Shown: positions 1 through 46,396 of the stretch, piece after piece
How positions within the stretch are numbered: the first letter of the stretch is position 1
How the letters are laid out: each line of letters opens with the position of its first letter
Assembly (NCBI GenBank): GCA_947631545.1
Contig: CANRLS010000008.1
Span: 1-46,396, forward strand
Length of the DNA stretch: 46,396 nt
Reading direction: 5' to 3'
From: an uncultured Atopobiaceae bacterium
GTDB taxonomy: Bacteria; Actinomycetota; Coriobacteriia; Coriobacteriales; Atopobiaceae
Program-made: the position numbers and the translations under genes
Notes under the pieces: model-generated
Database searches by the model: none
Seen by the model: the letters and a program-made list of their open reading frames with translations, nothing else
Told to the model about the DNA's origin: nothing

Positions 1-371
1 TGGAAGACGAAGCGGTAGCGCTGGTAGGAGGCGAAGAGTCGGTTCACGAAGCGCTTGATGTTCGTGGCCGACCCCTGGACCTCGAGCTCCACCGATCCGT
101 CCATGTGGTTCTTCACCCAACCCGTGAGGTTCATCGAATCGGCGATGCTCGCGGCGGTGTAGCGAAAGCCCACGCCCTGGCAGCGGCCGGTGAACACCAG
201 ATGCAGGCGGTTCAGCCCCGTGGGATTGGGGAGCGGCAGGCCGCCCGCGTCGTAGGCGGGCTGCGCCGGCATGGCCTGGGGGCGATCGGCGGCCTCGGTG
301 CTCTCGAAGACGGGAGCGTCGTCCGCGCCGGCGTCCCCGGAATCGGGTTTCCTCTGGTGCCTAAAGAACAT
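1..371 (-). CDS. Acylphosphatase, C-terminus cut by window edge
   Basis: Small hydrolase of acyl phosphates in the cytoplasm. Reading the minus strand from ATG at 371 gives about 123 residues before the window ends. After a roughly 50-residue polar N-terminal extension, the acylphosphatase core begins near residue 54. It has the phosphate-binding loop GRCQGVGFR (62-70) with the catalytic Arg70, and GWVKN (84-88) with the catalytic Asn88, so it looks active. The start overlaps the stop of the upstream glycosyltransferase gene by 11 bp (shared ATGTTCTTTAG), which suggests translational coupling in a three-gene operon. The gene is absent from most ORF predictions because its end lies outside the window. 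Family assignment is firm; a role linked to the glycosyltransferases is only inferred from context. Confidence 0.88.
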   Translation of the reverse strand, partial: MFFRHQRKPDSGDAGADDAPVFESTEAADRPQAMPAQPAYDAGGLPLPNPTGLNRLHLVFTGRCQGVGFRYTAASIADSMNLTGWVKNHMDGSVELEVQGSATNIKRFVNRLFASYQRYRFVF

Positions 372-1755
372 CGCCGGCATCCCGGGAACCGTCGGCCGCC
401 GCATCGGCAGCGACGTCTTCGGCCATGGAGGCCGCATCGGCGATGGCCGTCTCGGCGGCTTCGGCCTCGTCCTCGCTCTCGGCCCCGTCGCCAGCCCCGT
501 CCTCGACGATCTCCATGAAGGGCGGCCGCCCCGCCGCGGCGAGATCGCGGTTGAGCGTGTCGAGCGCGCGCAGCTGCCGCTCGGCATCCTTGGCATCGTC
601 GATGAGCGCCTCGTGCTCGGCGATGGCCCGGGCCGAGACGAGCGGCGCGTAGCGATAGAGCGCATCGGACCCGGCCTTGGTCACGGGGTTCTGCTTCAGC
701 CGCGCGAGCGGCCGCCGCACGAAGGGCGCGATCCCCTCATGGGCGAGCGTGTGGCGATAGAAGAGCACCTTGCGGCCGAACCCGCTCGTCTGCTCGGGCC
801 GCTCGAGGACGGCGCGGGCGAAGGCGGCGAGCTCGCCCCGCTCACGGCACCAGCGCGAGAGGTCCTGACCGCTGAAGAAGGCGCGATAGGTGCAGGCGAG
901 GTAGACCTGTACGGTGGTCCGGCCGGGGTTCTCGAGGTAGAGCACGTCGGGCGCGCAGAAGCCCACGCTCCAGAAGAAGAGGTCGCGCCCCCATTTGGCG
1001 AGGAAGCCCATGGCCTGCCAGTCCCTCAGCACGTGCTCGACGATGCGCACATGGTCATGGGCGCGGAGCGTGAGGTCGCCGAAGCGCCCCTCCATGAGCG
1101 AACCGGAACGGGAGGCCCGGTACACATAGGGCTTGGCGCTGATCACCGCGACGCGGCTCGCCCGAGGGTAGAGCTCCAGCAGGAACGCCTGGTCCTCGCC
1201 GAACTCCAGTTCCTCGTCGAAGCGCAGCCCCGTCTCCAAGAGGAGGCCGCGACGGACGGCGACGCGCCAGGCGAAGGGCCGCGTGCCCGGATCGTTCAGG
1301 AGCCCCGCCGAGAAGCCCTCGTAGTAGCAGGTCCTGGGCGAGAGCACGAAGTCCAGCCACCCGTAGGAGGCGCTGGCCGGCCAGACGCGGGCGCCGAAGA
1401 CGACCACGTCCGGCGCGTTCTTCGAGAAGGCGTCGAGGAGGCGCTCGGCGAACCATGGCTCCACGAAGTCGTCGGCATCCACGAAGGCCACGAAATCGCC
1501 GGTGGCGGCTTCGATGCCGGCGTTCCGCGCGCTCGCGAGGCCGCCGTTCGCCTTGTCGACGATCTTCACACGATCGTCAACGGCGGCGTAGAGCTCGAGG
1601 ATGGCGCGGCTCCCGTCGGGCGAGCCGTCGTTCACGCAGACGATCTCGAGCTCGAAAGAGCCGTCCCCCAAGGCCTGGTCGCGCAGGCTCTGGAGGCATT
1701 GGGGCAGGTAGTCCTCGACGTTGTAGACCGGGACGATGACGGAGAGACGGGGCAC
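361..1755 (-). CDS. GT2 family glycosyltransferase with acidic C-terminal tail
   Basis: Predicted cytoplasmic GT-A glycosyltransferase, 464 aa, acting on an unknown wall-glycan acceptor. The N-terminal Rossmann-like domain has SVIVPVYN (5-12), the nucleotide-binding VNDGS (41-45) and the metal-binding DADD (93-96). The middle of the protein carries the usual QDY-like acceptor region (GEDQAF). Residues from about 413 are Ala/Glu/Asp-rich and probably disordered. The start is GTG at 1755, chosen because AGGAG lies 5 nt upstream. It follows the preceding GT2 gene by 27 bp and overlaps the acylphosphatase gene at its 3' end. Donor and acceptor sugars cannot be read from the sequence. Confidence 0.88.
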   Translation of the reverse strand: MPRLSVIVPVYNVEDYLPQCLQSLRDQALGDGSFELEIVCVNDGSPDGSRAILELYAAVDDRVKIVDKANGGLASARNAGIEAATGDFVAFVDADDFVEPWFAERLLDAFSKNAPDVVVFGARVWPASASYGWLDFVLSPRTCYYEGFSAGLLNDPGTRPFAWRVAVRRGLLLETGLRFDEELEFGEDQAFLLELYPRASRVAVISAKPYVYRASRSGSLMEGRFGDLTLRAHDHVRIVEHVLRDWQAMGFLAKWGRDLFFWSVGFCAPDVLYLENPGRTTVQVYLACTYRAFFSGQDLSRWCRERGELAAFARAVLERPEQTSGFGRKVLFYRHTLAHEGIAPFVRRPLARLKQNPVTKAGSDALYRYAPLVSARAIAEHEALIDDAKDAERQLRALDTLNRDLAAAGRPPFMEIVEDGAGDGAESEDEAEAAETAIADAASMAEDVAADAAADGSRDAGDVL

Positions 1756-1782
1756 GGCAGCTCCTGGTTCGAGAGGCGTCGG

Positions 1783-2865
1783 TTAGGCGGTGATGCGGTC
1801 GGTGATGCTTCGGGCGAAGGCTCTGGCGGCAAGCGCCGGGCCGCCGGCATCCAGGTACTTCCGCAGCGTCTCCTGCTTGCCGCTGCTTCCGTCGAGCACG
1901 AGGTCGTGCATGGGCTCGAAGATCTCGGGCTCCTGGATGATGAAGGCGCGGTGGCGCCAGGCGCCGGGGGCGAAGAGCGTGGGATCGGCGTAGCCCGCCT
2001 TGTCCTCGGCCATGAAGTCCGAGCGCATGCGGTCGAGGAAGGCGGGTCTGAACTCCGGTGCCAGACGGTCGTAGTTCCAGAGGTAGGTGTCGTAGCGCAT
2101 GCGGCAGGTGGTGGGCAGGAGCCAATCGGGGAGCTCCGGATGGGCCGCCAGGTAATCGAGCATGCCCTGGTACTCGTCGCAGACGCAGAAGACCTTGGCG
2201 GGCGAGTTCACCGACGAGCCCTCGTTGTCCTGCCGGTAGTGCACGAAGGCCTCGTTCATGAGATAGCAGGTCCTCGCCTGGGCGAGGGCGCGGAAGTTGA
2301 AGCCGGCGTCCTGGTAGGAGGCGCCGGGCGTGGGAAGACAGCGCACCTCGCCCTCATCCAGCAGCTCCTTGCGGTAGATGGCGCTCCAGATGCTGGGCTT
2401 TCGGAAGAAGACCTCGCGCTCGCATTCGGGCCAGACGAGGCCCGAGAGGCTCCGCTCGCACCAGTTGAAGCGCCGCACGTAGCCGCCCATCGTCCAGTGG
2501 AGGAAGAAGTCGGCCTTGACGAGCGGAACGCCGTGGCGCTCGCCGCAGGCGACCATCCGCTCGTAGGCTTGAGGCTCGATGAAGTCGTCGCTCTCGAGGA
2601 TCGTCACCCACTCTCCCCGGGCGCGCTCGATCCCCTGGTTGATGGAGTCGCCGTAGCCGCTGTTGGCCTTGTCGATCGCGCTGAACCGCGAATCGCCGTC
2701 CACGTAGCGCTGTATGATCTGGCGCGAACCGTCGGTGGATCCGTCGTTCACGCAGATGACCTCGATGTCGGCGAGGGTCTGGGCCGCGAGGGAGGCCAGG
2801 CATTCGTCGAGGAACGCCTCGACGTTGAAGATGGGGACGACGACCGAGACCACCGGTGAGCCCAT
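1783..2865 (-). CDS. GT2 family glycosyltransferase
   Basis: Predicted GT-A fold glycosyltransferase of 360 aa. SVVVPIFN (7-14), VNDGST (39-44) and the DxD-type ESDD (91-94) identify the GT2 family. The sequence resembles capsule and O-antigen side-branch transferases such as those annotated WfgS/CpsI-like, so it probably adds a hexose to a lipid-linked glycan. The start at 2865 is preferred over an upstream in-frame ATG at 2910: GAGAGAGGG sits just before 2865, the GT2 fold begins immediately there, and a -10-like TATCAT overlaps the 2910 ATG. It is the first gene of the minus-strand operon with the 464-aa GT2 and the acylphosphatase. A hairpin at 2962-2993 separates it from the upstream acylphosphatase-like gene. 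Confidence 0.87.
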   Translation of the reverse strand: MGSPVVSVVVPIFNVEAFLDECLASLAAQTLADIEVICVNDGSTDGSRQIIQRYVDGDSRFSAIDKANSGYGDSINQGIERARGEWVTILESDDFIEPQAYERMVACGERHGVPLVKADFFLHWTMGGYVRRFNWCERSLSGLVWPECEREVFFRKPSIWSAIYRKELLDEGEVRCLPTPGASYQDAGFNFRALAQARTCYLMNEAFVHYRQDNEGSSVNSPAKVFCVCDEYQGMLDYLAAHPELPDWLLPTTCRMRYDTYLWNYDRLAPEFRPAFLDRMRSDFMAEDKAGYADPTLFAPGAWRHRAFIIQEPEIFEPMHDLVLDGSSGKQETLRKYLDAGGPALAARAFARSITDRITA

Positions 2866-2908
2866 GATGCGACCCTCTCTCCTCGAGCCTTGCACCGTCT
2901 CGGCTCCC

Positions 2909-2914
2909 ATGATA
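2909..2914 (-). promoter_or_regulatory. Putative -10 element of the minus-strand GT2-acylphosphatase operon
   Basis: TATCAT on the minus strand, about 44 nt before the chosen GT2 start at 2865. No good -35 is seen; a TCTTGG lies 17 bp upstream. Its position downstream of the hairpin at 2962-2993 fits a new transcription unit. Confidence 0.4.
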
Positions 2915-2961
2915 CGGGATGCGCCCCGCCGCCAAGAACGCGCCGGGGCGGTGCCGATACG

Positions 2962-2993
2962 CGGGGAGCCGGCCCCGAAGGACCGGCTCCCCG
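2962..2993 (-). terminator. Hairpin terminator after the acylphosphatase-like gene
   Basis: A perfect 11-bp inverted repeat (CGGGGAGCCGG and its complement) with a 10-nt loop, 20 bp beyond the stop of the minus-strand acylphosphatase-like gene. There is no U-tract, as is common in high-GC actinobacteria, so termination is inferred from stem strength and position. Confidence 0.5.
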
Positions 2994-3012
2994 TCTCGAT
3001 CGGCGCTTCGCG

Positions 3013-3396
3013 CTAGACGCTCGCGACGTTCTTGCTCTGGAACCCCTGCTCGTCCACGACGGGCTTCAGCTCCTCGAGGTCCGCGAGGCTGTAGAGGACG
3101 CCCGTGGACTCGTTGTCCACCATCGTCTTCTCGTAGCTCTTGACCTTGGAGGCCGGTCCCTGCACCACGAGGTCGGCGATGCCGTGGTAGGCACGGCTGA
3201 TCCAGCCGGTGAGGCCGAGCTTCTCGGCAGTCTCCGTGGCGGTGTAGATGAACTGACCGTCGTTCACCTGGCCGGCATAGCTCAGATGGACGCGGCGCAT
3301 GGGCTCAGCGGGTTCGCTCTTCTGGTTGACGATCTCGGGCTCTTTGACCTTCGTACGGCGAAGGTGCATGCCCTGCCCCTTTTCCTGACGTTTCAT
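3013..3396 (-). CDS. Acylphosphatase-like protein lacking both catalytic residues
   Basis: A 127-aa protein. The segment from about residue 34 aligns by eye with the acylphosphatase encoded at 1-371: RRVHLSYAG for the first strand, a TGW turn at 63-65, and LVVQG for the third strand. The catalytic Arg position is Ile50 (FIY instead of FRY) and the catalytic Asn position is Arg68 (GWISR instead of GWVKN), and the glycine-rich phosphate loop is replaced by VNDGQ. Phosphatase activity is therefore unlikely. It may keep a structural or binding role. The ATG at 3396 has AAGGA 7 nt upstream. It is monocistronic, ended by the hairpin at 2962-2993, and divergent from the ABC transporter. Fold assignment is by pattern only. 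Confidence 0.7.
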   Translation of the reverse strand: MKRQEKGQGMHLRRTKVKEPEIVNQKSEPAEPMRRVHLSYAGQVNDGQFIYTATETAEKLGLTGWISRAYHGIADLVVQGPASKVKSYEKTMVDNESTGVLYSLADLEELKPVVDEQGFQSKNVASV

Positions 3397-3485
3397 GGCA
3401 GGTCCTTACAGCGTGTCCGGTACGTTCCCCCCGCACCAGGCCCTATTGGAAGCGCAACGGCTCTTTAGGGTTGTGGGTAGACCGT

Positions 3486-3504
3486 GAACGCTCGCGAACG
3501 GTCG
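3486..3504. repeat. Two direct repeats GAACGnTCG phased by 10 bp
   Basis: GAACGCTCG at 3486-3494 and GAACGGTCG at 3496-3504, one helical turn apart, in the divergent intergenic region. This arrangement suits a tandem-binding regulator, but no regulator gene lies nearby. Confidence 0.4.
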
Positions 3505-3510
3505 AAAATG

Positions 3511-3533
3511 GGGCGCCTGCGGTCGTGGCGCCC
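3511..3533. repeat. 7-bp inverted repeat GGGCGCC-N9-GGCGCCC
   Basis: Perfect 7-bp arms with a 9-nt spacer, immediately after the direct repeats at 3486-3504. It could be an operator or an RNA hairpin on either strand. Confidence 0.45.
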
Positions 3534-3720
3534 AACATGGCGCGTTCCCTCGGGTTGCGCTGCGAGGTGCGCTCCGCAAGCGGCTCCGGTGCGCATGCGC
3601 GAGGTCTCGGCACCCTCGCCCGCAGCTGCGCGATTGCTTTAGGATTTGGAGACCGTTTCGCCCCCTAGCCAACCTTCCGCCGCTGCTGAGGGGGCCCGCG
3701 CCGGGAGGGAGAGGCGCCCT

Positions 3721-4422
3721 GTGGCCTTCATCGAGTTCAGGGATGTGCTCAAGGTCTACCACATGGGCGATGTGGAGGTTCAGGCCGTGAACGGCATGGA
3801 CTTCGACATCGAGGAGGGCGAGCTCTGCGTCATCGTGGGGCCCTCCGGCGCCGGCAAGACGACGGTGCTCAACATGCTCGGCGGCATGGATCAGGTCACG
3901 GCGGGCTCCATCAGGCTCGGCGATCGCCTCGTGAGCTCGATGGACGAGCGCGAGCTCACGTTCTACCGCCGCTATGACATCGGCTTCGTGTTCCAGTTCT
4001 ACAACCTCGTGGCGAACCTCACCGCCCGCGAGAACGTGGAGCTGGCGAGTCAGATCTGCCCCAACCCGCTGCCGGCCGAGAAGGTCATGGCGCAGGTGGG
4101 GCTCGAGCATCGCATGGACAACTTCCCGGCCCAGCTCTCGGGCGGTGAGCAGCAGCGGGTGGCCATCGCGCGGGCGCTTGCCAAGAACCCCCAGCTCATG
4201 CTCTGCGACGAGCCCACGGGCGCCCTCGACTACCAAACCGGCAAGCAGATCCTGAAGCTCCTTCAGGACACCTGCCACGAGACGGGCCGCACCGTGGCCA
4301 TCGTCACCCACAACCTGGCCTTCACCCAGATCGCCGACCGCGTGATCCACGTGCACGAGGGCCGGGCCCGCGAGATCGAGCTGAACCCGCATCCGGCAGA
4401 CGCCCTCACGGTTGAGTGGTAG
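3721..4422 (+). CDS. ABC transporter ATP-binding protein, MacB/LolD type
   Basis: Cytoplasmic ATPase subunit of an ABC transporter, 233 aa, the usual length for the family. Walker A GPSGAGKT is at 40-47, the Q-loop Gln92 in FVFQ, signature LSGGE at 139-143, Walker B LMLCDE at 159-164 followed by PTGALD, and an H-loop THN near the C-terminus. The PTGALD motif and the partner permease place it in the MacB/LolD/FtsE group, which drives mechanotransmission rather than classical transport. The start is GTG at 3721 with GGAGGGAGAGG just upstream; an in-frame TTG at 3646 would add 25 residues unlike the family. The permease gene begins 7 bp after the stop. Confidence 0.92.
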
Positions 4423-4429
4423 CCCGCCG

Positions 4430-7400
4430 ATGAGGAGCGCCTTCGTCACCGAGGTCGTCCGCTCCGTGCGGCATTCGATGGGCCGCTTTCTGGCCATCGT
4501 GGCCATCGTGGCCATCGGCTGCGGGTTCTTCGCCGGGCTCCGCATGACGGGGGTCGGCATGCGCAAATCGGCCGATGCCTGGTACGACGGCACGAACCTC
4601 TACGACTTGGAGCTCGTCTCGACCCTGGGGCTCACGGACGCCACGGTGGCCGACGTCGCTGAGACGCCGGGGATCACGGCCGTCATGCCCACCCGCTCGG
4701 TGGACGTCATGGCCTCCATGGGCGAGAACCAGCTCGCCTGCAAGATCGCGAGCTTCGATGCGGAGGCGGCTGGCGATTCGACCTTCGATGGGCGCGTGGT
4801 GGTGGGTTCGGACGAGGCCGACTATCTGAACCGGCTCATCCTGCGCACCGGGCGCTGGCCCGAGGCCGATGACGAATGCGTCGTGCTCGAGGAGCGCGCC
4901 GAGCATCTGGGGGACGCCGATTCGGTCCACGTGCTCTACGGCGCGAGCTCGCTCGACGGCGTGCTCGCCTGCCGGGACTTCACCGTGGTGGGGACCGTGA
5001 GTTCGAGCACCTATACGGCGAGCACCTCGCTCGCGCCGACGACGCTCGGATCGGGACTCCTGCAGCAGGTGGTCTACGTGCCCGATGGCGCCTTCGATGC
5101 CGATGCCCCCTATACCGAGTGCTACCTGCGCGTGGGGGATGCCTCGGGAGAGGTCACCGCCACCGACGCCTACCAGGAGGAGGTGGATGCCGTCGCCGAC
5201 ACGCTCGAGCTGAGGCTCGCCGAATTCGCCGATGCCCGGCTGGAGGAGATCCGCTCCGAGGCCCAGGGCACCCTCGACGAGAACCGGGCCACGTTCGAGA
5301 GGGAGAGGGCCGACGCGCTGAAGGAGCTGGACGACGCCAAGGCGGAGCTGGACGACGCCGAGGCCCAGCTGGCCGATGCCCGACGCCAGCTCGAGGACGG
5401 CCATGCCGCCTATGACGATGGCGCGACGCGGCTCTCCCAGAGCCGACGGCAGCTCCAGGAGGGCGAGGCCCAGTGGGAGAGCGGCCGGGCAGAGCTCGCC
5501 GACGGACGCGCCCAGCTGGAGGCGGGGGAGCGCGAGCTCGCCGATGCCGAGGCCGCCTTCCAAGCGGAGCTGGCGAGGTTCGAGGAGGCCGAGGGCGCCT
5601 ACGAGCAGGGCCTTGCGCAGTGGCAGGCCGGCGTGGACCAGCTCCTGGGGTCGGTCTCGGCGCTCACCGGCGGCGCCACCACCATCGACGGCGCCCGAAG
5701 CGCCCTCGCCGAGACCGTCTCCCAGCTTGAGGGGGCCGTTGCCGCCGGCGTGCCCGGCGCAGAAGAGCAGCTCGCCCAGGCCCGGGCCGCGCAGGGCCAG
5801 TTCGAGGCCGGCGCGGCTCAGCTCGAGGAGAGCAAGGGCGCGCTCGACGGCGCCAAGGAAGAGCTCGATGCGGCCCGGCCCCAGGTGGAGGCGGGCCGAG
5901 CCCAGCTCGACGAGGCGCGCCGACAGGTGGAGGAGAGCCGCCGCCAGGTCGATGCCGCCCAGGACCAGCTCGACGCCTCCCGCGCGCAGCTCGACAGCGG
6001 CTGGTCCGAGCTCCGGAGCGGCGAGCGCCAGCTCGCCGGATCCAAGGCCGACCTCGACGACGGCTGGTCCGAGTACCGAAGCGGTCGCGCCGACTACGAG
6101 GACGGTCTCGCCACCTACGAGCGCGAGCGCTCCGACGCCCTCGAGAGGCTCGCCGACGCCGAGAGGGAGCTCGACGACGCCCAGGCGAAGATCGACGACC
6201 TCGAGGGCCCCGACATCTTCGTTCTCGACCGCACCAAGAACTACGGGGCCGCCTCGTATTCCAACGACTCCGAGCGCATCGACGCCATCGCGAGCGTCTT
6301 CCCGTTCTTCTTCTTCGTGGTGGCGGCGCTCGTGGCCCTCACCACCATGACCCGCATGGTGGAGGACGAGCGCGTCCTCATCGGCACCTACAAGGCGCTC
6401 GGCTACTCCACGCTCAAGATCTCATCGAAGTACCTCGCCTACGCGGCCATCGCGAGTGCCGTGGGGGCGCTCATCGGCATCGCGATCATGTCGCAGCTCC
6501 TGCCCTGGGTGATCGCCCAGGCCTACTCCATCGCCTATCCCGTGCCCGAACGGCCCTTCCCGCTCCCCGTGGAGATCGCCCCCGCCCTCTGGGCGTTCGC
6601 GCTGGGCGTGGGCTGCACCCTCGCCGCCACGCTCGCGAGCTGCCTGTCCTCGCTTCGCGAGAGCCCGGCCGCGCTCATGCAACCCAAGGCCCCCAAGGTG
6701 GGCAAGCGCATCCTCATCGAGCGCGTGGGGCCCCTCTGGCGGCGGTTCAGCTTCTCGTGGAAGGTCACCGCGAGGAACATCTTCCGCTACAAGCGGCGCT
6801 TCCTCATGACGGTGATCGGCATCGCGGGCTGCACGGCGCTCCTCGTCACGGGCTTCGGCGTGCGCGACGCCATCCAGGACATCATCGACATCCAGTACGG
6901 CCAGATCGTGCACCACGATGTGGTGGTGGGCCTCGCCGAGGGGGCCACGACGGGCGAGGTGGCGGACGTCGAGGACTACCTCGGCCGGGAGGCGGGCGCC
7001 GGGGAGCTCGTGGACGCCGACACCGAGAACGTCGTCCTGCGCGATGCCGATGGCGCGGGCGAGGACCGCAACGTCCAGGTCATCTGCCCCGAGGACCTGG
7101 CCCAGTTCGAGGGCATCCGGACCTTGCGCGTCCGCCGTACGCAGGAGCCGATCCCCTTCGAGGACGATTCGGTGATCCTCTCCGAGAAGCTCGCCACCAA
7201 CCTCGGCGTGGGGCCGGGGGACGAGGTGCGCCTCTACGAGCCCGACGAGGCGGGCAACGTCACGAGCGAGGGCGTGCCCGTGACCGTCACCGGCGTCACC
7301 GAGAACTACCTGCAGAACTTCGCCTTCATGGGCCATGCGGCCTACGAGGAGGCGTTCGGCGAGGCGCCCGCCTTCGACACCATCTACACCACGATGGACG

Positions 7401-7915
7401 ACGATCCCGCGCTCCGGACGGAGGTGGCCGAGCACCTCCAGGCCATGCCCGACGTGGATACGGTCCTCTTCGAGGACGAGATGATCGACACCTACACGAC
7501 GATGCTCCACAGCGTGGACCTCGTGATGATCGTGCTCATCGTCTCGGCCGCGGCCCTCGCCTTCGTCGTGCTCTACAACCTCGCCAACATCAACATCTCG
7601 GAGCGCGTGCGCGAGATCGCGAGCCTGAAGGTCCTCGGGTTCACCAGGAACGAGGTGAACCTCTACGTCTTCCGCGAGATCCTCCTCATCGTGCTCATGG
7701 GAGCCGCGGTGGGGCTCGTGCTCGGCGTCTTCTTCGAGGGCTACGTGATCGTGACGGCCGAGGTGGACGCGGCCATGTTCGGTCGCGAGATCCATTGGCC
7801 GAGCTACGTCTACGCCTTCGCGCTCACGATGGCCTTCTGCGGCCTCGTGCTCGTGGCCATGATCCCCAAGCTGAACGCCATCGACATGGTCGAGTCGCTG
7901 AAGAGCGTGGAGTGA
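4430..7915 (+). CDS. FtsX-type ABC permease with long extracytoplasmic coiled coil
   Basis: Membrane subunit of about 1161 aa paired with the preceding ATPase. The first transmembrane helix is at about 19-38. Next comes an extracytoplasmic domain and, at about 258-600, a heptad-rich coiled coil dominated by AQLD/RQLEE-like repeats. The first FtsX permease domain (three helices) starts near 620, followed by another helix near 785, a second periplasmic-type domain, and the second FtsX domain with three helices from about 1030. The predicted total is eight helices. Permeases of this kind in Gram-positives export peptides or lipids or pass a signal to wall enzymes; the substrate is not evident. 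ATG 4430 is chosen; an in-frame TTG at 4412 overlaps the ATPase gene. Confidence 0.9.
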   Translation: MRSAFVTEVVRSVRHSMGRFLAIVAIVAIGCGFFAGLRMTGVGMRKSADAWYDGTNLYDLELVSTLGLTDATVADVAETPGITAVMPTRSVDVMASMGENQLACKIASFDAEAAGDSTFDGRVVVGSDEADYLNRLILRTGRWPEADDECVVLEERAEHLGDADSVHVLYGASSLDGVLACRDFTVVGTVSSSTYTASTSLAPTTLGSGLLQQVVYVPDGAFDADAPYTECYLRVGDASGEVTATDAYQEEVDAVADTLELRLAEFADARLEEIRSEAQGTLDENRATFERERADALKELDDAKAELDDAEAQLADARRQLEDGHAAYDDGATRLSQSRRQLQEGEAQWESGRAELADGRAQLEAGERELADAEAAFQAELARFEEAEGAYEQGLAQWQAGVDQLLGSVSALTGGATTIDGARSALAETVSQLEGAVAAGVPGAEEQLAQARAAQGQFEAGAAQLEESKGALDGAKEELDAARPQVEAGRAQLDEARRQVEESRRQVDAAQDQLDASRAQLDSGWSELRSGERQLAGSKADLDDGWSEYRSGRADYEDGLATYERERSDALERLADAERELDDAQAKIDDLEGPDIFVLDRTKNYGAASYSNDSERIDAIASVFPFFFFVVAALVALTTMTRMVEDERVLIGTYKALGYSTLKISSKYLAYAAIASAVGALIGIAIMSQLLPWVIAQAYSIAYPVPERPFPLPVEIAPALWAFALGVGCTLAATLASCLSSLRESPAALMQPKAPKVGKRILIERVGPLWRRFSFSWKVTARNIFRYKRRFLMTVIGIAGCTALLVTGFGVRDAIQDIIDIQYGQIVHHDVVVGLAEGATTGEVADVEDYLGREAGAGELVDADTENVVLRDADGAGEDRNVQVICPEDLAQFEGIRTLRVRRTQEPIPFEDDSVILSEKLATNLGVGPGDEVRLYEPDEAGNVTSEGVPVTVTGVTENYLQNFAFMGHAAYEEAFGEAPAFDTIYTTMDDDPALRTEVAEHLQAMPDVDTVLFEDEMIDTYTTMLHSVDLVMIVLIVSAAALAFVVLYNLANINISERVREIASLKVLGFTRNEVNLYVFREILLIVLMGAAVGLVLGVFFEGYVIVTAEVDAAMFGREIHWPSYVYAFALTMAFCGLVLVAMIPKLNAIDMVESLKSVE

Positions 7916-7984
7916 GGGTCAACGACTGAGGCGCGCCCCCGCCCCCAGCCAGCGGGCGAGACGGCCCCTTCGCCTCCCGTCACG

Positions 7985-8746
7985 CTAGCGTACGCGGCTC
8001 GACCACGATTCCACGGTCTCCTTGCGCAGGAACTCCTTGAAGGGCTCCAGGTCGCCGGTCTCGTCGAAGGCCTCGAGCTCGGCGAAGTACTCGTCCTTGT
8101 CGTCCTTGTAGATGATGATGGGCGGATGGTCGGCCCAGAGGAGCACGTAGTTGGAGAGCTCGCGGGCCACGCGCCCCGTCCCCTCGCTGAAGGGGTGGAT
8201 GGAGACGAGCTGGTTGTGCAGGTAGGCGGCCACCGTGAGCGCCCGGGTGGGGGTGATCTGGGCCCGGAGCTCGTCGTCGATCTCCTTCAGCAGGTCGCGG
8301 GTGAGCCGGGGGCACTCCTCCACGGGGGCGCCCACCTCATGGGTCTCGCGCACGATGTAGTCGGAGCGCTTGTAGGTGCCGGGGAACTCGCCGTCGGCGA
8401 GCTGGCGGCGGCTGAAGGTGCCGCCGGCCACGAGGCTGTGCATCTTCAGGAGGAACGTCTCGTCCACCGGCGTCTTGCGCGAGAGCTGGCGGAGCATCCA
8501 GTCGAAGGCCACCTGCTGGTTGGCGAGGGAGGTGATGGAGCGCACGTCGCCGGTGTAGGCGGTGACGGTGCCCTCCTCGTAGATCTCGCGGGCCTCCTCG
8601 TAGTGGACGTCGGAGCGCTCGAGCTTGGTGGAGTTGTAGCCGAACTCGAGGGCGAAGTCCTCGATCTCCACGGCCTTGGTGGCCCCCGGAAGCGCCTCCC
8701 ACCAGGCGAGGATGCTCTCGTAGCTCTGGGCTTTGCGATGGCTCAT
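7985..8746 (-). CDS. Fic domain protein with variant motif and N-terminal inhibitory helix
   Basis: Fic family protein of 253 aa, expected to AMPylate or otherwise modify a target protein. The Fic motif HPFSEGTGRVAR is at 184-195. The catalytic His184, metal-binding Glu188 and Arg192 are kept, but the usual Asn of GNGR is Thr190. An N-terminal STKLER (39-44) matches the class II inhibitory pattern S-x-x-x-E with Arg in place of the usual Gly or Asn, so self-inhibition is likely. There is no adjacent antitoxin gene. The ATG at 8746 has GGGGAGGGG upstream. It converges on the ABC permease gene and diverges from degV. Confidence 0.87.
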   Translation of the reverse strand: MSHRKAQSYESILAWWEALPGATKAVEIEDFALEFGYNSTKLERSDVHYEEAREIYEEGTVTAYTGDVRSITSLANQQVAFDWMLRQLSRKTPVDETFLLKMHSLVAGGTFSRRQLADGEFPGTYKRSDYIVRETHEVGAPVEECPRLTRDLLKEIDDELRAQITPTRALTVAAYLHNQLVSIHPFSEGTGRVARELSNYVLLWADHPPIIIYKDDKDEYFAELEAFDETGDLEPFKEFLRKETVESWSSRVR

Positions 8747-8781
8747 GGCTTCCCCTCCCCGATGGTGCCCGATGCCGTCGC

Positions 8782-8797
8782 CGTTGAACCGTCAACG
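8782..8797. repeat. Palindrome CGTTGA-ACCG-TCAACG in the fic/degV divergent region
   Basis: Perfect 6-bp arms with a 4-nt spacer, 35 bp before the fic start and 145 bp before degV. It is a candidate operator. A weak -10-like TACTGT follows at 8815-8820 on the plus strand. Confidence 0.4.
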
Positions 8798-8942
8798 ACG
8801 GGCAACTTCCTTCATACTGTGGCACAGCCGTCGGGCGCTCTCGTCGGGCGCACGGCGAGAGGACGCCACGGCGTTGGCATGCGGCGTCGCCCTGGCCGAG
8901 ACGGCATTCGACGACTGCCCGAGCGACGCAAGAGGAGCCACC

Positions 8943-9989
8943 ATGGATGAGACCGGAGCCCCCACGCCCTTCGAAGCCTACGAGCCGGAGCCGTCGCCCG
9001 CCCAGGCGCGCTGCAACCTCATCGTCGATTCGCCGTGCGAGCTGCCGCTCTCGTTCTGCGAGAAGCACGGGCTCTTCGTCATGCCCTACACCTACACCAT
9101 GGAGGGAGAGGCCGTCGAGGACGACATGTACACCTCCATCACGCCCAAGCAGTTCTACGACGCCATGCGCAAGGGCGCGACGCCCCAGACGGCCTATCCC
9201 GACCCCCTCACCTTCGAGCGCGTCTACAGCGAGGCCCTCGACGCCGGCAAGCCCGTGGTCTACCTCTGCTTCTCGTCCGGCCTCTCGAGCGCCTACGACG
9301 CCGCCTGCCTGGCCGCCGACCGCCTGAAGGAGAGGCGCGGGGCCGACACCCCGCTCTACGTCGTGGATCTCAAAGAGGAGTCCACGCCCCAGTACCTCGT
9401 GTGCTGGGAGGCGGTGCGCCAGCGCGACAAGGGCCTCTCGGCCAAGGAGATGGTCCAGTGGGCCGAGGAGGTCCACTACTACGTCTGGACGCTCTTCATG
9501 TGCGACGACCTCGATGCCCTCGCCCGGGGCGGGCGCATCCCCCAGGGCGTGGCCTTCGTGGGCACCAAGCTGAACGTGAAGCCGCTCCTCTCCATCGACC
9601 TCGACGGCAAGCTCACGCTGGCGGGGGTGTCGCGCGGCCGCAAGAAGGGCATCCAGCGCCTGGCCGAGTTCTATCAGGAGCATCACGATCGCAGGACGCC
9701 CATCGCCGGCGTCGGCAACGCCGACTGCCCGCGCGACCTCGAGCTCCTGAAGAACCTCATCCGCCAGGCCGCCGGCCATGACGTGCCGTTCCTCGCGAGC
9801 TCCATCGGCCCCACCATCGGCTGCCACGTGGGGCCGGGCATGATCAGCGTCTGCTGCTGGGGGCCCGACAGGCGCGAGAGCGCGAGCGCGCTCTCGGTCC
9901 CCGATCGCATCGCCTCGGAGATCACGAGCGAGGACTCCAACCGCTACGCGACCGATGGGATTCTCGAGCGCCCCGACCCCGCCGAGTAG
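8943..9989 (+). CDS. DegV family fatty-acid-binding protein
   Basis: DegV/FakB-like protein of 348 aa. Such proteins bind a fatty acid and present it to a FakA kinase for phospholipid synthesis. It has a 22-residue acidic lead, then the DegV opening LIVDSPCELP (26-35), the TYT/EDD segment, the fatty-acid-headgroup loop SSGLSSAY, an LARGGRIP segment shared with family members, and the C-terminal HVGPGM. The start is ATG 8943 with AGAGGAG 7 nt upstream; the reading frame is open to 8733 but that part is not DegV-like. No fakA is in the window. A second degV lies at 39424-40542. Confidence 0.88.
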   Translation: MDETGAPTPFEAYEPEPSPAQARCNLIVDSPCELPLSFCEKHGLFVMPYTYTMEGEAVEDDMYTSITPKQFYDAMRKGATPQTAYPDPLTFERVYSEALDAGKPVVYLCFSSGLSSAYDAACLAADRLKERRGADTPLYVVDLKEESTPQYLVCWEAVRQRDKGLSAKEMVQWAEEVHYYVWTLFMCDDLDALARGGRIPQGVAFVGTKLNVKPLLSIDLDGKLTLAGVSRGRKKGIQRLAEFYQEHHDRRTPIAGVGNADCPRDLELLKNLIRQAAGHDVPFLASSIGPTIGCHVGPGMISVCCWGPDRRESASALSVPDRIASEITSEDSNRYATDGILERPDPAE

Positions 9990-9990
9990 C

Positions 9991-10008
9991 CCGGCCAACG
10001 CGGGCCGG
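9991..10008. terminator. Weak bidirectional hairpin between convergent genes
   Basis: CCGGCC-AACGCG-GGCCGG just after the degV stop and 26 bp beyond the end of the convergent DUF2142 gene. It is short and has no U-tract, so support comes mostly from position. Confidence 0.3.
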
Positions 10009-10033
10009 TGCCCCGGGGAAGCGCCTCGCTTCG

Positions 10034-11782
10034 CTAGAAGAACCAGACCACGAAGCCGAAGAGGACGAGGCAGAGGAGAAGGATCGCCTCGCCGGCGATG
10101 AGCGCCTGGCGCGAGCGGAGGCTCCGGCAGAGCCACCAGCCATGCGGATAGGCCTCGATGGCGGCCGTGTCCATCGCGGCGTCGCCCGTGAGGGCGAGCC
10201 CCCTCTGCCAGGAGGCCGGCAGGTGCGTGCAGATGCGGGCCACGCCCCGCCAGCCGTCGCCGTCGAGCATCACGCCCAAGACGAGCGGCAGGAACATGAG
10301 GTAGTAGCGGGCCTGCATGCCGAGGATGTAGTTCGACCCCACCTCGTTGTAGCTCACGTAGAGCGCGGTGAGGAGCGCTCCGAAGGCGATGATGAAGCCC
10401 GCGAGCGCCCCGAGGCGAAGCCTCCGCCCCTCACGGGTACCGGCCCAGGCGTCGGCCTCGGATCGGTCGGCCAGAGCGAGCCAGGCGAGCCCGCCGAGCT
10501 CCACGATGGCGATGATCGCCCAGATCCAGGGCCTCGGCAGGTAGCAGAGGTTCATCGGCAGGTCGAAGAGGATCCTCACGGGGTTCACGTAGTCCACGGT
10601 GGTGAGCGCGAGCCCGATGCCGTAGTGCCAGGGCTCCCTCGCCATGAGCCGCAGCTGCTCCCAGGGGCTCACCGCGCTCACGGCCTGGGTATCGACGTTC
10701 GACGCGCCATGGCTCGAGAGGAAGGGCGCCATGAAGCCCACGACAAGGAGCGCCATCACGGCCGCCCAGGCGCCCCACCACGCCCAGCGGGCGCCCCTGC
10801 CCGGGAACTTCCTCGCCGGCAGGAAGAGGAACGCGATCGCCCAGGGGAAGAGGATCGCCTTCACGCCGGTGGCGAGCCAGTAGGGGATGAGCATCCAGAG
10901 GGCGCCGCCCACCGTGAGCGGGCGATCGGGGCGCTGGAGCTCGCCGAGGAGGCTCGTCGTGGCGATGGCGGCGAACCCCACGACCCAGGGGTCGTAGCTC
11001 CAGTTGCAGGCGATGAAGAGGTTCGTGGGGATGAGGCAGATGGCGAGGAAGAGCCACCTTCCCGAGACGAGCCTGCGCATGGCGAGCCAGGTGAGCGCGC
11101 ACCAGAGCGCGTAGTTGGCGATGCGCCCGAGGGCGTAGGTCCAAAGGAGCGGAAGCCCGAGCGCGCGCCCGAGCCAGAGCCCGGCCGCCATGGGCAGGCG
11201 CGCGATCGTGCCCATGCCGAAGCCCAAGCTCACCTCGCCGTCGTCGCCGATGCGCGAGAGGCCGTGGGTCGTGACGGGCTCTGCGCTCGCCGCCGCCTCC
11301 TCTAGGACCTCCACCTGGCGCGCGAGCCCGGCTTCCGAGAGCGAGAGCCGCCAGTTGGGGTGCCAGTCGTCGTCGGAGGTGCCGAAGGGGATGAGCCCCA
11401 CCTCGTAGATGCCGTCCCGGTCGGCCATGATCAGGTCGGCCCCGTTGTAGGTGGCATCGCCCCCTTGGGAGATGGCGAGCGCGGCCGAGAAGTGGGTCTG
11501 GCCGTCCCAGGCGACCGACGCGATGGGCGGCACGTAGGCGAGGAGCAGGATCCCCGCGAAGACGTTGAAGAACCAGAGCGCGCAAACGGGGCTCTCCGAG
11601 AGCCTGCCGCGAAGGCGCCACCCCGTGACGAGCGCCACGGGAACCACCGCGCAGAAGAGCTGGAAGCGCCAACTCGCCGGCCAGACGAGCCAGGAGACGA
11701 GCCAGCCGACCGCCGCGAGGGCGATGGCCCAGAGCCACCACGAGCGCCGGAGCGCGCCCACCCTCTCAAAGGCTTCAGTCAT
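10034..11782 (-). CDS. DUF2142 polytopic membrane protein
   Basis: Integral membrane protein of 582 aa with about a dozen hydrophobic helices. It has an extracytoplasmic loop after the third helix containing WDGQTHF, and a late GMQARYYLMFLPL segment. These are hallmarks of the DUF2142 family, often predicted to be GT-C-like glycosyltransferases that use lipid-phosphate sugars at the outer membrane face. Here it sits next to rhamnose and GT2 genes, which supports a wall-glycan decoration role; the sugar is unknown. ATG 11782 is chosen; an in-frame ATG at 11812 would add ten hydrophilic residues. Ribosome binding site spacing is not decisive, so the start is uncertain. Confidence 0.8.
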   Translation of the reverse strand: MTEAFERVGALRRSWWLWAIALAAVGWLVSWLVWPASWRFQLFCAVVPVALVTGWRLRGRLSESPVCALWFFNVFAGILLLAYVPPIASVAWDGQTHFSAALAISQGGDATYNGADLIMADRDGIYEVGLIPFGTSDDDWHPNWRLSLSEAGLARQVEVLEEAAASAEPVTTHGLSRIGDDGEVSLGFGMGTIARLPMAAGLWLGRALGLPLLWTYALGRIANYALWCALTWLAMRRLVSGRWLFLAICLIPTNLFIACNWSYDPWVVGFAAIATTSLLGELQRPDRPLTVGGALWMLIPYWLATGVKAILFPWAIAFLFLPARKFPGRGARWAWWGAWAAVMALLVVGFMAPFLSSHGASNVDTQAVSAVSPWEQLRLMAREPWHYGIGLALTTVDYVNPVRILFDLPMNLCYLPRPWIWAIIAIVELGGLAWLALADRSEADAWAGTREGRRLRLGALAGFIIAFGALLTALYVSYNEVGSNYILGMQARYYLMFLPLVLGVMLDGDGWRGVARICTHLPASWQRGLALTGDAAMDTAAIEAYPHGWWLCRSLRSRQALIAGEAILLLCLVLFGFVVWFF

Positions 11783-11850
11783 GGTCGAATCGCATCCCCC
11801 TCGACCTCCCATTGTCTCCGAACGGAGGCGTTCGCGAGGGCGCGGTTGAG

Positions 11851-11856
11851 TATCAT
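11851..11856 (+). promoter_or_regulatory. Putative -10 element of the secreted CAP/DUF5648 gene
   Basis: TATCAT followed by GGG, 31 nt before the start at 11887. The same TATCATGGG string occurs at the minus-strand GT2 promoter (2914-2906). No clear -35. Confidence 0.35.
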
Positions 11857-11886
11857 GGGCCCGACCGAGACGATCTGAGGAGCGTT

Positions 11887-13368
11887 ATGGCAGCGTCTGG
11901 GAAGTCCGCCTCCCCATCCCGTGCCCGCCTGGTGAAGCTGGCGGCCTGCCTCCTTGCGGGACTTCTGGCCCTGGCCCCCATCGCCGCGCTGGCCGATGAG
12001 CCGGCGATTGGCGAGGCGGCGCCGCGGCCCGTCGCGGAGGCGCCGGACGGCGGGGCTCCGGGCGACGCCGCCCCTCTCGTCGACGAGGCTCTGGATGGCG
12101 GGGCCTCCGATGGCGCGGTCTCGGCCTCAGACGTCGTGACGCTCACGCTCGCCGAGGGCACGCGGGACTTCGACCGCGCGCAGGGCGCGGTGGACGCCAT
12201 CAACCGCTTGAGGTCCGAGGCGGCCGAGCCCCTGCCCGCGCTCGTCGTGGATGGGGATCTTCAGGAGACCGCCTTCCAAAGGGCGGCCGAGACGGCCCTC
12301 TGGCAGAGCGCCACGAGGCCCATGGGCGGCCAGGTGGACGGCGCCGCGGAGCTTCGCTTCCATGGCGACGGGGCGGAACCGGCGGCGGTCGTGGACGCCC
12401 TCGCCCAGGCGGGCGGCGACCTCCTCGGCGAGGACCTCTCGTCCGTCGGCGTGGGCTGCTGGGAGCAGGGCGGCGAGCGGTTCTACGTGGTGCTTCTGGG
12501 CTCCGGGCGGGCGGATGCCACCGGCGTGCTTGCGGAGGGCACGCTGCCCTGGTCGCCCGAGGTGCGGGTGGACATGAGCGGGCGCACGAGCCCCCTCCTT
12601 CTGGGCCGGCTCCAGGCGAGCGGCTACCGGACGAACCTCTCGATGGTCCCGGAGAGCACCCGGGCCGTCCAGTTCTCTTGGGTGACGGCGCCCGATGAGG
12701 CGTCCGCTGCCAGTGACGCCGACCTTCCCGTCATCGCCATCGACCCGTCGAGCTTCCACTGGACCTCGAGCGATCCCGCGGTCGCGTCCGTGAGCCCGGT
12801 GGGCGTCATCACCATGCGCGGCACGTCGATCCTCACGCCCGCGTCGAGCCAAGAGGCCGGGGCCGACATCACCGTGAGCCTCGACGGGACCTCCCGCGCG
12901 CTCAGCTTCCACGTGAGCGCGGCGGTGCCGGTCTACAGGCTCTACAACGCCGCCAACGGCGCCCACCTCTACACCACCGACGCCAACGAGTACCGGGTGC
13001 TCCCCTCCATGGGCTGGACGCCCGAGGGCGAGAAATGGCAGGCCGTCTGGAGCTCCGACGAAGACGGCGAGCTCACCGGCACGCCGGTCTACCGGCTGTT
13101 GAACCCGACGAACGGCGACCACCACTACACGACGGATTCCAACGAGTACCGTGCGCTCCCGGGCTACGGCTGGCGGCAGGAGGGCATCGCCTACTACTCC
13201 TCCGGCGCTCTGGACGGGGAGCCGGTCTATCGGATCTACAACGGCTACCAGACGGCCAACGGCGGACTCGGGTCGCACCTCTGGACCCAGAGCGCGAACG
13301 AGTACGAGACGCTCGCCGCCGGTGGCTGGACGAAAGAGGGCGCGAGCATCTACGGCGTGCGCCCCTAG
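11887..13368 (+). CDS. Secreted CAP-like protein with Ig-like domain and DUF5648 repeats
   Basis: Exported protein of 493 aa. A Sec signal peptide (basic start, hydrophobic 15-33, cleavage after ALA36) is followed by an Ala/Asp-rich linker. A degenerate CAP/SCP-type domain spans roughly 95-225: INRLRSEAAEPLPAL, then a helix with RAAE and a TRPMGG segment. The usual catalytic-type His residues are not evident. A bacterial Ig-like (BIG2) segment with WTSSDPAVASV follows, and the C-terminus from 347 consists of three DUF5648 repeats (VYRLYN...HLYTTDANEY...GW). DUF5648 modules are common on surface proteins of gut Actinomycetota. ATG 11887 has GAGGAG 4 nt upstream. A strong hairpin follows at 13383-13419. 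Confidence 0.8.
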   Translation: MAASGKSASPSRARLVKLAACLLAGLLALAPIAALADEPAIGEAAPRPVAEAPDGGAPGDAAPLVDEALDGGASDGAVSASDVVTLTLAEGTRDFDRAQGAVDAINRLRSEAAEPLPALVVDGDLQETAFQRAAETALWQSATRPMGGQVDGAAELRFHGDGAEPAAVVDALAQAGGDLLGEDLSSVGVGCWEQGGERFYVVLLGSGRADATGVLAEGTLPWSPEVRVDMSGRTSPLLLGRLQASGYRTNLSMVPESTRAVQFSWVTAPDEASAASDADLPVIAIDPSSFHWTSSDPAVASVSPVGVITMRGTSILTPASSQEAGADITVSLDGTSRALSFHVSAAVPVYRLYNAANGAHLYTTDANEYRVLPSMGWTPEGEKWQAVWSSDEDGELTGTPVYRLLNPTNGDHHYTTDSNEYRALPGYGWRQEGIAYYSSGALDGEPVYRIYNGYQTANGGLGSHLWTQSANEYETLAAGGWTKEGASIYGVRP

Positions 13369-13382
13369 CCAGGGGATGCGGC

Positions 13383-13419
13383 GATGCCCGAAGCACCCTT
13401 CCCAGGGTGCATCGGCATC
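13383..13419 (+). terminator. Two-tier hairpin terminator after the CAP/DUF5648 gene
   Basis: Outer arms GATGCC/GGCATC and inner arms GCACCC/GGGTGC, both perfect, 14 bp after the stop codon. There is no U-tract. An upstream in-frame ATG for rmlD at 13384 lies inside this hairpin and is therefore an unlikely start. Confidence 0.5.
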
Positions 13420-13446
13420 GAGCGGCAAGAGAGGGCGGCGAGGGGC

Positions 13447-14370
13447 ATGAGGCTTCTCATCTGCGGTGCCAAGGGGCAGCTCGGCGAGGAGCTCACGAGC
13501 CTCATCGCCACCGGTCGCGGCGACATCGCCCCGGTGGACGCCCGCTGGAGCGACGTCGAGCTCACGCGCACCGATGTCGTGGCCGATCCCGAGAGCCGCA
13601 CGTTGCCCCTCGACATCACCGATGCGGCCGCCGTCGACGCGTTCCTCGCCGACGGGGCCTTCGACTGGGTCGTCAACTGCGCCGCCGCCACGAACGTCGA
13701 CGGCTGCGAGAGCGACCCCGCCTTCGCCGAGCGGCTGAACGCCGACGCCCCGGCGAACCTCGCTCGGGCCTGCCGCGCCCTCGGCGCCCGGCTCGTGCAG
13801 GTGTCCACCGACTACGTGCTCCCCGGCGACGACCCCCTGCCCCAGACCGAGGCCGCGATCCCCCGCCCCAAGACGGTCTATGGGGCCACCAAGCTCGAGG
13901 GGGAGCGCCGCGTGCTTGAGCTCGCGCCTGGCTCGCTCGTGGTCAGGACGGCCTGGCTCTACGGGCGCACGGGGAGGAACTTCGTGCGCACCATGGCGGG
14001 GCTCGGGCGGACCCGCGGCTCGGTGCGCGTCGTCTCGGACCAGCACGGCTCGCCCACCAACGCGAACGACCTCGGCTGGCAGATCCTCGAGCTCATGGCC
14101 TGGGCCGACGAGGTGGGGGAGGCGGCCTCCGGCATCTGGCACGCCACCAACGACGGCGCGACCACCTGGGACGCCTTCGCCCGCGAGATCTTCCGGCTGC
14201 TCGGGCTCGAGTGCGAGGTCGTGCCCGTCACGACCGAGGAGTGGGCGGCGCCGGCGCCGCGTCCCGCCTGGTCGATCCTCGATAACAAGCGGCTCCGCGA
14301 CACCATCGGCGACGCCATGCGCTCCTGGGACGTGGCCCTCGCCTCGTTCCTGCGCGAGGCCGATCTATGA
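13447..14370 (+). CDS. rmlD: dTDP-4-dehydrorhamnose reductase
   Basis: Final enzyme of dTDP-L-rhamnose synthesis; it reduces dTDP-4-keto-L-rhamnose with NAD(P)H in the cytoplasm. The 307-aa protein shows the short-chain dehydrogenase nucleotide motif GAKGQLG near the N-terminus, STDYVLPGD, the catalytic Tyr145-x-x-x-Lys149 (YGATK) and RTAWLYG, all characteristic of RmlD. ATG 13447 is chosen for its GAGAGGG upstream and because the fold begins there. The stop overlaps the next gene by 4 bp (ATGA), coupling it to a secreted wall hydrolase. rmlB is two genes downstream and rmlC is on the opposite strand at 30889-31488. Confidence 0.93.
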   Translation: MRLLICGAKGQLGEELTSLIATGRGDIAPVDARWSDVELTRTDVVADPESRTLPLDITDAAAVDAFLADGAFDWVVNCAAATNVDGCESDPAFAERLNADAPANLARACRALGARLVQVSTDYVLPGDDPLPQTEAAIPRPKTVYGATKLEGERRVLELAPGSLVVRTAWLYGRTGRNFVRTMAGLGRTRGSVRVVSDQHGSPTNANDLGWQILELMAWADEVGEAASGIWHATNDGATTWDAFAREIFRLLGLECEVVPVTTEEWAAPAPRPAWSILDNKRLRDTIGDAMRSWDVALASFLREADL

Positions 14371-15944
14371 GCCGGCCCCTCGTCGGGAGGTCGCCCCTGC
14401 CATCGGCAAAGCCCCTGATAGCCAGAGTCCCCATCGCCCTCGCCATCCTCCTGGCCATCGCCTCGGCCCTGGCGCCGACGATGGCCGGAGCGAGCCCGCT
14501 CGTGCCGACGGTGGAGGTGCAGGCCTACCAGGGCGGCGTGGGCTGGCTCGCCCCCGACGCGAGCGGCGGCTCGAGCGGCGGCGACGGGACGGGACGTCCC
14601 TTGGAGATGCTCCGCGTGACGCTCGACGCCCCGGCGCACTCGGACGGCCTCTCGCTGTCCGTCTACCAGAACGGCGGCTGGCAGGGCCCCGTCGGCTCGG
14701 GGCAGGCGGCGGGAGGCGCCGGGGGAGGTTCCATCCAAGCCGTGCGCCTGAGCCTCACCGGCGAGGCGGCCGATGCCTACGACCTCGTCTATCGCACCTC
14801 CTGCGTCGATGTCGGCTGGCTCGGCTGGGCCTCGGAGGGCGAGGTATCCGGCGCCCCCGGTTTCCTGGCGGCGGAGGCGATCCAGGTGGCGCTCGTGCCC
14901 AAGGGCGGCGTCCTGCCCCAAGGAGGGGGGTCGCCGACCACCAGCGCTCCGGGCATCCAGTTCGCCGGTTACGTGAACGGCAAGGGCTGGGACGGCCCGA
15001 GGGCATCGGGAAACGGCGTCGGCGAGGGCGGCCGCGCCCTGCTCGGCTTCAGCGCGTCCGTCACCGGCGACGGACGGATGGAGGGATCCATCCGCTATCG
15101 CGTCTCCACCTTCGCCGGGTGGCAGGGGTGGGCAGCGGACGGCGGCGAGGCCTGCGCCATCGATGCCGGCAGGCCCATCCAGGCCATTCAGCTCAAGCTC
15201 ACGGGGACCATCGCCAAGCGCTACGACCTCTGGTACCACGTGTACGCGCCCGGGTACGGATGGCTGGGCTACGCCACCGACGGCGCCACGGCTGGCACCA
15301 CGGGCCTTCGCATCGCGGCCGAGGCCGTCCAGATCTTCCTCGTCCCCAAGGGCGCCCAGGCCCCTGGATCCACCGCGCGGCCGACGGTGGACGTCTCGGA
15401 GTTCTCGAAGATCGGCTGGCAGAACCCCCGGGGCTACTACCAGGTGAGCTGCCGGAACGTCCTCCCAAGGCCCGGCGCCTACTGGCCCTTCAACTACGTG
15501 ACGCCGTCGCGCATCGCCGTCGACGCCTCGAGGGACGACTGCGTCCAGGCCTTCGTCCAGCGGGCGCGCGAGTACGTGGGAACGCCCTACGTCTGGGACT
15601 ACGCCTGCGCCCCCGGCGTGGGCGTGGACTGCGTTGGTCTCGTCTACCAATGCGCCTACGCCACGGGCATGGACATGGGCGAGTTCAACCCGTGGGACCA
15701 CTGGGCGACGGGCCCCAACGGCTGGCACAGCCACGACGCGGCGAACCTCTGGAACTACGGCAAGATCCAGCGGCTCCCCATAAGCCAGCGCGAGTACGGC
15801 GACCTCATCTTCTTCCCTGGGCACGTGGGCATCTACGTGGGCGGCGACCAGATGATCAACGCCTGGAGCCCCGGCGTCGGCGTCGTCTACAGTTCCATCT
15901 GGTCGCTCTCGCCGCTCGGCGTGGGCCGCCTCTACGTGCGCTGA
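14367..15944 (+). CDS. Secreted NlpC/P60 hydrolase with ChW repeats
   Basis: Exported peptidoglycan hydrolase of 525 aa. The signal peptide covers about 1-42. Residues 50-340 hold several ChW-type repeats, recognisable by GWLG/GWQGW and QAV/QAI(Q/R)L patterns. The C-terminal NlpC/P60 domain begins near 395 (DDCVQAFVQRAREYVGTPYVWD). The catalytic Cys422 lies in VDCVGLVYQC and His486 in PGHVGIYVGG. Such enzymes cut gamma-D-Glu to diamino acid bonds in stem peptides. The 4-bp overlap with rmlD links wall turnover to rhamnan precursor supply. The exact number of ChW repeats is not certain by eye. Confidence 0.85.
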   Translation: MSRPLVGRSPLPSAKPLIARVPIALAILLAIASALAPTMAGASPLVPTVEVQAYQGGVGWLAPDASGGSSGGDGTGRPLEMLRVTLDAPAHSDGLSLSVYQNGGWQGPVGSGQAAGGAGGGSIQAVRLSLTGEAADAYDLVYRTSCVDVGWLGWASEGEVSGAPGFLAAEAIQVALVPKGGVLPQGGGSPTTSAPGIQFAGYVNGKGWDGPRASGNGVGEGGRALLGFSASVTGDGRMEGSIRYRVSTFAGWQGWAADGGEACAIDAGRPIQAIQLKLTGTIAKRYDLWYHVYAPGYGWLGYATDGATAGTTGLRIAAEAVQIFLVPKGAQAPGSTARPTVDVSEFSKIGWQNPRGYYQVSCRNVLPRPGAYWPFNYVTPSRIAVDASRDDCVQAFVQRAREYVGTPYVWDYACAPGVGVDCVGLVYQCAYATGMDMGEFNPWDHWATGPNGWHSHDAANLWNYGKIQRLPISQREYGDLIFFPGHVGIYVGGDQMINAWSPGVGVVYSSIWSLSPLGVGRLYVR

Positions 15945-16014
15945 GCGGCTTGCGGCGCGGGGCGCGGTGCGGCCACAATGGTTCTCCCACGGCGACTGGC
16001 GAGGAGGCTTGAGC

Positions 16015-17100
16015 GTGACACCGACCTACCTTGTGACCGGCGGCGCCGGCTTCATCGGCTCGAACTTCATCCTGCACCTGCTCAGGGCCCACGACGACGT
16101 GCGCGTGGTGAACGTGGACGCGCTCACCTACGCGGGCAACCTCGAGAACCTGACGAGCGTGGAGGGCGATGCGCGCTACGCCTTCCGCCAGGCCGACATC
16201 CGCGACGCCGAGGCCATGACGGCGCTCTTCGCCGAGTTCGACCCCGCCTACGTCGTGAACTTCGCGGCCGAGAGCCACGTGGATCGCTCCATCGCCGATC
16301 CGGGCGTCTTCGAGTCCACGAACGTCGGGGGCACGGTGAATCTCCTCAACGTGGCGAGGGCGGTCTGGGAGCGCTCCGACGGCACCTTCGGAGACCATCG
16401 CTACCTGCAGGTCTCCACCGATGAGGTCTACGGATCGCTTCCCCTCGACGAGCCGGACGCGCTCTTCACGGAAGGGACGCCGCTCTCGCCCCACTCGCCC
16501 TATTCGGCCTCCAAGGCCTCGGCCGACCTCTTCGTGCGCGCCTACGGCGACACCTACGGGCTCCCCGTGCTCGTCACCCGCTGCTCCAACAACTACGGGC
16601 CCTACCAGTTCCCCGAGAAGCTCATCCCGCTCATGATCCGAAACGCCCTTCGCCACGAGGCGCTCCCAGTCTACGGCGATGGCCTGAACGTGCGCGACTG
16701 GCTCTACGTGGAGGACCACTGCAGGGCCATCGACCTGGTGCTTCGCGAGGGCCGCGTGGGCGAGGTCTACAACGTGGGCGGCCATAACGAGCGCTCCAAC
16801 ATCCAGATCGTCCGCACCATCGTCGAGCGGGTCTCCGAGGCCGTGGACGACCCCGCCATCGACGACTCGCTCATCGCCTTCGTGACCGACCGCAAGGGCC
16901 ACGACCGGCGCTACGGCATCTCGCCCGAGAAGATCCGCGCCGAGCTGGGCTGGGCGCCCGAGACCCCCTTCGACGAGGGGATCGCGAGGACCATCGACTG
17001 GTATCTGGCGAACCCCGAATGGGTGGAGCGGGTCACGAGCGGCGCCTATCAGGACTACTACGAGCGCATGTACGGCGATCGCGGCACGGCCGGGAACTAG
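16015..17100 (+). CDS. rmlB: dTDP-glucose 4,6-dehydratase
   Basis: Converts dTDP-glucose to dTDP-4-keto-6-deoxyglucose, the second step to dTDP-L-rhamnose. The 361-aa protein has the NAD-binding TGGAGFIGSN near the start, the catalytic Thr135-Asp136-Glu137 of STDEVYG, the Tyr163-x-x-x-Lys167 pair (YSASK) and the RmlB signature SNNYGPYQFPEKLIP. GTG 16015 is the likely start because GAGGAGG ends 7 nt upstream; the frame is open from 15967. It lies between the NlpC/P60 gene (70 bp) and a GT4 gene (19 bp). Confidence 0.94.
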   Translation: MTPTYLVTGGAGFIGSNFILHLLRAHDDVRVVNVDALTYAGNLENLTSVEGDARYAFRQADIRDAEAMTALFAEFDPAYVVNFAAESHVDRSIADPGVFESTNVGGTVNLLNVARAVWERSDGTFGDHRYLQVSTDEVYGSLPLDEPDALFTEGTPLSPHSPYSASKASADLFVRAYGDTYGLPVLVTRCSNNYGPYQFPEKLIPLMIRNALRHEALPVYGDGLNVRDWLYVEDHCRAIDLVLREGRVGEVYNVGGHNERSNIQIVRTIVERVSEAVDDPAIDDSLIAFVTDRKGHDRRYGISPEKIRAELGWAPETPFDEGIARTIDWYLANPEWVERVTSGAYQDYYERMYGDRGTAGN

Positions 17101-17119
17101 CCGAGAGACGGGGCCAGCC

Positions 17120-18259
17120 ATGCGCTACGCGATCTTCAGCGCCCTCTACCCGCCCCATCTGGGCGGCGTGGAGCGCTACACGCAGAACCTGGCGGGGCGC
17201 CTGGCGGCGAGGGGCGACGAGGTCACGGTGGTCACGAGCGCGCTCTCGCCCGATGCGCCCGCCCAGGAGACGGACGAGGCCGGCGCCGAGGTCGTGCGCC
17301 TGCCCTCGATCTTGGCCATGGATGGCAGGCTCCCGCTCCTCGGGCCGGGTCGCGACCTCGATGGGCTCATGGCCGCCGTCGCCGCCCGAAAGCCCGATCG
17401 CGTCGTCGTGAACACGCGCTTCTATCCGCTCTCGCTCGCGGGCATCGCCTTCGGCGGCAAGGCGGCCCTCCCCACCCTCGTCATCGACCATGGCCAGGGA
17501 TTCCTCACGCTGGAGAGCCCCCTCGCGGATAGGGCGATCGAAGCCTACGAGCGCGCGGTCACGTCATGGCAGGGGCGCTGGCATCCCGCCTACGCCGGCA
17601 TCTCGGCGGCGAGCGCCAGGTGGCTCTCGACCTTCGGCATAGAGACGGATCTCGTGGTGCCCAACGCCATCGACGCCGACGCCTTCAGGGCCGAGGCCTC
17701 CGGCAGGGACTTCCGCCGCGAGCTCGGCCTTGCCGAAGACGTCCCGCTGGCCGTCTTCGCCGGGAGGCTCCTGGCATCGAAGGGGGCCATGGTGGTGGCC
17801 GAAGCCGCCCGCTTCCTGCCCGAAGTGGCCTTCCTCGTGGCCGGATCGGGCGCCGCCGAGGAGGGGATGCGGGCCACGAGGGCGCAGAACCTGCGCCTCT
17901 TGGGACCCCTCTCGCACGAGGATCTCTCGGCCCTCTTCAGCCAGGCCGACGTGCTCTGCCTGCCGTCCCTCAGGGAGGGATTCGCGACGACCCTCCTGGA
18001 GGCCGGCGCCTGGGGGCTCATCCCGGTGACGACCCACGTGGGCGGCTCCGACGAGGTGCTCGCCGACCCCAGCTGGGGGCTCGTCCTCGATCGCAGGACG
18101 CCGCTCGCGCTCGCCATGGGCGTCGATGAGGTGCTGGGCTGGCCCGCGAGCGTCCGCGCCGAGCGCTCGGCGGCCCTCGCCGCCCACGTGCGCGAGGCCT
18201 GCACGTGGGACGCCACGTTGGGGGCGCTGGACGCCGCCTTCGGATCGGTTGGCGCCTGA
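17120..18259 (+). CDS. GT4 family glycosyltransferase
   Basis: GT-B fold retaining glycosyltransferase, 379 aa. The N-terminal domain starts with PPHLGGVERYTQNLAG, the typical GT4 acceptor-side glycine motif. The C-terminal domain has FAGRLLASKGAMVVAEA and the E-x7-E donor-site motif in REGFATTLLEAGAW. It probably adds a hexose, or the first rhamnose, to a lipid-linked primer before the giant GT2 proteins extend the chain. This order is inferred from gene order (rmlB, GT4, then three GT2). It ends 121 bp before the next gene, a gap with a -10-like TATCCT (18315-18320). Confidence 0.88.
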   Translation: MRYAIFSALYPPHLGGVERYTQNLAGRLAARGDEVTVVTSALSPDAPAQETDEAGAEVVRLPSILAMDGRLPLLGPGRDLDGLMAAVAARKPDRVVVNTRFYPLSLAGIAFGGKAALPTLVIDHGQGFLTLESPLADRAIEAYERAVTSWQGRWHPAYAGISAASARWLSTFGIETDLVVPNAIDADAFRAEASGRDFRRELGLAEDVPLAVFAGRLLASKGAMVVAEAARFLPEVAFLVAGSGAAEEGMRATRAQNLRLLGPLSHEDLSALFSQADVLCLPSLREGFATTLLEAGAWGLIPVTTHVGGSDEVLADPSWGLVLDRRTPLALAMGVDEVLGWPASVRAERSAALAAHVREACTWDATLGALDAAFGSVGA

Positions 18260-18380
18260 CGCGCGAGCCCCTTCCGGTGCGCGAGCCGGGCAGGTTGGCG
18301 CCATCTGGGGCTGGTATCCTTTCGAGCGGATGGCAGGTGGCCTCGTGGGCCGCCGTTCCCGCTGCGAGGAAGGTGGGGGC

Positions 18381-20840
18381 ATGGCGCTTCGCATCGGCTT
18401 CGAGGATCGGGGCTTCGGCTATGTGTACGTGGCCATCTCGGCCGACGTGCCCTCGGGCGGGCGAGTGGTCGCCTCGGCCGAGGCGCCGACGGGCGAGGCG
18501 CTTCCCGCGATCGTGACGCGGCTTCCCCGGCACGGCTCCTACGCGCTCGTGGCGCCCGAGCTCGCCTGTGGCTATCGCGTGACGCTCCATGTGGTGGATG
18601 CCCGGGGCGAAGAGCTCGCGAGCGAGACCTATTCCGTGCAGCCGACCTTCGAGCGGGCGGGCGACCTGCCCACGTCGCAGCGCGCCGCCTTCGGCGTGGA
18701 CGACATCCGCTACGTGAACCAGCGCCCCATGCCCGATGCGGCGTACCTATCGTTGGAGACCCTCGTCGACGCCGAGGACGGCGCCGACGTCATCCACGGC
18801 ACGCTCGTCGCCTGCGTTCCCGAGGGCGCGGAGCCGGCGCTTCCCGAATTGACGGTGATCAAGAGCGACGGCCTCGTCTTCGAGGATGCCCGGCCCCGCT
18901 ACCTCTGGCACGAGGCGAAGGCCCTCCCCGGCCTCGGCACGCTCATCCGCTCCCAGTTCTCCGTGCGCCTGCCCTCCTGGGAGGGGCACGGCATCGTCTG
19001 GGCGCGTCCGGCGGCAGGCGGTGCCGGCGCGGCCGCCACCACGGGGTTCCTCGTGCTCGACGGGGAGACGCTCTGGAGCCTTCGCGACCGGTGGGGCGCG
19101 GTGACCAGATCCAGCAGCAACGGGATGGGCTATCACGACTGGTTCCTCTCGTGCGGCCGCGCCACGGACCGCGAGCTCTGGGTGCAGTCGAGGACGACCC
19201 TCGAGGGCGCGCCGAAGATCTCCGTGGTCACGCCCGTCTTCCAGACGCCCATGGAGTTCCTGCGCCCGGCCGTGGAGTCGGTCGTGCGGCAGACCTACGG
19301 CGAGTGGGAGCTCGTGCTGGTGAACGCATCGCCCGGAAATCGCGAGATCGCGTCGTATCTCGCCGAGCTCTCCGCCCGGGAGCCCCGTGTGAAGGTGGTC
19401 GCGCTCGAGGGGAACCTCGGCATCGCGCTCAACACGCGCGCGGGGATCGAGGCCTCGACGGGCGATTACGTGGCGTTCTTCGACCACGACGACCTGCTGG
19501 AGCCCAATGCGCTCTTCGAGTACGCCAAGGCCATCGTCGAGCATCCCGATGCGGCGCTCCTCTACTGCGATGAGGACTACCTCATCGATGGGCGCTACTA
19601 CAGCGGCGCCTTCAAGCCCGACTTCGATCGCGACCTGCTGCTCAACCACAACTACGTGACCCATCTGCTCTGCGTGAGCCGGCGCGTCCTCGATGGGCTG
19701 AAGGCGCGGGGGAGGCTTCCCGGGAAGGAGTTCGACGGCGCGCAGGACTACGCCCTCACGCTCGCGGTGAGCTCTCTGGGCGAGAGGATCTGGCACGTGC
19801 GGAGGTTCCTCTACCACTGGCGCTCGCACGCCGAATCCACCGCCACCAACGTCAACGCCAAGACCTGGACGGACGATGCCGGGCGCCGCGCCCTGGAGCG
19901 CTACCTCGCCGAGGAGGGGATCGCGGCCCGCATCGGGGCGGGCCCCCGCCAGAACATGTACGACCTCGTCTACGAGCTTCCGGAGGATCTCTCGATCCGG
20001 GTGGTGGTGAGCCGGACCCATGACGACGCCAGGGCCCGCTCCTGCGTGGACGCCCTCTCCGCCACGCTCGGCGACCGCCCGGCCCAGATCGTGGTGGTCG
20101 ATCCCTTCGGAACCTTCGAGCCCGGGGAGGGGGAGGGCGGGCGCGTGCCCGTGGACGTGCGCCCCTTCCGCGCGGCGTCGGGGAGGGCGGCGCGGAGAAA
20201 CGCCGGGGCCGCCGGCTTCGATGGGGACGTCCTCGTCTTCGTGGACGACGCGTGCGTGCCCGAGGCCCCCGATTGGGTGCAGCGGCTCCTCGGCCCCCTC
20301 GTGCGCCGCGACGTGGTCGTCACGGGAGCGGGCGAGCTCTACGAGGATCGCCTCTGGCGCCATCTGGGCATGTGCTTCGCGAAGGACTATCCGCGCTACG
20401 TGGACCATCTGCTCCCCGAGCGCTCCGAGGTCGCGGGCTACTACAGCATCATGCCGCGCTTCACGCGGGGGGTTTCGGCCGTGAGCGCGTCGGCCATGGC
20501 CATCGCCACGGCCGACTTCGAGCGCCTGGGCGGCTTCGACGAGGCCTATGGCCGGGTCTACGACGATGTGGACCTCTGCCTGAAGGTTCGCTCCCAAGGG
20601 GGCGGGGTGGTCGTGGTCCCCCAGGCGACGTTCATCTACCGCGGACGGGCGCTCGGCGATCGCGTTGTCTCGCCGCCGTTCCGCACGCCCTGGGGCGATG
20701 CGAGCCCCGAGCGATGCCTCGCCGAGAAGGCCGACGAGGCGCGCCTCTGGGAGCGCTGGGGCGGCATCGTCGTGCATGGCGATCCCTTCTACAACGAGCA
20801 GCTCTGCGAGAGGCGCTGCCACTACGAGCTCGGGAGCTAG
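18381..20840 (+). CDS. Tandem-domain GT2 glycosyltransferase 1 (domain A intact, domain B degenerate)
   Basis: Cytoplasmic 819-aa glycosyltransferase. Residues 1-260 form an apparently beta-rich module shared with the next two proteins, with DVIHG at 136-140. A Y-x-x-W linker (YHDWF) leads into GT-A domain A from Pro278. Its metal motif is Asp368-His-Asp-Asp371, followed by YCDED, FKPD and QDYAL, all canonical. Domain B (from about 540) keeps the general fold signature GVSAVSASAMAI and DVDLCLK, but the expected NND is Asp622-Asp623-Ala624. Domain B may be inactive or only bind. ATG 18381 has AGGAAGG 7 nt upstream; a frame-compatible ATG at 18330 is less likely. It probably extends a rhamnose-containing chain. 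Confidence 0.87.
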   Translation: MALRIGFEDRGFGYVYVAISADVPSGGRVVASAEAPTGEALPAIVTRLPRHGSYALVAPELACGYRVTLHVVDARGEELASETYSVQPTFERAGDLPTSQRAAFGVDDIRYVNQRPMPDAAYLSLETLVDAEDGADVIHGTLVACVPEGAEPALPELTVIKSDGLVFEDARPRYLWHEAKALPGLGTLIRSQFSVRLPSWEGHGIVWARPAAGGAGAAATTGFLVLDGETLWSLRDRWGAVTRSSSNGMGYHDWFLSCGRATDRELWVQSRTTLEGAPKISVVTPVFQTPMEFLRPAVESVVRQTYGEWELVLVNASPGNREIASYLAELSAREPRVKVVALEGNLGIALNTRAGIEASTGDYVAFFDHDDLLEPNALFEYAKAIVEHPDAALLYCDEDYLIDGRYYSGAFKPDFDRDLLLNHNYVTHLLCVSRRVLDGLKARGRLPGKEFDGAQDYALTLAVSSLGERIWHVRRFLYHWRSHAESTATNVNAKTWTDDAGRRALERYLAEEGIAARIGAGPRQNMYDLVYELPEDLSIRVVVSRTHDDARARSCVDALSATLGDRPAQIVVVDPFGTFEPGEGEGGRVPVDVRPFRAASGRAARRNAGAAGFDGDVLVFVDDACVPEAPDWVQRLLGPLVRRDVVVTGAGELYEDRLWRHLGMCFAKDYPRYVDHLLPERSEVAGYYSIMPRFTRGVSAVSASAMAIATADFERLGGFDEAYGRVYDDVDLCLKVRSQGGGVVVVPQATFIYRGRALGDRVVSPPFRTPWGDASPERCLAEKADEARLWERWGGIVVHGDPFYNEQLCERRCHYELGS

Positions 20841-20874
20841 GACGGCGCCTGGCCGGGATGGATCGAGGAGGGCC

Positions 20875-23370
20875 ATGGATCGCATAGGCTTCGGCATGCT
20901 CACCACCAAGGGGGGCAAGACCTACGTCCCCATCGACGTGAGGCCGCGGCAGGGCTGGAGCGTGCGGGCGAGCGCGCGCACCACCGGCGGGATGCCAGCG
21001 CCGGCCAAAGTCGTCGCCCCCTGGGGCGCGTCCCAGATGGTGGTGGTCGTTCCGGCGCTGCTCGCCACCCTGAAGGTGTCGGTGGTCGTGCGCGACGAGC
21101 GGCAGGTCGTCGTGGCCTGGGGGAGCCTCATGGTTCGCCCGAGCCTCGCCTTCCTCCAGAGCAAGTACCATTCGATGCGCCATTACCCCGAGCTCCTCTG
21201 GTATCGGGGAATCGACGAGCGTCCCTGCGGCATGAGCACCTACGTCTCCGTGGATGCCGTCTACACCGACACCGTCGAATGGGATGTCATCCACGGCGAG
21301 GCGGAGTTCTGGGGAGCCAGCCCCGAAAGGCTCGGGAGGCCCTTCGAGTTCAAGGTGCTCGATGCCTTCGCGCGACCGGTGGACGTGCCCCGATGCGTGG
21401 TGGCGAGGGACGCCGTCCGACAACTCGACGACGGCACCCACCTCAGAGTCGTTCGCTATTCCCAGCGCGTCCCCCACAGCATGAGGAGCCTCACGCTGTG
21501 GGTTCGCCATGCGAGCCATACGGTGGATGACGGGTTCGTCACCCTCGAGGCCGCCGAGCTCGCCTGGAAGCGGGGCTTCGACGTGGGGTCGCGCTACAAG
21601 CGCCCCGACGGGGCCACGTACTTCTCGTGGTACCCGCGCATGCTCCAGACGAGTGCTCTCGAGCTCGAGCGCGAGCGAGAAGATGCCCCCGGGCGCCTGG
21701 GCGGGGCCCGGGTGACGCTCGTCGTCGATCTCTCGGATGGCGATCCGGGCGCTCTCGAGCAGACGCTCGACTCCCTCGAGTGCCAGACCATGGGCGCCTG
21801 GGAGCTTCTGGGCTACGGCGGCACGGCGCTCGATGGGCGCTGGCGCTGGACGGGCGCAGCTTGGCCGGGCGAGGGCGGCGCCGAGCGCATCTCCCTCGCA
21901 TCGGCGCCGCCCGCCACGGGCGCCGAGGCCATCGCGATCGCCGGAGGCGATCGCGTGGGCGCCATCGAGCAGGGCGAGGCGCTCGAGCCCGACTGCCTCT
22001 ATCGGCTGTGCGAGGCCATGGACGGCGATGGCGCGGGCGGCGATGGCCTCGGGGCCGCCATGGCCTATGCCGATTGCGATCGCGTGCGGCTCGACGAGAA
22101 CGGCAGGAGCATCTACGTCGGCGCGATCTTCAAGCCCGACTTCGACCGGATGCTCCTCTACACGACCGGCTACACGTCCCGCCCCTCGCTCGTCCGCATG
22201 GCGTGCCTCGGCGAGCGTCCGATGCCGAAGGATCTTCGAGCCGCCTCGTCCATCGACCTCGAGCTCGCGCTCAGGGCCGTCGAGAGCGGAGGGGTCATCG
22301 AGCACGTGCCGCTCGTGCTCTGCCACGCCCCCGCCCCGGCGACGGATGAGCCGGCCCGGCTCGGCCAGGCGATGGGCACGCCCGCGTCCCGGCAAGCCAA
22401 GAGGGCCGTGGGCGAGCACCTGGAGCGCACGGGGCATCCGGCCACGGTGGGGGAGGACTCCGCAACCGGGAGCGGCCTCTGGATCGATTGCGAGCTTCCC
22501 CGCGCCGGCGAGCGCCCGCTCGTCTCGATCGTGATCCCCAACAAGGATTCGGCGCGGATGCTCGCGGCCTGCGTGGCATCCATCTGCGAGCTCAGCACCT
22601 ACGATCGCTACGAGATCGTCATCGTCGAGAACAACTCCGTCGAGGCGGCCACCTTCGAACTCTACGAGAGGCTCGGGCGCGACCCGAGGATCCGCCTGGC
22701 CACCTACGAGGGGCCGTTCAACTTCTCGGCCATCTGCAATCTGGGGGCCGCGTGCGCCAAGGGCTCGTACCTCGTGTTCCTGAACAACGACACGAAGGTC
22801 ATCGAGCCCAGGTGGCTCGAGCTCATGCTGGGACCCGTGCACGCGGGCCTCGCGGGCGTGAGCGGCGCGCGCCTGCTCTTCCCCGACGGGCTCCTCCAGC
22901 ATGGCGGCGCGGCCATGCAGCCGGTGGGGCCCATCCACGTGGAGGGCTACGCGCTCCCCGGCTATCCCGCCTACCTCGGCCTCACCAACGGTCACGCGCA
23001 CAGCCTGAGCGCGGTCACGGGGGCGTGCCTGCTCATCGGCCGCGAGCTCTTCGACGAGCTCTCGGGCTTCGACGAGTCCTATCCCATCGCCTTCAACGAC
23101 ATCGACCTGTGCCTGAGGGCGAGGGAGGCGGGCAAGGCGGTCGTCATGGATCCCAGGGCCCTGCTCTGGCACTTCGAATCGTTCTCGCGGGGGCTCGATG
23201 TGGACGATCCGGGGAAGTTCGTGCGCCTGATCCACGAGAACGCCAGGCTGGCTCGGGAGTGGACCGCCTACTATGCGCTCGGCGACCCCTACTATGATCA
23301 CCGGTATCGCAACGACAATTTCTTCTACGTGCTGGGAGGCGATCCCTCTCACCCTGCGTACGAGGAGTGA
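20875..23370 (+). CDS. Tandem-domain GT2 glycosyltransferase 2 (domain A degenerate, domain B intact)
   Basis: An 831-aa paralogue of the preceding protein, with the same N-terminal module (DVIHG from 137). Domain A (about 279-500) has lost its catalytic signature: the position of DHDD is Glu365-Gln-Gly-Glu368, and the YxDED position reads YADCD, although FKPDFD remains. Domain B starts at Pro548 with PLVSIVIPNKD. It has the classical FNFSAICNLG, Asn637-Asn638-Asp639-Thr640, LQHGG, SAVTGACLLI and FNDIDLCLRA, so it should be active. ATG 20875 has GAGGAGG directly upstream. It is separated by 34 bp from the previous gene and by 50 bp from the next, consistent with one operon. Domain B resembles rhamnosyltransferases such as RfbN/WbbL. 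Confidence 0.88.
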   Translation: MDRIGFGMLTTKGGKTYVPIDVRPRQGWSVRASARTTGGMPAPAKVVAPWGASQMVVVVPALLATLKVSVVVRDERQVVVAWGSLMVRPSLAFLQSKYHSMRHYPELLWYRGIDERPCGMSTYVSVDAVYTDTVEWDVIHGEAEFWGASPERLGRPFEFKVLDAFARPVDVPRCVVARDAVRQLDDGTHLRVVRYSQRVPHSMRSLTLWVRHASHTVDDGFVTLEAAELAWKRGFDVGSRYKRPDGATYFSWYPRMLQTSALELEREREDAPGRLGGARVTLVVDLSDGDPGALEQTLDSLECQTMGAWELLGYGGTALDGRWRWTGAAWPGEGGAERISLASAPPATGAEAIAIAGGDRVGAIEQGEALEPDCLYRLCEAMDGDGAGGDGLGAAMAYADCDRVRLDENGRSIYVGAIFKPDFDRMLLYTTGYTSRPSLVRMACLGERPMPKDLRAASSIDLELALRAVESGGVIEHVPLVLCHAPAPATDEPARLGQAMGTPASRQAKRAVGEHLERTGHPATVGEDSATGSGLWIDCELPRAGERPLVSIVIPNKDSARMLAACVASICELSTYDRYEIVIVENNSVEAATFELYERLGRDPRIRLATYEGPFNFSAICNLGAACAKGSYLVFLNNDTKVIEPRWLELMLGPVHAGLAGVSGARLLFPDGLLQHGGAAMQPVGPIHVEGYALPGYPAYLGLTNGHAHSLSAVTGACLLIGRELFDELSGFDESYPIAFNDIDLCLRAREAGKAVVMDPRALLWHFESFSRGLDVDDPGKFVRLIHENARLAREWTAYYALGDPYYDHRYRNDNFFYVLGGDPSHPAYEE

Positions 23371-23420
23371 GCCCGCGGCAGGCGGGGCCTTGAGGCAGAT
23401 CGGACGAAGGGAAGGGTCCT

Positions 23421-25781
23421 ATGGCCATCCGGTTCGGGCAGTCCCAGCGGGGCGGCGGCAAGATCTACGTCTCGCTCACGGCCGAAGTGCCCAAGGGCGC
23501 CAGCATGCATGCGCGCTCCACCGCCCAGAACGGCACCGAGCTCCCGGCCCAGGTGGTGGCCACGCCCAAGGACGGATCCTACGTGCTCGTGGTGCCGCAG
23601 CTGAGGCTCCAGCAGGTGGTGGCGGTATCGGTCCACGACCCCTTCGGCCAGGTGCTCGAGGCCCAGACCTACCGCATCGACGCCCGTGTCTCGACGCTCT
23701 CCACCTGGCAGGGGGCGCGGCGCCAGACGGGCCTCGAGGATGCCCGCAACGCCGATCGCATCCCCTGCGTCGATACGGCCTACGTGCAGGTCGAGCGCCT
23801 CTTCGATGCCGGCAGCGGCTACGACGTGATCCACGGGTCCGTGGAGGCCTATGTGCCCAAGGGGTCTCCCGAGGGCACGGTGGACGTCTCGGTCATCGAC
23901 GACTTGGGGCGCGAGGTGAACCCCGAGCCCTTCATCCCCATGGGCCAGGACCGCACGCCGCTCTCGGACGGCGCCTCGCTCTGGCGGCTCCAGTACTCGC
24001 TCAGGGTGCCGAGGGCGCTCGGCCACTTCGTCGTGTGGGCGAGGTTCTCCGAAAGGAGCGTTCGCGACGGCTTCTGCTGCCTCGAGCCGGGGCGGGCCCT
24101 CGAGCTCCGCGACGCCTGGGCGCGCACCACGCAATCCTCGGGGACGAGCCCGGCCTACCACGGATGGTTCCTCGACAACGGACGGGCCTCCGAGCGCGAC
24201 CTCGCCGTGCAGCGGGGCACGGAGCTCGAGGCGGAGCCCGCCTTCTCCATCGTCTGCCCGCTCTATCACACGCCCGCCGACGAGTTCGACGAGATGGCGG
24301 ATTCCGTCTTCGCCCAGACCTATCCCAAGTGGGAGCTCGTGCTGGTGAACGCCACGCCCGAGAACGAGCGGCTCTCGGCCCAGGTGGCCGAGCGCGCCGC
24401 CGATCCCCGCGTGACGGTGATCGAGCTCGAGGAGAACCTCGGCATCGCCGGCAACACCAACGAGGGCATCCGCGCCGCCACGGGCGACTTCGTGGGGCTC
24501 CTCGACCATGATGACCTCCTGGCCCCCGACTGCCTCTACAGCTATGCGCGCGGTCTCGTGCAGCGCCCCGAGACCGACCTCTTCTACTGCGACGAGGACC
24601 TCTTCCAGGGCGGCCGCTACACCATGGGCTTCCTCAAGCCCGACCTCGATCCCGAGTACCTCATGGCCAGGGATTACGTGCGGCACTTCCTCTGCGTGAG
24701 GAGGGACCTGCTCGCCGAGCTCGACCGCAAGGGGGAGCTCCCGGGGAGCGAGCTCGACGCCGCCTACGGCCATGCGCTCTGCCTTCGGGTGAGCGAGGAG
24801 GCGCGAAACGTCTTCCACGTGCGGCGCGTCCTCTACCACGCCAGGCTCCATGCCCGGGGGAGCGGACACACCTCGCCCCGCGTGGGCTGGGAGGAGGCCG
24901 ACCTCAAGGCCGTGCGCGCCCACATCGAGCGCACCGGGCTCGCGGCCACGGTGGAGCGATCGGAGGAGCTGAACGCCAACGTCGTGCGCTATGCGCCCCG
25001 CCCCGAGCGGCGCGTGAGCGTCGTCGTGGTCCACGAGGGCCATCCCGAGCGGCTGGAGGCTTGCGTCGAGGCCATCCGTGGGGGCCTTGGCCCCGAGGAC
25101 GAGGTGATCCCCGTCGACGCGCTCTTCAGGGGTTGGGCGGAGGCCAGGAACGAGGCCGCGGCCAGGGCCACCGGCGACGTGATCGTCTTCCTCGACGCCG
25201 TCTGCACGCCGCTCGCCGACGACTGGCTCCAGTGCCTCGCAGGCCCCATGGCCCGCGCCAACGTCGCCATCACCGGCGCCAAGCTCCTCTACGCCGACGG
25301 GCTCATCCACCACTCGGGCATCTGCATCCCCAAGAGCGCGCCGCGCTTCACGAGCCACCTCTTCCCCAACGCGCTCCCCGGCGTCTACAGCCTCATCCAC
25401 CTCACCCACGGCGTGAGCGCCGTCACGGGTTCCTGCCTCGCCGTGCGCACGGAGGTCTTTCGGGCCATGGGCGGCTTCGACGAGGTCTTCACGCTGGGCC
25501 TCGCCGACGTCGACCTGTGCCTGAGGGTTCGCGAGGAGCAGAGGGACGTGGTCATGGCGCCCCAGGCGGAGTTCCGGATCGACATCGCGGCCGGCCATGG
25601 CCGCGTGATGCCCCATGCGCGCTTCGGGCGCCCCGGATCCCCGGAGGATCCCGACGTCTGCGCTCGGCTCCGCCAGGAGGAGGGGGTCTTCATGGAGCGC
25701 TGGACCGACTACCTCTCCATCGGCGACCGCTTCTACAACCCCAACTTCCTGCCGGCCCATTGCCACTACCAGATCGTCTAG
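23421..25781 (+). CDS. Tandem-domain GT2 glycosyltransferase 3 (domain A intact, domain B degenerate)
   Basis: A 786-aa paralogue. The N-terminal module begins MAIRFGQSQRGGGKIYVSL and carries DVIHG from 135. The linker YHGWF leads into domain A, with PLYHTP, Asp362-His-Asp-Asp365, YCDED and a KPDLDPEYL segment: an intact GT-A site. Domain B (about 530-740) keeps LLYADGLIHHSGI, SAVTGSCLAV and DVDLCLRV, but the NND motif is Asp592-Ala593-Val594. The pattern is the same as in GT2 protein 1. The ATG has GGAAGGG 4 nt upstream. queD starts 8 bp after the stop, so the GT2 genes and queD-larB-larC are probably cotranscribed. Confidence 0.88.
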   Translation: MAIRFGQSQRGGGKIYVSLTAEVPKGASMHARSTAQNGTELPAQVVATPKDGSYVLVVPQLRLQQVVAVSVHDPFGQVLEAQTYRIDARVSTLSTWQGARRQTGLEDARNADRIPCVDTAYVQVERLFDAGSGYDVIHGSVEAYVPKGSPEGTVDVSVIDDLGREVNPEPFIPMGQDRTPLSDGASLWRLQYSLRVPRALGHFVVWARFSERSVRDGFCCLEPGRALELRDAWARTTQSSGTSPAYHGWFLDNGRASERDLAVQRGTELEAEPAFSIVCPLYHTPADEFDEMADSVFAQTYPKWELVLVNATPENERLSAQVAERAADPRVTVIELEENLGIAGNTNEGIRAATGDFVGLLDHDDLLAPDCLYSYARGLVQRPETDLFYCDEDLFQGGRYTMGFLKPDLDPEYLMARDYVRHFLCVRRDLLAELDRKGELPGSELDAAYGHALCLRVSEEARNVFHVRRVLYHARLHARGSGHTSPRVGWEEADLKAVRAHIERTGLAATVERSEELNANVVRYAPRPERRVSVVVVHEGHPERLEACVEAIRGGLGPEDEVIPVDALFRGWAEARNEAAARATGDVIVFLDAVCTPLADDWLQCLAGPMARANVAITGAKLLYADGLIHHSGICIPKSAPRFTSHLFPNALPGVYSLIHLTHGVSAVTGSCLAVRTEVFRAMGGFDEVFTLGLADVDLCLRVREEQRDVVMAPQAEFRIDIAAGHGRVMPHARFGRPGSPEDPDVCARLRQEEGVFMERWTDYLSIGDRFYNPNFLPAHCHYQIV

Positions 25782-25789
25782 GACGGTTC

Positions 25790-26209
25790 ATGTACGGGAT
25801 CATCTGCGAAGGCCACTTCGACGCGGCGCACTTCCTCGCCGACTACCACGGCACCTGCGAGAACCTCCACGGGCACCGCTGGCGCGTGGAGGCCACTCTG
25901 GCTGTGCCGGAGCTCAAGGGCTCCGGCGACGAGCGCGCCATGGTGATGGACTTCTCCGAGGCCAAGCGGCTCGTGGCCGAGGCCTGCGCCGAGCTCGACC
26001 ACACCTTCCTCTACGAGGAGGGGACCCTCGCCGAGGCCACGGTCGCGGCGCTCGAGGGGGAGGGATTCAGCCTCACGGCGCTGCCCTTCAGAACGACGGC
26101 CGAGAACCTGGCCCGCCACATCTTCCAGCGCCTTCGGGCCAAGGGCCTGCCGGTGGCGCGGGTCGAGGTGGACGAGACGCCCCATAACCGGGCGTTCTAC
26201 GAGGGGTGA
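25790..26209 (+). CDS. queD: 6-carboxytetrahydropterin synthase family protein (QueD/PTPS)
   Basis: A 139-aa enzyme of the PTPS family. It converts 7,8-dihydroneopterin triphosphate to 6-carboxytetrahydropterin, the second step of 7-deazaguanine (queuosine) synthesis. The zinc ligands His14 (AAHFL), His27 and His29 (LHGH) and the catalytic Cys23 (CENLHGH) are present, and the length is normal. A TAGGA overlapping the upstream GT2 stop serves as ribosome binding site. The gene is followed directly by larB, which may start within or just after its stop. No queC, queE or queF is in the window, so its pathway here is inferred from family alone. Confidence 0.9.
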   Translation: MYGIICEGHFDAAHFLADYHGTCENLHGHRWRVEATLAVPELKGSGDERAMVMDFSEAKRLVAEACAELDHTFLYEEGTLAEATVAALEGEGFSLTALPFRTTAENLARHIFQRLRAKGLPVARVEVDETPHNRAFYEG

Positions 26210-26214
26210 GCGCG

Positions 26215-26973
26215 ATGGCGAGCGATGGGGGAGCGCGCCCGGAGGATGCCGGCTTCATCGATCTGGGCTACGCGGCGGCCGACACCGACCGGGCCCGCCG
26301 AACGGGAGCGGGCGAGGTCATCTACGGCGCCGGCAAGACGGCCGAGCAGGTGCTGGGCATCACCCGGGCGCTCCTGGCCAACGGGCAGTCCAGGGTGCTC
26401 GTGACGAGGCTCTCGGCCGAGAAGGCCGAGATCCTTCGCGAGGGCCTCGCATCCGACGGGGCCACGGCCGGCGTGGCCGTTGCCTATCACGAGCGCGCCC
26501 GCATCGCCACGGTGGGAGGCGACGGGCCCGCGGACGGCAACGGGACCATCTGCGTGGTCTCGGCGGGGACCTCCGACGAGCCCGTGGCCGAGGAGGCGGC
26601 GCTCACGGCCGAGTTCCTGGGCAACAGGGTGGAGCGGCTCTACGATGCGGGGGTCGCCGGCATCCATCGGCTCCTCGCCCGAAGCGCCATCCTCGAGCGA
26701 TGCCAGGTGGCCATCGTGGTCGCCGGCATGGAGGGGGCGCTCGCGAGCGTCGTCGCCGGCCTCATCTCCGCGCCGGTGATCGCCGTGCCCACGAGCGTGG
26801 GCTACGGTTCGGCCATGGAGGGCATCACGGCGCTCCTCGCCATGACGAGCTCCTGCGCGAGCGGGGTCTCGGTGGTGGGGATCGACAACGGCTTCGGCGC
26901 CGGCTTCCAGGCCTCCTGCATCAACCATTTGCCGGGACCGGCCCCGTGCCGTCAGGGCGAGGAGGACGCATGA
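26215..26973 (+). CDS. larB: Nickel-pincer cofactor biosynthesis carboxylase LarB
   Basis: LarB carboxylates and hydrolyses nicotinic acid adenine dinucleotide to give the dicarboxylated mononucleotide precursor of the nickel-pincer nucleotide cofactor. The 252-aa protein has the expected N-terminal part (GAGKTAEQVLGI) and the C-terminal PurE-like domain with VSAGTSDEPVAEEA, a GMEGALASVVAGL helix and VPTSVGYG. ATG 26215 follows GAGGGG by 8 nt; a GTG at 26206 overlapping the queD stop is possible. It overlaps larC by 4 bp. larA and larE are not in the window. Confidence 0.92.
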   Translation: MASDGGARPEDAGFIDLGYAAADTDRARRTGAGEVIYGAGKTAEQVLGITRALLANGQSRVLVTRLSAEKAEILREGLASDGATAGVAVAYHERARIATVGGDGPADGNGTICVVSAGTSDEPVAEEAALTAEFLGNRVERLYDAGVAGIHRLLARSAILERCQVAIVVAGMEGALASVVAGLISAPVIAVPTSVGYGSAMEGITALLAMTSSCASGVSVVGIDNGFGAGFQASCINHLPGPAPCRQGEEDA

Positions 26974-28304
26974 GCACCACGACCCTTTGGCTCGACTGTT
27001 CGAGCGGCATCGCCGGCGACATGCTCGCCGGCGCGCTCATCGATGCGGGCGCCGATCGCATGGCCATGGAGCGGGCCCTGGCGAGCCTGCCCGTGGAGGG
27101 CTACACCATCTGCGTGAGCCACGTGGAGAGGGCCTCGGTTCGCTGCTGCGACTTCGACGTGGTGCTCCAGCCGGGCCTCGAGACCCACGATCACGACATG
27201 GATCGCCTCTTCGGCGACCTGGATCGCGTGGATCCCATCGAGGACCACGCCTACGGCCATCGCCATGGGCATGCGCATGCCCATCGCACCCTCGGCGACG
27301 TGCTCCAGATCATCGAGGGCGCCGACCTCACCGAGGGGGCGCGCTCGATCGCCCGAAGGGCGTTCTTCATCCTCGCCGACGCCGAGGCGGAGGCTCACGG
27401 GAAGACCCGCGAGACGGTGCGGTTCCACGAGGTGGGGGCCATCGACTCCATCGTGGACGTCGTGGCCTGCTCGGTGCTCGCCGACTCCATCGGCGCGGAC
27501 AGGGTCTGCGTGACCTCGCTCACGGAGGGATCGGGGCGCATCCGCACCGCCCACGGCGTGATGCCCATTCCCGTGCCCGCCGTGGCGGCAGTGCTCAGGG
27601 CCTACGACGTCCCAGTGCGCATCTCGCCGGTCGAGGGCGAGCTCATCACCCCCACGGGCGCCGCCCTCGTGGCCACCTTGGCCACGGACTTCCAGGCGCC
27701 GGCCAACCTCGCCCTGCGGGGCGTGGGCTACGGCGCCGGCAAGCGGGACTACCCATGGGCCAACTACGTCCGGGCGATCGTGGGGTCGGAAGATCCCCAC
27801 GCCCCGGCTGCCTCCGCGGCGCTCTGCGGGGCCATGCCCCAGGGGGAGGGGTCCATCCTCAAGCTCGAATGCGAGGTCGACGACGTCACGGGCGAGGCCA
27901 TGGGCGTCGTCATCGAGCGCCTCATGGATGCCGGCGCGCGCGAGGCCCATTGGATTCCCCTCGGCACCAAGAAGGGCCGGCCCGCCTGGCAGCTGCAGGC
28001 CATCTGCATGCCCGAGGATCGCGAGGCCCTGGAGCTCGTGATCTTCCGCGACACCACCACCATCGGCATCCGCCGCTCGCCCATGGAGCGCACGGTGCTC
28101 GCGAGGGAGGAGCTCACCGTGGAGGCGGAGCTCGCGCAGGGGCAGACGGCGGTCTTCCGTGCCAAGCGCTCCCATCTTCCCGACGGGTCGGTGCGGGTGA
28201 TGCCCGAGGCCGACGACGTCGCGAGGATCTCGGCCGAGCGCGGCCTTCCGCTCCAGCGGGTCTGGCAGGCGACGCTCGCCGCCTGCAGCGACCTCTCCCG
28301 CTAG
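26970..28304 (+). CDS. larC: Nickel insertion protein LarC (single uninterrupted ORF)
   Basis: A CTP-dependent cyclometallase that inserts nickel into the pincer nucleotide. The 444-aa protein opens with LDCSSGIAGDMLAGALID. It has a His-rich stretch at 95-106 (YGHRHGHAHAHR) suited to nickel binding, FHEVGAIDSIVDVV, and the C-terminal half with ECEVDDVTGEAMG and IPLGTKKGRPAWQL. In some lactobacilli the two halves need a programmed frameshift; here they are one frame. ATG overlaps the larB stop by 4 bp, with GGAGG 4 nt upstream. The stop is 6 bp from the stop of the convergent giant GT2 gene. Confidence 0.93.
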   Translation: MSTTTLWLDCSSGIAGDMLAGALIDAGADRMAMERALASLPVEGYTICVSHVERASVRCCDFDVVLQPGLETHDHDMDRLFGDLDRVDPIEDHAYGHRHGHAHAHRTLGDVLQIIEGADLTEGARSIARRAFFILADAEAEAHGKTRETVRFHEVGAIDSIVDVVACSVLADSIGADRVCVTSLTEGSGRIRTAHGVMPIPVPAVAAVLRAYDVPVRISPVEGELITPTGAALVATLATDFQAPANLALRGVGYGAGKRDYPWANYVRAIVGSEDPHAPAASAALCGAMPQGEGSILKLECEVDDVTGEAMGVVIERLMDAGAREAHWIPLGTKKGRPAWQLQAICMPEDREALELVIFRDTTTIGIRRSPMERTVLAREELTVEAELAQGQTAVFRAKRSHLPDGSVRVMPEADDVARISAERGLPLQRVWQATLAACSDLSR

Positions 28305-28310
28305 GCGCCG

Positions 28311-30824
28311 CTAGATGGGCCAGCCGAGCCAGTTCTCGGTCTCGTAGCGCCAGCGCACGCGCTTGAGTTGGAAGTAGCGGCTGTCGGGATCGAGCATGCG
28401 GTTGAGGTAGGGGTCGCGCCCGAAGACCTGCGGGTGCCGCTCGAGCATGAGCCGCCGCTCCTCCTCCCAGCGCTCCCGCTCCGCCGCATCGCCGCTCTCG
28501 CGATGGCGCGTGCCGAACTCGCGGTGGTGGAGCCTGGCGTAGGGCACGAAGAGGGTTCGGTAGCCGGCCTCGGCGGCCCTCAGGCAGAAATCCGCGTCGT
28601 TGTAGCCCACGGCGAGGGCCTCGTCGTAGCCGCCGAGCTCGTCCCACACGTCGCGGCGGACCATCTGGCAGGCGCCCGTCGCCATCGAGTAGGCCACGGG
28701 CCGCTGGAGCGTCATGAGATAGCCCTCCGCGCCGTTCGCGCCGCCATGGGCGAGCGCGCCCGGCCAGAGGTTCTGCTGCTGGTGGGCGAGGCCGCCATCG
28801 GGCACGGCCATCATGCCCGCGTGCTGCACGAGGCCGTCCGCGAAGGTGAGGAGGGCGCCCGTGATGCCCACCTCGGGCCTCGTGAGCGGCCCCGCGAGCT
28901 CGGCCAGCCAATCGCCGTCGAGCACCTGGGTGTCGTTGTTCAGGAGGCAGAGGAGGCTCCCGGAGGCCTTCTCGGCGCCGCGGTTCACGATGGCCGGGTA
29001 GTTGAAGCCGCCGCCGTGCCAGGCAACCACGCGAACCCGGGGGTCTTCCTGGAGCTTCGCGTAGAGCGAGAGGATGTCGGCGTCGGTGCTGCCGTTCTCC
29101 ACGATGACGACCTCGAAGGCGGGCCAGGCCGTGAGCTCGAGGATGGATGCCACGCAGGGGCCGAGGTAGTCGGCGTGATCGCGGTTGGGGATGATGATGG
29201 AGACCATGGGGGCGTTCCCGGGCCAGAGGTAGCGCACCCGGAGGACGCCCCCGGGATGGCGCTCGGGGTCGTCCCAAGGGTTGGTCTCGCGGTAGGTGAC
29301 GTCCGTGGCGAGGCCGCGCCTTCCGAGGTGCGCCGTCAGGGCATCCACCGCCTCCTCCGTGGCGAAGGGCCTGTCGAGCGCGGCGTGCAGGAGCACGTCC
29401 TCCACGTGGCGAACCCCTTCGACGCCGCCCGCCTCGAGGGCATGGAGCGCGAGGTCGTAGGCGCCCGGTGCGCCGTCTTGCCACGCCCGCCCAGCGATGG
29501 CCATGGGAAGGCCGATCCCATGGCCGAAGTAGAGCTCGTCTTCCGAGAAGCGCGGCTTCAGCCGGGCGCGATGGTAGAGGGGCTCGCCGCCGTCCCAGCT
29601 CGCCACGTCCTCATCGGCATAGACGAGGGTGGCTGCGGGATCGGCGGCCTCGCGGGCCAGGAGCTCCAGGGCCCGGGGCTCCAGCACGTCGCCGAGGCCG
29701 ATGACCACGTTCCATGAGAGGTCGTCCAGAGGGACGGCATCTCCCAGGCACTCGCCCGCCGCCACGTAGCGGACGTCGAAGTCCTCGTAGCTCTGGGCGT
29801 CGAGCGAGGCCCGGGTGCGCGCCCTGGCCTCCTCGAGCTCGCGGTTTCGCGCCGCCCTGACGAAGGGGGCCGGCGCGAGCTCGTCGATGACGGAGCCCTT
29901 CGGGGGTTCGGGGCCCGTCCAGCCGAGGGGCTCCTCCGCCACGAGCACGCTCAGATGCGGACGGGCCGCGAGGGGCTCCGCCGGCGGCTCGGGCTCGGCT
30001 TGGCGGGCCTTCACCCACGCGTCGTAGGAGGGGTCGTGCTCCACCGAGGTCATGGTCGAGCGCGACTCCCGTTCGATGGAGTCGATGATCCAGCGGGGAA
30101 ATCCCCGGAAGCTCCCCGCGCAGAGGGTGCGGCTCCAGACCCAGAGCACGAAGATGCGCCGCTCCTCGGGCACGCGCACCGAGACGGTGAGCGTGCGCGT
30201 CCACGTGCCGTCCTGGGCGCTCATCGCGTCCTCGAGGATCGTGAAGGGGAGGGCCAGCTTGCGACCGCGCTCGTCGATCTGGCGGAACATGAGCGGCTCG
30301 CCTTCGAGGGCCTTCGCCGCCTCCGCGTCATCGGTGCGCAGCGTCGCGCGGAAGCGCATCACGCGCTCGCCCGCCGCCTCGACGATCGAGGCGTCCCAGA
30401 TGAGGCAGGGGGCCTCCCTGAGCTTCCCGATGACGAGCTCCCGGCAGATCCACGAGGGATCGCCCTCCTCGCCGCCGTCGCCCGGGGCGCTCTGCTCCTC
30501 GCCGGAGGTCCTGGGGACGCCCAGGAGGACGGCCTTGGCGTCGTCCTTCTCGCCCACGGGATCGGCGGCGTCGCGGAGCTCGACGTAGACGGGGGCGTCG
30601 AAGGCTGGGGTGGCGATGAGGACGGGCCTTCCGGCGAGGCGCTCCCGCCGAATGCCCAGAGCGCTGAAGAGGGCGTCGGGAAGATCGTCCTCCACGAGGA
30701 GCATGGGCACGGGGTTCTCGAAGATGAAGGCCTGCGCGCTCAAGGGCGGCTCGTCCCCCCTCACGCAGAGGACGCAAAAATCGAATTCGTCCCTGAACCC
30801 GTCGTAGAGCACGTCCCAATCCAT
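28311..30824 (-). CDS. Tandem-domain GT2 glycosyltransferase 4 (domain A degenerate, domain B intact)
   Basis: An 837-aa giant glycosyltransferase. The N-terminal 260 residues differ from the other three but end in the same Y-x-x-W linker (YDAWV). Domain A reads Ile375-Gly-Leu-Gly-Asp379 where LDHDD is expected and has KPRF instead of KPDF, though YADED persists. It is probably non-catalytic. Domain B from about 539 is canonical: MVSIIIPNRD, FNYPAIVNRG, Asn629-Asn630-Asp631-Thr632, VQHAGM, SMATGACQMV, YNDADFCLRA and LHHREFGTRH. It pairs in pattern with GT2 protein 2. The ATG has GAGGAAGG 7 nt upstream, and rmlC lies 64 bp before it in the same direction. Confidence 0.86.
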   Translation of the reverse strand: MDWDVLYDGFRDEFDFCVLCVRGDEPPLSAQAFIFENPVPMLLVEDDLPDALFSALGIRRERLAGRPVLIATPAFDAPVYVELRDAADPVGEKDDAKAVLLGVPRTSGEEQSAPGDGGEEGDPSWICRELVIGKLREAPCLIWDASIVEAAGERVMRFRATLRTDDAEAAKALEGEPLMFRQIDERGRKLALPFTILEDAMSAQDGTWTRTLTVSVRVPEERRIFVLWVWSRTLCAGSFRGFPRWIIDSIERESRSTMTSVEHDPSYDAWVKARQAEPEPPAEPLAARPHLSVLVAEEPLGWTGPEPPKGSVIDELAPAPFVRAARNRELEEARARTRASLDAQSYEDFDVRYVAAGECLGDAVPLDDLSWNVVIGLGDVLEPRALELLAREAADPAATLVYADEDVASWDGGEPLYHRARLKPRFSEDELYFGHGIGLPMAIAGRAWQDGAPGAYDLALHALEAGGVEGVRHVEDVLLHAALDRPFATEEAVDALTAHLGRRGLATDVTYRETNPWDDPERHPGGVLRVRYLWPGNAPMVSIIIPNRDHADYLGPCVASILELTAWPAFEVVIVENGSTDADILSLYAKLQEDPRVRVVAWHGGGFNYPAIVNRGAEKASGSLLCLLNNDTQVLDGDWLAELAGPLTRPEVGITGALLTFADGLVQHAGMMAVPDGGLAHQQQNLWPGALAHGGANGAEGYLMTLQRPVAYSMATGACQMVRRDVWDELGGYDEALAVGYNDADFCLRAAEAGYRTLFVPYARLHHREFGTRHRESGDAAERERWEEERRLMLERHPQVFGRDPYLNRMLDPDSRYFQLKRVRWRYETENWLGWPI

Positions 30825-30888
30825 GGGGATCCTTCCTCGTAGGGGCGGCGCGGGGTGTCGCCGGGGTGCATGGGGTGCGGAGGGCGCC

Positions 30889-31488
30889 TCAGATGCCGCG
30901 GGCGCTCCTCCACGCGGCGAAGCTCAGGTGGTGGCGGTCCTTGTCCGAGAGGATCGGCCCATCGGGCAGCTCGTCCAGCCCCGGCCATTCGATGGCCAGA
31001 TCCCGGTCGTCCCAGGCGATGCCGCCCTCGTCGCCGGGGTGGTAGACGTCGTCGCACTTGTAGGCGAAGACGGCGCGCTCGGAGAGCACGAGGAAGCCGT
31101 GGGCCATGCCCCGTGGGACGAAGAACTGCCTGCGGTTCTCGGCCGAGAGGCGGATCCCCTCCCACTGCCCGAAGGTGGGGGAGAGGGGCCTGAGGTCCAC
31201 GGCCACATCGAAGACCTCGCCCTCGAGCACGCGCACGAGCTTCGCCTGCGGGTGCTCGATCTGGAAGTGGAGGCCCCTGAGGACGCCCTTCACCGAAGAG
31301 GACTGGTTGTCCTGCACGAACTCGCAGTCGATGCCGGCCGCTTCGAAGTCGGGGCGCTTGTAGGTCTCCATGAAGGCGCCGCGCGCATCGCCGAAGGACG
31401 CGACGTCCACGATCGTGACGCCGGGGAGCGTCGTCCGCGTGAAGCTGAAGTTTCCGTGGGTCTCCTGCGGGTGGACCGTTGTATCCAT
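30889..31488 (-). CDS. rmlC: dTDP-4-dehydrorhamnose 3,5-epimerase
   Basis: Third enzyme of dTDP-L-rhamnose synthesis, a cupin-fold epimerase of 199 aa. It shows FGDARGAFMETY, the substrate-binding FVQDNQSSS, and VLRGLHFQ with the catalytic His74. VDLRPLSPTFGQWEG, FVPRGMAHGF and the C-terminal Tyr region (FAYKCDDVYHPGDEGG) are also present. ATG 31488 has GAGGAG 10 nt upstream. It precedes the fourth giant GT2 on the minus strand and is divergent from a polyprenyl-phosphate GT2 gene. Confidence 0.94.
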   Translation of the reverse strand: MDTTVHPQETHGNFSFTRTTLPGVTIVDVASFGDARGAFMETYKRPDFEAAGIDCEFVQDNQSSSVKGVLRGLHFQIEHPQAKLVRVLEGEVFDVAVDLRPLSPTFGQWEGIRLSAENRRQFFVPRGMAHGFLVLSERAVFAYKCDDVYHPGDEGGIAWDDRDLAIEWPGLDELPDGPILSDKDRHHLSFAAWRSARGI

Positions 31489-31521
31489 AGGCTTGCCGCT
31501 CCTCGTTCCGTGACCTCGCCC

Positions 31522-31527
31522 ATGGTA
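31522..31527 (-). promoter_or_regulatory. Putative -10 element of rmlC
   Basis: TACCAT on the minus strand, 34 nt before the rmlC start. There is no good -35. It lies back to back with the plus-strand TACACT at 31551-31556. Confidence 0.35.
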
Positions 31528-31550
31528 GCGAATGGGCAACGTCCACCAGC

Positions 31551-31556
31551 TACACT
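31551..31556 (+). promoter_or_regulatory. -10 element suggesting a leaderless glycosyltransferase mRNA
   Basis: TACACT fits the actinobacterial TAnnnT -10 pattern and ends 7 bp before the ATG at 31564. No Shine-Dalgarno sequence precedes that ATG, so transcription would begin at or within a base or two of the start codon. Confidence 0.45.
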
Positions 31557-31563
31557 GTCCGTC

Positions 31564-32253
31564 ATGCGAACCCTTGCGATCGTACCCGCCTATAACGAAG
31601 AGGACGTGATCATTCCCACCCTCGAGGGGCTCGTCGCAGCCTGCCCCGAGGTGGAGGTGCTCGTCATCGACGACGGCTCCGCCGACGCCACGGCCCGGCT
31701 CTGCCGGGAGGCCGGCTTCCACGTGGTGAGCCATCCCACGAACTGCGGCCTCGCGACGGGCTTTCGCACGGGCATCCGCTTCGCGCGCGATCACGGCTTC
31801 GACGCCGTGGTGCAGTTCGATGCCGACGGCCAGCATCTGCCCGAGTACATCCATGACATGGAGGCCGCCATGGACCGGACCGGCGCCGACATCGTCATCG
31901 CGAGCCGCATCGTCGAGGGCGGCGGCGGCGAGATCGAAGGGCTCCGCGCCGTGGGCTCCAAGCTCATCTCCTCCCTCGTCAAGCTCACGACGGGCACGCG
32001 CATCACCGACCCCACGAGCGGCTTTCGGCTCTACAGCTCGCGCCTCTTCGACGAGTTCGCCGACGGGTTCGATCTGGGGCCGGAGCCCGACGCCCTCGCC
32101 TGGCTCATGCGCCACGGGGCCACCGTGGCCGAAGTGCCCTGCTCCATGCGGGAGCGCCAGGGCGGCACGTCCTATCTCGCGGGGTTCTCCTCTTTGGCCT
32201 ACATGGCCAGAACGTGCTTGAATATCCTCGTCTTCCAATGGTTCAGGCACTGA
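31564..32253 (+). CDS. GT2 glycosyltransferase, polyprenyl-phosphate sugar synthase type (GacI/DPM-like)
   Basis: A 229-aa GT-A enzyme of the dolichol-phosphate-mannose synthase branch. It has IVPAYNEE (6-13), VIDDGSADAT (34-43), the metal site QFDADGQH with Asp86-x-Asp88, and ITDPTSGFRLYS. No transmembrane helices are evident apart from a mildly hydrophobic C-terminus. Members make undecaprenyl-phosphate sugars used outside the membrane. The next gene encodes a DUF2304 protein, the same pairing as GacI-GacJ in the group A streptococcal rhamnan locus. The specific sugar is not known. The start lacks a ribosome binding site, in line with a leaderless transcript. Confidence 0.87.
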   Translation: MRTLAIVPAYNEEDVIIPTLEGLVAACPEVEVLVIDDGSADATARLCREAGFHVVSHPTNCGLATGFRTGIRFARDHGFDAVVQFDADGQHLPEYIHDMEAAMDRTGADIVIASRIVEGGGGEIEGLRAVGSKLISSLVKLTTGTRITDPTSGFRLYSSRLFDEFADGFDLGPEPDALAWLMRHGATVAEVPCSMRERQGGTSYLAGFSSLAYMARTCLNILVFQWFRH

Positions 32254-32308
32254 GGGGCCGCCCGCGCCACGGGGCCCTCGCGAATGCCGGGAGGGAGCCA
32301 GCCTCGCC

Positions 32309-32653
32309 ATGAGCATCACCTTGCGCCTGGGACTCACCATCGGGGCGTTCGTCATCTTCGGCCTCGTCTGCTACGAGGTGAGCCGCAAGCGCATCCGGGT
32401 GAGCGACTCGGTCTTCTGGGTCATCTTCTCGCTCGTCCTGGTGTTCATCGCGCTCTTCCCGCAGATCGCCATCGGTCTGGCGAACCTCGTGGGGATCGCG
32501 TCGCCCGCGAACTTCGTCTTCGCCGTGGCCCTGGGCATCCTCATCATCATCTGCATCCTCCTCAGCACGAAGGTCTCCATGCTCACGGACAAGGTGCAGA
32601 ACCTGGCGAGCAAGGTGGCGCTCCTTGAGGATGAGCGCCGCCGCGAGCGCTAG
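32309..32653 (+). CDS. DUF2304 small membrane protein, partner of the upstream GT2
   Basis: A 114-aa membrane protein with three hydrophobic helices (about 6-22, 35-58, 66-88) and a charged, coiled-coil-like C-terminus (LTDKVQNLASKVALLEDE). This is the DUF2304 layout. Small proteins of this family, such as streptococcal GacJ, bind and stimulate their partner polyprenyl-phosphate glycosyltransferase. It starts 55 bp after the GT2 gene. A hairpin at 32660-32690 closes the unit. Confidence 0.82.
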   Translation: MSITLRLGLTIGAFVIFGLVCYEVSRKRIRVSDSVFWVIFSLVLVFIALFPQIAIGLANLVGIASPANFVFAVALGILIIICILLSTKVSMLTDKVQNLASKVALLEDERRRER

Positions 32654-32659
32654 CGCGAG

Positions 32660-32690
32660 GCGGGAAGGTCCCCCAGGCGGGGCGTCCCGC
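32660..32690 (+). terminator. Hairpin terminator after the DUF2304 gene
   Basis: Outer arms GCGGGA/TCCCGC and inner CCCC/GGGG, seven bp after the stop codon. Only two T residues follow. The -10 of metG lies directly downstream. Confidence 0.45.
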
Positions 32691-32693
32691 TTG

Positions 32694-32699
32694 TAGAAT
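32694..32699 (+). promoter_or_regulatory. Putative -10 element of metG
   Basis: TAGAAT, 50 nt before the metG start and right after the terminator hairpin. No recognisable -35. Confidence 0.45.
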
Positions 32700-32749
32700 G
32701 ACGGGCGCGAGCCCAACGTATCTGCCGTCGCCTTCTGCGGAGGAGTCCC

Positions 32750-34420
32750 ATGGAACGCCCGTCCTACTACATCACCACCCCCATCTACTACGTGAACGCC
32801 GCGCCCCACCTGGGCACGGCCTACTGCACGGTGATGGCGGACGTGCAGGCGCGCTTCCGTCGCTCGGCCGGCTTCGACGTGCTCTTCCTCACCGGCCTCG
32901 ACGAGCACGGCGAGAAGGTGGCCCAGGCCGCGGCCGAGCACGGCATGACGCCCCAGCAGTGGTGCGACTCGCTCGTGGGCGACTTCACCGACCTCTGGAA
33001 GCGCCTCGACATCACCAACGACGACTTCATCCGCACCACCGAGGATCGCCAGACCGTGAGCGTCCAGCACCTCTGGGACGAGCTCTTGGCCAACGGCTCC
33101 ATCTACAAGGGCACCTACGACGGCTGGTACTGCCAGCCCGAGGAGACGTACTTCACAGACACCCAGGTGCGCCAGGCCAACGAGCAGAAGTCCACGAGCG
33201 TCGACGTGAACCATCGCGAGATCGCCAAGGCGGCGAAGAGGGCCCCCGAGGACGCGCCGCTCTGCCCCGACTGCGGGCGCCCCTTGAAGCGCGTGCAGGA
33301 GGAGAGCTGGTTCTTCAAGCTCTCCGACTACCAGGAGCCACTGCTCGAGCTCTACCGGGAGCACCCGCACTTCGTCGAGCCCGAGATCCGCCGGAACGAG
33401 GTCGTGAGCTTCGTCGAGGGCGGCCTGAAGGACCTCTCCATCTCGAGGACGAGCTTCGACTGGGGGATCCCGCTCCCCTTCGACGAGAAGCACGTGACCT
33501 ACGTGTGGTTCGACGCGCTCATCAACTACATCACCGCCGTGGGCTACGGCGTCGAGACGCCCGAGGCGAAGGCCGAGTTCGCCCGCCGCTGGCCCGCCCA
33601 GGTGCACATCGTGGGCAAGGACATCATCCGCTTCCACTGCGTCATCTGGCCGGCCATGCTCATGGCGGCCGGGCTCGAGGTGCCCGAGGAGGTCTTCGCC
33701 CACGGCTTCCTCATGGTGAAGGACGACGGGGGCGCCGACGTGAAGATGTCCAAGAGCCTCGGGAACGCCATCTCGCCCGATACCGTCTGCGAGCTCCTCG
33801 GCGTGGACGGCTTCCGCTACTACTTCATGACCGACGTGCGTCCCGGCACCGACAGCTCGGTGAGCTGGGGCCGCATGGAGCAGGTCTACGACGCCGATTT
33901 GGCCAACAGCTGGGGGAACCTCTGCTCCCGCGCCCTCAACATGAGCGCCAAGTACTTCGACGGCAAGACCCCGGAGCTGCCCCGCGGCTGGGCCGAGGAG
34001 GCGAACCCGCTGCGCGCGATCGTCGAGGGCGACGGGCGCGAGGGCCTCTACGAGCGCTACGCGGCCGCCATGGGGTCCTTCGCCTACGACGAGGCCGCGG
34101 CGGCCGTGATGGAGCTCGTCCACGAGGCCAACCACTACATCGAGGCCTCCGAGCCCTGGACGCTCGCGAAGGATCCCGCGAGGGCCGGCGAGCTCGCCCA
34201 GGTCATCGGCAGCGTGCTCGAGAGCATCCGGGTGACGGCGCACCTGCTCATGCCCTTCATGCCGAGGACATCGACCGAGGTGCTCTCGCGGCTCTCGCTC
34301 GCCGAGGAGGCCGAGACGACCGACCTCGCCGCCGCCTGCGCCTGGGGCGGCCTCACGGGTGGCGCCCCCGTGGCCAAGGGGGCCCCGCTCTTCCCGCGTC
34401 TCGCCCAGAAGAAGGGCTAG
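32750..34420 (+). CDS. metG: Methionyl-tRNA synthetase
   Basis: Charges tRNA-Met with methionine. The 556-aa class I synthetase has the HIGH-equivalent His20-Leu-Gly-Thr23, TGLDEHGEK, and K332MSKS336 followed by LGN. In the zinc region the second knuckle C172PDC175 is kept, but the first knuckle is C128-Q-P-E131, so one expected Cys is missing. KEESW-like and SRTSFDWGIPLP motifs match the Bacillus/Actinobacteria type. There is no C-terminal EMAP-type tRNA-binding domain. GGAGGAG lies 4 nt before the ATG. rsmA begins 38 bp downstream and tatD follows, a common metG-tatD-rsmA neighbourhood in Gram-positives. Confidence 0.95.
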   Translation: MERPSYYITTPIYYVNAAPHLGTAYCTVMADVQARFRRSAGFDVLFLTGLDEHGEKVAQAAAEHGMTPQQWCDSLVGDFTDLWKRLDITNDDFIRTTEDRQTVSVQHLWDELLANGSIYKGTYDGWYCQPEETYFTDTQVRQANEQKSTSVDVNHREIAKAAKRAPEDAPLCPDCGRPLKRVQEESWFFKLSDYQEPLLELYREHPHFVEPEIRRNEVVSFVEGGLKDLSISRTSFDWGIPLPFDEKHVTYVWFDALINYITAVGYGVETPEAKAEFARRWPAQVHIVGKDIIRFHCVIWPAMLMAAGLEVPEEVFAHGFLMVKDDGGADVKMSKSLGNAISPDTVCELLGVDGFRYYFMTDVRPGTDSSVSWGRMEQVYDADLANSWGNLCSRALNMSAKYFDGKTPELPRGWAEEANPLRAIVEGDGREGLYERYAAAMGSFAYDEAAAAVMELVHEANHYIEASEPWTLAKDPARAGELAQVIGSVLESIRVTAHLLMPFMPRTSTEVLSRLSLAEEAETTDLAAACAWGGLTGGAPVAKGAPLFPRLAQKKG

Positions 34421-34458
34421 GCGGCGCGCCGCCCGTGGTTCGGATCGGCTCGGATCCC

Positions 34459-35361
34459 ATGAGCGAGGACCCCCTGGCGCTCGCCGCGCCGGGTGCGACC
34501 AGGCTCGTGCTCGAGGCCCATGGCCTCGAGCCCAAGAGGCGCCTCGGCCAGAACTTCCTCGTGGGGCGGTGGGTGCTCGAGCGGATCCTCGAGCGCTCCG
34601 AGGTGGGCCCTGAGGACGTGGTCCTCGAGGTGGGGCCCGGCATCGGCACGCTCACGCGGGCGCTCCTCTCGCGCGCGAGGGCCGTCGTGGCGGTGGAGGC
34701 CGACCCCTCGATGGAGGCGGTGCTGGCCGATACCTGCGCCTTCGGCAAGGATCGCCTCGCCCTCGTCATCGGCGACGCGGCGAGGACAGGTCCCGCCGGC
34801 CTCTCCCGGGCACTCGAGGCCATCGGGCTCGGCGACGGGGGAGCGCCGACCCTGCCGTCGAAGCTCGTGGCGAACCTGCCCTACGGCGTCGCCGCCACGA
34901 TCGTCCTCGACGCCTTCGGCGCGATGCCCTCGATCGAGCGCGCCACGGTCATGGTGCAGCGGGAGGTGGCCGATCGGATCGGCGCCGTGCCCGGCACCAA
35001 GGCCTACGGCGCCTACACCGTGAAGCTCGCGCTCCGCGCGCGCCTCGCGAACCGCTTCGAGGTCTCGAGGCGCGAGTTCCTGCCCCGGCCCCACGTGGAC
35101 TCCACGGTGGTCACGCTCGCGCGCCGCGAGGGGGATGCCCTGGGCGAGGCGCGCGCCCGGGAGGTCTCGGCCGTGGTGGACGCGGCCTTCGCCCAGCGCC
35201 GGAAGACGCTCGCGAACTCGCTCTCCCGGGCCGGCTACGATCGTCAGGCGGTGGAGGCGGCGCTCGAGGCCATGGGGCTGGATGCGATGGTGAGGGCCGA
35301 GCGGCTCTCGCCCGAGACGTTCGTCGAGCTCGCGGAGCGGCTGAAGGGAATGGGAACGTGA
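34459..35361 (+). CDS. rsmA: 16S rRNA (adenine1518/1519-N6)-dimethyltransferase
   Basis: KsgA/RsmA dimethylates two adjacent adenosines in the 3'-terminal loop of 16S rRNA during ribosome assembly. The 300-aa protein has LGQNFLV near residue 30, the SAM motif EVGPGIGTLT from Glu57, the catalytic NLPY (139-142) and the FLPRPHVDS signature. ATG 34459 has little Shine-Dalgarno sequence upstream; an in-frame GTG at 34435 is an alternative. The stop overlaps the tatD start (TGATG). Confidence 0.93.
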   Translation: MSEDPLALAAPGATRLVLEAHGLEPKRRLGQNFLVGRWVLERILERSEVGPEDVVLEVGPGIGTLTRALLSRARAVVAVEADPSMEAVLADTCAFGKDRLALVIGDAARTGPAGLSRALEAIGLGDGGAPTLPSKLVANLPYGVAATIVLDAFGAMPSIERATVMVQREVADRIGAVPGTKAYGAYTVKLALRARLANRFEVSRREFLPRPHVDSTVVTLARREGDALGEARAREVSAVVDAAFAQRRKTLANSLSRAGYDRQAVEAALEAMGLDAMVRAERLSPETFVELAERLKGMGT

Positions 35362-36362
35362 TGGGCGATCGCTGCTGGATCGACGAGGCGCTTGAGAGGC
35401 AGGGCCTCCTCTTCGACGCCAAGGGCAGGGCGAGGCGGATCGACGCGCCGCTGGCGCCCGTGGCCGACACCCACGCGCACCTCTCGATGCTGGGGCCCGA
35501 TTCCGATGGCGCCAAGGTGCCCTCCCGAGCGTCGCTCGAGGCGGCGGCCGTGGCGCTCGCCCGGGCCTGGCTCGTGGGCGTGACCTGGGTCGTGAGCATC
35601 GCCGACGCGAGCGAGGACGCGAGAGACCCCGCCGCCTACCTCGATTGGCTCTCGGCCGTGGAGGAGCGCGCCCACGAGGAGATCGAGGCCGCCCTCGCGG
35701 CCGGCATCGTCCCCGCCTTCCCCGACGAGCCGCTGAGGGTCTCGCTCTCCGCGGGCGTGCATCCCTACGGCGCGGCCGACGTCGACGACGAGGCGCTCGG
35801 ACGCCTTCGGCTCATCGCTTCCGATCGGCGCTGCGTCGCCCTGGGCGAGATGGGCCTCGACTACCACTGCGACGTCGATCGCGAGCTGCAGAGGGCCGCC
35901 TTCGAGCGGCAGCTCGCCCTGGCCGTGGAGCTGGGGCTTCCGGTGGAGCTCCACGTGAGGGACGCCACCGGCGACGCGGAGCTCGTCGCGCATCGGGATG
36001 CGTTCGAGGTCGTCGAGGCCTCGGGCATTCGCGATCGGGGCATCGACCTCCACTGCTACACGTTGGGCCCGGACGCCATGGCGCCATGGGTGGGCCTTGG
36101 CGCGAAGGTCGCCTTCGGCGGGGCCCTCACGTTCAAGCGCTCGGACGAGATCCGCGAGGCGGCCGGACGCTGCCCCTCCGAGGCGCCCATCACGGAGACG
36201 GACAGCCCCTACATGGCGCCCGAGCCCTTCCGAGGGCGTCCCAGCGAGCCGGCCCTCGCGCTCGCGACGGCCTGGCGCGTGGTCGAGGCGCGCGCCGGGA
36301 CCGACGCCTCTTCCGAGGCGACCTTCCGGGCGCTCTGGAAGAACGCCCGCGCCCTCTTCTGA
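35361..36362 (+). CDS. tatD: TatD family metal-dependent hydrolase
   Basis: Amidohydrolase-fold DNase of 333 aa. Metal ligands are visible in DTHAHL (His38, His40), GEMGLDYH (Glu163), ELHVRDA, DLHCY and TETDSPY. It is longer than the usual 260 aa because of about 35 extra N-terminal residues and an insertion after residue 90. Members are 3'-5' exonucleases and quality-control enzymes. ATG 35361 shares its A with the rsmA stop TGA; a GTG directly in front is also in frame. A hairpin follows the stop. Confidence 0.9.
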   Translation: MGDRCWIDEALERQGLLFDAKGRARRIDAPLAPVADTHAHLSMLGPDSDGAKVPSRASLEAAAVALARAWLVGVTWVVSIADASEDARDPAAYLDWLSAVEERAHEEIEAALAAGIVPAFPDEPLRVSLSAGVHPYGAADVDDEALGRLRLIASDRRCVALGEMGLDYHCDVDRELQRAAFERQLALAVELGLPVELHVRDATGDAELVAHRDAFEVVEASGIRDRGIDLHCYTLGPDAMAPWVGLGAKVAFGGALTFKRSDEIREAAGRCPSEAPITETDSPYMAPEPFRGRPSEPALALATAWRVVEARAGTDASSEATFRALWKNARALF

Positions 36363-36367
36363 GCCGG

Positions 36368-36389
36368 GACGCTTCCCCTGGGGAGCGTC
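36368..36389 (+). terminator. Hairpin terminator after tatD
   Basis: GACGCT and CCCC pair with GGGG and AGCGTC with a single bulged T, starting 5 bp after the tatD stop. No U-tract. It ends the metG-rsmA-tatD unit. Confidence 0.45.
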
Positions 36390-36462
36390 GCCGCGTTCCC
36401 AACCGGTCGTGGGGAATGCCGCTCGCGGAGAGCGGGAGCGGCGCCCTCGGCCCCGAGCCGCG

Positions 36463-36468
36463 TAGGAT
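36463..36468 (+). promoter_or_regulatory. Putative -10 element of comF
   Basis: TAGGAT, which would start a transcript around 36475, just before the strong Shine-Dalgarno sequence at 36483-36491. No clear -35. Confidence 0.4.
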
Positions 36469-36495
36469 GGCCTACCCAAGGCGGAGGGAGGCCCC

Positions 36496-37221
36496 ACGGG
36501 CGAGCACGGCAGCGTCTTCAAGGCCCTTCTGGGCATCGGCGACGACCTGGCCGAGTTCCTCTGGCCGGCTCGCTGCGTGGGGTGCGACCTTCCCGGGACG
36601 CTTCTTTGCGACGAGTGCCGGGAGGCGCTGCCCGTCATCGACCAGGACTTCGCCTGCCCGCGCTGCGGCGCCCCCTTCGGGTCCATCGTCTGCACGGAGT
36701 GCTCGGCCGAGTGGACCGAGATCGGCCGCACCGTGAGCGCGCTCGTCTTCGACGGCACCGCGCGCCGGCTCGTGACCGTCTACAAGGACGCCCACGAGCG
36801 GCGGCTGGCCCCGATCCTCGCCGGCCTCATCCATCGCGCGCTCGAGGAATCGGGCGCCCTCGCCGGGCTCGAAGCGCCCCTCGACGCCATCGCCTTCATC
36901 CCCTCCACGCCCTCGGCCTACGCGCGTCGCGGCTTCGACCCCATGGAGGGGGTGGCCGCCGAGCTCGCCCCGCTTCTCGGCCTTCCCGCCATCGACGTGC
37001 TGGCCCACGAGGACGTGGGCGATCAGCGCGCCCTCGGCAGGAGCGAGCGGGCGGCCAACGTCCAGGGCAGCTTCGCGGCCATCGGGGACCTCTTCGAGAT
37101 GCGGCTCCTCCTCATCGACGACGTGATCACCACCGGCGCGTCCGCGCGCGCCGCCGCGCTCGCCCTCGCCTCCCACGGGGCGACGGTCGAGGTGTGCGCG
37201 AGCGTCGCTCGCGTGTGGTAG
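36496..37221 (+). CDS. comF: ComF family phosphoribosyltransferase-like protein with apparent ACG start
   Basis: Competence-type ComF protein with an N-terminal zinc ribbon and a C-terminal phosphoribosyltransferase fold ending in LLLIDDVITTGAS. The first ATG/GTG/TTG in frame is GTG 36577, but starting there loses the conserved lead LAEFLWPARC and the first zinc Cys (C27-V-G-C30). The frame is open upstream to a stop at 36463. In that stretch the only placed start-like site is ACG 36496, 4 nt after GGAGGGAGG (36483-36491). I therefore propose ACG initiation, giving 241 aa. A base error in the sequence would be the alternative. Further Cys pairs C38/C41, CPRC and CTEC complete the zinc ribbons. 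Confidence 0.75.
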   Translation, partial: TGEHGSVFKALLGIGDDLAEFLWPARCVGCDLPGTLLCDECREALPVIDQDFACPRCGAPFGSIVCTECSAEWTEIGRTVSALVFDGTARRLVTVYKDAHERRLAPILAGLIHRALEESGALAGLEAPLDAIAFIPSTPSAYARRGFDPMEGVAAELAPLLGLPAIDVLAHEDVGDQRALGRSERAANVQGSFAAIGDLFEMRLLLIDDVITTGASARAAALALASHGATVEVCASVARVW

Positions 37222-37251
37222 CGCTCCCAAAGGGTTCGCGGCATGGCCGCT

Positions 37252-37260
37252 TGGTATAAT
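37252..37260 (+). promoter_or_regulatory. Extended -10 promoter TGgTATAAT of the lipoprotein leader RNA
   Basis: Perfect TATAAT at 37255-37260 with an upstream TGn, the best -10 match in the window. Transcription would begin near 37267, giving a leader of about 320 nt before the lipoprotein ATG at 37587. No consensus -35, as expected for an extended -10 site. Confidence 0.6.
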
Positions 37261-37264
37261 CCGA

Positions 37265-37575
37265 GGGTCCCTTGCCAGGTCTGTGGTTGCGGGCTCTTGC
37301 GCGGCGAACGCTCATGCGCAGGCACCCTAGTCCATGGCAGACGAGGCCCAACGGACCCACGTAAGCCCGGACGCGCGCGTCCGGTCGATCACGGCTCGTC
37401 CTAGGAGTAAGCCGCACCCCCCGCCCATTGGGGCAGGATGGCTCCACGGGGGAGAGGGCCGAAGTGGCGGCACCGCGGTGCCCGAAGCGACGGCCCCGGT
37501 GCGCGAGTGTGGGGTCGAAGACCAGGTCAGCTGGAAGGGACGTCGGGCCGGGGCTTCTGAGGGCCGTTCGGAGGG
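37265..37575 (+). ncRNA. Candidate structured leader RNA (T-box-like or novel riboswitch)
   Basis: About 310 nt of non-coding sequence between a consensus -10 and a solute-binding lipoprotein gene, rich in pairing. GGGTCC (37265-37270) pairs with GGACCC (37353-37358). Inside it GCC/GGC, then AG opposite GA, then GTCTG (37279-37283)/CAGAC (37338-37342) resemble a kink-turn-bearing stem. TGCGC/GCGCA (37298-37302/37316-37320) closes the tip. Next is a perfect palindrome CCGGACGCGCGCGTCCGG (37367-37384), then a domain in which GGGCCG pairs with CGGCCC around a GGCAC-CGCG-GTGCC hairpin. The string GGCGGCACCGCGG resembles the T-box core (GGGTGGnACCGCG), but the specifier loop is not recognisable. 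Class is uncertain. Confidence 0.45.
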
Positions 37576-37586
37576 GAAGGTGGCTC

Positions 37587-38675
37587 ATGGAGGGACGTTC
37601 GCTGGAGCTCGGGGACAAGAGGCGTCCGCTGGTCCTCGCCATGGCCCTGGGGCTCATCCTCGCCTTCGCGCTCGCCGGCTGTTCGAACCCCTTCGAGCAG
37701 ACGAGCGTCGCCGAGGCCCGGGCGGCCCGCGTCGCCGCCATGAGCCCCGCGCTCACGGGCGACGACCTCGTGAGGGAGGGGGCCCTCACCATCGGCCTCG
37801 TCGCCGATGACGGCGCTCCCTACGTGATCCAGGGCGCCGACGGCACCTACACGGGCATCGATCCCGACGTGGGCGCCGCGCTCGCGCAATCCCTCGGCCT
37901 CCAGGCCGATTTCGTGCCCATCGTAAACGACGCCGCCTCGGCTCTCGTGCAGGTCGACGTGGTCATGGGCGTCTCCGCCGAGCAGGCCATGGGCCAGGTG
38001 GTGGCCTCGGACTACGTGGAGCAGGCCACGGGCTTCTTCACCCTGGGCGACGAGCCCACGGTGGCGAGCGCGGACGAGCTCATGGGCAAGACGGTGGGGC
38101 TGCAGGAGGGCTCGGCCTCCCAGCAGCTGCTGAACGCCTCGAACCTGACGATGGAGCAAAAGGGCTACGAGAACCTCGACGCGGCCATGGAGGGCCTGAA
38201 GTCGGGCGAGGTGGACTACGTGCTCTGCCCGGTCTATCCCGGCGCCTACCTGGCCCACGAGATGGGCGGCATCGCCTTCTGCGGCACGCTCGACATCCCC
38301 ACGACCCAAGGGGTCGGCGTGTCCTCGGGCTCGCAGGCCCTCGCCCAGGCGGTGCAGCAGTCGATGGACGACATCCGCGATAACGGCGTGCTCGGCGTGA
38401 TCCTCGCCAAGTGGGTGGGCGACCTCCCGCACCTCACGGCCGAGTCGCAGGTGACGGGCGTCGTCCTCGCCGACAGCAGCCTCGCCGCAGCCGAGCAGGC
38501 GACCCAGCCCGGCAGCGCCGGCACCAACGCGGTGGGCGCCGATCAGCTGCCTGAGGAGACCCAGCCCGGCGAGGAGCAGCCCGACGAGTACACCGAGCCC
38601 ACCGAGCCCGACGCCGACGACGGCGCGGAGGCCGGCGACCAGGGCGAGGGCGCGCCCGCGATCTCGCCGGCCTAG
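37587..38675 (+). CDS. Orphan solute-binding lipoprotein (amino-acid ABC type)
   Basis: Membrane-anchored extracellular binding protein of 362 aa. The signal peptide ends in the lipobox L29-A-G-C32. A family 3 solute-binding domain follows, with GALTIGLVADDGAPYV, a GIDPDVGAALAQSLGL segment and ELMGKTVGLQEGSASQQ, typical of polar amino acid binders. From about residue 310 the tail is Pro/Glu/Thr-rich and probably disordered. No permease or ATPase gene is adjacent, so it serves a transporter encoded elsewhere or a sensing role. GGAGGGGAAGG precedes the ATG. The long structured leader upstream suggests RNA-level control. Confidence 0.87.
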   Translation: MEGRSLELGDKRRPLVLAMALGLILAFALAGCSNPFEQTSVAEARAARVAAMSPALTGDDLVREGALTIGLVADDGAPYVIQGADGTYTGIDPDVGAALAQSLGLQADFVPIVNDAASALVQVDVVMGVSAEQAMGQVVASDYVEQATGFFTLGDEPTVASADELMGKTVGLQEGSASQQLLNASNLTMEQKGYENLDAAMEGLKSGEVDYVLCPVYPGAYLAHEMGGIAFCGTLDIPTTQGVGVSSGSQALAQAVQQSMDDIRDNGVLGVILAKWVGDLPHLTAESQVTGVVLADSSLAAAEQATQPGSAGTNAVGADQLPEETQPGEEQPDEYTEPTEPDADDGAEAGDQGEGAPAISPA

Positions 38676-38738
38676 CGCCATCTGGGTAGAAACCAGCCGT
38701 GGCTCAAGGCCCGCATCCCCCACGACTCGGAGGTAGTG

Positions 38739-39335
38739 ATGGACATCAAAGTGACCGGCCGTAAGATCCGTGTGACCGACGCCCTGCGCGACCGCGTGGA
38801 GCAGAAGGTGGGCGGCGCTCTCAAGGTCTTCGATATCTCGCCCATGACCTGCGACGTCGTGCTGCGCGTCGCCGATTACAAGGGCACCAAGGAGCGGGCC
38901 GTCTGCGAGGTGACCGTGCGCGTGCGCGGCACCGTCGTGCGCGTGACCGCCACGAAGGACGACATCGAGGCCGCGATCGACGAGGCGGCCCGCATGACGA
39001 GCCGCCAGCTCCGCAAGTACAAGACCCGCGTCATCGACCGGCGCCATCGCGTCCACGGGGAGGACCTGCCCTCCGTGGAGCCGGGCACCCCGCTCGCGGA
39101 CACCGTGGCCAAGGGCGAGGAAGAGGCCCTCGAGGACGAGGAGGAGCTCGTCCGCACCAAGTACATCGAGTACACGCGCCTCACCGAGGAGGACGCGCTC
39201 GTGCAGGCCGATCTCCTCGGCCACGACTTCTACGTCTTCCGCGACATGGTCACCGGCAACGTCCACGTGATCTATCGCCGCAAGAGCGGGGGCTACGGCA
39301 TCCTCAAGCCCGAAGAGGAGGAGCCGACGGCTTAG
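38739..39335 (+). CDS. hpf: Long-form ribosome hibernation promoting factor
   Basis: A 198-aa long HPF. The N-terminal RaiA-like domain (1-100) begins MDIKVTGRKIRVTDALRDRV and binds the 30S decoding region. An acidic linker leads to the C-terminal dimerisation domain with TKYIEYTRLTEEDALVQADLLGHDFYVF and a YRRKSGGYGIL end, which joins two ribosomes into 100S dimers in stationary phase. GGAGG sits 5 nt before ATG 38739; a GTG immediately upstream is in frame. It stands alone between the lipoprotein and the second degV gene. Confidence 0.93.
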   Translation: MDIKVTGRKIRVTDALRDRVEQKVGGALKVFDISPMTCDVVLRVADYKGTKERAVCEVTVRVRGTVVRVTATKDDIEAAIDEAARMTSRQLRKYKTRVIDRRHRVHGEDLPSVEPGTPLADTVAKGEEEALEDEEELVRTKYIEYTRLTEEDALVQADLLGHDFYVFRDMVTGNVHVIYRRKSGGYGILKPEEEEPTA

Positions 39336-39371
39336 AATCGGACTCGAAGAAGCGAACCTCCCAGCGCCTCG

Positions 39372-39385
39372 GCCCCGGCCGGGGC
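39372..39385 (+). terminator. Weak GC hairpin after hpf
   Basis: The palindrome GCCCCGGCCGGGGC forms a 5-bp stem with a tetraloop, 37 bp after the hpf stop. No U-tract. Confidence 0.3.
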
Positions 39386-39423
39386 GCGCTCCGAAGAGCG
39401 AAGGACGGAAGAGGTGAGGCACC

Positions 39424-40542
39424 ATGGCCGATGACGTCTCCCCGAAGGGGGATCTCGAAGAGGTGAACCCCGAGGGGCTCGCCGCCGATGCGCCCAAGAG
39501 CGAGGTCAAGGAGGAGGAAGAGCACTCCGGATCCCACGGCTCCACCTACTCCCAGCCGATGTACCACAACAAGCGCAAGGTGAACATCATCGTCGACACC
39601 TGCGGGGACTTCGACCCGCTCGTGGCCCACGCCCTCGATGTGACCATCATCGGCTTCCCCTTCGTGGTGAACGGCGAGGAGCACATCGACGACCTCTGGG
39701 AGACCATGAGCGCCAAGGAGTTCTACGACGCCATGCGCAAGGGCGCCGACGTCTCCACCTCCGCGGTGACGCCCGGGCGCTACCTCGAGATCTTCGAGGA
39801 GGCCGCCAAGAAGGGCGTGCCCACGGTCTACCTCTCCTTCACAGCGGGCCTCTCGTCCTCCATCCGCGCGGCCGAGGAGGCCGCCAACATGGTGAAGGAC
39901 GAGTACCCGGGCTTCGAGATCTACGTCGTGGACAACAAGTGCCCCTCTGCGGCGGCCGAGCTCTTGGCCGTCGAGGCGGTCCACCAGGCCGACATGGGCG
40001 CGAGCGCCAAGGACCTCGTGGCCTGGGCCGAGGAGGCGCGCTACTACATCCAGGGCTACTTCACCCTCGACAACTTCGACGCGCTCGCCAAGGGCGGCCG
40101 CATTCCGCCCCAGGCGGCGGCCATCGGGGGCAAGCTCGACATCAAGCCCGAGCTCTCCTACGACACGGCGGGCGCGCTCTCGCTGAAGCGCATGTGCCGC
40201 GGTCGCAAGAAGGCGCTCCGGGCCATCATCGACGACTTCAAGGACCAGTTCACCGGCGAGTTCAACCTGCCGGTGGCCATCGTCTCCTCCGACGCCGAGA
40301 AGGACGCCGACTTCCTCGAGTCGCTCGTGCGACACGAGCCCGGCTGCGAGGATCTGGCCGTGATCAGGAGCAGCGTGTCGCCCGTCATCGGCTCCCATGT
40401 GGGACCGGGCATGGTGGCGCTCATCTTCTGGGGCAAGGATCGCCGCGAGAAGACGAGCCTCGCCGACCGCATCGCCCGTGCCGTGGGCAAGGGCGGTGCC
40501 GGCTCCGATGCCGCAAGCGCCCGGAACGGAGCTGGCGCGTGA
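39424..40542 (+). CDS. DegV family fatty-acid-binding protein, second copy
   Basis: A 372-aa DegV/FakB-like protein with a 50-residue charged N-terminal extension. The core has NIIVDTCGDFDP, STSAVTPGRYLEIF (the fatty-acid pocket loop), LSFTAGLSSSI, LAKGGRIPPQ, a CRGRKKALRAI helix and SHVGPGM. It is about as long as the copy at 8943 and clearly paralogous (shared KEFYDAMRKGA/KQFYDAMRKGA and GRIP segments), but is not adjacent to it. AGGTGAGG precedes the ATG. The downstream genes (small membrane protein, NYN, HEAT) are closely spaced. Confidence 0.89.
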   Translation: MADDVSPKGDLEEVNPEGLAADAPKSEVKEEEEHSGSHGSTYSQPMYHNKRKVNIIVDTCGDFDPLVAHALDVTIIGFPFVVNGEEHIDDLWETMSAKEFYDAMRKGADVSTSAVTPGRYLEIFEEAAKKGVPTVYLSFTAGLSSSIRAAEEAANMVKDEYPGFEIYVVDNKCPSAAAELLAVEAVHQADMGASAKDLVAWAEEARYYIQGYFTLDNFDALAKGGRIPPQAAAIGGKLDIKPELSYDTAGALSLKRMCRGRKKALRAIIDDFKDQFTGEFNLPVAIVSSDAEKDADFLESLVRHEPGCEDLAVIRSSVSPVIGSHVGPGMVALIFWGKDRREKTSLADRIARAVGKGGAGSDAASARNGAGA

Positions 40543-40599
40543 CGGGCGGCCTTATCGAAAGCCCCATGCCGATGACGCGCGCTCGAGGCCCCAGGGCAG

Positions 40600-41013
40600 G
40601 TGCGCGTGGGTAGCATCGCGGTCTTCATCACGGCGCTCCTGCTCGCGATCCTGGGGATCGTCATCGGGTTCCGCGTCGGGCAGGAGTGGGCCAAGCATGC
40701 CCAGACCAAGCGCCAGTACTGGATCTTCAATGGCATCGCCTACGTCGTCTGCATCGTCGCCTCGGCCTTCATCGCGGCCCTTGGCCTCGTGGTGCTCGTC
40801 TTCGCCGTCATCGGCCTTCTGGGCGGCTGCATCGCCGGCCTCAAGTTCGGGTTCGGCTCCACGGGCGCCTGGAAGAAGGTCGACCAGGTCATGGCGGTGA
40901 AGAACCGCCATCTCGAGCGCGAGGGCATGCCCGAGGGCCAGGAGGAGCCCGAGCTCATGAGCGTGCAGGATCCGGGCCACGTGCCCGACCGCAAATCGAG
41001 AAGGAAGGGCTAG
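40600..41013 (+). CDS. Small membrane protein of unknown function
   Basis: A protein of 137 aa (or 135 if GTG 40606 is used; AGGGCAGG precedes that codon). It has a hydrophobic N-terminal helix (about 4-25), then two hydrophobic helices (about 44-82) containing a GLLGGCIAGLKFGFGS loop, and a charged C-terminal tail. I do not recognise a family. It starts 57 bp after degV and ends 3 bp before the NYN gene, so it is probably cotranscribed with NYN. Confidence 0.7.
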   Translation: MRVGSIAVFITALLLAILGIVIGFRVGQEWAKHAQTKRQYWIFNGIAYVVCIVASAFIAALGLVVLVFAVIGLLGGCIAGLKFGFGSTGAWKKVDQVMAVKNRHLEREGMPEGQEEPELMSVQDPGHVPDRKSRRKG

Positions 41014-41016
41014 CCC

Positions 41017-41820
41017 ATGGCAGCTGAGGCCTCCATCGCCGTGCTCATCGATTACGAGAACCTCGCCCGCGGCATGGGCGGCTCGCAGCAGGGCGCGAGC
41101 GTCGGCCAGGGCAGGCGCCGCAACCACCGCCGCTCCTTCGCCGGCCCCCGGCCAGACGTGCGCGCCATCCTCGAGCGCTTGGTCGAGATCGGCCGCATCG
41201 TCTCCAAGCGCGCCTACTGCGACTGGCAGCTCTTCACCGATTCCATCCAGGATCTCCACGAGCTGGGCATCGAGCTCATCGAGATCCCCGATCGCCAGTA
41301 CTCGGGCAAGAACTCCGCCGACATCCGCCTCGTGGCGGATGCCGTGGAGATGTGCCTCACCCGCGAGCACATCGACACCTTCGCCATCCTCTCGGGCGAC
41401 TCCGACTTCACGCCGCTCGTGGCCAAGCTGAAGGAGTACGGCAAGGACGTCATCGGCGTGGGCATGCGCGACTCCACGAGCCCGCTCCTCGTCGAGAACT
41501 GCGACCAGTTCGTCTTCTACGAGGACATCATCAACCCCCAGGGGCTGCCGGCCTACGAGGACAAGGTGCCCGCCGAGCGCCAGGCCTGCTACCAGCTGCT
41601 CTTGGAGACGATCGACGCCATGCTCCGCGAGAACGAGGGGCCGATCCTGGCGAGCCTGCTCAAGCAGACCATGCGCCGCAAGCAGCCCTCCTTCACCGAG
41701 CGCAACTACGGCTACAAGAACTTCACCGCGCTCCTGAACGACGCCGCGTCCCTGAATCTCATCTCGGTGCACCGGGACGGCAAGTCGGGGACGGCGATGG
41801 TGGACGGGTTCGCGGAATAG
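41017..41820 (+). CDS. NYN domain ribonuclease-like protein with C-terminal LOTUS/OST-HTH-like domain
   Basis: A 267-aa PIN-like NYN protein. The acidic site is visible in VLIDYEN (Asp12, Asn15), the GKNSADIRLVADA segment, and SGDSDF with Asp128 and Asp130. The C-terminal 80 residues (LLLETIDAMLRENEGPILASLLKQTMRRKQPSF...YGYKNFTALLNDA) match the winged-helix OST-HTH/LOTUS pattern that binds RNA. An Arg-rich insert (residues 24-46) follows the first strand. It is predicted to be an RNA-cleaving or RNA-binding enzyme of unknown target. It is the middle gene of a closely packed set. Confidence 0.85.
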   Translation: MAAEASIAVLIDYENLARGMGGSQQGASVGQGRRRNHRRSFAGPRPDVRAILERLVEIGRIVSKRAYCDWQLFTDSIQDLHELGIELIEIPDRQYSGKNSADIRLVADAVEMCLTREHIDTFAILSGDSDFTPLVAKLKEYGKDVIGVGMRDSTSPLLVENCDQFVFYEDIINPQGLPAYEDKVPAERQACYQLLLETIDAMLRENEGPILASLLKQTMRRKQPSFTERNYGYKNFTALLNDAASLNLISVHRDGKSGTAMVDGFAE

Positions 41821-41888
41821 CGGACGCCAAGGCAAGCGGCCATCGCCCGGACGCGACGGCCGAAACGACGGATCGAAGGACGGGGAAC

Positions 41889-42665
41889 ATGACCCAGGAG
41901 ATGCCGACCTCCAAGGACGCCGAGGTGGAAGAGGCCGCAAGGAAGACGGTGGTGGACGAGGCCGCCAAGGAGGCCGAGGCCGACCTCGCCGCCCAGGTGG
42001 TGGCCGAGGCCAACGCCCAGATCGACCTCGATCGGGAGGCCGAGGAGGACGAGGACGCGGAGCCCCCCATCGAACGGCTCCTGGAGATGCTCTCCGAGGC
42101 GTCGCGCCTTCGCCGCCAGGATGCCGCCAAGCGCATCCGCGAGTACGCGGAGGCCCATGCCGAAGAGCTCAAGGGAAAGGTGGACGTGCTCGTGGACGCC
42201 CTCGAGCGCCCCGAGGCCCAGACGCGCTGGCAGGTGCTCGACACCCTCATGATGGTGGGCGCGGACGATCCGGAGCTCGTGGCCGACGGCTTCGAGGGGG
42301 CTGAGAACGCGCTCTTCGAGGAGGGCGCGGGATCGTCGCCCGTGCGCCTCTCGGCCTTCCGGTTCTTCGCCCTTTTGGGCAAGTCCTCGCCCGAGCGCTC
42401 GGACGAGGTGTGGCCGCTTCTGAACGAGGCCGCTCAGGTCTACCACGGGCTGCCCGAGTATCGCGAGATGCTCCTCGCGCTCCTGGACTTCGCAGGCGGT
42501 ACCATCTCCGAGGCGACGAGGAAGGCGCTCGCCGACAGGGTCCGCTTCGACGCCGAGGGCAAGACCGGCGGCTTCATCAAGACCTATTCCGCCCAGATCC
42601 TGGACGTGGTGGATCCGGGGAGCCGCAAGGGGAGCGCCAAGGCAGAGGCCGCTGACGGCGAGTAG
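41889..42665 (+). CDS. HEAT-repeat-like helical protein
   Basis: A 258-aa cytoplasmic protein. The first 60 residues are acidic and Ala-rich. The rest is all-helical with HEAT-like units: RLRRQDAAKRIREYAEAH, KVDVLVDALERPEAQTRWQVLDTLMMVG, SPVRLSAFRFFALLG and VWPLLNEAAQVYHGLPEYREMLLALLDFA. No catalytic motif is seen; it is likely a scaffold. It begins 68 bp after the NYN gene and is followed at 21 bp by a membrane protein, which suggests cotranscription. Confidence 0.75.
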   Translation: MTQEMPTSKDAEVEEAARKTVVDEAAKEAEADLAAQVVAEANAQIDLDREAEEDEDAEPPIERLLEMLSEASRLRRQDAAKRIREYAEAHAEELKGKVDVLVDALERPEAQTRWQVLDTLMMVGADDPELVADGFEGAENALFEEGAGSSPVRLSAFRFFALLGKSSPERSDEVWPLLNEAAQVYHGLPEYREMLLALLDFAGGTISEATRKALADRVRFDAEGKTGGFIKTYSAQILDVVDPGSRKGSAKAEAADGE

Positions 42666-42686
42666 GGCGAGGCAGGGGGAGGACCG

Positions 42687-43673
42687 ATGGCCCAGCACGC
42701 GCGCGTACCCATGGATGGCGAGAGCTACGAGTCCCGCAGCGCGGCGCGCGGCAGGGCGAACGGCGCGGCGCGCGACAGGGCGCGCGGCTCCGACGGCTAC
42801 GAACCCTATGGCTCCTACGGCGCCCCCCGGCCGGAGAGGAAGAGGGTCGTGCCCGTTTGGGTGTTCGTGCTGGTGGCCCTCGTCTGCCTCGTGGGCGGCG
42901 GCCTCATCGGACGCTTCGTCCTCACCCCCACCTACGACTACGTGAGCGGCAAGACCACCCTCACCGAGCAGGAGCTCGACAGCATCGTGGGCACCTACGA
43001 GGTGAACGGCGCCTATCACGAGATCACGGCCCGCCAGGCCATCGAGACGACGCTTTCGCTCGACGCGGCGCTCCAGGAGGACGGCACCTACGCCATGCCG
43101 AGCGCCGATAGCGTGCTCGCGGCTGCGAGGAACCAGATCCTGAACGACGCCGTGGCCCAAGCCGGGATCGAGGTCACGGATGAGGACATCGACGCCTACG
43201 CGCAATCGACCTTGGGAACGAGCGATTACGCCACCCTCGCCCAGCAGTACGGGATGACCGAGGACCAGGTGAGGGCCATGGTCAAGGAGAGCGCGGGCGT
43301 GCAGAAGCTCTATCAGCAGATGGCGGGCGAGAGCGATGTGACCGCGAATGCGCCCGCCGCCCCCGCCGTCCCGGCCGAGGGCCAGGAGGACGCGCCCACG
43401 GCCGAGTACGGCGCCTATATCGTGGGGCTCTTGGGCGACAACTGGGATAGCTCCGCCGACACCTGGAGCAATACCGAGAACCCCTACTACACGGCGCTCT
43501 CGGACGAGGTCTTCTCGAGCGATTCCGCGAGCTACAACCAGGCGATGGAGGCCTACTACGTGGCCTACCAGGCCTATGCCGACCAAGCGGGCGAGCAGAC
43601 GAGCTCCTGGACCGACTACGTGAACGGCCTCATGGCCAACGCCACCATCACCATCGGCGAGCTGGTGAGCTAG
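42687..43673 (+). CDS. Membrane-anchored protein with SurA-N-like helical domain
   Basis: A 328-aa protein: a cytoplasmic Arg/Gly/Tyr-rich N-terminus (1-53), one transmembrane helix (54-79) and an extracytoplasmic helical domain. The domain contains DAVAQAGIEVTDEDIDAYAQ and YGMTEDQVRAMVKESAGVQKLYQQM, a pattern like the N-terminal chaperone part of SurA/PrsA. No parvulin PPIase domain follows; instead there is an Ala/Pro linker and a Tyr-rich helical tail. Probably a surface chaperone-like or scaffold protein. GGGGGAGG lies upstream of the ATG. Confidence 0.65.
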   Translation: MAQHARVPMDGESYESRSAARGRANGAARDRARGSDGYEPYGSYGAPRPERKRVVPVWVFVLVALVCLVGGGLIGRFVLTPTYDYVSGKTTLTEQELDSIVGTYEVNGAYHEITARQAIETTLSLDAALQEDGTYAMPSADSVLAAARNQILNDAVAQAGIEVTDEDIDAYAQSTLGTSDYATLAQQYGMTEDQVRAMVKESAGVQKLYQQMAGESDVTANAPAAPAVPAEGQEDAPTAEYGAYIVGLLGDNWDSSADTWSNTENPYYTALSDEVFSSDSASYNQAMEAYYVAYQAYADQAGEQTSSWTDYVNGLMANATITIGELVS

Positions 43674-43879
43674 GGCCCGCGGCGTGCGAGCGGCACCGCA
43701 TCGAGGCCTGCGGCGATCCGCCTCCGCGCAAGCGATTCGCGCCGTCGCGTCCCGCACAGCGCGCATGCCCGCCGCGTGAATAGCATGCCCGCGCCGATCG
43801 TCTCGCGGACTGGGAGGCGGCCGCATCCTCGACGCGTCCGCGCCCGCATCCCGATGCCCGCGAGGACAGTAGGGACGCG

Positions 43880-44332
43880 ATGAGAGTCGCCGTGAGCCAT
43901 TGCCTTTTGGGATGCCCCTGCCGCTATGACGGGGCGTCGAAGCCCGATGCCCGCGTGCGGGCGTTCGCCGAGCTCCCGGGCATCGACGTCGTGCCCCTGT
44001 GCCCCGAGCGCGCATCGGGCCTGCCCGTGCCGAGGCCGCCCGCCGAGCGGGTGGGGGAGCGCGTGCTGCTCGCCGACGGCACCGACGTGACCGATGCCTT
44101 CCGGCAGGGATCGGAGGCCGAGGCCGCCCGCGCGATCGAAGCGAGATGCGAGGCGGCGATCCTCAAGGCGAAGAGCCCCAGTTGCGGAACCGGCCTCGTC
44201 TACGACGGGACGTTCTCGGGCACGCTCACGGCGGGCTGGGGCACCATGGCCCAGATCCTCCGCGATGCCGGCGTGCGCTGCCTGTCGGAAGAGGGCGTGG
44301 AAGGGCTTCGGCAGGACGTGGGAGAGCGATAG
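43880..44332 (+). CDS. DUF523 family protein
   Basis: A 150-aa member of DUF523. Characteristic elements are SHCLLGCPCRYDG (Cys8, Cys12, Cys14), LCPERASGLPVPRPPAE, DGTDVTDAF, LKAKSPSCGTGLVYDGTFSG and the GWGTMAQILRDAG end. The conserved Cys residues suggest metal or cluster binding; biochemical function is unknown. The upstream gap (43674-43879, 206 bp) shows no gene. AGGGA precedes the ATG by 5 nt. Confidence 0.87.
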   Translation: MRVAVSHCLLGCPCRYDGASKPDARVRAFAELPGIDVVPLCPERASGLPVPRPPAERVGERVLLADGTDVTDAFRQGSEAEAARAIEARCEAAILKAKSPSCGTGLVYDGTFSGTLTAGWGTMAQILRDAGVRCLSEEGVEGLRQDVGER

Positions 44333-44454
44333 GGGAGGCTACGGGCCGGATTCGGTCGAGGGATGGCTTCGGCCACCCGCGGCTCCCGGGATATCGCTGT
44401 TGCGACGGGTTCCCGGGTCGTTCCGCCGCCCAGAGCGCGTTCGGCGATTTCAGG

Positions 44455-44483
44455 TTGTGTTCAGAAAAAACCGTCGGTACCAT
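44455..44483 (+). promoter_or_regulatory. Promoter of the tandem solute-binding receptor gene
   Basis: TTGTGT (44455-44460), a 17-bp spacer containing an A6 run, and TACCAT (44478-44483). The predicted start is near 44490, leaving about 32 nt before the ATG. The -10 overlaps the dyad at 44479-44497. Confidence 0.55.
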
Positions 44484-44497
44484 CGTTACACGATGGT
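44479..44497. repeat. Operator-like dyad ACCATCG-TTACA-CGATGGT
   Basis: Perfect 7-bp arms with a 5-nt centre, covering the -10 and predicted transcription start. A repressor bound here would block initiation. Confidence 0.5.
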
Positions 44498-44521
44498 CGG
44501 GGGGCCGAGCGAGGGAGCCTG

Positions 44522-46279
44522 ATGCCCCGGGCCAGATCACATACCCAGCGCGTGCGCCGTCGCATCTTCGCCGGGCTCGGCATCGTCATTGCCGTGCTGG
44601 CCCTCTTCCTCGTGCCTTCGAGCATCGGCATCGCCGAGGATGCGGACGAGGGGGCCATCCGCGTCGGCTTCTTCGAGTTCTCCGGCTATCAGGACGAGAC
44701 CGAGGACGGCCAGCGGAGCGGCTACAGCTACGACTTCCTCCAGAAGCTCCAGTCCTATCTGCCCCTTCCCCTCGAGTACGTCGATTACGACATCTCGTTC
44801 TCCGATTCGCTCGACCTCTTGGAGCAGGGCGAGCTCGACCTCATGGCCACCATCACGAAGACGTCCGAGCGCGAGGAGCGCTTCCTCTTCTCCGACGAGC
44901 CCATGGGCACCGAGGCGACGAACCTCACCATCAAGGCCGGGAACGAGGAGATCATCCCCGGCGACTACGACACCTACGACGGCATGGTCGTGGGCATACT
45001 CGACGGCAACACCGCGTATGAGAGTCTCGAGGCGCTCGCCGAGGAGAAGGGCTTCAGCTACGAGCCCTTCATGTTCGAAACCGAGGAGGAGCTCATCAAG
45101 GCGCTGGACGACGGCATCGTGGACGCCATCCTCGTGAGCTCCATTCGAAACACCGACGGCGAATGGCTCCTCGAGACCTTCGAGCCCACCGACATCTACG
45201 TGGTGGCGAATCGCGAGGACGGCGAGCTGATGGATCTGGTGAACGCCGCCATCGCCTCCATGGACGTGGCCGATCCCGAGTGGCGGGAGGAGCTCGCCGC
45301 GAAGTACAAGATCGTCGGCGCCACGGTGAGCCTGGATGCGGATGAGCGCGCCTATCTCGAGGGGCTCGCGAGCGAGGGCCGCTCCCTCACCGTGCTCGCG
45401 AGCCCTGACCACGAGCCCTATTCGTATTTCACGGAGCAGGGCGAGGCCGATGGGATCTTCCCGGCGCTCTTCGACGTGATCGCGACGAAGGTTGGACTGC
45501 CGTACACCTATCTGGCGCCAGCGGATAACGCCGCCTACGAGGAGATGATCGCCGACGGGGAAGCCGACATCGTCCTCGATGTGCCCGACGATGCCGAGAC
45601 CGCCGAGCTCATGGGGCTGAAGCTCACCGATCCTTACATGAGCGAGAGCTTCGCGCGGATCCTTAGACGGGACTTCCGGGGCGAGCCTCAGAGCATCGGC
45701 CTCGTGCAGGGCGACTACTCGGAGCTCGTGGGCTACCTCGACAGCGCCTATCCGGCGGACGCGATCCGCACCTTCGATACGGGCGAAGCCGCCATCGAGG
45801 CGCTGCGCGCGGGCGAGGTCGATGCCGTCATCGCCCACCTGCGATCCGCCGAGAGCCTGGTGCTGGACGATCCGCGCGGGAGCCTCATCTACACGCTCTT
45901 GGGCATTCCCGCCGAAACCTACGCCATCGGCGTGAAGGAGAGCGAGCCCGACGTGCTCGTGACGCTCCTGAACCAGGGCATCGCCTCCATCGATTCGGCG
46001 TCGGCGGGAAGCGTCATCGCCAATGAGACGGCTTTGGCCGAGCGCCCGATGGCGCCGCTCGTGTACCTCTCGCTGCATCCCTTCCTGGCGGGCGTCTGCG
46101 TGGTGGCGCTCCAGGCCGCGGTCGGCGTGATCGTGTTCCTCGTCACGAGTGCCTACGACAAGCGGCGCTGGGGCGGCGGCGGGGATGGCGGCGTCGCCGG
46201 CGGGCGCCGCGCGGGCGGGACTGCTGGCGAAACCGCTGGCGGGGCAGCCGAGGTTGAAAGCTCGGACGGGCAACGGTAG
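44522..46279 (+). CDS. Membrane receptor with tandem solute-binding domains and no output domain
   Basis: A 585-aa protein: an N-terminal transmembrane or signal helix (about 17-38), a family 3 solute-binding domain (about 45-275, RVGFFEFSGYQDE), and a second one (about 285-500, LTVLASPDHEPYSYF and DGIFPALFDVIA). A second transmembrane helix follows (about 512-540). The cytoplasmic tail is a Gly/Ala-rich stretch of some 40 residues. In Coriobacteriia and in BvgS-like sensors the same extracellular layout is followed by a kinase or GGDEF domain, which is absent here, and no frameshift is visible before the tRNA. AGGGAG precedes ATG 44522. Confidence 0.82.
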   Translation: MPRARSHTQRVRRRIFAGLGIVIAVLALFLVPSSIGIAEDADEGAIRVGFFEFSGYQDETEDGQRSGYSYDFLQKLQSYLPLPLEYVDYDISFSDSLDLLEQGELDLMATITKTSEREERFLFSDEPMGTEATNLTIKAGNEEIIPGDYDTYDGMVVGILDGNTAYESLEALAEEKGFSYEPFMFETEEELIKALDDGIVDAILVSSIRNTDGEWLLETFEPTDIYVVANREDGELMDLVNAAIASMDVADPEWREELAAKYKIVGATVSLDADERAYLEGLASEGRSLTVLASPDHEPYSYFTEQGEADGIFPALFDVIATKVGLPYTYLAPADNAAYEEMIADGEADIVLDVPDDAETAELMGLKLTDPYMSESFARILRRDFRGEPQSIGLVQGDYSELVGYLDSAYPADAIRTFDTGEAAIEALRAGEVDAVIAHLRSAESLVLDDPRGSLIYTLLGIPAETYAIGVKESEPDVLVTLLNQGIASIDSASAGSVIANETALAERPMAPLVYLSLHPFLAGVCVVALQAAVGVIVFLVTSAYDKRRWGGGGDGGVAGGRRAGGTAGETAGGAAEVESSDGQR

Positions 46280-46282
46280 AGT
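46254..46282 (+). promoter_or_regulatory. Promoter of tRNA-Thr
   Basis: TTGAAA (46254-46259), a 17-bp spacer and TAGAGT (46277-46282). The -35 lies inside the end of the receptor gene. Transcription would begin near 46289, 14 nt before the mature tRNA. Confidence 0.6.
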
Positions 46283-46302
46283 TGTAGCCCGTTGAACGGC
46301 GC

Positions 46303-46378
46303 GCCAGCTTAGCTCAGTCGGTAGAGCACCGCTCTCGTAAAGCGGGGGTCATCAGTTCGAGTCTGATAGCTGGCTCCA
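46303..46378 (+). tRNA. tRNA-Thr(CGT)
   Basis: A 76-nt tRNA with encoded CCA. The acceptor stem GCCAGCT/AGCTGGC, D-stem GCTC/GAGC, anticodon stem CCGCT/AGCGG with loop CTCGTAA (anticodon CGT, reading ACG), a 5-nt variable loop and T-arm ATCAG-TTCGAGT-CTGAT are all intact. Discriminator base is T. Confidence 0.97.
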
Positions 46379-46396
46379 GGTAAACCCGCAGGTCAG

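Follow-up and report, generated by a model that had tools for sequence, protein, structure and literature searches.

A raiA (ModT) RNA upstream of a solute-binding lipoprotein gene in an uncultured member of the Atopobiaceae

The window analyzed here, a stretch of 46,396 nucleotides from an uncultured Atopobiaceae bacterium (contig CANRLS010000008.1), contains at positions 37270-37539 of the forward strand a complete and ordinary member of a described family of structured bacterial RNAs, raiA (ModT). Its identity, its fold as revealed by covariation, the conservation of its promoter and the order of the surrounding genes are established directly in this study. We hold with high confidence the single explanation that joins these observations: a raiA RNA, started from an extended -10 element at helix P1, that adopts the raiA fold and has a likely role in trans. 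An initial annotation of the locus had predicted a structured non-coding RNA behind a real extended -10 element, and this prediction is upheld by a covariance model, by covariation and by the conserved promoter; its suggestion that the RNA might be a divergent T-box or a new riboswitch class did not survive the analysis described below.

Identity, distribution and promoter of the RNA

When the whole window was scanned against Rfam, raiA (RF03072) was the sole match at the locus: a full-length alignment on the forward strand covering model positions 1-209, with a score of 122.9 bits against a gathering threshold of 101.3 and an E-value of 7.8e-30. This score was the lowest of the raiA copies among the relatives scanned. 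A relaxed scan of positions 37200-37640 returned no family besides raiA up to E = 1. The covariance-model scan that the initial annotation had proposed thus identified RF03072 and gave no T-box match at E<=1. raiA is a described bacterial RNA for which both a cryo-EM structure and a knock-out have been reported (PMC11751092, PMC11706538). That the locus represents a new, undescribed riboswitch class, a notion encouraged by the presence of a conserved structured RNA upstream of a transport-type gene, is therefore very improbable: the RNA is RF03072, a family already characterized by knock-out and by a cryo-EM structure, with published action in trans.

The interval of approximately 320 nt between promoter and lipoprotein ATG (37587) had been described as free of genes, and we likewise found no plausible gene there; the overlapping open frame at 37334-37807, which has no Pfam match, was rejected as a gene.

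The host genome, that of a gut coriobacterium, contains one copy of the RNA. Copies were also found in 37 of the 40 relatives scanned and in 286 of 298 genomes sampled from the class Coriobacteriia, of which the Atopobiaceae are part, and in none of 14 control genomes. By HPF gene comparison, the nearest named relatives (82-83% identity) are uncultured Atopobiaceae MAGs from rabbit gut, Collinsella being more distant; raiA RNA was present at all four MAG loci and at the Collinsella locus examined.

The extended -10 element TGGTATAAT, at 37252-37260 on the forward strand, is the only exact occurrence of TGNTATAAT within the window (0.01 expected). Among 76 loci compared, the best -10 element lies mostly 7-10 nt before P1 of the RNA; it is TG-extended in 61 of these, and in 60 it has at least five of six consensus matches, a level attained by 9% of shuffles. 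The element called perfect in the initial annotation is thus exact, unique in the window and kept across relatives. Since its position 7-10 nt upstream is conserved, the transcript should begin at the base of helix P1, with a predicted start at about 37267-37270.

Helices, pseudoknots and covariation

For analysis of the fold, 37 raiA copies were aligned without structure information, the published helices and pseudoknots (PMC11751092) were mapped onto this alignment by way of the Rfam model alignment, and pairs were then counted. The RF03072 model pairs consensus positions 28-30 with 178-180, in conflict with the cryo-EM description; this pairing was excluded from the count, since A28 is assigned to the internal loop of P3 in the cryo-EM paper. 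Standard pairs occupied 94.9% of cells in the 37 sequences, compared with 83.9% after shuffling and 30-44% when the structure was slid by 1-3 columns. Two-sided changes occurred in 34 of 54 pairs (243 cells), and the covariation score was 0.405, compared with 0.190 for shuffled and 0.06-0.11 for slid controls. None of 500 shuffles reached any of five pairing measures, a test inflated by kinship among the sequences, which the slid control retains. Alignment of the leader in relatives, also proposed initially, accordingly yielded compensatory changes in the helices and both pseudoknots. Six unpaired adenines that make tertiary contacts in the published structure (A28, A33, A44, A45, A57 and A58; PMC11751092) were invariant in all 37 sequences. 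Single-sequence folding energy was no better than that of shuffled sequences (z +0.95) and did not reproduce the raiA fold, so that energy alone lends the structure no support; the structure is supported instead by the covariance model and covariation.

The individual elements, all on the forward strand, can be placed as follows. Helix P1 (P1a-c) is formed by a 5' strand at 37270-37288 and a 3' strand at 37520-37539, the latter located by model alignment and covariation; 10 of its 12 outer pairs covary, and the window copy contains a G-A mismatch. At the site of the optional stem P2, the model alignment shows a 37-nt insert relative to the Rfam consensus (37292-37328), the length of which differs among relatives. 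Hairpin P3 (37330-37356; GUCC/GGAC and GGC/GCC) is paired in 99-100% of cells among the 37 relatives, and its loop holds the first strand of pseudoknot 1 (pk-1), GACGAG at 37340-37345, which pairs and covaries with CTCGTC at 37395-37400 through compensatory A-U/C-G and C-G/U-A changes, one pair being A-U in 24 sequences and C-G in 13. Six of the seven pk-1 pairs form in the window; the end pair is A-C, a state common to most relatives. Hairpin P5 corresponds to CCGGACGCGCGCGTCCGG at 37367-37384, a perfect 18-nt palindrome with two 9-nt arms, in which all five counted pairs covary. Many inverted repeats, this palindrome among them, are present as noted initially; the kink-turn-like stem reported with them was not confirmed, the published fold having other bends and an E-loop. 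In pk-2, CG at 37392-37393 pairs with CG at 37516-37517; both pairs form in the window, and compensatory changes occur in relatives (U-A in 26 sequences, C-G in eight, including the window copy, and C-A in three of the 37). The 5' strands of P6 (37413-37417, pairing with 37499-37503) and P7 (37418-37422, pairing with 37448-37452) are adjacent, and the two helices are paired in 100% of cells of the 37 sequences, with eight of ten pairs covarying. The P8 arm occupies 37456-37496, its tip (37466-37482) containing the sequence previously taken for a T-box core.

This string, GGCGGCACCGCGG at 37466-37478, is indeed present and does resemble an antiterminator core, the feature on which the proposal of a divergent T-box riboswitch was based. 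The meaning ascribed to it does not hold: in this GC-rich window the T-box-like pattern, allowing at most one mismatch, occurs at four sites against 3.85 expected, and the P8 tip in which the string sits is variable and missing in many relatives. No specifier loop was reported and no terminator lies downstream. The relaxed scan having found nothing besides raiA, we conclude that the RNA is not a T-box, a reading whose probability, given the full-length raiA match and the covariation that refute it, is close to nil.

Gene neighborhood and possible roles in cis and in trans

The gene order at the locus, all on the forward strand, is comFC, raiA RNA, solute-binding lipoprotein and HPF/RaiA. The comFC-like gene (36577-37221) is recognized by weak Pribosyltran and zinc-ribbon matches, and a comFC homologue lies close to the RNA in nearly all relatives. 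The lipoprotein gene expected from the initial annotation begins 47 nt past the RNA (37587-38675) and is identified by Pfam as SBP_bac_3 (E 1.4e-11). The HPF/RaiA ribosome-hibernation factor gene (38739-39335; Ribosomal_S30AE and Ribosom_S30AE_C) is the neighbor for which the RNA family is named. In figures quoted in PMC11706538, common neighbors of raiA RNA are comFC upstream (74%) and raiA downstream (66%); this arrangement, present at the locus, is thus a common though non-obligatory trait of the family. Genes for periplasmic-binding proteins are also known as neighbors (PMC11477304), and we accordingly rejected the lipoprotein linkage as a novel association. There are no transporter genes beside the lipoprotein gene in the window, and a tRNA gene (46303-46375; 68.7 bits) lies near its end.

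At 72 of 77 loci, a same-strand lipoprotein gene identified by sequence match lies downstream of the RNA at a median distance of 38 nt, distances being approximate since start codons were chosen by a simple rule; at a 73rd locus (G046), reading by eye suggested a divergent SBP-like lipoprotein. A terminator-like element separates RNA and gene in only two of the 77 loci, and no terminator-like site was detected within 36900-39500 of the window. In 28 of 31 genomes the window lipoprotein finds its best match genome-wide in the gene next to the RNA, and the linkage persists at loci with an inverted comFC or a distant HPF. Inspection by eye of some families in other orders (e.g. G158 and G136) showed the lipoprotein gene apparently heading an operon, followed by a second SBP, a permease, an ATPase and then HPF. 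These features would all suit an RNA that in Coriobacteriia acts, or also acts, in cis on the lipoprotein gene, either as its leader or as a riboswitch. We nevertheless consider this unlikely. A cis riboswitch should always accompany the gene it controls and should possess an expression platform, and in one genus of the family (genomes G019, G091 and G204; loci L035, L101 and L100, respectively) the lipoprotein gene has been lost and the RNA persists directly before HPF, which favors a role other than cis control of that gene. Inspection of the interval between RNA and ATG revealed no conserved expression platform, its sequence varying freely even within a genus, and phenotypes in two Clostridia were complemented in trans (PMC11706538).

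The loss of the gene with retention of the RNA agrees with the trans-acting role known from Clostridium and C. difficile, and by analogy with those organisms, in which trans action was demonstrated, the coriobacterial copy most likely also acts in trans, even though its terminator-less linkage to the lipoprotein gene would also suit a cis leader. For this trans-acting raiA RNA we envision the following course. A sigma-70-type extended -10 element would start transcription at the base of P1, and the resulting RNA of approximately 270 nt would adopt the compact fold typical of raiA, in which P1 forms the closing helix and pk-1 and pk-2 act as locks. It would then most likely serve in trans, as an abundant structured RNA during the transition between growth phases, the role demonstrated in Clostridium acetobutylicum and C. 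difficile; abundance and trans action are taken from the published studies, and we infer the function in the host species along with the read-through and processing that follow. With no terminator after the RNA, polymerase probably reads on into the lipoprotein gene, and the RNA may then be freed by processing or may also remain as a 5' leader. There is a small chance that it has a second role in cis, staying as the terminator-less leader of one orthologous lipoprotein gene in Coriobacteriia; if so, this would link nutrient uptake or sensing to the function of the RNA in growth transition. The RNA family is already known and the single locus adds little alone; the class-wide, terminator-less coupling to one lipoprotein gene, together with the genus that lost this gene, provides a natural comparison for understanding the role of the RNA.

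Comparison with known systems

Resemblance to the T-box (RF00230) is confined to a short string like an antiterminator core, upstream of a gene for an amino-acid-type binding protein; unlike a T-box, the RNA has neither the corresponding covariance-model match nor a terminator, and the string belongs to the P8 tip of raiA. Published work on C. acetobutylicum and C. difficile shows that raiA RNA accumulates there to very high levels, can be complemented in trans and has effects on sporulation, aggregation or c-di-GMP (PMC11706538, PMC11751092); in Clostridia it is also a stable RNA (PMC11706538). Rfam types the family as 'Cis-reg; riboswitch', an assignment ill-suited to the published trans complementation. 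With raiA/ModT (RF03072) the window RNA shares P1, P3, P5-P8 and both pseudoknots, the contact adenines that are invariant in it and its relatives, comFC upstream and HPF/RaiA downstream, and a SigA-type promoter just before P1. It differs in the solute-binding lipoprotein gene interposed between RNA and HPF, in lacking a terminator, and in a pk-2 that is C-G rather than U-A; the discontinuous GNRA turn is GCG(A) in the class and GAA(A) in the published RNA, and the GCG of the class would still constitute a GNRA sequence.
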